Shown here one piece after another: positions 1 through 64,000 of a stretch of 64,000 nt of DNA. Each line of letters begins with the position of its first letter. Positions within the stretch are counted from its first letter, which is position 1. The notes under the pieces are model-generated. The model searched no databases. It worked only from the letters and a program-made list of their open reading frames with translations, and had not been told where the DNA came from. Source of the stretch: Lotus japonicus (taxonomy: Eukaryota > Streptophyta > Magnoliopsida > Fabales > Fabaceae); assembly GCF_012489685.1 (NCBI RefSeq), contig NC_080046.1, positions 46,525,176-46,589,175 on the forward strand, given 5' to 3'. Both the position numbers and the translations under genes were made by a program.

Positions 1-708
1 AATTTGGTTTTGTCAATCTCATACTGTTGTAAATTATGAACAGCTTTAGGTAGGTAACAAGTTCAAAAAAGAAATATAATTAATTTTAATCTCCACATCC
101 GGTTCACCAATATCTTCTTATCATACTTTGCATTTGTCTTTCATTTTTGATACACACAATACCTTATTATCATTTAGGGGAATGTATTTTGATGAATATA
201 GATGATAATTTAACCATGGATTTGATGTAGTTGTTATTTATGTAGTGGAGAAGAACATGATGAAGGTCCTACTCTTAAGAGTTGTTTGATGAGTAGTTAT
301 ACGAAATATGATAGGATTAGTAATACAATCATTAGAGAAATAACAAGAGTGGGAGAGAGAGTTGGAATAGCTTCAATACTAGAAAAGGTGGTAGTGTTTG
401 GTATTAGGTAGTTTGGGTACGTGTGGAGTAGAAGCATCTCTAATTAGGGTTGATTAGATGATAGAGAGCTCAGTCATTAGGGGGAAAGTAAGACCTAGGG
501 AAAATTAAGGCAAAGTCATTAAGAGGAATTTAGAGGTAAATGACCTGTGCAAAAACTTAATATATGACAAAGCATTATGGCTAAAGTGATTCATATAGCC
601 AGCCGTGGGAAAAAGCTTAGATGATACTGATGGTGATTGACTAATTGGAATGCTGATTATTCTGATCCAAATAATTTCTACTGAACTCATTTATCCAAAT
701 GCATTTTA

Positions 709-823
709 AGCATTTTTAACACTTACTTGCCTCTTTCATAGTTTGTGAAGGCTATATTTGATGATACTTGCCTCTTTCATAGTTTGTGAACGCTATATTT
801 GAAAGCATTTTTAACACTTACTT
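709..823. repeat. Nested short direct repeats
   Basis: A block starting ACTTGCCTCTTTCATAG near 725 is repeated about 43 bp later, ending in GCTATATTTGA both times with one base changed. The flanking block GCATTTTTAACACTTACTTG occurs at 709 and again at 803. It looks like a local tandem duplication followed by a second, larger one. No function is apparent. Confidence 0.8.
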
Positions 824-3800
824 GCTTCTTGATGAGTGAGAAAGAAGCCCACCTTAGGGGGAATGATGCGAAATCTAGACATCTACTACTTCTTATTCTT
901 CAACTACTTCAATTAGCACAGAGGAATTTTAAAACTATTTCACTTTGCTCATGGATCTAAATGAGAGTTTGATTTTGATTTGTAGGTACGAGTTGATGAT
1001 TTATGCTCACAAGTTGGTTTATGTTCTGCCAAAAGGGATCAATCTAAGAGGTTAGGAAGTTTTCCCCTCTTACATGAGCAATTTTACATATCAATGTTTT
1101 GCATTGGTTTATTGAATAAATATGCTTATCATGGTTTGTTTGCGATTTTGTTGATTTTATTTGCAATGAGGTGGCTGGCCACTTCTTTCTTCCTCTGCTA
1201 ATTTAATTTTTTCTGTGAGATAATGACAATCAATTTAATTATGACTTTATTCAAATCATAAAAATGGTTCAATTGTTATAAATGTCTGATTTAATGTTGG
1301 GAATATGGAATTAAGTATAGGTAACAGTCAATCCTTCACGTTACCTTTTTCCATTCAGTTCTTCCTTCCTCTGCTAATTTAGTTTTTTCATCTGCTTGAC
1401 TGAGTTTAATTTTTCCTACCTTCATTATTTTTTCTATGTTTTGACAATGAATGTTCTCTTTCTTCTCTTGGACCTTTATCTTTTGTGTTATTTTTTCTAA
1501 TTCTATTGTTTCTGTGAGAGATGTGTGTTCATCTTGAATGGAAACTGTTAAGGTTTTCTTAATTATTTTTAGTATTTGGCGTTTTAGTGAAGTTGATAAT
1601 TATGAGAGAAGAGATACATCTTTCTCTTGGCAAGAGGATTACCATTATGGTGTTGATTAGGGTGAACTACATAGCTACAATGTGCCCAACGTGTTGATTA
1701 GGGTGAACTCTTAATTAGAATATGCTGATTTTTTGACGATTGTGATCACTCTCCCTTTTCAGTTGAGTTGTCAAAAGGAACTGATTGACTGTCAGATAGA
1801 GCTGGATTTAAATGACTTAGTTCAATTCAACACAATTAGAAAATTAACTTTTAATATGAGTTGACTCACAATGGGTAAACCCAACTTTTTATGGTCTATT
1901 TTAGAATTGAGTAGAATATCTTAATATAAACTAATTTAGGAAGTATTAACTTAAAAAGAATGTATTTTGATAATGTTACTGTAAGTTTGAAAAAGAAATT
2001 TTAATTTGGATGGTAAGATATAATTACTTTAGAATTACAAATATGGATATATTTTGTAAAACTCGCAGCCATAATGAATTATTCTCAGTGGGAAAAAATC
2101 ACTTCCATAAGGACATTCTCAATGATAACAATTCCCTGTTCAATTGTTCAACCATTGGATAGAAAGCTAACTCTCATTAAAGGTACTAAAATCTCATCTT
2201 AGGTAGTTTAAAGATGACCAGCAAAGGGTATTCACCATTTGGAAATATTCCCATGGGTAGAGGTAGAAAACAAAACTTAGTTCAAATATGTTTGTTTTTC
2301 AGTTAGGGCTCCGTTTTCTCACATTAGAATGTCAACCATATATGTTTGTTTTGTGTTTGGGTTGAACTTTGAACCATAGAATAGTCCTTTAGCTTTTGTG
2401 TGATAGATATTAGTGTCTTTATACGATATCTGCATAAATAATACATTTTTTTATCACTTATTCTTGGGAAGAAACCCACATTTATATAGTGAGACTATAG
2501 TACTTTGATCGGGTAATCATTCCAAAACAAATATGTGCAGATTGATCATTGGATTAATCTAAGAGCGGGGTACTATTTTTTAGAAGACAAAAAATATTGA
2601 TTTTGGTGTTTTATTGTGTTTCAGTACCAAAGGAGCAAATGTGAGGTGCAGTTTCAGCAAATCAACAAATCTTATGATATGATATCCTTCTTCCCCATTC
2701 CTAGCCTGCTCCTCCTATTTGCAGCCCTATGACTATACACTCAACAGAACTCTTGAGCCTTGACTAAATGCAAGGAAGTATACCTTCATACTGAAAAGAA
2801 GGCAGCTTCAGTTAGACCTTGGCCAGCCACATAAACTAAAAAGAAGAAAAATTATGTACGCTTTGGATGTGATGCTGACTTAGCATCTGGATTATCTTCA
2901 GATGATGGGCATATGAAGCAAATCAAGTCACCAAATAACCAATTTGCATGTAAATCATCATTGTATCCTATCCCTTTTCACTATTTGTTTTTTTATTTTC
3001 TAGAACTTTTTAAACTGCCAAATAACTGGCTACTAAATGGCATGATAATTGCTATTTAAGTTTGTGTACAATATTTAGTGCAGAATATGATCACACATTG
3101 ATGAGCTTCATATTTCATATAAATTTGTTGTGTTGTGTGTGTATTCTACACTATAAGTTTGCTGCCTATCTAATGCAGACCCAAGGAATAAAACTTGGGT
3201 ATTTTTAGAACTGACAGTATATACATCTAATTAGTAGTTCTCACATGTCGTCGAACTGACTGTATATATTGCTCTGCTTTCTCATTTTATATTTAAAGTT
3301 ATATTTAAAGCTTTAACCTTTTTATATCTTTCTTTTTGTTACGAGATTAGGATGTTTTTTTATCAACATGGTTAAACTTTTATTTGTTCTACTCCTTGCC
3401 TTGGTTGATTTCTCTGATTGTTTTGCCAAGATTTTTCTTTTTTATGTTAATGTGTAGCATAAGCACTGTCTATTACATGACAGTTAGCAAAATTTTATTG
3501 TCTTATACAGTCAATAAATTGGTCTTTGATTGAGGAGTTATGGTCTGATGCTTGCTCTTGGTTCCTCATAGAGAGAAAAGAGGGATGTTTTGGTAATTTT
3601 ATTGTTGATGCATAATTAGTGCAAATGGTTCTTAGAAGAGCATCTATGCAGGAAAAATTTAGATGCATTTGATTGTATATAGTTCTTTCAAATGCTTTAC
3701 AAAATAATTTTTTTTTGTTTATTTGTTTATTTTATTAGAGTTAAAGACGAGAAAAAATCTTATACAAGAGATATTCCGTACATATTAACAGAGTTGATTC

Positions 3801-3984
3801 TCAACCCTATATATATATATTATTTTCAAAAAATAATAAGAGATATTCTTTTTTTAGTGAATTTAGAAAAATTTCAAATAAATGGCTAATAAATTGTTCC
3901 CTGATTTTATGAAAAACTGTAAACAATCAAATGAGAAAAAGACCATGAGGCCAAACTGCAAAGCGTAGGTTAAATTTATTTTTT

Positions 3985-4160
3985 CGAAAGTAAAAGAATG
4001 TATTAATATCAGCTTTGAAAACCAAGCTAAAAGGGAGATAAAGAAAGCAGGGTGATTAGTAACAATAAAAAGCTAATCACTCCACAGCATAAGACGGTCC
4101 CCAAGATAGCAAACCAAAAAGATATACAACAATCAAGAACCCTAAGCTCAACCAAAAAAC
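3985..4160 (-). mobile_element. Possible LINE 3' tail fragment
   Basis: On the minus strand this stretch ends in a run resembling ATTAATACATTC followed by A-rich sequence, the kind of 3' end seen in the other LINE tails of this window (48.4 kb and 60.2 kb). There is no coding part and I did not find target duplications. The call rests only on end structure. Confidence 0.3.
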
Positions 4161-4299
4161 AAAGCGTTGGTTAATTCATTTGTTAAATTAAATCTATATG
4201 TGTAAGTGTTCGACTAATTAAAATTGTATGCCTTAGAAAATACATCGTTGTATTATTCCATATATATCAAAAATTCAATAATTGTAATTAACAGTAGAG

Positions 4300-4352
4300 T
4301 TCGTAAAACATTATCCGTGCATCGCACGAACAAACGGGTTATATCCTAGTTT
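4300..4352 (+). mobile_element. Helitron-like 3' terminus
   Basis: A short GC-rich stem (CCGTGC..GCACG) is followed within about 20 nt by CTAGT, as in the better Helitron ends at 42.4, 42.7 and 45.7 kb, which have stem, short AT tract, CTAG and T. The stem here is degraded. I could not place the matching 5' TC end, so the extent of the element is unknown. Confidence 0.45.
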
Positions 4353-4741
4353 TCTTACACCTTGAGCTGGCTCAACTTTTGCTGACATGTTCGGGGTCAA
4401 ACTTGACAACATGATGATAATTTTCGTTGTAGCTGGGTTGGTTGACTAGGCGAGTGCTGCAATGCCACCTAACACACAAGCTATACCAGTCAAAGTTTTC
4501 AAAAGAATGGATTTTCATTTTGAACTTTTTCTTTTATACAAAGTACAAACCATAGGTTAATATTGATTTTAAAAATTCTATTTGACTTTGCTTGTATCAG
4601 CTTTTAAGCAAATCATAAATGCAAAGTTAAAAATGAACGAAATTGATGCCACTAAGCAGGGTTTATGAACATGAACATGTGCTATTTATTTGTTTTCCTT
4701 TTAATATTCTTATTATTTATCCATTGAGAATCAATTTTTTA

Positions 4742-4930
4742 AGAATAATGTTACTCACACACCTCTCTTTTGAGGTGTGTGAGGTGGAATGATGAGAGAG
4801 ATAGGAAGAAAAGAAAAAGTAAGGGAGAGAAAGTATGAGATGTGATAGATGGTAAGAGGAGAGAGATAGAAACAAAAAGAGATGGAAATGAAGTGTTTTA
4901 AAAATGAGGTGTGTATATATCATTACTCAT
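4742..4930. mobile_element. MITE with purine-rich interior
   Basis: Imperfect terminal inverted repeats contain the shared block ACACACCTC on the left and GAGGTGTGT on the right, with TAATG nearby on both sides. The interior is a strand-biased run of GAGAGA/GATAGA-type sequence. Related interiors occur at 12950-13090 and 26073-26259, so this looks like one dispersed non-autonomous DNA transposon family. It ends only about 30 nt before the first visible 4CL exon. Confidence 0.6.
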
Positions 4931-4962
4931 TTTTTAAACTTGGATCATGTTTGAATTTTCAG

Positions 4963-6237
4963 GGATACGGAATGACTGAGGCAGGGCCGGTGCTGTCCAT
5001 GTCCCTAGGATTTGCAAAGCAACCGTTCCCCACAAAGTCAGGTTCATGTGGTACTGTTGTGAGAAATGCTGAGCTCATGGTTCTTGACCCTGAAACTGGT
5101 TGTTCTCTTGGCTATAATCAACCCGGTGAAATTTGCATCCGAGGCCAACAGATCATGAAAGGTACATATATATAGATACATTGATATGTATGCAATGCTT
5201 GCATATATGCTACATCTTAATATCCATGATAAAAATGCTACCTAGCTACATTCTATTAAATTCTTCAACAGATCAAATTTTTATGTAAAATCTTATGTTG
5301 ACATTATAAACATTTAAATGTTTTAGGATATTTGAACGATGAGAAGGCCACAGCCACAACAATCGATGCGGAAGGTTGGCTTCACACCGGTGATGTTGGT
5401 TACATTGATGATGATGATGAGATTTTCATAGTTGACAGGGTGAAGGAACTCATCAAATTCAAAGGCTTCCAAGTATGCATTCTTTATGATCAAATTATAG
5501 ACATTTAAATTTTGCCTAATAAACTTTTGGAGAGAAAAAATATGGCAATCACTAATCCTCCTAATTCTTGTGTTGTGGCAGGTGCCCCCAGCTGAACTCG
5601 AAGGCCTTCTCGTAAGCCATCCCTCAATTGCAGATGCAGCTGTCGTCCCGTAAGCTTCTTATCCAACTTCAATTTTGATGGTTAATTTATAGCATGTTTG
5701 ATTTCACGATTTGCATATGATCCTAGGAGCACTTACTCAGAAGCTAAGACTTGTAGTTTCTGACCATAAGTGATTTTAGAGTATTTTATCGTGAAACTAA
5801 ACATGCTATATAATGAGCTACTGATATAAATTGTAATTACATGACTATTCATCGTTGGGACTTTTAACAGACAAAAGGATGCTGCTGCTGGTGAAGTTCC
5901 CGTTGCCTTTGTTGTGAGATCAAATGGGTTTGATCTAACTGAAGAGGCTGTAAAGGAGTTCATATCCAAACAGGTATGTCACATATGCATTGTGACAATA
6001 GTTTAATTATGTGATTTGGTAATGAAAAAAATCATATTCTAGCTTCCATATAATTTGGCTAGAATAAAAATATAAAAAGACTTTGACTGACATGTAGACT
6101 TTTTGTGTGAGCAGGTGGTGTTTTATAAAAGACTGCACAAGGTTTACTTTGTTCATGCAATTCCCAAGTCTCCATCAGGAAAGATATTGAGGAAAGACCT
6201 CAGAGCAAAGCTAGAAAATGGAAATCAGAAGCCATAG
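4963..6237 (+). CDS. 4CL: 4-coumarate:CoA ligase, C-terminal exons (partial)
   Basis: The enzyme activates 4-coumarate and related hydroxycinnamates to CoA thioesters in the cytosol, feeding lignin and flavonoid synthesis. Five exons join in frame: 4963-5161, 5327-5472, 5582-5649, 5871-5973 and 6115-6237, giving 212 residues and a TAG stop. The first exon opens with [10 protein letters not shown], a standard adenylate-forming motif. The 4CL signature box GEICIRG follows, then [23 protein letters not shown] and the C-terminal catalytic-lysine region [14 protein letters not shown]. All junctions are GT-AG. The N-terminal part, including the P-loop, is absent from the 4.9 kb upstream, so the gene either has a long first intron reaching beyond the window or is truncated. 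The visible part has no stop or frameshift, which favours an intact gene. The GEICIRG box argues against a more distant 4CL-like peroxisomal ligase. Confidence 0.9.
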
Positions 6238-7365
6238 AGGCTAGAAGCCCACATTTTTTTTTGCTCTCTTTGTGGCAATAAATCTTCATCATTTATTTAT
6301 TTATATTCTAGATCTCATCGTAATATATGTATTGAGGCTTCACGGCACAAAGCCAATCCGAGAAGTCATTGTATTGTAGTTGCACATACTCCTTCATTGT
6401 AATTTTTTGTCCATTAATTGCTTGAGCTTCTCTATGTCCATTGGACTTGTAATGTGAAGTGATTTGAGATCACTAAATTATTATCAAATCCTTGTGTGCC
6501 ATGATAATTTTACTCCCCAATGACAATCTTCAATTTTAATTATTTTTTTTTTATCAAATTGCTCTCGCAATTCTGAGCCGAATGTACTGAAAGTCAAATG
6601 TGTCTCCTTAAGAAAACGACATTTAAGGATCAGATTTTTGACCTAGAGGTTTTTTTTGAAAGAGGTCTAGAGGTTTAAACAACCGCTTTTTTAAATGTTA
6701 AGATGATTAAAATAATGAATGTAAGAACCAATAAAATGCATTAAAAAAAAGACAAATTGTGTTTAAGATAATTCAATCATCATGCGAGCAACAAAAGTCT
6801 CACTACTAAGAGTTGATGAGATTCTGTTATCCCTCTTGTTTCCATCAGCTACGTTAGTTGTTTCAACTTTAGCTTATGTTGTTGTTTGTTTGGGACCTAC
6901 GAAAGCCTTCATCTTCTCTCCATATTTTCAGAATTGCTAATTTGACTCTTATCGATGTTGCTAAAGCCATGGGATGAGCTTTCTCGATAGCCGCACAGTC
7001 TACAACTCCGGATGAGTTATGTTGATTGGAGCATTTTGTAAAAAGGATAATAGCCGCTCATAAGCCAATTTGGTTATTTTGTTTCTCTAGACAAAATAAG
7101 AGATCCATATATTTTAATTAACTTACTTTTTTGGTTTTCATAAAATTATTAAAAATAAATTAAAGTTTCAATATATTATTCCAAACATTACAATATTTTT
7201 TGTTGGTATTTTGTGTCAAAAAAAAAAGTTTTTGATTCTATCACAAACATTGGGCCAAGCTTTCTAGGGATTGAGACTTCTAAAGTGGCTTATAAGCAGC
7301 TATGTAGCCAATAAGGCTTTGGGCTCACAGTCTTAGCCCATGAACTTGTGAGCTTTCTGATGAGA
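6238..7365. other. Spacer after 4CL
   Basis: This is AT-rich sequence containing the probable 4CL 3' UTR (to about 6480). No gene is seen on either strand. Confidence 0.6.
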
Positions 7366-7882
7366 ACTGAAGGAGGAAGAGAACGTTGACCAAAAAAAAA
7401 AAGGAGGAAGAGAACGGTGGCTGCGACGACGGAGGAAGAACAATATTTCATGACGGTGGTGAGGGAATCTCAGCCTTCTGCCAAAGCAAAGCAAAGAGGG
7501 TTACCCATTGTGCAGCCCACTCACGCCTCGAGGGCTCTCGGTCTTGGCCCATGAAAAATTGTGTTTGTTTGACAGTTAGTTGAGAGCAGTTATCTTCTTT
7601 TCTTCATCTCCAACATTTTACATCACATGGCTGCTGTGCGAGAAATTTGTGGATCCTTTATCTCTCTCAAAATTGCAACATGCTTCACCTTCTCAACTTC
7701 CCTTCCTCCGAACAATGACTTCCAAGATTTTTGTTAAGGGTAGACCCGTTACAGACATGAGTGGTAGTTGTTGGAGACCCATTACTTTTTTCATGGCCAG
7801 AGCAAGAAGGACTCTTAATTGGATAATGAAAAAGACAAAGTACACCCACTTATTCAACATTGTTCAACATTGTTTCACTTGA
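7366..7882 (+). pseudogene. Broken duplicate of the 5' end of the RRM protein gene
   Basis: 7400-7745 closely matches 9408-9812, the leader and first exon of the gene at 9698. The copy starts with the same MAAVREICGS reading. It has lost two bases after GGATCCTT, shifting the frame, and it diverges right after the KIFVKG codons, where the intact gene has its first splice donor. The leader part reads through in one frame as TTEEEQYF..RALGLGP and then stops, as in the intact copy. It is a tandem partial duplicate about 2.07 kb upstream of its parent, unlikely to make an RRM protein. Confidence 0.8.
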
Positions 7883-8352
7883 TTTGGGTTTGATTTGCTC
7901 TACCCTTTGATTATGAAGATATTTATTCAAAGACTAATTTCTTTCGTCTTCAAGGGTTCATTTTGTCTGATCAAGTAAAATAATATAAAAAAAAAATAAT
8001 TATTTATTTTTTATTTAAAGAAATTAAGATATTTTTGGAAAGATTTTTACGATGTTTACTTTGAAACTGTTCATCTTTAAAAATATTGAAAGTAATAGAC
8101 ATAAAATAAAATTTAAACTTTTTTTAAAAGTAAATAAAATATAAACATAACCCTCTTTGAATTAGATAACTATATATAATAAAGGAACACACATTTTATG
8201 TGATAGTCATATGAATTACATGTCTAATTTACAGTCATGAGAATTTGTAAGTAAATTAATACTCATAAATTTTTCATTATTGAAACATGTAAATTATATG
8301 AACGAACATATATTGTACATATGGGATATATGTGAGTTTGTTTTGAGATAGA

Positions 8353-8660
8353 TTGTCTCTAGCTCTTCGGTGCTCTTCCACATGTGGAAGAAACCTCTTG
8401 AATTGGAGTAATTACTTATCTACTATTGTTCACGATAGTCTCTCGTTTGTTCGTCGTTTTGATTTCTTTTATGTTATTTTTGTTCGTCGTCCTAGCAATT
8501 CAGTTGCATACTTTTTTGCCAGCAATACCTCCTCATCATGCATCGATTTAGTGTTGATTGAGGAGGTTCCTCTGGAGGTTGATTCTCTCGTAGTCGCTGA
8601 CATTTTGACTTCTTTGCTGGTTTAATACCAGTATGGTGTTTCGTTAAAAAAATCTAATAA
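8353..8660 (+). mobile_element. LINE 3' fragment (end of RNase H-like domain)
   Basis: An open frame of about 90 codons ends in TAA at about 8625. It contains SLSFVRRFDFFYVIFVRRPSNSVAYFFA-type sequence. This matches the end of the RNase H domain of plant non-LTR retrotransposons, where the pattern V.FV.R..N..AH.LA is usual, and a terminal segment with conserved VDA(D)xL follows. A short 3' UTR then ends in an A-rich run near 8645. The fragment is 5'-truncated, as most LINE copies are, and is not a host gene. Confidence 0.65.
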
Positions 8661-9046
8661 TAATAACAAAAGTTGAATTACTATAGATAGTAAAAAATGT
8701 CTACGCATTTATGCAATTATTGTTATAATTAAATATATATATTTTTTTTAAGATATCCGACAACCGACAACCATAAAACTAATTTTCGAAGTTCTAAGAT
8801 TACATTAAGTAAATACGTCTCTCCTACACATACTTGTTTCATATGCTCACCCCACACTAAAATGAAGAAGACACTAATTTATTTATAGAATAAAACATAG
8901 CAAAAGGGTTAATTTGAGGTACGTTCAACAAAACAAAAAAAAAACAAAAAACTTGAGGCGTGATTCGAGATTCAATTGGGTACTCTGATCCGACTCCGAG
9001 TGAGGACATTCCATTCGCGAGCAGAGAGAAGTAATTCTGGTATGCC

Positions 9047-9072
9047 AAATCCCAATCCCAATCCCAATCCCG
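9047..9072 (+). repeat. Short ATCCCA tandem repeat
   Basis: Four to five copies of the hexamer AATCCC occur in the leader of the RRM gene. It is not the plant telomere repeat (AAACCCT). Confidence 0.9.
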
Positions 9073-9421
9073 TGTTTGCTCAATCTTCTCTGTGAATTGC
9101 AGCGTTTTTTCTGTTCGTTTGTTTCCTTCATCATCGTTTCAATACTTGCTTATCATTTCTGTGTGGGTTTTGGATTGTTCTTTAGGAAAACAGAATTTTC
9201 ATATTACTCTGAAATTTTTTTGAGTTGACCCTTTCCAATTCAGATGAGAATATGAGAGTTTGCAAATGCATGTATTTGTTATCTTCTTCATTTCTGTAGT
9301 TGTGATCTTTAAAATATAGATGAAGAAGTTCTGAAACTCTTGTTTAATTTGCAGTAATAGCAAGTATTAATGGCCTTTGTCATGGTTAGCTTGAAGAAAT
9401 GAGCGAAGTGGGAGGAAGAGA

Positions 9422-9625
9422 ATGGTGCCTGCGACAACGGAAGAAGAGCAATATTTCGTGACTGCACCGCCCTCTAGGGTAGCTTCTACCTCCTGATTTC
9501 TATCATCCATTTCTAACTTCAAGTTCATAGTAGCACCTTAATTTTAGCAATTGATTGACATTTCTCAAGAGGTTCCCACTGCGCAGCCCAATTACGCCTC
9601 GAGGGCTCTTGGTCTTGGCCCATGA
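9422..9625 (+). other. Possible spliced upstream ORF or captured exon pair
   Basis: ATG at 9422 opens 19 codons (MVPATTEEEQYFVTAPPSR) up to a GT at 9479. An AG at 9570-9571 continues the frame as VPTAQPNYASRALGLGP and stops at the TGA around 9624. The same peptide pattern survives in the duplicate at 7.4 kb, where the two halves are joined by a different stretch (RESQPSAKAKQRG). It could be an upstream ORF of the RRM transcript or the remnant of another gene. I do not recognise the protein. Confidence 0.35.
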
Positions 9626-9697
9626 AAAATTGTGTTTGTTTGACAGTTAGTTGAGAGCAGTTATCTTCTCTTCTTCATCTCCAACATTTTACATCAC

Positions 9698-11060
9698 ATG
9701 GCTGCTGTGCGAGAAATTTGTGGATCCTTAATGTCTCTCTCAAAATTGCAGCATGCTTCACCTTCTCAACTTCCCTTCCTCCGAACAATGACTTCTAAGA
9801 TTTTTGTTAAGGGTAACACTTTTTTTTGCTGCTATCTCATGCTTCTCTTTGTTGTCGGATTTTAATTATTTATTGCCTTCAAATTTGTTTTGACATATGA
9901 ATAAAAGAAACCCATGACTTAATTGAACATTGTTTGTTCAACCTCTTTATATGGCATGTGATCATGAAGCTCTTGCTAGCTTATACTATAAGAAAACCCT
10001 TCAAAATATGAAATTGAACTACTTAAATCTCTATCTAGTGGTTATGTTACTTTAGAGGATCTGGCTCTACTGGAATCCATATGTAAGCCATGTGTATGTC
10101 TGAATAAAAGGGAAGCAAATTCGGATTTCAAAAAAGAAAATAATGGCATTTACATAGATTCAAAAGGGCACTTCCTTGATTAGATGAAAACAGACTCTAG
10201 AATCATTTTGAAGGTTCTTTAGGTATTTAACGGGTTATGATTATGAGGTTTGCCAGTTGGTTTTCATACGGTCATTTACTGTTTCCTATCATGAATTTTA
10301 GTTATTGGAAATCGGAATACTTTCTTCTAATTATCATGTAGCCTGATGTAAGAACAGCTAATGTAGTGCAAGTTATTTGCGATCCAAATCTTAAATTACT
10401 TGAAATTGTGAAAAATGTTTATTTTTGTGCAATTCAACTATTTTCTTTTGCCCTGACATTTTCTCTACAAATGGGTTCTTTTTCTGGGTTTTTTCTTGCT
10501 GTATAACACTGAAAACTCAAAACTAATGCCTTAATGTTGTTTAGTAATCTGATTTTCATTTGCTCTAAAACTTGTAACTGTTACTTTGACCTTACAATCT
10601 TGATGCAGGTTTAGCATTTTCTACTACAGAGGATAAATTAGCTGAAGCTTTTTCTCAATACGGCAAAGTCCTGAAAGGTTTGTGCCTCTGTTGTCATTAC
10701 AAGACTAAAATCTTCCAGGTTAAAATTCTCAGACATCTACCTTTTCACTTCCCCAGCTGATATAGTCTTGAATAGAGCTAAAACTAGATCCAAAGGTTTT
10801 GGGTATGTGACTTTTGCTAAGGAGGAAGATGCTCAGAAGGCACAGATTGGCATGAATAGAAAAGTCAGAATCTTCTAACTCCAGTTTTCTTTTTGTTCAC
10901 CTTCATTATGAATCCAAACATAGCCTTAATTATGTACCAGAATTCAGAAAATGAATCAACACTTTTTTTCCAGATATTACATGGACGTGTTCTGTACGTA
11001 GACATGGAACCACCTGACAAGCATAAGAAATCTATTTCAGAGGGGGCAACTGATAGTTGA
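9698..11060 (+). CDS. Small single-RRM RNA-binding protein, organelle type
   Basis: Four exons (9698-9812, 10609-10677, 10757-10863, 10974-11060) give 125 residues. Residues 1-30 are basic and Ser-rich without acids at the far end, like an organelle transit peptide. A single RRM fills most of the rest: RNP2 is KIFVKGLAF near residue 34 and RNP1 is KGFGYVTF near residue 77, with aromatic residues at the RNA-contact positions. The short tail is PDKHKKSISEGATDS. Length and layout fit the small RNA-binding protein 11 / ORRM-like class that acts on chloroplast or mitochondrial transcripts. Organelle targeting is inferred from the N-terminus only. The ATG at 9698 is the first in frame after the stop that ends the upstream ORF. 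A broken duplicate of its 5' end lies 2 kb upstream. Confidence 0.85.
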
Positions 11061-12404
11061 TGCTCAATATTGTGTAAACAGTCAGATACGCAAGGGAAGA
11101 CTGCACCTTGTTTCCAAGTGCTTCTAGTTGATATTTTCATCTTGTTTTCAAAGTACAATATTTAGATCCACTAATGAATAGATAGATTTAACTAGCATGT
11201 GATTTTTTGCATGTTTGGAAACCCTTTTATAGTTGATTTTGAAGCTAGAATCAGTTCTAGGAAGAAGTGTGTCATCTTATCGTTATAATTATTTGCTTGA
11301 TTCTTAATTTTCCTTAGTGTATAAATCGTATGTCTTAAAATGCATTTTGGTTTTCCATGCAAAGTTCCATGTAGTTTCACACGACAAGATAGCTGAACAT
11401 CAAACAAAAACACTGCAAGTCTCTTAGATGCACTAATTTTAAGGTAAAGGATTTCAAGCAAAAAGATGAGAGAGATTGATATATTCTAGTTAGTCCCAGC
11501 ATTGGAAGAGGATCTAGAACTGCCTTTGCTGAATATTTGCTTGCAACAAATTTGGTCTCCTCTAGCAATCAAGCTATTGGTAAATTCGTATAAAATATCC
11601 TTTCTCAGGGTTCGAACCCTGAACATTCACCTGCAATTACCCTTAACTCTATGTGATGTAGTGTTTAATAAGAGACGAATTGTGATGTAGGAATTAATAT
11701 GTGATGAATTGTGACATTGTTCTTATGAAGTTTTCATTTATCTGATACAAGTGTTGTTTGGTTCATTTCTTAGGTTTAATCTAATCACCTTTGATAAAAT
11801 AAAGAAAAAGAAAAAGCTTTGCTTTTTCAAAAGTCGTCGATTAATTACCAAGTGCCACATATTATTTTTTACGGATGTTTTCACCTATTCGGCCAAATAT
11901 AGTGTTCCTATAAATAAGTGGCTTTTCTGATATTTTTTTATGTTTAAATGCAATTTAAATTTAATTGATCATATTTTTATGTTGTCAATGTTAACACTTC
12001 ATATGAAATCAACAATTTAATGTATATACACACACTCTCAGCGAAAAACTCATTTGTACATTATCATCTAATGGCTATGGTTGTTTGTTATGTCAAAAAG
12101 TAAATTTTAAATTTAATTAAAATGAAAAAACATGAGAGTATATATGTTCATCTAAGCTTATATGATTTTAATTGGATGTCCGTGTAAAGGGGGCTTTACA
12201 CTGTCAGTGTATCCCCATTAAACTCAATGTATTTTTTAAAATGTTTCAAAATAGAAAAAACTGGTTTTTTTAATTTTTGATTTATTGAAGAAGATTTTGA
12301 ATTAATCGGTTTGAAGAAGGTGATGATTTCAGAGAAGTGTCAAAGTAACATTTGCACTGTAACTTGTTTCTTGAGTTCTCACTTCACTTCACTGCTTCGA
12401 GAGA
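11061..12404. other. Spacer between the RRM gene and PARG
   Basis: It holds the RRM gene 3' region and then AT-rich sequence. No gene is seen. Near 12190 a short TTTACACTGTCAGTGTA palindrome occurs; a related ACTGTCAGTG lies in the HRD1 3' region at about 36077, which suggests a dispersed repeat end. Confidence 0.5.
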
Positions 12405-15400
12405 ATGGAAAACAGACAAGACTTGAGATCGATTCTTCCATATCTACCCCTCGTGATGCGTTCCTCCTCTCTGTTCTGGCCTTCCCAAGTCGTCGAATCA
12501 CTCCGGCCACCAACTGTTCCGCGCCATTTCCGACCTCAGAACCTCCCTTTCCCTCTCTTCCGAACCTCTATCCCCTTCCGCTGCAGACGGATACGCCCTC
12601 TTCTTCGACGATGTAATTCATTCTTTCAATACACTCACTGCCATGCATTCATTCAATTGATTTCAATTTACAAAATGTTGCGTGTGTGTTTCAGTTGATG
12701 TCTAGAGAGGAATCTAGAAAGTGGTTTCAAGAGGTGGTTCCAGCATTGGGAATTTTGCTTCTGAGGTTGCCCTCTTTGTTGGAAGCACACTATCAAAATG
12801 CTGACAGGGTTTTAGATGAAGATGGAGGTTTAGTCAGAACCGGTCTTCGCTTGCTGGATTCGCAGGAGCCGGGGATAGTGTTCCTTAGCCAGGTTTCTGC
12901 TTGTTATTATTACAGCTTTTCTGTTTTCTTATTGTTTGATACTAGTGTGATTTATTATACACTCAAATTAAATTAGAGAGAAAAGAAAAGAAGAGAAATA
13001 AGTGATAGATTTGATATACAATGTGATGCGATAGGAAGAGAGATAGAGAGAAAAATGAGGTGTATCTAGACTGACGGGGTGTCTAAAAATCTGGATTGAT
13101 CTTTTGATGGTGGAAGATGGTTTATATAGCTACTTGAAAATTGATAATAAAATTAAATTCTTTAACCTCTTGCACTCTATGTGTTTTTTACTGCAGCAAA
13201 TATCAAAATTGCTGTATAGGTGCTCAAAATAATACAACTTGACTGTTACTGTTATGGTGTCACCACCTCCGTTATTATAAAATGGATTTAAATAAAATTG
13301 CTTCCGCTCCCGTTGTGTTATACATGTGTGTGACTTGCTTTGTGATGATGGTCATAATTAACATTATCAATTTCTTGCTTTTCAGGAGTTGATTGCCGCT
13401 CTTCTTGTGTGCTCATTTTTTTGTCTGTTCCCGGTCAATGAGAGATATGGGAAACATCTTCAGTCGATTAACTTTGATGAATTGTTTGGGTAAGAAATCT
13501 TAAGCTATATTTTTTGATCTCCAAGTATTCTTGTTCACTTATCATCTTATTTCTCTTAGTGGGGTCAAGATGCTTGTTTGTGTGTGAGAGTTAAGAGAGA
13601 GAGATAGAATTGACATTGTTCTGGGTCAACATTGAAGGTTTACTTAATGTCTTCTTTCATGTCATTGCAAAGTTTCTTGAAATCCAAAAGATCAGTTATG
13701 CTTCTGCATTTTCAGGAGTTTGTATGATTATTACAGTCAAAAGCAGGAAAGTAAGATTCAATGCATCATTCACTATTTTCAAAGGATAACTTCTAATATG
13801 CCTCAGGGTGTTGTTTCATTCGAGCGAAAAGTACTTCCGTTGGAAGATGATTATATTCACATTTCTTACCCAAATGCTGACGTTTGGAGCACTTCTATTA
13901 TACCATTATGCAGATTTGAGGTAACTAAAATGAATTTGTTTTTCGACTTTTCACAAAACTAATTTCTTTTAGTTTTATTTTTAATAATCCATTTGGTTTA
14001 TGATGGGTGATGCTTTGTGATTTTAATAGGTTCACAGTTCAGGACTTATAGAAGATCAGTTGAGTGAAGCTGTTGAAGTGGATTTTGCAAATGAATATCT
14101 AGGTGGTGGTGCTCTCCGCAGGGGCTGCGTACAGGTGCAATATGTTTTTATTTCTGTCTATGACCTTTTGGAAATTGTGGTAGTGCTTCTCCATACCATA
14201 GTTCCTGATGTGTTTTATAGGCATATGCATGGAGTTTGTTGTTCATTTTGTATAAGCACCTTTGGTCCTTTTGTAGATTCTGTAGGCTGAGATATTTTTT
14301 AGCACTTGAAATCTCAGCCAAGATGTTCATTAAATTTGCTTGTAATTATCTGATATATAGGAGGAAATCCGCTTCATGATCAGTCCAGAGTTGATTGTCG
14401 ACATGCTCTTCTTGCCATCCATGGCGGATAATGAGGCTATAGAGATTGTTGGTGTTGAAAGGTTCTCAAGTTATACAGGGTTAGCATTGCTCAGCGTATC
14501 TAAAATTTCAATTAATAATGAATATTATTAATGCTTAGCATGGTGAATTTTCTCCTGTCTTGCCTGTGTTTGGCCTATAGTTTGCAGTAATTTGAATAAA
14601 TTAGGTTGCGTGTCTATTTTCTTCTCATTCTTTCCTGGTTGTGCACCTGGCTACAACTGCTTTTTAATACAAAATAATGTATCTTCCCAAGATTAGAAAA
14701 AAATGGATATTTTCCTTTTATTTGTTTTCTTTTCAGTATGCATAATTGCATGTAATGGGGTGAACTAAATTTAGAAATATGCATCTGATGTGATTTCACA
14801 TTATATTTTTTTTCAGCTGTTTATGCTTATTGTAATTGCTTGCTCCCTTCCTTTGTAACCTATTGATGATTGTGCCCTGATTTCTTTAGGTATGCATCAT
14901 CATTTCGATTTTCTGGTAATTATGTGGATGAACGAGATGTAGACACCCTTGGAAGACGTAAAACCAGGATTGTTGCAATTGATGCATTATGTAGCCCAGG
15001 GATGAGACAATACAGGCCAAAGTTTCTCCTCCGGTTTGTTAATCTTGATTTATGTGGTTACTGCTTTTTAGGATGCGTAGTGGCTACTATTGTGGTATAA
15101 TCTAACATACATTTTGATGGTTTTTCCCTTTGAAATTTGTAATTTTTCATAAGGTGTGTTTTGCATGCATGCATTTCCTGCAAATTGGAAACCGTTTTGG
15201 AGTTGCTTTTAGTTTCTTTTTCTAAATCCTCTACAGAAATGTGCCTGATTTACTGCAATGTGTAGCTATAATGGCAGCCACAGTAGTAGCCATGCTTCAC
15301 TTTTCTTTTCAACTAATATTTCTTCTTTCATTAAAACAAGCTTTTCTTTGTGTTTGGTCTGTTTTATACCTATAAATTAAGAAAGTTACACAAAAGGTGT

Positions 15401-16974
15401 TATAGGAAAAATATTTCCAGTTTAATAACAATTGACCATTTAACTATTTACTGATGTTCTAAGTGGTTAATTAGTAACCACTAAAGGGCAAACATGGTGC
15501 TATAAAGCTCCTGGAATGCGCGAGGGCTAGGGAGGGAGGAGGGGTCGAGTAACCACGAATGGACTTAATTAGTTATTTGAGTCACCAATTGTTCCTAAAT
15601 TGGAAATACTTTTTAGGGCATGCATTGTATGTAATCTTTCCTAAAATAAGCAAGCAACCATCTAATTTCTCTGAATGGAAGGAAAAGTAATCCATAGATT
15701 TGTACCTTTTTTTGCTCATAAGTAATTATAATAACATACTCTGACCTTAGCTTGTTCATTACTGCAGTGAGATCAATAAGGCATTCTGTGGTTTTCTGTA
15801 CGGATCTAAACATCAACTGTATCAGAAAATATTGCAAGAGAAAGGATGCCCATCTACACTGGTTGGTTTTTGTCATGTCTTTCTATAAACAGTGAAACTG
15901 GATATTAGGTTGAGCTACAGCGTTTCAATATGAACCTCTCTCTCTCTCTCTCTCTCTCAATTAGCATTACTTAATTGTCTAACTATTTCTGCCATCTGCA
16001 TTTATCTTTGCTCATTTATCTCTTTTGAACATCCTTTGCTACTTGTCAGTTTGACGCTGCCACCTCAACACCTATGGAAACAAGTGAAGGAAAATGTTCA
16101 AATCACGAAATCAGAGATTCTCAAAATGATTATCACAGGATGGAACAGTGCAACAATATTGGGGTTGCAACTGGAAACTGGGGATGTGGTGCTTTTGGAG
16201 GAGATCCTGAAGTGAAGACAATAATTCAGTGGCTTGCAGCTTCTCAGGTACATGAATACATGAATATAGGGCAGTTGTCATTGTAAAGATATCTGAATGA
16301 GTTACAAGTGTTTATGTTTACCATACATACATGAATATGTGGCAGTCATCATTGTGTAGTTATCTGAATAAATTAGTTAGAAGTGTTTATGTTTACCCAT
16401 CAATGCGTGCATGGTTAATTGAAGACCTTAAATTTTGTCTTGGTTCATTCCCTACAGGCTCTTAGACCTTTCATAGCATACTACACATTCCGCTTGGAGG
16501 CATTGCATAACATCGACAAGGTAACTTGAAAATCTCATTATTAATTTTCTTATTTTTCATTTAACATTGAGCATTACTGTACTATCCAATCTGATATTTT
16601 TTTTATTTTCTACTTACTTTGGTTTACTACTGAATATCACCATTATCTGCATTACCTCCTTCCTAACTCATTTCACTAATTAGTGGTAATAACATCTGTG
16701 AATCAATTATCTTCATTTAGCCAAATACCAGGAATATTATCACTCAACTTGGACTTTTATTGCTGTGAAAAATTCTTACTGGAGAGTTTGGTTGATGTTG
16801 TGGCAGGTTGCTCATTGGATTTTGTCACACAGATGGACAGTTGGAGACCTATGGAACATGCTAACTGAGTACTCGATGAATAGATCAAAAGGAGAAACTA
16901 ATGTTGGGTTCCTGCAATGGGTCCTGCCATCAATGTATGATGATGCTGGGATGGACTTTTCAAATATACCTTAA
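12405..16974 (+). CDS. PARG: Poly(ADP-ribose) glycohydrolase with frame break in exon 1
   Basis: PARG removes poly(ADP-ribose) from proteins, mainly in the nucleus. Eleven GT-AG exons are visible: 12405-12612, 12695-12892, 13386-13489, 13716-13920, 14030-14134, 14361-14479, 14890-15033, 15768-15861, 16050-16247, 16458-16520 and 16807-16974. The macro-type catalytic core carries the signature GGGALRRGCVQEE across exons 5 and 6, with both glutamates present, and GNWGCGAFGGDPEVK further on. Exon 1 starts correctly (MENRQDLRSILPYLP) in one frame up to about 12505. It continues as LFRAISDLRTSLSLSSEP in the +1 frame from 12514. The joined length is not a multiple of three, so a deletion of 3n+2 nt (or an insertion of one) is implied. 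The next in-frame ATG is in exon 2 (12698) and would give a 464-residue protein that keeps the whole catalytic domain. The gene is either N-truncated but active, a young pseudogene, or carries a sequence error. Confidence 0.85.
12950..13090. mobile_element. MITE remnant in PARG intron 2
   Basis: The purine-rich interior (GAGAGAAAAGAAAAG, GATAGAGAG) and the ATACACTC / GAGGTGTAT ends resemble the MITEs at 4742 and 26073. The ends are degraded. Confidence 0.45.
15936..15958 (+). repeat. (CT)n microsatellite in PARG intron 8
   Basis: Eleven or so CT units lie in the intron between exons 8 and 9, usable as a length marker. Confidence 0.95.
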
Positions 16975-18059
16975 TCTATTGTTGATTGTCTTTGACCTTT
17001 GTCTAGGTTTCTTCTCTTTGAAGAAAATTTGTGAATCACATTAAAAAAAAAAGAGCTGTGAAAAAATTATTAATTTCAAAACTGTACATACCATGCATAG
17101 TGTGATTTAGGGACCACAGAGTTTTATCATTCTTGCATATAAGTATAACTAGATTGCCAATTCCCTTCGTCAGATCTTGTACTTTTTAAGTATCTTTTAC
17201 AAGATATTTTTAGAAAATATACATTTTTTAATTACTTTAATTGATAATTGATACATAACTAATTTTTTTTTGTCACAAGAGGAAAGAAAGATACATAACT
17301 AATTTAGCGATATTTTTTTGAACGAATAATTTAGTGATAATTTGTAAATATATTAATTTGGTTTTGCGGATTGATTAGTTAGACAATGACTCTATATTTA
17401 GAAAGGTAATATTATTGATTTTTCAAAAAGTAATTATCGTTATTATTCACTGATTGAATAAATTAAAATAAATCAAAATATTGATCACAAAATTGAAAAA
17501 AATTAATAATGTATTTTCCGAAATAACCATTTAAGCATATATGATAACTATTTAAAAAGTAATTAGTATTAGTTTTAAAGTGGGTGTTTTCTTGATATTC
17601 AGTTACCATATAAGAGCTTCTCGTTTACGTGGGGAAGAGATCATGAGTGAGGCAACTCTTTGAGATCTAGAGTCAGATACGGCGCATAGGGGTAAAACAA
17701 CGAAGTGATAAGAAGCGTTGTATTAGATAAGTGCGCTAAATCTAACAAAAAAATCATTAGGTTTTTATTTATTTTTTATTAGTTTATTTGGTTCAAGCAT
17801 GGGCTGAGTGTAGGGGTGTTCATCGGATCGGATCGGATCGATCCGATGAAACCGACAAACCGAACCGAACCAAAGCAATTGGATCGGTTTTTTTTGTCAT
17901 TCGGTTCAAAACCGATCCAAATAGATAAAAACCAACGAAGATTGGTTCGGTTCACGGTTTGAAAAATTAAAAACCAATGAACCGATGAACCGAACCGATG
18001 ACATATATTTATTTATAAAATATTTTAAAAAAATAAATATATATGAATACTTATTAAAA
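16975..18059. other. Spacer with a hAT-like GGATC/CCGAAC-rich stretch
   Basis: The first 800 bp are AT-rich without a gene. From 17812 to 18005 the sequence begins AGGGGTGTTCATCGGATC and then alternates GGATCGG, CCGAACC and GGTTCGG blocks that can pair with each other. This is the form of the subterminal region of some plant hAT-type elements. No transposase and no second end are seen. Confidence 0.45.
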
Positions 18060-18314
18060 AAAACATAAACCTAACCACATCCACTCACTCATATATATAT
18101 CTGATATCCCAGACTCCCAGTCACGCTCACCCATAACCCTAGCAAGTCCCATACGCAGTCACGCTGGTGAGCATCCACCAGATCGGCCACCACCACCATC
18201 GGCCAGCTCACAGATCACCATCGCCGCCGTCACGGTTCCACCACCGCCACGCCTCCACACGACATCCGTTTTCACCACCCAGTCTTCACTTTCCTCTTCC
18301 TCTATTTCAGTTTG
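18060..18314 (+). other. Leader-like, C-rich segment ending in a splice donor
   Basis: The composition changes sharply to C-rich CCACCACC-type sequence typical of plant 5' leaders, and the segment ends at TTTG|GTAAGTGAG, a near-perfect donor. It could be a non-coding first exon of BDP1 or of a separate transcript. If transcribed, the 104-bp inverted repeat at 18566 would lie in the following intron. Confidence 0.4.
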
Positions 18315-18456
18315 GTAAGTGAGTCTATCTATTTTAGTTTTCCTCTTCCAAATTTCAGTTTTCGTCTCCCTGTTGCTGTTCTATTTTGCTAGTTTTTCCT
18401 ATTTCTTTTTGTTATTCTTCGTTTGTTGTTGTTTCTTTGTTACTATTTCATTGTTC

Positions 18457-18568
18457 TTGTTTTTTCCCTGTCCCGTTCTGGAGCTTTTGTATGTAAATGG
18501 CACAATAAAGCTTGTTGTTATTGTTTTTTCCCTGTCCCGTTCTGGAGCTTTTGTATGTAAATGGCACA
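18457..18568 (+). repeat. 48-bp direct repeat, 64-bp period
   Basis: 18457-18504 is repeated at 18521-18568 (TTGTTTTTTCCCTGTCCCG..AAATGGCACA), with no difference I can see. The second copy overlaps the first bases of the inverted repeat that begins at 18566, so the two rearrangements may be linked. Confidence 0.9.
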
Positions 18569-18799
18569 CTCTATTTATAGTTTTTGGGAGAATTAGGATT
18601 CACTTTTTAGGGTGTACCTCTTCAGCATCATGAATCCATAGGACTATCATGAACCATAGAAGATGAAATAGCCCGAACACAAGCCCGAGGAGCATATTTC
18701 ATCTTCTATGGTTCATGATAGTCCTATGGATTCATGATGCTGAAGAGGTACACTCTAAAAAGTGAATCCTAATTCTCCCAAAAACTATAAATAGAGTGT
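18566..18799 (+). repeat. 104-bp inverted repeat containing an SMG9 exon piece
   Basis: Left arm 18566-18669 and right arm 18696-18799 are reverse complements position for position with no gap. The only difference I find gives a G.U pair in RNA. The loop is 26 nt (18670-18695). Positions 18673-18733, covering most of the loop and the inner 38 nt of the right arm, are identical to 28267-28327 in SMG9 exon 7 in sense orientation. The inner 38 nt of the left arm are therefore antisense to SMG9. The outer part of the arms is not from SMG9 exons. A third, rearranged copy of outer-arm blocks follows at 18797-18856. Whether it is transcribed cannot be seen. Confidence 0.9.
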
Positions 18800-19020
18800 A
18801 CCTCTTCAGCATCATGATTTATAGTTTTTGGGAGAATTAGGATTCACTTTTTAGGACTATGCATGCTTGATTCACTTGAGCATAACACATCTATGTCAAT
18901 TTAGAGTATTGGATCCTTTTAAGCGGTATTTAAAAGCTCGTGCTTGGTCGAACCCGGTTCGACCATTTAAAAAAAACCACGGAAAGGATGCGTTTTAGAA
19001 GACTGACAGATTAGGTCTCC

Positions 19021-19781
19021 TCACGGCTTAAAATCTTGTCTCTCTCTGCTTACGTGACGTCGCAACCGCTTCATCGCCGTCGCAACTGGTTCACTTCGCC
19101 TGCACGAGCTCGCTACCTCGCCCAGTCCGCTCCGAGCCCACCGTGCCTGCAGGAGGAGAGCAACAACGACGTCTTTGTCTCTGGCCACAACGTCTCCTTC
19201 TTAGTCCTGGTGATCGTCTTTATGGTTGTTATCAGTATACTACAGGTACATGATGTCATTATTCTTCTTCTTATTTATCATATGGGATGTATGAAACTTC
19301 ATTGTTATGGAACTTGGAATAGGAATTTGATGTTAGGAATGGACAAGAGTTATAGGTGAAGGAATTACATTATCACATTTTGAGTTCAATTGTTTCAACT
19401 TGTGATTTTTATAATATCAACTGTCACAGTTCATTCACTATAATGTCATTTGATTCATGCACTATACATACTTGATTCCACTCAGTGGAGATTGACTTTG
19501 TTGTTATTTAAATAATTAGTCATATTAATATATTATTTCCGAGCTTAACCTTGTCTGCTATGAAATGGCGAATTGATATTCTAGTCTAAGCTCTCTGGCA
19601 AGGATGGTGGGGTGGCTGCAATTTTGTTCAAAACCATACATTTTTTGACTTAGTTGCGTTGATATTTAAGTTCTGTTTGATAGGTGTGCCTGATCTGCTA
19701 CTTACAATCTGCTGTTTTTCAGGATAATTCTTGTATGGTTTTCCAGCTTTAGCTAGTATAGTCAACCTCATTAATTACCTC
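19021..19781 (+). other. Probable 5' leader and first intron of BDP1
   Basis: 19040-19245 is GC-richer than its surroundings and reads open, but the peptide (SAYVTSQPLHRRRNWF..) matches nothing I know. It stops far before the BDP1 start and looks like a leader exon. An intron ending in the TTTTTCAG near 19722 would bring the ATG at 19782 into the second exon. Support is compositional only. Confidence 0.4.
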
Positions 19782-22700
19782 ATGGATGCTTTTGATGATA
19801 TTCTATCCGGAGCTCCTGCTCCACGTGGTAAGTGCTACACTCAAAAGATACTGGGAAAGCTTCTTATTTTTATCATGTTCGTGTCACGTGGTTATATTTT
19901 ATTCTTTTGTAGCTCGTCGAGGTAGCAAGTTTATGCCAAAGGCCAAACTGAAACAGCTTCCTCAAAAGGAAATATCTGCATCAGAACACGCGACCTCATC
20001 TAAAGATGGAGAGAACGTGCCTGTTGCTTCATCAGCCACAAGCACAAAATCAGGAGGAATTTTGAATGAATGTCATGATGCTGTTGCTTCAACTTTAAGT
20101 ACATCAGCTGAAGATTCTATCAGGTCCAATCATCGACCACAGGAAGAACTTTCAAATTTGGAGGATGCCACAAAATCAGCATCTGAAGGCCTTGAGGCGG
20201 GTTTAGTCACTAACTCTATTCCTGAGACCAATCTCAATAATGGTAAGTTAGTTATGCTTTCACATTGTTTGTGTCTGTGAAGTCTCTTTGCTTCAGGTTG
20301 AACTTGTTCACGTGTCACAAGGCATAAGACTTCACTTGGATTGAAGTTAGTCTGATCCATTTGGTATTTATTATTTGGTTTAGGGGCAAAACAACCAATC
20401 CACCCTGCTAATGCTGTAGAAAATGAAAATACTGTGGCTGCTCAATCTACAACTAACTCATCCATCAGTAGGATGGAAGAACCACCTAAAAGTGGGGAAG
20501 GTTCAATTCCTGATAGCAACAAAAATTTGGAACATATTGATAATTCAGTGCCAGTTATCCCAGATGCAAACTTCAAGAGTGCTTTGGAGAATAATGCTGT
20601 AACATTTGAGAGCAATATTCATTCAAATTTGAACTCTGGAAGAGAACAAGAGGTACAATTTTGAATTTTCGTTGTTTTTTTCCATGTAGTTCTACTGCTT
20701 CAGATGGATGTAATAAACTTATGGAGCAAATTTTTGTTTTCAGGCAGTGTCTGGGGAATCGGAATGGAATCCTTTCAGCGACGCCCTCCCTGATCCTGGC
20801 ACTAGGAATGGTTAGTAATATCCCTGCTATCCTAAATGTGCTTCATATAACTGAAAAGGTAAACCTGTGTTTGTTTTACTGTAGCTCGTAAGTTTCAACC
20901 CAAGATTAAGCCACGACCTAGAGTAAGCATTGCACCGGCTATCGCTTCTGCATCATCTAGTGATATGATGGAAAAGTCTACTCAGTTGCATGTTTCTTGC
21001 ACAAATGAAGTTCAATCTTTTCAGTTTAGTGGTGATGGCATTGGTGGGCAAAATACATTCTCTGAAGACAAAAGAAACCTGGCATCAGTTACTCCTTCCC
21101 AACCAGATTCCCTGAATGCTATGCCTTCGGAGGTTACAGCTCATGATGGAACTAGAGATTCGGCTTCTAGTTTTGGAAAACCAGCTCCTGATAATCTTAC
21201 CACCCAAGATCCATTAACCTTAAATGAAGCTGCAGTCTTCGAGGAGGATGATACTCACACTAACATTAGAAGGTTGGAAACAGAGGTGAAATTTGTGTGA
21301 TTTCAAAAATATTATAGTTTCCTGTAAAATATGCCAAATAATTAATTGATCATTTTTTTGATATAAAATTGATCATGGTTATTATTTTTGTCAGGAAGTT
21401 GTGGACTTGAATACTGCCTGCTCAAATGGTGGCGTCTTTGATTATCAATCAATAGATTCTGCCACAGATCCAACTTCTGAAATTCCAGTGAATGAAGAAT
21501 TGACAAATGCTGCAGATTGTCCCACGTTGGCTGATGTTTTGCATAAATATGTTACTGTAGAAAAAGAAGTATATATCGGTTATTATGATTTATCGTGTAT
21601 TTATTTTCATTTTTCTTTTTATGAATCTTATTGTTGATGATTTCTTTTATTTCATTTACTATGTTTCTCAGGTTGCCAATGGAAGAAAGAAGGATAGTTC
21701 CCTGAGGAAGCGCAGAAGATCTACTGCTGGCGAGGAGGACAAAGGGGGTAAAACCGCAAGGCAGCTGAGAAAAAGTGCAGCTCGAGAACCTGCTAACAGC
21801 TCATTGAATAAGGATGTTGATGATGATGGTGACATTGACCCTCTGTATAATTATAATATAGATGAACTAGAAGAAAATGATGATGAAGACGAACTAGATT
21901 ATTCATCCAAGAAGAAAACAACATCAACCAGTTCAAAGAAGAAATCTGTGGCTAAAAATGAAAAAACGTCTCAAAAGCGTAAGAAGTCTAATGATGATTT
22001 AGAAAATACTACTAAAAAATCTCTGAAAAAGTTCTCTCATTCCACCCTACGAAGAAAACGATGTGGTAAACTTGCTAAGACTATTTGTGTTTTTAACTTT
22101 TTTTTTTGTTTTGTTTATTTTATCTTGTATGATTGTTATAAGTGTTTTCCTTTTATAGAGGATCTGCTGAAAACTCCTGAAGATGAATGGGATCCTCGAA
22201 ATATGCCTATAAAGGATATTATTATACTTGCAGAATATAAGGAGCGGTTGGCGGTGTGGATTCTCAATTTTAATCCCTGTATTACAATGCCCAACAATTG
22301 TTAGTATTGCATGATGGCTTAAGTTTTCACCAACTGTTCTGTTCGTTTCTCTATGTAGAAAAAGGACCCAACAACTTCAAAAACATCTTCCACCAATCAA
22401 AGGTACACTCAACTTTAGTAACAGTGCATATCTAGATTTTATTTAATTTTCTGGTCCTGTTAATCCTTGTCTAATATGAAAGTAGAATAAGTACACTGCA
22501 AAATCAATTAATTTGGAAAATTAACTGCTGTAAACATCTTATTTACTTCAATTCTTTGTATTTTTTTACAATCTTATACTATTGAATTAAGTTATATCTG
22601 ACAATGTATATAAACTTATTTGATAAAGGAAATGCTTTTTATTCCTTCTCTTTTCTTTCCCTGGAGACAAGTGAATGTACTTGGACATAACCATCATATG

Positions 22701-24349
22701 GCTGAAGTTATTCTTCTCTCTTTTAACGATTCAATTACTTTCCTCCATCAAATTATCAAAATGGTCTGTAACTGAATGGAATGGAATGTAATGCTGTCAA
22801 TAAAGTGCATTGTTTTCACTTTTGCTGGCCTAAGTTGGGTTGAGGGCTGGGGCAGGAAGAGGGCTATAGATTTGATAGTGGTGCTTTTCCTTGCGTCCAC
22901 AATGAGATGTAGTCAGTACAATTTAGGGATACAAATTGAAGGTCCTTGTATTTTTGGTGTTCGTCAAGGCACTCATGCTTTTGGATCACTACTTCCTCTC
23001 AGTATTTGGAGAACAGAAATGTATAGGGAAACATTATATATAATATAAAATGCGCTCCATATTATCCACTAGCTATTGTCACTGTCACTTCGAAGTTCTA
23101 TGTGGTGCAGTAAATAGATTTTAGTTTGCAAAATATTTGTGTGCAGTGGTGGAGATCCTTTTTATGAAGCCGGTGCCAATTACGAAGAGGGGTTCTTTGG
23201 CTCAGAAAACCCAAATGATAATCAAGACACTGAAAATGTTACAGACACTACCGCTTTAATTAATTACCAGTCCTTCATGGACAAGGCACCTAGGGGAAAA
23301 TGGTCAAAACAAGACACTGAACTGTTTTATGAGGTATCTGCATAATTCTCACAAGATTTATGATGTTATTATTTCTCTTAAACACAGCTGCATACCTACC
23401 AATTATATCATTTGTGATTTGGGGAATGGGAATGAGAGAAGGAGCAATCTTATTTAGTAAATTAACTAATTTTTTTTTAAACACAGGCTGTTAGGGAGTT
23501 TGGCACAGATTTTTCTATGATTCAACAGCTTTTCCCTGATCGAACACGTCATCAAATTAAGTTGAAGTACAAGAAGGAAGAGCGGCAGCATCCTTTACAG
23601 TTATCCGATGCTGTGAATAGTCGTTCAAAAGGTTGAACTCTTTATTTACCATTCTGTATTGTTCTCAGACAGTGTTTACTCTTTAAGCAGAGTCCAGAAA
23701 TGATCCTCAAGATTCATTTCTTTTGATGACTTATTCTTTACTTTATCATGGCTAAAAATAAGTTTTTAATGGTTTACTGTTCTTCACATATACTCTATGA
23801 TTACTGAATATCTATTCTTTTCCTCTGCTAGATCTGTCTCATTTTAAAAAGGTGATTGAGCGGTTGCAACAAGCTTCTGACAAGGCTGAACAAGACGCCA
23901 ATGAAGATGTTGAGGACCTAACACCTGAAACTAATGTATGCATTTTCTGCCCATTTAGTTTATCTTCTGATGCCTCCTTTCTTTTGGTGTACATAGTTCA
24001 TGCTAATTTTCTTATAAATGCCATAATTATCAGATCACCAAGATAAATTGCCTTGATTATTTGTTCTCTCCTATTTTTTTCAATAGAAAATGATTAAATC
24101 CACATATTAGTAGCTTTCTGAAGTCTGAATAGTATATTATCCCCTAATTGGCTTTCAAAACTCATTTTATGCATGCAGGAGGAGGTTGCAACAACTGAGA
24201 AGGACACTGACGATGTTGAAACAACTAAGCAGGACACCAATGTTAAAGATCAGGAAGATTCTGCAGCAATTCATGATCCAGAGCAACCTGATAATGATGA
24301 TGATGATGAGGATTACTCTCAAATATGGTCTTATACAAGTGAATTTTGA
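19782..24349 (+). CDS. BDP1: Transcription factor TFIIIB component B'' (BDP1)
   Basis: BDP1 is a subunit of TFIIIB, which recruits RNA polymerase III to tRNA, 5S and U6 genes in the nucleus. Thirteen GT-AG exons sum to 2427 nt, giving 808 residues with frame kept throughout: 19782-19827, 19913-20242, 20384-20652, 20744-20810, 20885-21285, 21395-21568, 21672-22065, 22159-22253, 22359-22402, 23147-23333, 23487-23631, 23832-23935 and 24179-24349. The identifying part is the SANT/Myb domain across exons 10-11 (GKWSKQDTELFYEAVREFG, then RTRHQIKLKYKKEER), preceded by PEDEWDPRNMPIKDII. The N-terminal half is Ser/Thr-rich and low in order, with two short related basic segments (RRGSKFMPKAK and RKFQPKIKPRPR). 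A Lys/Arg-rich stretch follows, and the C-terminus is acidic (DNDDDDEDY). The ATG opening MDAFDDIL is chosen because BDP1 proteins begin with a similar acidic start. Confidence 0.88.
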
Positions 24350-24951
24350 TGATTACTAGTAGTATTATGGTCCCATTGTGTTTTAATTTTTTTAATGTGA
24401 AATGTGATTATTGTTGTAACGGGAAATTCTTTTAATTACTGATATTCACGAGATCACTTCTTTTGATTTTTATAATCAAGGTCCTGGGCATTTATTTCCT
24501 ATTTTTTTCCAATCTTGGTTACTCATGATATGATTTTTTTCCAATCTTGGTAGTTACAAAGAATATGATCCATGAAAAGCTATTCAAATAGCACCCTGGT
24601 AATTAAATGGATAGTTGTTATCTCTTTATGCGTTGGCAAATTGCCCTTTAAAAATGATAAAAAAAAATTAGTTTCATTATTTTCATTCCATAAAATTTAA
24701 GGAAAATGAGAATGTAGTTCATTCCACAAAGGTGGTGTTTTTCATCATTTTTTGAATTAAGACTATTTTTTTAAAAATAAATAATAGGTTTTTTATTTCA
24801 TATTTATAAAATGCAAAAGTTAATAAGGAAAAAAGAATAGTCAATTTTTCTAATACATTTTGTCAATTTTTTAAGGGCAAAATACTTCGGGGCTTTTCCA
24901 ATATTATAAAATTGATACTTTTCAAAAAAAATTATAAAATTGATCACTTGC
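24350..24951. other. Spacer between BDP1 and SMG9
   Basis: BDP1 3' region followed by AT-rich sequence. No gene is seen. Confidence 0.6.
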
Positions 24952-25255
24952 GACGGAAAATGAAACTGTCACAAAGTCATTGAATTTGAGACGGAATATA
25001 GTTCCGTGACAGAAGCCCTACCAGCTACTTTGCGACGGTAGACAAACCCGTCACAAAATTAATGAGTCTGCGACGGAAACTAAATCAGACACAAAACCTT
25101 ATTGAGCATATTTGCGACGAAGAATATATCCGTCACTAAAGTTCGCGCGGGAAAATTCGTCACAAACTTCTTGCAATCGAGTTTGACACAGCGACAGAAT
25201 ATTAGAGGGAATTTGCGACGGCGTTGTCGTCCTTAGTTTCCGTCGCTAAGTCGGT
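24952..25255. repeat. GCGACGG / CCGTCGC repeat cluster upstream of SMG9
   Basis: About ten copies of TGCGACGG or its complement (CCGTCAC, CCGTCGC) occur in alternating orientation, each separated by 10-30 nt. This is the subterminal-repeat style of plant CACTA-type elements, where such motifs bind transposase. No CACTA end was placed. The cluster ends about 110 bp before the SMG9 start codon and so overlaps its promoter. Confidence 0.6.
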
Positions 25256-25363
25256 AAATTGTTTATTTTTTAAATTATTTAAAAAAATGACCCAAATTAT
25301 TGGAAGCACGAAGATACAAGAGAAATAGTCAACACTCGTAAAACCCATATTCACTCACTCACA

Positions 25364-28300
25364 ATGGCGGGCTCTGAGCCCTCTCCTTCTCCAAAAATCC
25401 TTCTAGCAAAGCCCGGTCTCGTTACCGGAGGCCCCGTCGCCGGCAAGTTCGGCCGCGGCGCCGCCGGCGAAGATGATTCCGCCCAGCACCGTTCTCGTCT
25501 CCCTTCTGTCGCATCCCTCAACCTTCTCTCCGATTCCTGGGACTTCCACATCGATCGCTTTCTCCCCGTAAGTAATCTCCCTCCAATCAATTTTTCGCTC
25601 AACTCCATAGAAATTAATCGCAGTTGAGTTGGGTTTTCAATACTCTGCAGTTTTTGACTGAAAACACGGACTTCACTGTGATTGGAGTGATTGGGCCACC
25701 AGGAGTTGGCAAGTCCACTATAATGAATGAACTTTATGGCTTTGATTCAAGTTCCCCTGGTGAGTTTATTCACATTGTTTAATTTGTTAGCATATGTTTT
25801 TGTTTTTAGTTTTTAGGGTGAAAATGAAATGCTTTAGAGTTAGTTCTGTTAGAAGCTACAAGTGTTAGATTCTGAGTGAATGTGGGTTCGATTATGTGCA
25901 AATCGTGAAGTAATTTGTAACTTTGATGTCTGAGCCTGCAGGGATGCTACCACCTTTTGCTACACAGTCTGAAGAGAATAGAGCAATGGCAAGGCATTGT
26001 TCTACGGGCATTGAACCGAGGATATCTGCTGAACGTATTATTCTTCTTGATACTCAGGTAATGTTGCTAGACTGACACCTATACTTGAAAGAGTGAAACA
26101 AAGAGAAAAGAGAGAAATGATAGATATGATATACGATATATAGCCCGCTCAAAAGTGCACTAAATAAGCTCCAATAAGTACTCTTTGGTTTTCATCCAAA
26201 CGGGTACACGATGTAACAAAGAAAGAAATATGGGAAAAATGGGGTGTATGTAGGTGTCAATGTTGTTGGTTTCTGAAAGTGAGGATGGCTGCCCATAGTA
26301 ACTTCATTGGTCAAAAAGTTTTTTTAACCATGTAGAAGTATAAGGGATAATTTCCCCTTCATTCTTTTATTTTCTTGATTTTTGTTTGGGGTTTTGTTTG
26401 CTTTCCATTGCTTCCAGTGTTACTCTTTCTTATCTTATGATTTGTGGGATTTCCAGTTTTACATGTGTACTTATTTATTTATTTATTTATATACTTGTAG
26501 CCTGTATTTAGTGCTTCTGTTTTAGCTGAGATGATGAGACCAGATGGCTCTTCAACAGTTTCAGTGCTAAGTGGAGAATCCATGTCAGCTGAATTGGCTC
26601 ATGAAATTATGGGTATTCAGGTACACAGCAACTCCCAAGCATAGTTTTTTTTTTCTTTTTCGTTTTTTAATGAAAATATAATTCTGGGTATAAACTTTCT
26701 AGCTTTCCTTATCATGAGTGGATTTTTTTTCCTTTCTTTTACTTGTTCTGCTGTATCTGATGAAATTGACTATGTTGGGATGCTGCAAGGAATCTTTGTA
26801 GCTTGCTGTTCTTCTAGCATCCGTATGTCATATTCTGCTGGTGGTGTCAGAGGGAGTCCATGATGATTGCATGTGGCATTTGATGTTGACGGTATGTGCT
26901 TGAATAATTGCGACTTTATATCGTGTTGAAGTGTTTGGTATCTTGGAAGCTGTTGGCATTTATTGAACATAATATGGTATTGGTATCAGCTCTTATATCA
27001 TAGTTTTTCTGTCATTTGAAGTTTCTGGCTTCTCCTCTTACTAATAACATGTATAGGATGTTATTGACTGAAAAAATAGAAATATCATTTTCTGGTAGCA
27101 TCTTATTGCCTGCAATTTGGTAGACAAGTTTTTTCTGGGCCTCCTTGTTTAATTTAAAATTCTTACAGATCTTGTGTTCTGCACTTAATTTTATATAGTA
27201 ACGTCAGCAAAACCTATTGATGTGTTGAAAGAGGACTGACCATGCTGCACTTGTTATCATGTAGGTTGACTTGTTGAAGCATGGCATTCCAGACCCATCC
27301 TTACTTGCTTCATCCCATTCACAGAGCTCTAGTTCAGGGCATGAGAAAGATAACAAACTTTCTGGACGTGAATACATGGCTACTCCTGTTTTTGTCCACA
27401 CCAAGTAAGAAATATCTTTCTAACTTCACGCATTGACAAGAAATAGTTGGCATAAATGAGTGATCACATGCTGTAATTATTGTGATACAGCCAAGATAAT
27501 CTCCAAGATGCATCATGATTGCTCCAAACTGTTTGGCTGCTCTTGTTTTTGGTTAATTATTTAATGAAAAGTAGAATTCTAAAAAATTCAAGCCTAGCCA
27601 AGACTCGGAGGGAACTAGTACTTAGAATTGACGAACGGTTCACTTATTTTACAGCTTGATTAGCCACTTGCTATTAACCAAATTCCCTCTTAGTCTGTCA
27701 TTCTGTGTCAATTGATTTTTAATGAATTAAATAACCTTTTAAATTAAGGTCTATGTTATCTGATGCGTGTGTCACTATATATTTTAAAATATATAAAAAA
27801 ACCAAGAACCAAAGATTGGAGAAGTTTTTAATGGTGTGCTGATACTGACTAATGGTAAAAGAAAAATAATTACAAAAGAGGCTCAGGCTGATGCTAGCGT
27901 TAGCCTAACACATGGACACAGTACTGATATTATGCATCACATGTGCTTTCTTTGAAGTGAGAATCTCTAGAATGAACTTTATGTTGTATAATGTTCAACC
28001 GTGGTGTTTCCATCACAATTGTGCTGACTTTAATATGCAGTCTATTTGAAAATTGTATAACAAATTAATAATTATCATTTGTTCGGTGTTGCCTTGTATC
28101 TACTTTTTCCCCTTATTGAAATAAGGTTGCTGCACAGTGAAGGACTCACTTGTACTCTGTTTTGACTATAGGCTGCATGATCAAGAGTTTACTCCTAAAA
28201 ATTTTGTACAGTTGAGGAAGACACTCATACAGTACTTCAAACCGTCTTCTTTTGTGAGGGAACATGCCGAACACAAGCCCGAGGAGCATATTTCATCTTC

Positions 28301-28882
28301 TATGGTTCATGATAGTCCTATGGATTCTAATGTGCCAAGTTTGTTTGCAATCCCATTTAAGAAAAAGGATGAAAATCCGAGAGCTCAGCATGGAAGTTAC
28401 ATTTCAGCACTATGGAAATTACGGGATCAGGTCTCTCTCCACTGCTCATGCACTCAAATGAATTCCTCAATAGGATCAGATTTTCAAACTCATGGAACAT
28501 TGCCTGAATAAGGATACCAAAATTGAAAGTTTTTGTTAAAAATCAAAGCATTTACTGCATTTCTATTTCCTATGTAATAAATATCTTCTTTTTCAATAGG
28601 AACTTTGTGCTTTTTATTCTTATCCTAATACGAAGTTATACAGATAAAAAAATAACCCTTGTAGGATTTATCAAGTTTTGTGAGAAAAAAATGTTTGACT
28701 CATTGTGATATGTTTTTCTTGTTTGACAGATATTATCCATGAAGTCACCATCTTTCACTAGACCTGTGTCTGAGCGTGAATGGTTAAAAAATTCAGCCAA
28801 GATATGGGAACAGGTAAAAAACTCCCCAACGATGTTGGAGTACTGCAGAACACTTCAACAATCGGGTATGTTTAGGAGGTGA
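25364..28882 (+). CDS. SMG9: Nonsense-mediated mRNA decay factor SMG9
   Basis: SMG9 partners SMG8 in the complex that controls the SMG1 kinase, which phosphorylates UPF1 during nonsense-mediated decay. Eight GT-AG exons (25364-25567, 25651-25759, 25942-26057, 26501-26620, 26802-26891, 27265-27404, 28172-28430, 28730-28882) give 396 residues. The G-like domain opens with VIGVIGPPGVGKST, a P-loop at about residue 80. ERIILLDTQPVFSASVL follows, matching the LDTQP motif of SMG9 in animals, then LAVLLASVCHILLVVSEG. The C-terminus has EREWLKNSAKIWEQVK and ends MFRR. The protein is shorter at its N-terminus than the human one, as is usual in plants. No stop or frame break is seen. Exon 7 positions 28267-28327 recur exactly in the inverted repeat at 18.6 kb. 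Intron 3 holds a MITE, and the promoter region abuts a GCGACGG repeat cluster. Confidence 0.92.
26073..26259. mobile_element. MITE in SMG9 intron 3
   Basis: The 187-bp element has ends TGACACCTA and TAGGTGTCA (perfect 9-bp inverted ends). Its interior is purine-rich (GAAAAGAGAGAAATGATAG) like the element at 4742. It sits wholly inside the intron. Confidence 0.65.
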
Positions 28883-29242
28883 AATCTTATCAAAGGCAGA
28901 AAGATTCAAGACAATCTATGTAACTGCGTTCCTAGATTTATCTTGTTTTTGATACAAAATTATTAAATTTGTGTATGAAACTCACTTTGTCAGCGCTGTT
29001 AAATTTAGAAGATATTTATTTGTTAAAATTTTGGCGTTTTTCACCTTTGACGGTGTAATATTGCTCTTGTAGTTTAGTGAGCCTATGATGGGTGTGAAGG
29101 TTTGGGTCAGTATTATTCTATGTTGGGTGTAGATTCATTCTTTTAGCATTTCTCTATTTCGAGCAATGAACATGCTGCAAAAAAAAATTCGGACAATGCT
29201 GGAATGTGGACCGTGGTGCACCATCAAAACTGCAGTTCTAAA
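28883..29242. other. SMG9 3' region
   Basis: Probable 3' UTR and flank. Nothing else is recognised. Confidence 0.6.
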
Positions 29243-29429
29243 TCCACAAGATGTTGTGGCGTGATGATTAGCTCACCTCGTTCCTTAATCATGAGGTCGG
29301 GGTTTGATCATCACCCATGTAAATGAAGCTCATTTTGTGGTTAGCCATTTATCGCTTAGTGCGTGCACTTGCTGCTAAGGGATTAGTCACGATTGTCAGC
29401 GGCGAATACTCTGGGCTAAAAGAAACTTA
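29243..29429 (+). mobile_element. tRNA-derived SINE with target duplication
   Basis: The head resembles a tRNA gene, with an A-box-like GTGATGATTAGCTCACC and a B-box-like GGGTTTGATCATC. An unrelated body and a short A-rich tail follow. AGTTCTAA flanks it on both sides (29235-29242 and 29430-29437), fixing the insertion. It lies between SMG9 and HRD1. Confidence 0.7.
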
Positions 29430-29838
29430 AGTTCTAATATAATCATAATTTTTAGCAAGCATGTAGGAAATTGAAAATACGTAGGAAACATAGTAGAATC
29501 ATTTAAAACAAAGAGCCTCGGCCATGAGAGGGGATGATGCATGAGTCATTGACCACAAACCGCCAAGGGAAGGTCTTCTCCTCGAGCCACAAACGCGACA
29601 CTAGCACCACGAGAAATGTCATATGCAGCATCAAAATGTAATGAAACATGACTATATTTATTCATAAAAATGTAATTTCCCTTAAAAAAAAATCATACAC
29701 TTAAAATATTAATTAGATTTATGTTTTTAAAACAAGTATGTTAGCGATCTAGATCGCTAGAATTAGAATTATTGGGAAACAATACGGAATAATATTTACT
29801 ACTAAAACATTTAATTGGCATGTCCATTCATCAGCACA

Positions 29839-29857
29839 CGTGGCGAAATCTCATTGG
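29839..29857 (-). promoter_or_regulatory. ER stress response element upstream of HRD1
   Basis: Read on the minus strand this is CCAAT, nine bases, then CCACG, an exact match to the ERSE consensus. The CCACG half overlaps a CACGTG G-box at 29837-29842. In plants ERSE is bound by NF-Y at CCAAT and by bZIP28-type factors at the CACG half. The site is about 50 bp upstream of a TATA-like GTATAAGAG at 29896 and 540 bp before the HRD1 ATG. ERSE works in either orientation. Confidence 0.75.
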
Positions 29858-29889
29858 ACACACTTACATCATTTTCACAAACGAAGTTT

Positions 29890-30379
29890 ATTGTTTGTAT
29901 AAGAGAAACAAATCGGAACTCCACCGCGAGAACCAGAGCAGGGTGGTCGCCACCGACGCAGTTTCTTCTTCCGTTTCAACTCCGAACCTTCACCTTCACC
30001 GTCCATTTCAATTGGTACCTAATTTCCTCAATCAAACCTTTTCTTTTGATTTTTTTTTTTCAAATTTCTTTGACTTCATATTGATCTGAATCCAAGTCCA
30101 TGGCTTATCTTGTTTCGGTGATTTATCTGCATAATCTGAATATGCAGATTCATTCAATTGGTTTAAATTTCTCGCTAATTTCTGAAGTTGAATGAATTAC
30201 TAGGTCAATCATTTCTAATATTTCTTCTAGGAACCAATTATTTAGGGTCTTGTATGTATGTTTATTTCGTTTGTTTGATTCTTCTTCATGGAGCATCCAA
30301 ATGCATATTGTAGGATTGAATCACTATATAGGGTTTCAGATGTTGATTGAATGATTTTTGTTTCTTTGTGTAGAGCTGA
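29890..30379 (+). promoter_or_regulatory. HRD1 core promoter, leader and leader intron
   Basis: A TATA-like GTATAAGAG at 29896 precedes a C-rich leader. A donor at about 30015 (ATTG|GTACC) and an acceptor at 30371-30373 (GTGTAG) bracket an intron that ends six bases before the ATG. A leader intron this close to the start is common in plant housekeeping genes. Confidence 0.55.
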
Positions 30380-31804
30380 ATGATGAGGCTGAAAACATAT
30401 GCTGGTCTGAGCTTGATAGCAACTTTGGCTATCACATATCATGCATTTAACAGTAGGGGTCAGTTTTATCCGGCGATGGTGTATCTCTCGACTTCCAAGA
30501 TCAGTTTGGTGCTTCTTCTCAACATGGGTTTGGTTATCATGTGCACTCTTTGGCAATTGACCAAAAAGCTGTTCCTGGGTTCCCTTCGGGAGGCGGAGGT
30601 TGAGAGGCTTAATGAGCAGTCGTGGAGGGAGGTTATGGAAATCCTCTTTGCCATTACTATTTTCCGGCAGGACTTCTCGGTTACGTTCCTTGCCATGGTC
30701 ACCGCGCTGTTATTGATTAAGGCTTTGCATTGGTTGGCACAGAAGAGAGTCGAGTACATCGAGACCACTCCTTCGGTGACTTGGCTATCCCATGTTCGAA
30801 TCGTATCTTTTATGGGTTTCCTCCTCCTTCTGGATAGCATTTTCTTATATAGTTCTATGAAACATTTGATAGAAACGTGGCAGGCTTCGGTTTCACTATT
30901 CTTTTCTTTCGAGTAAGTTTTCATATTCCTTTTTCTCCTCCAAAATAGTATGGCAGCTGAATTTCAGCCTTTACTTTTTATTTAAATTTGTTTCCATTTT
31001 GATTCAGTTATACATAAACCCAACTAGGTCATGTTGTTGTGTGAAATTTCACATTGTGATTAACTACTTTAATTTTCCTGTTCTTAATCAAGCTATTCAT
31101 TGCTGGGAATATCATGACGTAGTTAAGAATGAAATATGAGAAAGGAAATTTTATCCTACAATGATACCATCGCAGTTGTTTGGCATAGAGGGAATAAAAG
31201 AATTATCTGAATATTCATTAAACTTTATGACAGTAATTGTGAATTATACGTTCATAAAATTCTTCATTACTGAGACACTGGTAGTATTATTTTCTTTATG
31301 AATATTTATCGCATCAAATAAAGTGGATTTTACTTGTGATGCTCAACTTAACATACTACTATTGCTATTGTCTGCAACTCTCCATATACAATAAATCTTT
31401 CCAAGTCTTCCATTACGTGGCAACTCCTTATTCATTTCTTTCGTGTCTTTTGATGAACGATTTTTTCAAATTTTTCCTTTTCTAATTATCGTACATTTCA
31501 CTTTTCAGTTTTTCCAAATGAAAAACATTTTTGACTATTTTTTTACTTCCCTGAGCATTTTTGCACGGGACTGCATTCTAGTTCATATAATAACTTGCGT
31601 CATTACTTTACTTAATTATTTTACTAAATAATTAAATTCCATAATGCCTACATGAGCTATAGATCAGGCACAACACTTCTACACGCTTTCGTCTTTTATT
31701 TGTGGTTTCCACATAGTGTGATCTATGTAGCCGATCCTACTTAGTGAGAAAAGGCTTGGTTGTTATTATAATTTGTAGTTTCAGATGTTCTTGCTATTTT
31801 CTGC

Positions 31805-31846
<42 letters not shown>

Positions 31847-34800
31847 TATATTTGAAATGGTAAATACTTGATTTTTTTTTTGACAAATCTGTTTTTGTCT
31901 CAGGTACATGATATTGGCAACAACAACAGTTTCGATTTTTGTAAAATATATTTTCTATGTCAGTGACATGCTTATGGAGGGACAGTGGGAAAAGAAACCA
32001 GTCTTCACATTTTACCTGGAACTTATCAGAGACTTGCTTCACTTGTCTATGTATCTGTGCTTCTTTTTCTTGATATTTGTGTAAGTGATCAGTCAATTCT
32101 TCTTTTTTATATGTATGGTAGCCTTCACATATGCATGCACAATGGAAGTCATAGTCTCTGTTTTTTTGCGTGTGTCATCAACAGTTACTCAATTAGCCGT
32201 TGGGGAATCTGATATATCTTCATAATTGGCTATCATATTGACACTTATATTTTCTGTTACATAACATGTCTACATTTGGTTTGTTTGTTTCGCATACTCA
32301 TTTTATTTTTGGTTTGATTACATGTTTAACATTCACTGGTTATTTAGCCTACTAACTTTAAGTTGATCTATTAGGAACTATGGTATTCCCCTGCACCTAA
32401 TACGGGAGCTGTACGAGACATTTAGGAATTTCAAAGTTCGTATTGCAGATTACATTAGATATCGTAAGATCACTTCAAATATGAATGATCGCTTTCCAGA
32501 TGCCACACCTGAAGAGCTTAATGCGTTAGTTCTAAACTTGGAAAATAACATCTCGTCTTATTAATTTAATATTTATGATATTGAATATATATTTTTTAAA
32601 TGGCCTTGCAGAAGTGACGCAACCTGCATAATCTGTCGTGAAGAGATGACTACAGCCAAGAAACTTATATGTGGACATCTTTTTCATGTTCATTGCCTCC
32701 GATCATGGCTGGAGCGGCAGCATACTTGCCCTACCTGCCGAGCCTTGGTTGTGCCACCAGAAAATGGAACAACTGTTGCTGGAGGGCAGCAAGGATCACA
32801 GTCAGATGGTCACCGGCAGGGTAATCATATCACAACTCACTCTAGGACTAGGTAGATAGTTTTTATAAAATATATCAGTAATGTGCAAGATGTCATAAGC
32901 TTATTTCCAGGGACACAATTTCTTAAAATTAAAGCAAAAAGAAACCAGAGTTGGAAGTCTGATCCTGAATTTAGTTACAACTCTTGCAATCTGCACCTTC
33001 CACCAAATACTTATCTCTTTTGTATGCATTTGTGAAATTTTCTCATTCGTTTCATATGATGCTCCCAAACATGCTATTATAGAACTTCTTGCATATATTG
33101 GTTAACTTCCAAAACCTTGTTTCGGTGATTATGTTGCCTCTTTGAGTCCAACACAACTATACTGTTTAAGATATTTTGAATATAATATCTTGAAAATTAT
33201 ATAAGCATATAGCTTGATGCTCTTGTCATTTTAAACATCCAGGCTTTGTATATATGTTTATTCACTGTATCGTTTAATATTGATTATTTTAACCTGGAGC
33301 AGGAACTGGGACAGCTGGAAGCACAGCTCAAAATGAAGCTGGCAGCGGGATGGCAACTGATAGTTTGAGTCGGCATGAAGCTAGGCTCCAAGCTGCTGCT
33401 GCTGCAGCTTCAATATATGAGAAGTCTTATGTTTATCCCTCTGCATCATCTTCTGTATGGTATGCTTGGACAATATCTCTCATTTTCTTCATCTGTTTAT
33501 GAAATCAGTTTTATGCTGTGGATATTACTGGTTATCGATATAATAACTCATCTTCTAAGACCATTGCATATACACTGATAGATAGAATTCAACATGGGAT
33601 AAATTTTATTATTTTTGAAACTCCTAAAATACGAATAATGTTGAGTGGACTTCATCATGGCATTTTCTAAGATATGGCGCATGCTTGGGGTGGGTAGGTG
33701 CCTTCCCTTGGTGGGGTGGGACTAATAAGATAATTAAAGAGAGCAAGTGAAATAGAAAAGTAAATGAGTTACACTTAGAAGAATTGGCAGGTTCGAGAGT
33801 TGAATATATTGAGAATAACCTATAGAGTTGATTAAAATGACAGCTCTGGGGAATTGGTTTTTGACATAACACATGGTGTTCTCTGATTCATGTAGCTGAT
33901 GAGAACATTGTCTGGTTGTTTTAGTCTATTCTTTCAGTTTGAGACATAATTCTAATTTGTCAAAGCTGGGTTTTGAGAACATATGAATTCTGAATTTCTG
34001 ATTCTTTTGAAACTGTACAAGTTATTCCTAAATTTTAACAGTCTTATGTTTTGTTCTTTCCTGCGTATTTCAAGCAGGAAAGAACAAGTTGAACCTTTTT
34101 AATTTCAAGACTTTATCTGCATTTTATGAGCTCCTGAATTGAAAGTTTGTTTTTGAAATCTTAGGGCCTGTTTGTTTCTATTATTGTTTTCTTGTCAATT
34201 AAACTTTTTTTTTCATAGAATTACTTCACAGAATAAAAATATTTAAAAAACATTTTTCATTGTACTTTCTTTTCCATTTTTCAATGAAGTTTTGAAATCA
34301 TGGGGATACTTTGGTGATAATGATGAGGGTGTTGTGGTAATGGTGGGAGCAGAGGTGTGATGTTGGGGCTGGTGGCAGCGTTGGTTTGAAATGAAAGTCC
34401 AAACGACTAAATTATGGAGAACAAATGTTCTTCTCTAAAAGTATACTATGGAGGACGAGTTTATCAACTAATCAGATAAAAAATAGAAGGTGGTTCTTTT
34501 TATGTGGTTTAGACTTTAGTTTTTTAAAATAAAACTATCTTCAAGTTTGGCAATCAAACTTGCCTTGATTGCTGGATTTCTGATTGAATTCAATTCAATA
34601 AAGTTTACAGATTTTGGAAAATATAGAATCTGAAAATTATGAATTGCTGCTTTGGCATAAAAGTTTGGTGGTGAACAGTTATTGACTAAATCTGGTTGAA
34701 TATATTGCATCAGAGTATCACGAACTATGCTACATTACATTTTCACTTGTTATTCTTCCACTTAATGCACCTGTTTGCTGAGATGATTGATTAACAAGGA

Positions 34801-35978
34801 AAAGGTCTTACTCTTCTTATATTTAAACGTCGCTTGAAAAATTGATAATACTATATGAAGTGCTTAAATAACTAAGTGTGTGCTGAAATTCACAGCTCTC
34901 CGGGGCACGCATTTTATACCCCTTCTAGTACTGGATTTAATGGAGAACAAGCTTCCAGTGAACAAGCACAAAAGCAGTTTCTTATCCCTGGTCAACCAAC
35001 AAATGTATCCTTTCCTCCAATGGGACACTACAATTTTCTGCCTTCCCAAACGTTTGCAGCCCCTGTGAATTATGGAGAAGCGTTTGGAAATGATCCAAAC
35101 ATCCCAAGCTCTCAGCTGGAAGCTCATAGAAAATTTCTCCGATGGCAGATTGAGGTACAATTGTGCTTTCTTTTTTCTTTACCTCCATGTAGTAAGTGTT
35201 GTGTGACACATCTTGGTTTTACCTGAATATTAAAAGTCACATTTCATGATTATGGTGACCATCAAATGAATATTCCTTATACTATTCTTTTCTTTTGATG
35301 GGTGTCAAATCCTACTTGTTGCTTTTAATTAGTGCAGAAGATGATATTTGGGATGAAGATATTGATCTTTTCGATAATGTTGGCTTTGCTATAGATTTAG
35401 ATCTTATTGACGTGTATGTTCACTGATGTAATTATTTTGGGTACATGTACTCAATTTTAATAATATTGTTGTGTTGGCTTTTAAAAAATATGAAGGTTCC
35501 TTCTCACTGTCTGTCCTCTCAGTTCTGTCATCCCAATGAGGGACATCTACTGGTATTATCTTAACTATCAATTAGGGTTCTATAAGAATTTAGTTATAAG
35601 TTCATGCCAAATGAATGCATGCAAATTGGTTCTTATTTTTTCGAGCTTGTCATATTTGATTCTAGCATTCTAAAATATTATGCACGAATCTGCGTCTGCA
35701 CCAATGTGCACAGTGCATGCATGATCTCTTTAATTGTACAGTTGAATGTTTGGTAGAGATTGAATTACATTATTTTAAGCTACACCATCCACTAATTACT
35801 CAATTTTGAACAGGTTTTGGAAAAGCAGTTACGGAATCTTCCAGAGACAAAAGCTGATGACAGAAGTGTAGATGACGGCACATCATCATCAGATAGCAGA
35901 GGCAAGCTTATTACTTCATCGTCATCTGTTTCTGGTCATGTTCACCATGATGAGGAGATTCAAGATGGGAAAGCCTAA
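30380..35978 (+). CDS. HRD1: ERAD E3 ubiquitin ligase HRD1
   Basis: HRD1 is the membrane-embedded RING ligase that ubiquitinates misfolded proteins at the ER. Seven GT-AG exons (30380-30912, 31904-32080, 32375-32524, 32612-32820, 33303-33459, 34896-35154, 35814-35978) give 549 residues. The N-terminal 260 residues hold several hydrophobic spans (for example LSLIATLAITYHAF and ISLVLLLNMGLVIM), as expected of the HRD1 membrane domain. The RING-H2 finger is in exon 4: CIICREEM, then CGHLFHVHCLRSWLERQH, then CPTCRA, with all eight zinc ligands present. The tail is Gln/Ser-rich with a C-terminal coiled stretch (AHRKFLRWQIEVLEKQLRNLPE). The start MMRLKTYAGLS is the family's usual start. An ERSE in the promoter suggests induction by ER stress. 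Confidence 0.93.
31807..31850 (+). repeat. (TA)n microsatellite in HRD1 intron 1
   Basis: About 20 TA units interrupted once by CACA, just before exon 2. Confidence 0.95.
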
Positions 35979-36519
35979 AATCGGCTGGCAAATATCCAGG
36001 ACACAGCTAAATGTAGATATAGGATTAGGAAGAGGAGAATACCGAAATGACACTATTGCTTTAACATTGTAAATGCACACTGTCAGTGCCCCTTAATATG
36101 ATTCAGGCCTCCTTTTTCTAATGAAACAAATGCGTTTAGATTAGCTTTGAAACCTCGGCAAAGGGTTGATCGAGGGAAGCATGACACAGACAGGTCTAGT
36201 ATCTGACATGTATGTTTGAGCCATCATTTGTCTCTTTGAAGTGAGGTAAATGTAGTAAGTGCCTTTGAGTCCTCGTAGTTTTCCTTATTTGTACTAGGGC
36301 ACCATCTCTTTACCCTAAATTTTAGGTATCAAAAAGAAATTTAGCTTGGAATTTTTTTTGGCAATTTTGTTATCAATTTCCGTCTGGCTCGGTTATAAGT
36401 AAATTGCATATGTTCATTCAAGCAGCTGGGAAGCGATGTGGGTAGTTCCATGATTTTATCATTGTGCAATTATTTTGTCAAATTTGGAGACCACTCATTT
36501 CCAGCTTGCAATATATTTA
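35979..36519. other. HRD1 3' region
   Basis: Probable 3' UTR and downstream flank with no other gene. Confidence 0.6.
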
Positions 36520-36722
36520 GCCATTGCACCCTATGCCTTAAGCATTGCGGTTGAAGGTTTGATCATTGATCATGGGAATGAAGTATATTTTGTGGTCAGT
36601 TGTTTACCGTTTAATGCTAACACCTACGACAAATGAATTAGTCATCGCTGATGGATATCTCTTTAGATTAAAAAAAGTGAATTTGTCATCGTTGATGGAT
36701 ATCTTTAGATTAAAAAAAGAGT
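36520..36722 (+). mobile_element. Degraded SINE with duplicated tail
   Basis: Part of the body resembles the SINE at 29243 (GTTTGATCAT.., TTTTGTGGTCAG, GTCATCGCTGATGG). The tail TCATCG.TGATGGATATC ending in ATTAAAAAAA is present twice in tandem. The tRNA-like head is mostly lost. Confidence 0.5.
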
Positions 36723-36999
36723 TTAATACATATGCATTGTAAGTGTAAAATCAATCAATTACAACATGTCACGTAGGTGGAATAATAACAGTCATCTTAA
36801 ATTTTAATTAAAATAATATATTTTTTGATGTGACAACTTAATTGATGACTAAAAAAAGTTTAAATTGACGGTACACATATTTAATCCAAAAAAATGCTAA
36901 GCGGACACTAATGTTGTTCTAAAAACTAAGTGGTGGTTTTAGAAATAAAATTGATTATTCCTACCTTAAATTAATATATATATTTTTTATAATAATAAT

Positions 37000-38135
37000 A
37001 ATAATAATATTAATATAGATACATATGTAAATATATAAAAATTAACACTCAAAATTATGATAATAATATTTAATTAAATAATTTCGAAATTTAATATTTA
37101 TTAATTAAATAAGTCCGAAATAATAAATAATTTGGTAATTCTAGAGAATGATAAAAGGTCAAGCATTTCTTCCTCTACAATAATGGTTGAGAATGATTCC
37201 AAGAATATGCTGTTTGATTTAAGAAATAAGGAAACAAATCAAGGGTGAATCAAAGGGAGGGCGGCTAGAGATCAAATCCTAGGTAGACAACTATAAATTG
37301 ATGAGGTTCTTGGTGGTAAAGGCAAGTTCAGAGGAAGAGAGAAAACAGTTGTATGAGCACTTATGAGTTGTGGTTCCGTCTTTGAATCACAATTCCAACA
37401 AAAGAGTGTGAGAGCGTGTTCCATCTTTGTTTCAATTGTGTGGAAAGTAACGAGTGGAAGAGAAGGAGTGATCATTTTAGTATGGTCTAGATACCATAAT
37501 AAGTGCAGCCACGTTCAACACGTAATCATTTGATCACTATACATTTTGTTAAGAATGCCCAAAGCATGCAAGCAATATCCTATGGACATTTACACTACAA
37601 AATGTACTTGTAATCAAATGTTTACCAGTTGAACATGACTGCACTTGTAATGGTATTCAGACAACACTAAAATGAACTCTCCTTCACTTTCATTTGTTGT
37701 TTTCCACACGATTGAAATAAAGGTGGAAGACGCTCTCACACTCAATTGTTAGAATTGTGATTCAAAGACGGAACCACAACTCATAAGTGCTCACTCAACT
37801 GTTTTCTCTCTTCCTCTTCTACCACCAAAAACCTCCTCTATTTATAGATGTCTACTTAGGGTTTGGTCTCTAACCTCCATTTGATTCACCATCGATTTGT
37901 TTCCTCAATTCCTAAATTAAACAACATATTCCTTGGAATAGTTCTCAATCATTCTTGTAGAAGAAATGTTTGATCTTTTATCATTCTCTAGAATCATCTA
38001 ATTATTTACTATTTTCGGAACTATTTAATTAATTAATATTAAATTTAAAAATTATTTAATTAAATATTATTATCATAATTTTGAGTGTTGATTTTTATAT
38101 ATTTAGATATGTATCTATATTAAACTAATATTATT
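37000..38135. repeat. 1.1-kb foldback (long inverted repeat)
   Basis: Left arm about 37000-37519 and right arm about 37628-38135 are reverse complements with scattered differences and a few small indels. Exact pairs include 37361-37380 with 37767-37786. The loop is about 108 nt. A third, direct copy of the right arm lies at 39600-39985. The arms contain no ORF. The sequence may derive from an LTR, but no TG..CA ends were fixed. Confidence 0.8.
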
Positions 38136-38504
38136 AAGGTACGATAAAATTAGGTGTTCACTAATATATTTAAAGCGGGAAAACATTAGAAAACCCGTAA
38201 AGTTATGATCTTCGCGATCAGAGGTGGATCCGGGCTCTAATTAATTGTGTAAAATATATTAGTTTTTAAAATGCTTATTTAATTTCACCCAAGAAAATGT
38301 TTATTATTTATACATATTAAATTTAATTAATAGAGGGAAAATAGATAATTTATAAATTAGGCCTAACAAGCTTTGGAGATTGCGCCTACGTACCCCCTTT
38401 CAACGAAGGGGTCTTCAAGGTGCCTGATGAGAATCGTGTCTCGGCCTACGTATTCTCTTTAGAGAGGCATCAAGGTAACGTAGTTTTGAAGGAAAGCTTG
38501 AGAA

Positions 38505-38690
38505 AGCTCGATTACCAAAGGCTTGAAGAAGTCCGAGCTTGATTTTGAGAGGCTTAAATAAGTTGGAATTCGATCTTGAAAAGCTAAAGAAGTCGGAATT
38601 TGAAGTGCTTGAAAAAGGGTGTTTTGATTTCGAAAGGCTTGAAGAAGCCGGAGTTTGAATTTGAAAGGCTCGAAGAAGCTTGGATTAATA
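38505..38690 (+). repeat. Imperfect ~32-bp tandem repeat
   Basis: About six diverged units of the form AGGCTTGAAGAAGTCGGAG followed by TTTGATTTTGAA. Reading it in one frame gives a Leu/Glu/Lys-type pattern but with stops, so coding is unlikely. Confidence 0.8.
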
Positions 38691-38884
38691 AAATATTTTG
38701 GGAGTTTTGAGAAGTTATTATTATGAATTTTAAAAGAGATCTCCTAGAATTTGGAATGATATTTTAATGACATGGAAAATACCTTTGATAGTTTGTTATG
38801 TTTTATATTTTATTGTTATTTAAGTATTTCAACAGATTTTTTAAAAATCTTATGGATTTGGGTTTATTATTTACGGTGCTTTTT

Positions 38885-38915
38885 TTTTTTGATAATTTGG
38901 AGGGTCTGAGACCCA
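38885..38915 (-). mobile_element. Tiny LINE or SINE tail insertion
   Basis: Thirty-one bases, poly-T followed by GATAATTTGGAGGGTCTGAG, are flanked by ATTTACGGTGCTTTTT on both sides (38869-38884 and 38916-38931). A 16-bp target duplication with a poly-A tail on the minus strand is the mark of target-primed reverse transcription of a heavily 5'-truncated element. Confidence 0.65.
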
Positions 38916-39599
38916 ATTTACGGTGCTTTTTAAGTAAATATAAGTATATAACAACTTTCAAAAAAAAAAGTAAATATAACAAATTAATTATTGTTTTTAT
39001 TATCTTCTATTATAGAATCGAATCTAATTAATTAAAGAAATCCTATATCCAGGAAAGGAAGAAACGAAAAAAGGGAAAGAGAGGAGCGACACGGGCATAG
39101 ATCAATAGGGATGGAGGCGGCCTGGTGGTTCAGGCAGTGGAGACAGGGGGACGAGGGGTGATGTTTACTGTGTAGCCCTTTGGTCTTAAATCTTAATCAT
39201 TACTTTAAAAAACAAAACAATTTGTTTTCCAAATTCCAATATGCATTCAGAGGAGAGGCAAAGCAGAGATAACATCTTATTGAAATAGTTTCTATATCAC
39301 AAACAAAATCATATTAGAATACATTTGTATGAACTCACAAACGTATAGGCATAGCATCATCATGAAATTCACAAATTCGTATCAAGTTTATAAGTTCAAA
39401 GATTTACCCATTAACACATTCAACGTGCAATTGATCAATAGCAAATATTAATAACCATGTTATCTAGCAAAGAGAAAGGATAATCATGTTAAAGAGTATC
39501 ATGTTATCAAACCTGGTTGAAGAACAAGACAAATTAGGACTTGATGATCCTGCAAATAGACTTGTCACCTGAAATTCAGTCTCATACTTGATATCTCTT

Positions 39600-39985
39600 A
39601 TTTTAGAATTGAAGTTCAAGAATGGAACTACAACTCACAAGTGATCACTCAGTTTCTCCCTCATTTTGAACCTTGCCTCTACCACCAAGAACCTCTCCTC
39701 TATGTATAGTTGTGTACCTAGGGTTTGGTCTATAGTCTCTTTGATTCACCCTATATTTGTTTCCTCATTTCCTAAATTAAACAGCATATTCCTTGAAATC
39801 ATTTTTAAGTAGAATAAGAAATTATTCTCTAGAATTATCTAATTATTTATTATTTTAGGATTTATTTAATTAATAAATATTAAATTTCGAAATTATTTAA
39901 TTAAATATTATTATCATAATTTTAAATGCTATTTTTATTAAATTAATATTATTAAGTAAGGATAAAATTATGTGTTCACAATTAT
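39600..39985 (+). repeat. Third copy of the foldback arm
   Basis: It matches 37755-38160 in direct orientation: GGAACTACAACTCAC, then AGGGTTTGGTCT, TTGTTTCCTCA and a long AT-rich end, finishing GATAAAATTATGTGTTCAC. It shows that the arm is part of a dispersed repeat. Confidence 0.75.
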
Positions 39986-40018
39986 TATGTAAAGGTATTA
40001 CATATGTAACAAAAAAAA

Positions 40019-42442
40019 ATCTATATCTATATATATTAGTAAAGCAGACTTGAAAAAATAGTGTCATTGCAATAAATTACATTCACTTGAAAAAATTGCA
40101 TGATTGCAATTAAACACATTCAGTTACTTTTTGTATGTAGTAGCACAACACCTACGGGCAGAAGGTATTTGAAGAAAAGTTGCACAAGTTGCAATTAAAA
40201 TTAACATTACGTTAGAATTGAAAATAACACTATACAATTGAAACATTCACTTGAAAAAATAAAATCATTTCAATTAAAAAAATTCAGTTACATTTTGTAT
40301 GCAGCACCACAAAGATTAAAATAAAATTAAAAATGGTGGAAATTGGCAATGTCAAGAACCTATCCATCTACCAACATTAAATTCAAAAAATGCAATGTAG
40401 TGGACTAAATCAGGCCCTACTCCATATCTCTATATAAACAAACCACTCACACTCAAATCATGCATATCTTAGACTCCAGCATCCTACAGGAAAAAGAATG
40501 GCAACTGTCATAAGCTATTTCAACAAGTATGTCATGTTCCATCACATTAGCAAATTTAAAAACTTTTATTTTTTTTATTACTCATTTCTTATTTCTTTGT
40601 TTCAGGAGAAAGGTCATCAACAACAACAAAAAACTCACATTCCTTAGTTAACTATCTTCCACTGCAGATGATTGGAAAATAAAAGTGCGGGTTTCACGGA
40701 TAGTGCATTAAGTAATAACAAATTACATTTGTAATAAATATATTAAATAATAAGATTAAAAACTGAAAAAAAAATTGTATTGTCAAAAGCTATTCAACTA
40801 CCTACATTAAATATTCACAAAAATACATATATTAAATAATAATAGTTATAATTTTTAAAAATAACTTGAGTTGACAAATATTAAGAATTAAAATTAATTA
40901 ATTTAGATAAAATATATTTAAAATTAATAAATATTTGTTATTAAATCATTATTGATGGTTAAGATTATCATAGAGTAATTTTTCTGTTTAACTAAATATA
41001 TGATGATAAATAAATTAAATAAATTAAAAAATAAGTTAATTAAACTAGGACATATATACTAAATATGTTATGCCTGTGATGTTAGTTATAAAAAATAATA
41101 AAATAATTTAATTTTAAAATATTTGATCGATAATAGTTATAATTTTGATTTAAAATATGTTTTATAATAATATATAATATGACTTTATGACCTCCTATGA
41201 GATTTATCATTGTTGCACTCATTTACAACAGACTAAAAATGTAGTATGCAATGGTATTTAATAAATTTCATAAATGAAATTATATTTGATATAGTCATAT
41301 AGCTACAATATTTCTTCAGTGATAAAAAATAACAATCATTCTTAACCAGCTTTCACTTTTGCACATTACTATGGTACACGAGTTAAAGAATCTTTTTAAC
41401 TAAGTCCTTATAATTTATTTGTGCTAACCACATGTATCATCTACTGAGGGAATCAAGTTCTACTCAAGTGTAGTGAAAGTTAAAGATCTATCATAAAGTG
41501 CATTCCTTAAGGACAGAATCTCAGGGATCAAAAGAGTTAATTTTAACCATTGTAATAGACATTCATTAGGTTGAACGATTTGTGTTTTCAAATTGTCTTA
41601 CGAGGTTCTATAATTTTTTACTTTCTATAAAACTATAAAAATTTATCGAATAGTTTAAATTATTATTCTAATTCATAATTAAGTTAAAAAATATATGCTC
41701 TTACAAATTACAAATTGCATATTAACTAATTAAATACTCATATGCAATAAATAGTATAATTTTTATATGTGTGACTAAGAATATGTTTCGGCATTAAATT
41801 TTTATTAGCACACTTACCATAGAGTTTCAACTGAAAACACAACTTTTCTTGGCCAAAACATGAAAGCAAGATATAAATACCACTTTATAAAAGTCTTTTT
41901 ACTTTTATAGATGATTTTACACAAACACGGACTAAATTATTCAGCTCTAATTATATATTTTCATCATTTTACTTAATATTGAGAGTGCATTACTATTTAA
42001 ACATATAATCACCAAATAAATTGAAAATAATTTTATTTAATAAACATAAAATATTAAATATGTGTTTTAATATACTAAAAAATTAACCCAAGAAGGGTAG
42101 CTCAGTTGGCAACGCAGGCTGAGTGTGAATGAAGAGCTCTCGGTTTCAATCCCCACACAGTACACTCTGGGGGAGGGATGATGAGCCTTAATTGTGACTA
42201 AATCTCGAATCTGTGGTATATCCTAATGGTGATGGTACCAAATTCTTATAAAAAAAACTACGAAAAAATTAGTGTACAATAAATTTTTTTTTTAGCTTCA
42301 TTAATGTTATTACATTACATATGTTTATCATATTCTTAATTATCTATTATTCAATAATTTTTCATATTCGAAAATTATTTTTACAAATAATAGACACATA
42401 ACTTAAAAACAAACCCGGGCGTTGCACGAGTTTAATTTCTAG
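40019..42442 (+). mobile_element. Non-autonomous Helitron A
   Basis: It starts TCTATATCTATATATATTAG next to an A-run and ends in a GC-rich stem (42411-42433) followed by CTAG at 42439-42442. About 1.7 kb of its right part is collinear with Helitron B (42665-45727). It contains a SINE at 42088 and no protein gene. The exact outer end could instead be the second terminus at 42669. Confidence 0.65.
42088..42258 (+). mobile_element. tRNA-derived SINE inside Helitron A
   Basis: The head GGGTAGCTCAGTTGGCAACG is an A box and GGTTTCAATCCCC a B box. The body is unrelated and ends in TTATAAAAAAAA. A duplicated AAAAAATTA flanks it. The same insertion is at the same place in Helitron B, so it predates the copying of the Helitron. 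It is not a tRNA gene: there is no anticodon arm or acceptor pairing. Confidence 0.75.
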
Positions 42443-42640
42443 GATCCTTTATTTACATAGAGAGAACTCTAACTAAGTAATTTAATGCATTAAAAAAACT
42501 CTAATACTATCTATTTCGATGTCTAAACACAATAATTTTTTTTCTGTTATATTTATATTTAAGAAATATTTTAATATTTATTATTTATATAATTACACTA
42601 TAATAATTTTCATATAATATTAAAAAATATCGTAAATAAA

Positions 42641-42670
42641 CCCGTGCAACGTACGGGTATAATATCTAGT
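42641..42670 (+). mobile_element. Second Helitron 3' terminus
   Basis: Stem CCCGTGCAACGTACGGG (42641-42657), a short AT tract, CTAG at 42666-42669, then T. It directly abuts the start of Helitron B, so two elements appear to be joined end to end. Confidence 0.7.
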
Positions 42671-43500
42671 ATATAAGTAAAGCACACTTGAACCATTACA
42701 TTAAATACATTAGTAAATATTGCATGTATTATAATGCATTAAGTAATAAAAAATTTATCTTTGTAATAAATATATTAAATAATAAGATTAAAAACTGAAA
42801 AAACAAATTGTATTATCAAAAGCTATTCAACTACCTACATTAAATATTCACAAAAATACCTATATTAAATAATAATAGTTATAATTTTAAAAAATAACTA
42901 GAGCTGACAAATATTAAGAATTAAAATTAATTAATTATAAATAGTATTTATAATTAATTAATTAATATAAAACAGAATTAAAATTAATAAATATTAGTTA
43001 TTAAGTAATTATTGATAGTTAAAATTATCATAGAGTAATTTTTCTATTTAACTACATATATGATGATAAATAAGTTAAATATATTAAAAACTAAATTAAT
43101 TAAATTAGGAGATATATATTAAATATGTTATGCATGTCATGTTAGTTATAAAAAATAATAGAATAATTAAATTAAATTTATTTGTCAAAATAGTTTAATT
43201 TTAAAAAATTTGGTCGATAATAGTTATAATTTTGATTTAAAATATGTTTTCAAATAAAATCTAATATGATTTTATAACTTCCTATGAGGTTTATCATTGT
43301 TGCACTCATCTACAATAAACTAAAAATGTAGTATGAAATGAAGTATTTAATAAACTTCCTAAAGGAAATTATATTTGATGTAGCTACAATATTTCTTCAT
43401 TGATAAAAAAAATAACAATCATTCTTAACCAACTTTCGTTTGCACCTAATTATGATACACGCGTTTAAGAATCTTTTTAACTAAGTTCTTATAATTTATT

Positions 43501-44438
43501 GGGTTAAATATGTTCTCCGTCCCTGAACTTTGAGCGAGATCTGGTTTCCGTCCCTCGCCGGAAAATCTTCCTAGCGCCATCCTCAAACTCAATTGTTTGT
43601 ACGGAAACCGTCCTTGCCGCCGATATAGCTCCGGCAGCCGTGCACGTGGACATGCCACGTCATTTAATGAAATGATGTGTAAATTTTTAAAAAATAAAAA
43701 CTAAATAATTTTATTTAAATTAAGTCCTCAAATCTTAGCTAATTAAAACTCTAACCCTAAAACTAACATTAACACTAACCTAATTTCATCTCCTAATAAA
43801 ATCAGATCAAAACCTCATTTCATCTCTTTTGATTTTCATATTTCAATTCTAGAAAAAATACCCAGTAAATATCTTCTTCTTCATCTTCTTTAACACTCCC
43901 CTCCCTTCTTCCTCCCCCCAAAACCAAGTAACAACACTGGCACCAGAATCGAACACCACCAAGGACGCACCTTTTCTTAATGTTTCCCTCATCTGGGGTG
44001 ATGGGCATGTGTCAAAATTGTTACTTTCCTCTTAAAATATTTTCTTCATTTCATCTGGGTTAATGGGTTTGTGTCAAAAGTGTTCATTTTTATTTTTCGA
44101 TGTTTTCTTCATACCAAACACTGCAAACCCAAAACAGAGAAGAGGTCTAATTTCTTCATTCCCATGGCCGCTCATCCTTACCTGAACCCTCTCATAGCTT
44201 CAGTTTCGTTCAAACATAGTATAAATGCATGCAATTGCAAACCCCTTTTTGCTTGCAGTATTCAATGTCAGTCCAGCAATCCTCTCTCTTGACAACATCA
44301 GAAGGCCAACTGGGTAATCGCGGAGATGGAAGACCACCACGCACCGACTCCTGCTTCCTTCGCAGAAACTCCTTCTGCACGAACCCAATAGCTTCAGATC
44401 CGAAATGGGTCCACGAAAAAGAGGAAAAGATTGAAATT

Positions 44439-44469
<31 letters not shown>

Positions 44470-45061
44470 AAGAGTACTTGAGGGTCATGGACTTGGTCGA
44501 CCATGCAAGGAAAGGCGAGGTGGAAAACGCTGGCGCAGCCGTTGACGGCGGCGAGATGGTGTTGTAGCGGAGGAGATCGATCTGGAAAAGGCGGAGGCGA
44601 GTGGATGCTCCTTCGAGAGATTGCAGATGCTTCGTCTCGGTCTCATCGTCTAGTTTTGAGGGAAAAAAAGGAAAAGAGAAAGTTAGAATAGGAAGATTGT
44701 GTTTGTGTTAGTTTTAGTTTGGAAAGGGGAAAAGGTGGGGAGTGTGAAAGAAGATGAAGAAGATGATATTACTGTATTTTTTGGTTAACTAGTTTTAGGA
44801 TTATTTAGTTTAATTAGGGTTAAATCAGAGGGCTTAATTAAAATTTAAAAAACAAAAAAAATTAATTTTTTTATTTAAATGCCATGTCATTTCATTAAAT
44901 GACGTGGCATGGCCACGTGCACGGCTGCCGGAGCTATATCGACGACAAGGACGATTTCCGTACAAACAATTGAGTTTGAGGATGGCGCTAGGAAGATTTT
45001 CCGGCGAGGGACGGAAATCAGATTTCGGTCAAAGTTCAGGGACGGAGAACACATTTAACCC
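43501..45061. mobile_element. Mutator-like element (non-autonomous MULE)
   Basis: Long terminal inverted repeats of about 180 bp begin GGGTTAAATATGTTCTCC on the left and end mirrored at 45061. The 9-bp target duplication TAATTTATT is at 43492-43500 and 45062-45070. Helitron A carries the empty site (single TAATTTATT near 41415), which proves the insertion. The interior (43680-44880) has no transposase. It holds GC-richer sequence with a possible short ORF from 44164 (MAAHPYLNPLIASVSF) that could be a captured gene piece. Confidence 0.9.
44440..44473 (+). repeat. (GAA)n microsatellite in the MULE
   Basis: About eleven AAG/GAA units inside the MULE interior. Confidence 0.95.
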
Positions 45062-45378
45062 TAATTTATTTGTATTAACCACATGTATCATCTACTGAAG
45101 GAATCATGTTCTACTCAAGTGTATCATAAAGTGCATTCCTTAAGGAATGAATCTCAAAGATTCAAAGAGTTAATTTTAAAAATTGTAATAGATATTCATT
45201 AGGTTGAACGATTTGTTATTTCAAATTGTCTTATAAGGTTTTATAATTCTTTACTTTCTATAAAACTATAAAAATTTATCGAATAAGTTAAACATATAAT
45301 CACCAAATAAGTTGAAAATTAATTTTATTAAAGAAACATAAAATATAAAATATGTGCTTTAATATACTAAAAAATTAA

Positions 45379-45551
45379 CCCAAGAGGGGTAGCTCAGTTG
45401 GCAACATAGGCTGAGTATGTGTGAAAAGCCCTCGAGTTTGATCCCCACATAATAAACTATAGGGGAGGGATGAAGAACCTCAATTGTGACTAAATCTCGA
45501 ATCTGTCGCTATATTCAAAGGGTGACCGGTACCTAATGTTTATAAAAAAAA
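45379..45551 (+). mobile_element. tRNA-derived SINE inside Helitron B
   Basis: Same element and same position as the SINE at 42088 (GGGGTAGCTCAGTTGGCAAC, later GAGTTTGATCCCC, tail TATAAAAAAAA). Confidence 0.75.
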
Positions 45552-45912
45552 TCTAGAAAATTAGTGCACAATTTATATTGAGCTTCATTAATGTAATTAC
45601 ATTACATATGTTTATCATATTCTTAATTATCTACTCTTCAATAATTTTTCATATTACATAAACTATTTTTACAAATAATAGACATATAACTTAAAAACAA
45701 ACCCGTGCGCACGGGTTTAATTTCTAGTGTAAAGATATTACATACACAATAGACAATTGCCATGATTTAGAAATTAGAACAAGTGATCATATTGAAGGCT
45801 GGTTAACAGTAAACATACAATGAAACTAAATAAAATAATAAGCAAAGAGGACAAGGCATTTCCACCAAGCTTAGTAAGCTCGGTCATTGCAGTCCGCAGC
45901 CAGAGCCAGCCA

Positions 45913-45965
45913 TTGACCAAACAAACTCCAATCCACCAACCTTCACACACACACATATAAAAGCC
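45913..45965 (+). promoter_or_regulatory. CHS core promoter elements
   Basis: A W-box TTGACC (45913-45918), an AC-rich MYB-type site CCACCAACC (45933-45941) and a TATA box ATATAAAAG (about 45955) lie 90-145 bp before the CHS ATG. The promoter is squeezed into the 330 bp between the end of Helitron B and the gene. I see no CACGTG G-box in that interval. Confidence 0.6.
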
Positions 45966-46055
45966 TATCTCCCCACTCAAGTTTCCACAACACAACGCTT
46001 CTTCATTCGCTTCTTGCTTACAAACTTGATATCATCAACAACAAAGGATTTTAAG

Positions 46056-47355
<1,300 letters not shown>

Positions 47356-48429
47356 TTTGCTTGATTATTTTGTTATTTTGTAACACTTAAACTCACTGGA
47401 TTTTGTATCTGTGAGAAAGGAAATATACTCATATTGAGTTTGATTATGTACGTTCAAATTAAAATAATGAATGGCTAATTGCCTTATTCTTTTCATTTGT
47501 TTGATAAATGATTACCTTACAAGCTTCGTTTGGATTGATGGAGGAGGAGGGAGTGGAGTGGAAGGGAGGGGAGGGAGGGATGGGTCCATTGTTTGGTTTA
47601 TTTAAAATAGGATGGAAGGGAGTGGTAAGTAATGGTCCAACATCCATCATGCTCCATTACATTCCATCATATTTACTCCCCCCCAAATTGGATGGAAATG
47701 AATGGAAAGGAAAATTGGTCACTTAATTAAATTATGAAAATACCATTCTACCCATGATAACCTCCATACATAGCTTCTCCTAGTTGGTGCCCTAATTTTC
47801 TCCCATCACGTAACAAAATCTGGCGGCAGATGAAAAAAGCTTCCCGCCTTTTACCTTGATAATACTCTTTCACTCATTCTCAGTTGCAGCCATCGTTGTT
47901 TGCTCCTTCTGGCTTTCCCCTCTGCCCTGCAATTGGTCTCTGCTGCAATCTTTTCCCTTGGCAAGGTGAGTCTTTTTCCTGCGAGTATGATCTGTTTCTG
48001 ATCTTGTCTCTGTTATGTTTTTTTTGCTTTTAGTCGTGTTGTTAGTGCATCCTTGGATCATAGTTGTGCTGTTCTGTCCTTGCTCTTCTGTTTGGTTTTG
48101 ATACTCCTATAGATTGTTGTGAGGCACCTTTATCTGGATGTTGAATTCTCACCAGTTGAACGGAGTTTGTGATGGGGTATTTGAGCTTGCAATTCGTGAA
48201 GGCTGTGGTGGGGTGGCAATTTATTAACTTATTATTTTTGTTATTTTGGGTTTGTTTCCCACTACTGGCCGTAAAAGAAACATTAGCTTACAAAAAGAAA
48301 AAATCTTGGAGTCCAATATAGATGAATTATGAATCTGGTTTGCTAGAGAGATTGATGAATTACACAAATATGTCACTTGCCATTTAATCTTTGACTATTT
48401 AAGTATAAAAGTATTGAGTGGAAAAGTGT

Positions 48430-49318
48430 TTTTTTTTTTTGAAAAATAAAGGATTGTATTATTATCCACAAAAAAAAAAAAAGACCTTGAGGACAGAACC
48501 CCCAAAGCCGGAAAAAAGAGGCAGACAAGGCACGCACGGACCGCTCGAAGGGAAAACCCAAAAAAGAATACCCATCCCCCACAGGGAACCCAAAAAACAA
48601 CCCCACGGGCTATCAGCAGAGCTATATAAGCAATAACCAAGGCCAAAAAACGTGAGACAACAAATGAGGCACAAAACCAGCCTAAGATTCAAGGCACGAA
48701 ATGTTCCTCAAAAACCTTTTCGAGACCCTGTATAGCCTCGATGTCGCTCCCTTCAAACACCATACCCACAACCTTGCCGAGAAGCCACGCCTTCTTTGCT
48801 CGCGTGAAGAAACGCCCCCTGCTAACAGTTCCCAAATCCGGCACTGACGAAGAAGCCAATGGATTGACCAAAGCAGAGCCCTCATCCAATAACAAAGAAT
48901 CATCCAACTCACAAGTTCCTGGAATAAGTGACGAAGATCCCCCATCCTCCAAAACTGAGTCTCTAGCTTTAATTTTCCTAGGCCTCCCTCGGGAACGAGA
49001 TGCAGAACCATTAAGGCCGCAACCCCTATCTTTCTTAGGACGACCCCGTCGCTTAGGAACACAAGAGTCCCCAACCACAACAGCATCAGGATCCCCATCT
49101 GGAAAATCAACCCCAGAATGGCATCCACCAGCAACAAGGGGAGGGACCAAACAAACCTCATTCAACCCCTCCGACGTACAAATAACACCACCATCCAATA
49201 CAGAACCAGTAAGCACCTGGAAAAGATCTTCCAGAGCAAAAGCCTCCAGCATCCAAGCACTCCTCAATACTCCTAAATTGAAATCGATCTTGGCGAGACA
49301 CAGCTGATCAAGGCACAA
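48430..49318 (-). mobile_element. LINE-like fragment inside the Harbinger element
   Basis: On the minus strand an open frame of about 200 codons ends at 48689 and contains two AT-hook-like motifs (RRGRPKKDRG and RSRGRPRKIKA). About 250 nt of 3' sequence follow, ending ATAATACAATCC and then A-rich runs at 48460-48430. The poly-A end and truncated frame suggest a non-LTR retrotransposon inserted against the host element. No reverse transcriptase is present, so this could instead be a captured gene piece. Confidence 0.45.
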
Positions 49319-49702
49319 AACAAAAGACCCTGTCTTTTGTTGTGTTGTGATGGATTATTGTGTGGGAAATTGCCATTTAATTGTCATCTAACTTTGGCAA
49401 AAATGAAAAGTATTGTCGCATTATGCCTAGGTGACTTGTCTTTGGTTTATAGCTTTTGCACAGATATATGATGGGAGCTATAGCAAGAAGTATTATAATT
49501 TATGTTTCTGTTCTTTTAGCTATTTGGCTTTGTTCCTTTACTTTTTCATGTTTGATGCAGTATAGAGCATGTATTGCTCTTTTTCTCTTTAAATTCTGTT
49601 ATGGATACAATTGATTTTTTTCCAATTTTTTCATTGTAATAGAGTTCTAAATTTTGTAGTCATGATAAAAAAATTGACTTATTATTACGTACATTTTCAT
49701 AG

Positions 49703-51047
49703 ATGACTAATCAAGATATAAGATCCAAACGGTGGCAGTTGCTTCAAATGGTAATGGTATGCCTCATAATCCTAATTTGTGCACTAAAAACCAAGACTAG
49801 AAGATCTCGGATACCTTCTAGAATCATAGAGCATAGAGATAGAGTAAGAGATGAAATCATGAGACAAATTGTAGGCAATGATCGATGTCGTGATATCCTT
49901 CGTATGGGTCCTCAAGCTTTCTTAAGCTTGTGCACAATATTAAGAGAGCAAGGTGGACTTCGGCATACACGACGAGCGACAATAGAAGAGCAAGTAGCAA
50001 AATTTTTGTACATAGTAGGGCACAATGTAAGAAATCGTGTAATGTCCTTTTTCTTTAGACGCTCTGGAGAAACTGTTAGTCGTCATTTTCATAGAGTACT
50101 ACAAGCTGTGATAGAGTTGGAAGAAGTATATTTGAAACAGCCAGATGGAACACATGTTCCTCAAGAGATACTTGACAACCATAGGTTTAACCCATATTTT
50201 AAGGTACACATATATTTTCAGGCTATACTTTAATATTTCATTAACAAGTAGATATCACACATGCTTAATCAGATAAATGAATGTCAGGACTGTGTTGGAG
50301 CAATTGATTGTACACATGTGCGTGTTAAAGTTCCAGTAGAACATGCTCCTAGGTATCGTGGAAGGAAAGAGTACCCCACACAAAATGTTTTTGCTGCATG
50401 TTCTTTTGACTTGAAATTTACATATGTCTTGCCTGGGTGGGAAGGAACAGCATCAGACTCAAGAATAGTGAAAAGTGCATTGACCCGTGAATACGCTCTT
50501 AAAGTTCCACAAGGTAATGAAAATACAATAAACATTTTAGAAGTTTCTATTTTGGCCAAACTAATTAACTCATTAATTATATTTTTTGTATTTTCTAGGA
50601 AAATATTATCTTGCTGATGCTGGATTTCCTTTAAAGGCTTGTCTCATAACACCATATAGGGGGGAAAGATACCATTTACAAGAATACTCTAGAAACCCAC
50701 CACAGAATGCACGTGAATTATTCAATAATCGACACTCATCATTAAGAATGGTCATCGAATGTTCATTTGGAGTATTGAAGAAGAGATTTCCAATCATACA
50801 GAGTGCAACTGAACCCACCTTTGGTGTTACAACTCAAAAAAAAATCATCCTTGCTTGCTGCATTTTACACAATTATTTGATGGGTGTAGATCCCAATGAG
50901 AATTTAATAGATGAGGTACAACGCGAAGTTGCAAGTGGAAGTGGTTTTCAAGAGGGTCACCAAACTCATAGAGAAGATAATGATGATTCAGCTAGAGGAG
51001 AGTTAATTAGAGATAATGTTGCCGGACATATGTGGCGAGATTACTAA
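49703..51047 (+). CDS. PIF/Harbinger transposase (DDE)
   Basis: Three exons (49703-50203, 50288-50513, 50599-51047) give 391 residues. This is the nuclease of the element, related to the host ALP1/HARBI1 proteins. The DDE_Tnp_4 core is visible: the first Asp in GAIDCTHVRV, the second Asp in YYLADAGFPL, and the Glu in VIECSFGVLKKRFPI, with the usual RNP..AR..FN..HSSLR block between. The N-terminal half is helical and includes RMGPQAFLSLCTILRE and VRNRVMSFFFRRSGETVSRHFHRVL, the DNA-binding helix-turn-helix. All three catalytic positions are intact. Confidence 0.88.
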
Positions 51048-51252
51048 AAAGTTGTTTTCATTGGTTGTTAAGTTTTCTAGTTATGTAATTTGGTATGCTT
51101 TTGTTAGTTTTTGTTTATTCGTACCTTTGTTTATTATGTTGGGATTGATTTTTAATTTGAAATATGTACTATTTTATTTGTGTTCATTATTTAGTTTGAA
51201 TTGTGTATTATCTTGTTGGTTTATATGTGATTCATTTTTAATAAAGTCAGAT

Positions 51253-52571
51253 ATGGAAGCCAATAAAAAGAAGGCAAGGGAACCTAAAGCTGCTGTAGTA
51301 TTGAGTTGGACAACGGCTATGAACGAGGTTTTAATTGATGCATATTTGCATCAACAAACTTTGGGGAATAAAAATGGCAATGCTATGACGACAAATGCAA
51401 TGGACATCATTCTACAAGAACTACAGAACCACTTTCCAGACAAGCCTATTTCTAAAGAAAAGATAAAAGATCACATGAAGCACTTAAAATCGAAGTTCAC
51501 TTCTTGTTATGATCTCTTCAAGAATGGTCTAAGTGGATTTGCATGGGATCCAATAACAAGCATGTGGATTGCTGAACCTGAAGTGTGGAAAAAGCTTATT
51601 GAGGTACTTAAAATGACAATATAAACTAATCTTTTCATGTGCCCTTAAATTGTGAATGCAAGTGATACAGATTGATTTACTCTCAAACTCTTTTTCCATA
51701 GAATTTATCGCAGCTTTGTAAGAAGTTAGATTAACAGTACAAGTCCTTCAAGTAACTATTACATGATATAAATGCACTGATTGATCCATTGGAATAAGTT
51801 GTTATTCTTTTTGTTTGATTGATAGAAAGAAGGAAATTTTTGGTAGTATATATAAGACTGTGGAGGAAGTAATGGTACTCATTTTCAGTAGTTTAAAATG
51901 AAAATATAAAGTAATGGATAATTTTTATTTTAGCTTGGTCATTTTCTAGCTAATACTTGATTTAATTTTTTTTATTATAGGCTAGACCTGAAGCTGCGGA
52001 ATGGAGAACCAAGCCTACCTTATTTTATGATAAACTAGCACAACTATTTGGAAAAGATCGAGCAACTGGAGAGGACGCAGAAACAGCAGCTGAAATTAGA
52101 GCAAGAGCTACACGTACTGGAATCACCATAGAAGACATTGACAATTTGGTATCCGCCAATGAAGCTAGTATAGAGGGATTTGAAGCTGATGATGGAGTTC
52201 CTCTTGAGCCATCTCCTATAAGGCCTTCTGCTGCCCGTTCTCAGGTTGTGAACTCTTCTAGGCCTAAGAAAAGGGCAAAAAGAGTTGAGGAGGATGATAT
52301 AAATACGAGTGATCTTGGGAAATCTATTCTAGAAATGGTCGAGGTGTTTAAAATGAACACGGTTGAGCTTAACAAGAAACAAAATAATACTGGTGGTGAG
52401 GATATTTGGGCACAATTGGTGGACATAGGTGTTGAACCAGCTTCTTTGCTTGATGTGTATGTGCACCTTGTGAAAAATCCTGATGATCTGAAAGCTTTTA
52501 ATGGAGTTCCACTTCAAATACGCAAGGAGTTGCTGCATCGTCTAGTGCCAAACTATTATCCTAATTATTAG
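51253..52571 (+). CDS. Harbinger Myb/SANT-like partner protein
   Basis: Two exons (51253-51603 and 51981-52571) give 313 residues. The N-terminal trihelix Myb/SANT-like domain includes VVLSWTTAMNEVLIDAYL, NHFPDKPISKEKIKDHMKHL and SGFAWDPITSMWIAEPEVW. The C-terminal half has a basic patch (RPKKRAKRVEEDD) likely to direct nuclear import, and an IRKELLHRLVP helical tail. In this superfamily this protein binds the transposon ends and carries the transposase into the nucleus. The ATG at 51253 is chosen because upstream sequence in the same frame is transposase 3' region. It is in the same orientation as the transposase and 205 bp downstream of it. Confidence 0.8.
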
Positions 52572-53538
52572 CTTCTTGAGTTTTATGTTTTAGTTATAAT
52601 GCAATTATAGTTTTTCTCATCTATGTTTTATTCATGTAGGATTTCATGCTTTTTATTATGTCTTGACCTTATTTTTATACTTAAATTGGTTCTGTTATGA
52701 ATTATTTGGATCCCTTTTATTTATGAAATATGGTTTGAATTAATTATTTCTCATTATTCATATCCTACTAAGTCATTATATTTAATTTTGCTGTTGCATT
52801 ACTGCCTACAGATCTGAATAGTTGATGCATGTTTTGCATTGCATATTGTTTATGGTAATGAGCCCATAAATCTCTTTTTCGTAATAGTCTGTTTAGAGTT
52901 ATGTTTTCTCCATGAGCTTCTGCTGTGACATTCTCCTAACTTTCAACAATGCAGCAAATGTTTGTGAGGACAGGGAGATAGATATACGTTTATTTACACT
53001 CTGCAAGTATAGTTGCTCTTCAAATGTTTGCAACTGTACGGTTGCTAGTGATATTGGCCTCTTAATTACGTGGTTCTTGTGGCTGCTTAGTGTGCATCTC
53101 TCTTTTCAATGGCTGGTGGTGTACGTTGTGGCATTGTGACTTCTTATCTTTGTCCAAGTGGTGGTGCCTTTGGTGATTGTTGCTGCATTTTTGTCCTTGT
53201 CTGTACGTTGCTGGTTACTGGCCTCTTAATAGGAGCATTCATGTTCAATTTTTAGACACACCAGATCTTAAGATATTGAACATTGGCTACCAATTTTTAA
53301 CTGTTTTTTCAGCTTGTCTTTTATTTTAAAATAAGGGTAATATAGGAATAATAAAAATTATAACTCATTCCGCTCCGTTCATTATCCAAACAACGCAGTG
53401 GTAACTTTGTTCCGCTCCGTCATAAAATATCCAAACAATGGAATGAAATTTTTATTCCATTCCGCTCCGCTCCATTCCGTTCCATTATATTCCATTCCGC
53501 TCCGCTCCATTATGATCCATCAATCCAAACGAAGCCTG

Positions 53539-54355
53539 ATGGCCGCCTCTGTTGCCTCTTTCCCCTTGGTGATTGATGGGAAGCTTGTTGTGATGATAGT
53601 ATTTTAACGAAAAATTCAATCTTGATTATCATAACGTGTTTTTTCTCTGATCTTGCCTTTAATTCATTCCCAGCATACTGTATTTGGCCACAAATGAATC
53701 TGACTTAGAGTCCAGCCCCAAGACTTTTCCTCCTCCGACGGCATGAGTGTCCTTTAATTGAATCTAGCACTAGCACTACCATAAGAAACAGAAAGGTTTT
53801 GGTTTAATTTGGAACTAAATGAAAATCACAAGCCCGACCAACATATTATGAAATTTCTGTCATGAAAATTCATTACAATAAGCTTGATCAATTGAATTTA
53901 AAAAATGAAAGAAATGATTGGAAGGTGATTTGAGAAGGTGAGCGTAAGAAAAAAGGAGAATGGCCAAAGTGCACCCAGAGAAGCAAACATAGGATAGCCA
54001 CTCTGTTTCGAGAAGAAAGATGCGCTAAGCAAGCAGGATCCAGGTTCACGTGAGGTTTATAAGTATGTAATCAAGTCCGTTAATCTTAAATAAAATTAAC
54101 GGTGAGGGTGAGGAAGAAGAGTAACTCTTTAAAGTTACTCTTGGAGTGAGTAGAGTCCTCCTCATGTTCCCATGAATATAATAAAACAAAAAAGCATTAT
54201 TTTTCGATGTATAAAAAATCACAAAAGCATTAGTGGTAATGTAACACGAAGCAAAAGCACGAGCAATATAAGTTATCTAGTGCTGCATATATATAACCCT
54301 CTTTTTTTATTAGTGAAAACAATACTTATATTAACCCTCTTTTTTTAACACTATT
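53539..54355. other. Spacer right of the Harbinger element
   Basis: AT-rich with no gene. A short perfect inverted repeat AGAGTAACT..AGTTACTCT lies at about 54118-54141. Confidence 0.55.
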
Positions 54356-54471
54356 CCCTTGCTGGTCTTTTCTTTCTTTCCTCTTCTGATGTTGTTTTAT
54401 ATTTCTTTCCCTGTACATTATTTGGCACCTCTGGTGCAGTATCAATGAAATTTAGCCTTTCCAAAAAAAAA
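54356..54471 (+). mobile_element. Truncated LINE tail with target duplication
   Basis: The 116-bp insertion ends TTAGCCTTTCC then poly-A. AACACTATT flanks it exactly on both sides (54347-54355 and 54472-54480). The GGCACCTCTGGTGC block before the tail is typical of plant LINE 3' UTRs. Confidence 0.75.
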
Positions 54472-54480
54472 AACACTATT

Positions 54481-56340
54481 TCATTGTTGAAATTTATGTT
54501 TTTTCCACTGAATTGATGCTATATTTTTTGTGAGGACTCCACATGAATTTTAATGAATGAATGAGAGAATGTTGGAAAAGTAGTGTGAAAATGAATGTTA
54601 TCATAATTTTTCTATTTTTTCTTCAAAAAATAGTAGTAGTTATATATCAATTTTGTAGCACATATTAGATACGTGCAAATTTAAATTTCGTTATAAATTA
54701 TATATCATAGATCTTGGTCCCCCTTTTAACAAAATGCAAACTCCGCTTGTTGCGTCCACTTCGGTTTCTTATATGAATTGTTTGTATTGTTGGCTTGGTC
54801 ATGATGTTTATCAGTTCGGTCATTACTTGTTATTCAGTAACTCAAAGGGTGTTCAATTTCTCACCTCAATCACCCAATTTAACACCCTACCCAAACATAA
54901 TAAACCCCAAAATATTCATCTTGCAAAATAAACCCTGAACCTTTCTCTCTTTTCCCTTCACTCTTACTCTTCACTTCACTCTCACTCTTCAACATAGGGT
55001 GCATTGATTTGTTGGGATATCTATGTTTTCACATCTAGGGTTCTAAATCTTAGAATGTCAAAAAACACTTCCCGGATTTACAAAACTCGGAATATAACTT
55101 ATCTCGGAATAGGAAAGTATTGTACCAATTTGAGGTGGGGTGAGAATTTGAGTGTTGAGGTGGGAAATTGAACTCCATAACTCAAGCTCAAACTCGATCC
55201 AGTCCAGAGTCTTATTATATGCCACCGTAGCTTTTGTTTAAATTTGTGAATGTTATCAAATGAAGACTATACAAGGGAGAGGGAGTGAGAGAGGAAACGA
55301 GAAGCAAGATTTGGACAAGTAATATTGTGGAATGAGAGGTGTGTTGCTTGGTGCAACCACCCTTCTATATATAACATTAAATACATATGGGCCAAGCCAA
55401 CCGACTTTCTAGCATGGCCTATATACCCAAATACACATGCTCATCCAAATTATATATAACAGTGCAATCGTTTATATTTATAACTCCCTTTAATAATGTT
55501 AGGATTCACAAAATTAAATTATAATATTAAATCACAAAATTTGGTTCGAACTAGTGAGTAGTGACCCATTGACTCGATATCTTAACCGAACTAATGATCG
55601 GTCTGAGTTAAAATACTATTAGCAAAATTCACGTAAATCTAGTGATTAATTGAAAATTTGCCCTAAAAAATTGTAGTGAAATAGTGTAAGCGAAAAATAG
55701 ATGATAAAGCTGCTAAACCTGTCACAACCAACCCTTGCAAAACATATAAGCTACCAACACGCTTAGCTTTCCATGGGTCAATTATATGAAATTACAACAC
55801 CAAAACTTACTTGTTGAAGACCTGATTTTGTGGAAGAATAATTATTGTTCTTGATTCAGGATACCTCCAACGTTGAGCGATCATATCTTTATTTGTATCT
55901 CACACTAGCTCCCTTTCACAGCTTTTAATGGAGCTATGTGGAGTCTTTAGTTTTCTAATCGAACGATTACAAATGAGATATAGTCATATCAGTTATAACT
56001 TTTATCCCAACTCATTATGGATTTAAGAGTTACGAACCACACTTCAACCCACACCCATCAAATTATAGATTCTCAGAGCTAATAATAACAAGATAACCTA
56101 CCTATGCACCCATCAAAATAATAATAAATTAACCAAATTTTCATAAAATAAAATAATATATAATTAATTGTTGCCCACGAAATGTTTGATAATTCTAACA
56201 AAAGTACATCTTTGGTAAAGATATAGAACTTTCTGTTTTTCCTAGATGTTGGTGCCGTGTGCACATGTATCCCTCAATTAAACGGGTCAAGTATAGTTGA
56301 ACTCTATTTATTTTATTCCAACTAACTCATTGTATTGACA
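54481..56340. other. Spacer without recognised content
   Basis: AT-rich on both strands; short open frames do not resemble any family I know. Confidence 0.55.
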
Positions 56341-56496
56341 TATGCTATGTTTGGTTGGAGGGAGGGGAAAAGAAATGGAAAGAAAACACGGAAATTGAGG
56401 AGTGAATTTGGACTAAGGTTTAATCCAAGTTCACTCATCGATTCCCGTGTTTTCTTTCCCTTTCTTTTCCCTTCCCTCCAACCAAACGAAGCCATA
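56341..56496. mobile_element. Foldback MITE, Harbinger-like ends
   Basis: The ends ATGTTTGGTTGGAGGGA and TCCCTCCAACCAAACGAAG are inverted repeats extending about 50 bp inwards (GAAAACACGG / CCGTGTTTTC). The outer motif CGTTTGG..GGAGGGA resembles the ends of the 6-kb Harbinger element, so it may be mobilised by that family. Length is about 156 bp. Confidence 0.7.
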
Positions 56497-57582
56497 GTCC
56501 TTGTTTGCGTGCAGATTTTCTTTGTTTCGAATTAAAATCATGCGGCATACCTACCAGAAGAACAATTGACTAATATGTTGACGTCACATATGGGAAACAA
56601 CCATATTCCATTTGACCTTTTATTCAAGAGAAAATATGATTTCAGATAAGAAGCAAGTTCATTAGTTAATTATAGAGAATGGTCCACGAGAAAGTAAACT
56701 AATAACATGTTGCAGGCTTGCAGCCTGTTAAGCACCGACACAGATACGGAAACCAGACATGGATACTGATATACTGATATGTATCATGTCTAAAATATAA
56801 GACACCAACATCTTATTATTTTTTTTCTTCTAATTATCTTAATATTATTTGTATATATAAGACACCAACATCTTAATATAATTTGTGTACTTCTACAATA
56901 TGTGTGGTACAACTTAGAAGGGTATTGAACAAGAAAATAAGTGAAATTCTTATATAAAGTCAGATAGTGAGTATAGAGTGACCTATTGTTATACTATTTG
57001 TCAAATTATATATTTGTTTTTAATTTAAGTTGACTTTTTTTAAAGTTATTCAAATATAAAATATAACTTATTAGCTAAGCATCTAAGTCGTGTGAGCGAG
57101 GTGTTTAAGCTGTTAAAAATTATTTTTTTAATTTTACACTTGATGAGTGTTGTACACTTAGATATGCAGAAAATCACATGTCAGTTCCTACTTGATCAAG
57201 AGAGTAGAGACTTAGTATAGAAATGTTGCCATTGCAAATTAATGAAGCCAGGTTTCTTTTAAGCAAGGAACAAATTTCCTTTGAGAATACAGTATATGAA
57301 CAATAAGATGATTCTTTAAACAATAGTCATTGACAATATAATATCAGATTGAAGGAGACAATGAACTCAAAATTGAAGCACTTAAATGTGTACAAAACAA
57401 TGAAATGTTTGTGTTCATAATGACCATGTTCCTATAATGACCTAAAGCCTAGTTCTATGTCACCTGAACAAACTGAAAACTTGATTTCTCTTCTTTCTTC
57501 TGTATATATCACTTTCCATCTATGGGAAACCCAAGAAAAAAAATTCAGAATTGCCATTTCAAAGTTATTCTCCTATTCTCCA
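56497..57582. other. Spacer and 3' flank of the protease gene
   Basis: AT-rich, with the repeated phrase TAAGACACCAACATCTTA near 56800 and 56860. No gene seen. Confidence 0.55.
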
Positions 57583-59244
57583 TTAAACATCAGCACACTT
57601 CATTGGAGCATAGCCAAGTCTAGACTTGTTCATATCATACAAGATGTGAAAGTTCTGCTGTTGGTAGTTTCCAATTATTGAAAGAGCAGACCTAGGAGTC
57701 CCCAAAATAGCCAAACAAACAATTTCTTCTGGTTCAATCTGGATAAAATAGTTCTCCACAGGAAAGTCCCAAACTGCTCCATCAGCAAACAATATCCCAA
57801 ACTCAGGAAGCTCCATTTGTTCAACTCCACTCACATTATAGCATGGACTTAGAGGAGGAAAGCCTTCAACAATTGAATAGCCCTTAATTTTCCTCATGAA
57901 TGCCTCCTTAATAATCCCATAAGCAGGTTCAGCAAAATATGTCAGAGTGGTGCCAGAATCAATTATTGTACCACCACCGCCGCCGCCATCTTCTGACAAA
58001 TCCCAAGTCTCTTCTGGTATCTCTAGCACTTCACCACCAACCATAACAGATTTTATCTGAACATAGTAAAATGTGTCAACTTGATTCTCTTTCTCTTTCC
58101 CACCAACAAAAGAAGTGAAATTCAAATTTGGGTGGCTGAGAAGCTCATTGTCCTCACCAAATATCAACTTGCTGCTTGAATTGCTGTTCCTATCCACAAG
58201 GCAATAGGAAAAGGAATGGCCATATAGTGATTTCAGCTGAGAACTAAATGATAATGGTCCTCTCCCTAAGCCTAGTAACCCTGCAGCACCATGAAATAGA
58301 CCTCTATTCCAGTGACCGCAACCAAACATCACATTCTCAACAAGCTTCATCTCAGGCTTATTCCCAGTAAGATTGACTGTGAAAGTTTCCAGTGCAAAAT
58401 CCCCAGTTGTGTTGGAACTATCACCATACCAATAGAAATATGGACAGCTCTGATTCTCAGCCTTGCAAGGGTAAGGAGGGTCTGGGGATGACACCAATTG
58501 GCACTGAGGATCATGACAAGTTATGTTCTTGAAAGAGGTGGAATCTTTGGGATCATAGTATGGTCCATTTTGCTCAAAACAAGCATAGCAAGGAAGACAT
58601 TGAATCCAGTTAAGGTCACTGCCAGTGTCAAGTATCAGAGAAAAATGTTTAGGTGGTGTTCCAATAAACACATCCATGAAGTACTCTCCAGAGCCAAGAC
58701 TCACTCCTGAAGCCAAGGTTGCCACAAGATGATTGGAACTGTTTCCTGCAAAATATTCTGCAGGAGAAACCTCTGGCTTATAGGACTTCTTTGATTGTTC
58801 TTTTGCTTTCTGAAGCCTGGAAATGGTGTTTTGGTTCTTCTTTTCTATGACCCTTCTGTGAAGGGTTTGAATTCTGATCAAGTCTCTCACTGCAAATTCA
58901 GCTACAGAATTTTTAGCCTCAGCTTCTTTGCTCATTGGCTGATGTCTCAGGTGGAGTTTCATAGATTGCTTGTGTTGTTTTGTTGCAAGAAAAGGTTCTC
59001 CCTCAACATCATCATCATCATCATCAACTCCAGAATGCCCCAGTTTCTCTGACTTTGAGAAGCTACACCCAGTTTCTTCTGAAGAAGAAACAGAATTGAA
59101 GCTTGATGGCTCAGGTAACTTGATTGCAGCAAGAGAAGAGCCATTCTTACTGAGACAATTGTGATTGTGATTCTCTGAAATGGGTTCCACAGTGCAGGAG
59201 TTCAAAAGAAGGAGAAGCAGAATGGGAAAAATCTTCAAAACCAT
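57583..59244 (-). CDS. Nepenthesin-like aspartic protease (pepsin family A1B)
   Basis: A single exon encodes 553 residues. It starts MVLKIFPILLLLLLNSC, a clear signal peptide, so the protein is secretory. This Met is preferred over one 38 codons upstream because it opens the signal peptide directly. Residues 20-180 are a propeptide-like region with an Asp run (DDDDDD) and a basic helix (RDLIRIQTLHRRVIEKK). The first catalytic Asp is in LILDTGSDLNWIQC (DTGS at 206-209) and the second in TIIDSGTTLTYF (DSGT at 429-432). The plant-type Cys-rich insert after the first site (CLPCYACFEQ.., CHDPQCQLV, CPYFYWYGD) and the motif MFGCGHWNRGLF identify the nepenthesin-like group. The end is YQQQNFHILYDMNKSRLGYAPMKC. 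Substrate is unknown. No damage seen. Confidence 0.93.
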   Translation of the reverse strand: MVLKIFPILLLLLLNSCTVEPISENHNHNCLSKNGSSLAAIKLPEPSSFNSVSSSEETGCSFSKSEKLGHSGVDDDDDDVEGEPFLATKQHKQSMKLHLRHQPMSKEAEAKNSVAEFAVRDLIRIQTLHRRVIEKKNQNTISRLQKAKEQSKKSYKPEVSPAEYFAGNSSNHLVATLASGVSLGSGEYFMDVFIGTPPKHFSLILDTGSDLNWIQCLPCYACFEQNGPYYDPKDSTSFKNITCHDPQCQLVSSPDPPYPCKAENQSCPYFYWYGDSSNTTGDFALETFTVNLTGNKPEMKLVENVMFGCGHWNRGLFHGAAGLLGLGRGPLSFSSQLKSLYGHSFSYCLVDRNSNSSSKLIFGEDNELLSHPNLNFTSFVGGKEKENQVDTFYYVQIKSVMVGGEVLEIPEETWDLSEDGGGGGGTIIDSGTTLTYFAEPAYGIIKEAFMRKIKGYSIVEGFPPLSPCYNVSGVEQMELPEFGILFADGAVWDFPVENYFIQIEPEEIVCLAILGTPRSALSIIGNYQQQNFHILYDMNKSRLGYAPMKCADV

Positions 59245-60155
59245 TGGTATGATGAGGTCTTCTTTGCTGAAAAAGAAAGGTAGATGCAAAATCCAGAAAG
59301 AATGAAACTTGCAACAATTCTGAGCTTTGAAAAAAAAAAAAACAGGAAGGGTTGTCAAAATTCAATCTCAAAACCAATCAGAAATTGCAAAATTCCCCAA
59401 AGAATCAAACTTTGAATGAGAAAAATGAAGGTAGAGGCCTAGAGGGATTATATTGAAGGAAGCCAAAATGCTAAAGCCATATCTTATACTCTTGCAGTGT
59501 ATTTCCCCAAAGAATCAAACTTTTAATGGGAATATATATAAATGACTAGTCTTCCAATCTTATACTCTTGCAGTGTATTTTCCTCTCAGTTTCCTTCAAA
59601 CCCATATCACACAGGTTTAGACCTTACCATATAGAAAATGACACATTTGTAAATGAACCTTTCACAAAATCCATAGTACATGAATTTAATTGCACTTTAG
59701 CTTTTTAATAATTCATATAATTAACTTTTTATCTTGAAATATTGGATGACAAGTAGGTACAGTGTTTCCTACATTGGCTGCAACTACAAAAAGTCAAAGT
59801 GAAAAATGGAAATGTGTGGTCACTGGTCACTGGTCACTGGTCAGAGTTTGTGAACATGTCCCTGTCTCCATTGCTGACTATAACCTGATAAGTATTTTTC
59901 CCTCATAACTTCATTTAATTAATAATGTGATCTATTTTTGGATTTTTGAGACCAAATGTTGAGTAAGATACTAAAACGCAGGTCATTGAAATGGATGTTA
60001 GATAATCTTGACTTCTTCTAGTCTTTTGAAATTGAACGTTGATAATGGGTACGATAACAACTACAAACAAATGGACACTCGCATGACACTCTACTGCCCA
60101 AGTTGAGGAAAAGGATTTTTGAATAATTAAAGTGAAAAAAGAAAGAAACAGTTCG
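59245..60155. other. Protease promoter region and spacer
   Basis: The protease is transcribed leftwards, so this holds its promoter. A four-fold GGTCACT repeat lies at 59818-59841. A duplicated phrase (CTTATACTCTTGCAGTGTATTT with its flank) occurs near 59484 and 59559. No other gene. Confidence 0.55.
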
Positions 60156-60260
60156 AGGTTCTTTTTTTTTTTGGTCTGAATAGTATGGATTATATTCCAT
60201 TGAAATTGGGCCTAACCCAAAGGCTGAAAGCCTGGTACAACCATGTGCGTAAAGAACTCT
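60156..60260 (-). mobile_element. Possible LINE 3' tail
   Basis: On the minus strand the sequence runs to ATCCATACTATTC and then poly-A, the tail form of the other LINE fragments here. No target duplication was found. Confidence 0.35.
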
Positions 60261-61715
60261 TTTTTTAGAGGGGTGAGAAGGAAGTGCATTTTTTAAAAAA
60301 GAAGGTAATTTTTTTGAATATGTGACATTCAATTAGTATAAAATTATTAGTGTTTGCTGTGGTACCTTAAGCTAGATAAGGTGTGATACCCAAAATGAGC
60401 TGGTTTAACAATAAAGACTCATGTACCGGTTAAAATTTTGATTGTGTTCTATCGTAGTAATGCAACGTTTCATTCTTAGGGACGTGAGATTTGAAAGTTG
60501 TATTTTCTGAGCTCTATGCATCCATCTACCATGATCATTTTACGCGCATCTCTATCACCATCATTCGTTTCCACCACTCGTATATTTCTAATCAAAAAAT
60601 GAATTTCATGAGATAAAGTTAATTGACAAGTAAAGTAAAATCTAAAAATATAGTATTTACTTTGAATAACATGATAATAATCTATAGAATTACTTAATGG
60701 GGGTACCATACCCAATAAAAATTAAGGGTATCACAGAATTTACCAAAATTATTTTACATTGTCATTGCATAAACATTAAACTTTGCTTTTAATAATCTAT
60801 ATACTTTAGAAAAGAGGAAGGTTGTGAGCCCCACCTTCATGATTTGGCACTCCAAGAATGGCTCTCACCCACCTCCCCTCTTTACTTGACAAGTGTCACC
60901 GTCTTATTGTTTTGGACCAATATAGTATAAGCCCATTTTGATTTCAGTTTTTTTATGGAGGCCCATTATTCAAAGTCATTCAAGTTTTTGAAACTGAATT
61001 TTCATTATGTTTTTAAAACGGATATTTTTTTGTATAAACCATTTATTAGGAGCAAAAAATTCCATTATAGGTTTTTAAAACATTCCTTATTTAAAATCTC
61101 CAACAATTTTGCGGTTATGGATTTTTAAAAGAAATGGAGGAATTAATTCAATTAGCTCTATTTTTAACAATTTTCCGTTTTTTTATTTGAAATAAATCAA
61201 GCAAAGATCAAAATTTGAAAAAAAAATGTATTAATTCAGATTTTTTATAAAATATAAAAACCACGAAAATTGGTGTTTAATTAAGGAAAAAAAGTCAGGC
61301 CATTCATTAAAAAGGTTTAACTCAAATTGCAAAAAAATAGTGTTAATTTTGCTTAAAAAAAGTCAAGAATTAAAATGGTGTTATTTTTGTTGAGGAAGTC
61401 ACGGTTGAATTTCATTCAAGCATTAACACCATGTTAATGCTGTTTGCAAAACAAGTCAAACCTAATGAACTTAGTGTTATTTACCATAAAGGTTGCACGA
61501 CGATTTTAACATATTAATTAATTTCCTATTTAACTGTATTAAGACCATGTTAATTGTATATCCTATTTTCCTATAATAGGAAATTCTGATGAGTAATTCA
61601 CGTGCAGCCTTCAAATTTGGTCCATGTTAATTAATTTTTATACAGAACATTGAGCTGAAATCTCACATATGCAAAATTTGATTCCAAGTTTGTGTAAAAC
61701 AAAAAATCAACAATA
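60261..61715. other. AT-rich spacer before the Helitron helicase
   Basis: No gene recognised. The right part may belong to the Helitron whose helicase follows, but no Rep motif (HUH) is seen. Confidence 0.5.
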
Positions 61716-64000
61716 TGGGTTCCTAGGAAAAGAGGCCTTTCTCTTGGTCGATTGCAATTTATTGCTCCTGGAATGGGAGAAAATTACTACATGCGGGTTT
61801 TATTAACTAGGCAAAAAGATTGTGACAGTTTTAAAAGCATAAGAACTGTTAAGGGTGTTGTTTATCCCACATTCTGCGATGCATGCGAAGCGATGGGATT
61901 AATGGAGGATGACCGGGAGTATGTTGATGGAATTTCAATTGCAAGTGAACTTGGTTCCGGATCTCAGCTAAGGAAATTATTTACTAGAATGCTTATGACA
62001 AACTTGATTTCCAGGCCACAAGAAGTTTGGAGAAAGTCTTGGACTCTTTTAAGTGATGAGATTTTATATGACAGAAGAAAAGCACTCAACATTCCAGATA
62101 TTTCATCAATATTGATTTTTTGGACACAATTAGTAATATTTACTTTTTTCTCCCTTATGAATTAGTATGCGTTTATTTTTTCACATGTATAATTGTCCAT
62201 GGCTATTACTATTTATTTCCATATGTTAATTGAACCCAACAATATTTACCGTATTTTAAAAAGTACGCCACAACCTAAGAGATTGGACAGCTACTATATC
62301 ATAATTATATACCATATCTATTTTCTAATTTTTATAGAGATATTTTGTTCTTATACTCAAATTAACCTATAATTAGTTTTCTCAATAGAAAAAAACAAAG
62401 ATTCACCTACAAATCTCACTGTTATTTGTTGCAGGTTAAAAAAAAAATCTATATCAGAGGTTCTATTGTCTAAATAAATGTGTCCAGTTTTTTTTTAAAG
62501 TTTTATACCTGAGTATCACGTTTAAAATAATACAATTTTTTTAAAAATATTTCAAATTTGACATTATCAAAATATGGCGAGTCTTATTAGAAGGAAAAAT
62601 TTAAGTTGTGTAAATTCATTTTCTTTCTCAAAATGGAAAAATTAAAACTCAATATTTCTCATTTAATTTAATTTTCTTATTTGATTTATTTTGCTTATTT
62701 CATTTAATTTCCTTCAGATCTTCGTATAGAGGATGAAGGATTACAGAACTTATGTATGATTGAGATTGAAAAAATATTGCAAGGCAATGAAAGGTTACTC
62801 AAGGAATTTCCATGTTTACCATACCCTAAATTTTCAGAAATTCATAATTTTGAAGATAGATTCGTTGCAGATGAGTTGAATTATAATAGGGCTGAAATGG
62901 TAAAGATTCGTGATGAATTGGTCAGTTCTCTTACTTCAGAGCAAGAGATTTTTTATAAGAATGTTTTGGACGATGTTTTGTCTGATAACAATTGATTCCT
63001 TTTTCTATATGGTTTTGGAGGAACTAGAAAAACATTTGTTGGGAATATATTATATGTTGCTTTGCGTTCAAGGGGTCTTATCGTCTTAAATGTCGCATCT
63101 AGCGGAATTGCATCGCTATTGTTACCTGGAGATAGAACTGCTCATTCAAGGTTTTCTATTCCTATTTCAATAAATGAGATATCAACCTGTAATCTTCGTC
63201 AAAGTTCCCCAAAAGCTGAATTATTGAAAAAAGCAAGCCTAATTATTTGGGATGAGGCACCTATGTTAAACAAACATTGCTTTGAAGCTTTAGACAGATC
63301 TCTAAATGACATTATGAAGACTCAGTCTACCCATGGTTATGACATTCCATTCGGAGGTAAAGTTGTGGTACTGGGAGGCGACTTTAGACAAATACTTCCA
63401 GTTATTTCCAAAGGAAGCCGTTCTGAAATTGTCGGTTCAGCTATCAATTCTTCATATCTGTGGAAGCATTGCAAGGTAATGAAGTTGACTGTTAATATGA
63501 GATTGCAAAATGCTACATCAACTTCTTCAGCAGCAGAAATAAAAGAGTTTGCAGATTGGTTGCTTCAAGTGGGAGATGGTACAGTTAAAACGATTGATGA
63601 GGAAGAAACACTTATTGAGATTCCTCCAGATCTTCTTATTGAACAGTGTAAGGAACCGTTGCTTGAATTAGTTAATTTTGCATATCCGAAACTTGCACAT
63701 AATTTGCAAAAAAGTTCATTCTTTCAAGAAAGAGCGATCCTTGCACCAACACTTGAAAGTTTAGAGGAAATCAACTTTATGTTAGCAATGATTCCTGGTG
63801 ATGAAACAGAATATTTGAGCTGTGATACTCCGTGCAAGTCAGACGAAGATTCAGGTGACAATGCGGAATGATTTACATCTGAATTCTTAAATGATTTCAA
63901 ATGCTCTGAAATACCAAACCATGCAATTAAACTGAAAGTTGGTGTCCCTATCATGCTCATTCGAAACATAGACCAAGCTGCAGGGTTGTGTAATGGCACT
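61716..64000 (+). pseudogene. Helitron Rep/helicase protein, helicase part, decayed and cut by the window
   Basis: This derives from the protein that drives rolling-circle transposition of Helitrons. Segment 61716-62096 reads WVPRKRGLSLGRLQFIAPGMGENYYMR and RTVKGVVYPTFCDACEAMGL, the region just before the PIF1-type helicase. Segment 62718-64000 carries the helicase: LYGFGGTRKTF (Walker A), LIIWDEAPM (Walker B), FGGKVVVLGGDFRQILPVI and KLKVGVPIMLIRN. Damage is clear: stops at 62993-62995 and 63869-63871, and the Walker A glycine before Lys is Arg. The likely intron donor at 62097 reads AT, not GT. The N-terminal Rep nuclease is not seen. It cannot mobilise anything itself, but intact relatives could have moved the two small Helitrons at 40-45.7 kb. 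Confidence 0.85.

Follow-up and report, generated by a model that had tools for sequence, protein, structure and literature searches.

The window, i.e., the whole stretch of 64,000 nucleotides from Lotus japonicus that was analyzed here, contains a long hairpin next to a truncated transposon, both located upstream of a gene for a protein similar to component B″ of TFIIIB. The likely start codon of this gene was placed near 19782 by eye, and its best match is the L. japonicus protein P0121 (93% identical), probably the product of a second copy of the gene on contig C2 (see below). Further downstream lies SMG9. Its joined exon peptides match the L. japonicus protein P0001 (LOC130722104), listed with 100% identity over 396 amino acids, and a tblastn search with P0001 yielded eight coding blocks in this region. 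Past SMG9, open frames were found that encode a RING finger and an N-terminal domain of the synoviolin type.

A repeat search of the window yielded two hairpin arms of 108 nt each (18563-18670 and 18695-18802), which are 98% complementary and separated by a spacer of 24 nt. Position-by-position comparison of the 108 arm pairs revealed two mismatches, namely 18565 C opposite 18800 A and 18611 G opposite 18754 T, the latter being a G.U pair in RNA. The first-pass annotation had described a near-perfect hairpin of 104 bp with one G.U, and this structure is real (105 pairs, one G.U within 18566-18799). Folding of 18540-18870 gave z-scores of -24.1 for the + strand and -29.2 for the - strand, with 0 of 100 shuffled sequences being as stable on either strand. 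The tip of the hairpin had further been reported to be identical to a piece of SMG9 exon 7 over 61 nt, and all 61 positions do agree (18673-18733 = 28267-28327; the donor piece falls within tblastn block 7, aligned 28170-28433). The antisense piece in the left arm, given as 38 nt before, extends over 39 nt (39/39; 18632-18670 is the reverse complement of 28289-28327). In addition, 39 nt of the left arm (18573-18611) recur outside of the hairpin at 18817-18855, the resulting direct repeat bordering 18612-18816, and a block of 22-26 nt is found three times (18608-18633, 18732-18757, and 18792-18817). A genome search using 18566-18799 as query (553.7 Mb, 65 contigs; all four candidates scored) located the full hairpin at a single genomic place, and the partial matches on contig C2 correspond to the SMG9 61-mer and to 43 nt of the outer arm. 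A scan of 17500-29500 yielded no match to an Rfam family above the cut-off, the best one being MIR171_1 with 38.9 bits compared to a cut-off of 48. This sub-threshold match (18724-18823, - strand) overlaps a smaller nested hairpin and probably reflects structure alone. The features of the locus are compiled in Table 1.

Table 1. Features of the hairpin locus and its SMG9 donor exon (positions refer to the window; N, native right flank; X, native sequence just left of N; F, filler).
Feature	Position	Strand	Basis
Left copy of inferred 8-bp target-site duplication (GCTGAGTG)	17803..17810	+	C2 empty site; right copy absent
5′ part of non-autonomous hAT-like transposon	17811..18514	+	84% match to C1 copy; 3′ end absent
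Tandem copy of transposon 18451-18504, patch start	18515..18568	+	98% over 54 nt; exact 18521-18568 = 18457-18504
Whole hairpin	18563..18802	+	Repeat search, pairing check, folding
N1, copy of native right flank, outer left arm	18569..18611	+	43/43 identical to C2 empty site
X1, copied from native GTGTACCTCT (adjoins N on its left side in empty site)	18612..18621	+	Exact block
F1, filler TCAGCATCATG, 11 nt	18622..18632	+	Absent from empty site; inverted 18733-18743, direct 18806-18816
Left-arm copy of SMG9 exon 7 in antisense (28327 to 28289)	18632..18670	-	39/39
Hairpin loop	18671..18694	+	2 bases matching none of the three sources, then SMG9 28267-28288
Loop and right-arm copy of SMG9 exon 7 in sense (28267-28327)	18673..18733	+	61/61
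Right arm, outer part (filler, X, and N1 in reverse complement)	18734..18802	-	Arm pairing, block parse
Second direct copy of X and filler, joining hairpin to native flank	18794..18816	+	22-nt exact copy
N2, native right flank, empty-site alignment resumes	18817..18855	+	Alignment with C2, 18817 onward
Coding exon 7 of SMG9, source of the 61-nt piece (28267-28327)	28173..28430	+	tblastn with P0001; exon edges by eye

The region around the hairpin exists a second time in the genome: window 5951-37214 recurs in reverse orientation on another chromosome, as C2:94326001-94356000. Across the three longest blocks, 344 substitutions separate the two copies over 29,511 aligned bases without gaps (1.17%), while identity including gaps amounts to 96.9-97.7%. 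It is a young segmental duplication with TFIIIB B″-like, SMG9, and synoviolin-like genes, traced here over the compared stretch. SMG9 was matched block by block on C2 as well, with at least two amino-acid differences. The C2 duplicate contains neither the transposon nor the sequence patch following it in the window, and its empty site reads GGGCTGAGTGTACCTC (C2 sequence GGGCTGAGTGTACCTCTATTTATAGTTTTTGGG...TTTTTAGGACTATG). Only 7 bp, TACCTCT, separate the GCTGAGTG target site from flank N on C2, and in the window copies of TACCTCT are found solely inside the patch. Two pieces were gained in the window compared to the empty site, namely the transposon's 5′ part (17811-18514) and a patch of 302 bp (18515-18816). 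The clean target site of the duplicate makes it most likely that insertion of the transposon and the subsequent repair took place later than the duplication. The youth ascribed to the hairpin by the first-pass annotation is supported by its absence from a duplicate that differs by 1.17% substitutions only. At a substitution rate of about 6-7 × 10⁻⁹ per site and year, this difference corresponds to under about one million years.

The transposon remnant starts at 17811 with the terminal repeat TAGGGGTGTTCATCGG, followed by a subterminal region, a TATA-like stretch and a 5′UTR-like exon (by eye), a GTAAGTG donor-like site near 18316, and the start of an intron. Its longest relative, matching at 84% over 17811-18522, is a complete copy of 1051 bp at C1:61422407-61423457, and the 5′ part is found in at least 38 further places at 85-91%, which are lower bounds as 40 of 149 candidates were scored. 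Judged from this one relative on C1, about 360 bp of 3′ sequence and the 3′ terminal repeat are missing from the window copy. In line with this, the 3′ terminal-repeat pattern was not found in 17811-20000 and GCTGAGTG occurs only once, without a second copy, in 17701-19000. Relative to the C1 copy, the site has lost sequence at the putative break: not only the ~360 bp and the 3′ terminal repeat but also the second copy of the target site. Out of 11 relatives examined with a simple end pattern, seven run TAGGGGTGTTCATCGG...CGCGAACACCCCTA and four gave no end pair, with the window copy retaining the 5′ terminal repeat only. In six of the seven relatives with both ends, 7-8 of 8 bases of the flanking target-site duplication match, and in the seventh 2 of 8; where several end pairs fitted a relative, the best-matching one was retained. 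The 8-bp length of the duplication, together with the form of the terminal repeats, which we take to be typical for hAT elements, points indirectly to the hAT superfamily; a transposase was not found. The C1 copy comprises a TATA-like stretch, a 5′UTR-like exon (by eye), GTAAGTG...TTGCAG, and a reading-frame start MAHNARAIGTQSVSDSS... of 26 codons. It may be read as deriving from a transposase gene by internal deletion and could serve as a lead to the autonomous parent.

Of the 302 nt of the patch, 263 lie in exact blocks of at least 10 nt that match the transposon remnant, the local flank, or SMG9 exon 7 in direct or inverted orientation; 1000 first-order Markov sequences gave 8 nt on average and 52 nt at most. 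Coverage was similar for blocks of 9 nt (264; null maximum 91) and 12 nt (253; null maximum 25). This null is a resampling, not an exact shuffle, and since the three sources were chosen after inspection, it serves only as a yardstick. The uncovered bases are 18515-18520, which belong to the part of the tandem copy with one mismatch, 18671-18672, and the three copies of the filler TCAGCATCATG. A greedy parse assigned 18744-18755 and 18756-18796 to the flank in reverse, and an inverted match of 26 nt connects 18792-18817 with 18732-18757. SMG9 supplies 39 of the 108 arm pairs, the other 69 being made up of flank, the 11-nt filler, and a few transposon bases. That the block of 22-26 nt present three times is one foreign piece was ruled out, as the empty site shows it to consist of native GAGTGTACCTCT plus the 11-nt filler. 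The core of the filler, CAGCATCATGA, has an 11-nt match inside the TFIIIB-like gene (20073-20083, - strand), which is a possible template. With an expectation of about 0.03 chance matches per 11-mer in 64 kb on both strands and four filler 11-mers tried, this match could be due to chance and is only a lead. At most junctions the switch points show microhomology of 0-3 nt, and at one of up to 8 nt (TAGAGTGT/ACACTCTA), values that were obtained by eye, without a null, and that depend on the assumed direction.

The sequences themselves show that the C2 site is empty, that the window transposon is truncated, and from which three sources and in which orientations the patch was copied. Based on these, we consider it very likely that the hairpin is the scar of a double-strand-break repair at a hAT-like transposon, made by template-switching synthesis, a reading derived from a single assembly. 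We infer that the insertion came first and that a single repair event, carried out by Pol theta or a similar polymerase, followed; the order and direction of synthesis given here are inferred as well. A non-autonomous hAT-like transposon would have inserted upstream of the TFIIIB B″-like gene, and a later break at or near its 3′ end would have led to the loss of ~360 bp and the right target-site copy. The DNA end may then have been extended by a template-switching polymerase copying the transposon, the local flank, and the 11-nt filler, as well as SMG9 exon 7 in both orientations. Since the inverted SMG9 pair would have allowed the new strand to fold back on it, the outer stretch would have been copied again in reverse, giving rise to the arms of 108 bp, before the end was finally joined in a manner resembling a Pol theta-type templated insertion. 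Reconstructed by hand, the synthesis can be written in either of the two directions. The first-pass annotation had placed the SMG9 source 9.6 kb away from the hairpin, and an identical piece is present there. However, a second identical 61-nt SMG9 piece is located on another chromosome, so that the source at a distance of 9.6 kb is only one of the candidates.

Loci for new plant miRNAs are assumed to originate from inverted gene copies, and the hairpin had initially been explained by such an inverted duplication of its target. As an alternative to break repair, it might accordingly be a young MIRNA or hairpin-siRNA gene that arose by inverted duplication of SMG9 and now regulates SMG9. The foldback with SMG9 similarity on both arms, the near-perfect pairing, its youth, and the promoter-like transposon sequence just upstream, which is oriented into the hairpin, would all agree with this, and in Arabidopsis 16 young MIRNA foldbacks with arm similarity to protein-coding genes have been described (PMC1790633). 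What holds of the earlier explanation is that SMG9 sequence is present in both orientations; with only 39 of 108 pairs derived from SMG9 and the rest mostly from flank and filler, a plain SMG9 inverted duplication was rejected as the full origin on the basis of the block parse of the patch. Given these 69 pairs of other origin and the fact that repair accounts for how the hairpin arose, we regard this alternative as quite unlikely, even though its functional half, a regulation of SMG9, is compatible with an origin by repair.

The remaining explanations are far less probable still. That the hairpin itself is mobile and picked up SMG9 sequence as a MITE, a foldback, or a Pack-type element could be suspected from a long inverted repeat beside a transposon, from the terminal-repeat-like block of 22-26 nt found three times, and from the 39-nt direct repeat around 18612-18816. 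This repeat encloses only part of the hairpin, however, no dispersed full copies as expected for a foldback element or MITE were found among the four candidates of the genome search, a short target-site duplication at 18563/18802 was not seen by eye, and the arms carry copies of the local flank, which are not expected in a mobile element. The idea was therefore rejected as hardly credible. An equally poor candidate is the reverse order of events, with the window copy being ancestral and the C2 copy having lost transposon and hairpin. The comparison covers only two copies, which leaves some room for this. Yet C2 has a single target site without a footprint, unlike the usual outcome of hAT excision, and would additionally have required a clean loss of the patch. 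Palindromes are error-prone in long-read assemblies, and with a single assembly at hand the hairpin might be an artefact resulting from a fold-back read or a misjoin. The mismatches, the asymmetric loop, the filler, and the ordered partial repeats are not what a read with a missing adapter would be expected to yield, and the Lotus Gifu assembly was based on about 100x PacBio coverage (PMC7508351), making such an artefact highly improbable as well.

With regard to a possible output of the locus, the transposon remnant looks like a promoter, a 5′UTR, and an intron start aimed into the hairpin, and this promoter-like sequence makes small RNAs from the hairpin plausible. A transcript of the + strand would carry 39 nt antisense to SMG9, equivalent to 19 possible 21-mers with exact matches to both SMG9 copies, and its outer arm corresponds to the flank that lies upstream of the TFIIIB-like gene in both copies. 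As far as can be predicted from its sequence, RNA originating from the promoter-like remnant would be near-perfect double-stranded RNA and would be expected to yield heterogeneous hairpin siRNAs, not one miRNA. A survey of Arabidopsis described such a mixed-siRNA stage, assumed that a promoter is nearby, and noted a weak action of DCL1 on perfect double-stranded RNA (PMC1790633). Most likely, the hairpin has no present selected role and the locus is neutral by default. It appears unlikely that a small-RNA gene is seen here at its birth, with one repair event having built a hairpin containing an exon of a nonsense-mediated decay (NMD) factor behind a transposon promoter, the siRNAs of which would now be directed against SMG9 in both copies and, via the arm sequence derived from the flank, against the region upstream of the two TFIIIB B″-like genes.

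The proposed origin shares features with several known systems. Templated insertions of alternative (theta-mediated) end joining likewise contain direct and inverted copies of the flank and of a distant locus at a break (PMC11724301, PMC11292364), whereas here the 108-bp arms reach past the donor into flank and filler, the site is a truncated transposon, and the enzyme is putative. Among break-site insertions in yeast, two inverted fragments from one distant locus form a described class, termed "distant inverted insertions" (PMC11724301), in which two inverted donor fragments overlap, as do the SMG9 pieces of 39 and 61 nt with their inner ends 22 nt apart. Stem-loop synthesis by human Pol theta was described to begin from two terminal base pairs and is tied to inverted-repeat repair products in the same article, which also cites templated insertions in plants (PMC11292364). 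A proposal for mammals is that perfect stems, including those of microRNAs, arise through template switching (PMC8794818). As in the present case, a near-perfect stem would result from template switching and not from gradual mutation; in contrast, the mammalian switches are replication switches, with the largest pattern comprising up to 59 bp, while here break repair in a plant with a distant coding-gene donor is proposed. Young plant MIRNA loci formed by inverted duplication (PMC1790633) similarly carry gene-derived sequence on both foldback arms and a promoter-like sequence nearby; here, most of the arm is not gene-derived and the locus is a putative one. Plant filler DNA at T-DNA or break junctions, as far as described in the sources consulted, is also a patchwork of copied pieces, but the present patch lies at a natural transposon site and has a long hairpin as its product. 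Among the best matches for literature on how hairpins and MIRNA genes may arise by template switching or break repair (titles and abstract openings), no plant case of such composition stood out, which is weak evidence of novelty. Likewise, the best matches listed for the Lotus microRNA literature contained nothing on the hairpin locus. In our judgement, cases in which the inverting step can be seen while its templates remain identical are uncommon. Here all of the pieces can be read (donor exon, flank, and transposon as well as the empty site), so that a repair route to a hairpin beside promoter-like sequence becomes testable with small-RNA libraries.

Additional inverted repeats are present elsewhere in the window. 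A cluster of long ones occupies 37010-39949, e.g., 37330-37537/37610-37817 (208 nt, 86%) and 37010-37120/38013-38123 (94%), and perhaps consists of nested transposons. Another inverted repeat of 221 nt (86%), with its copies 1.1 kb apart, was found at 43501-45061. Finally, 56344-56492 contains a 73-nt inverted repeat with 88% complementarity and a 3-nt loop, i.e., another hairpin, which judged by its mismatches is perhaps older.
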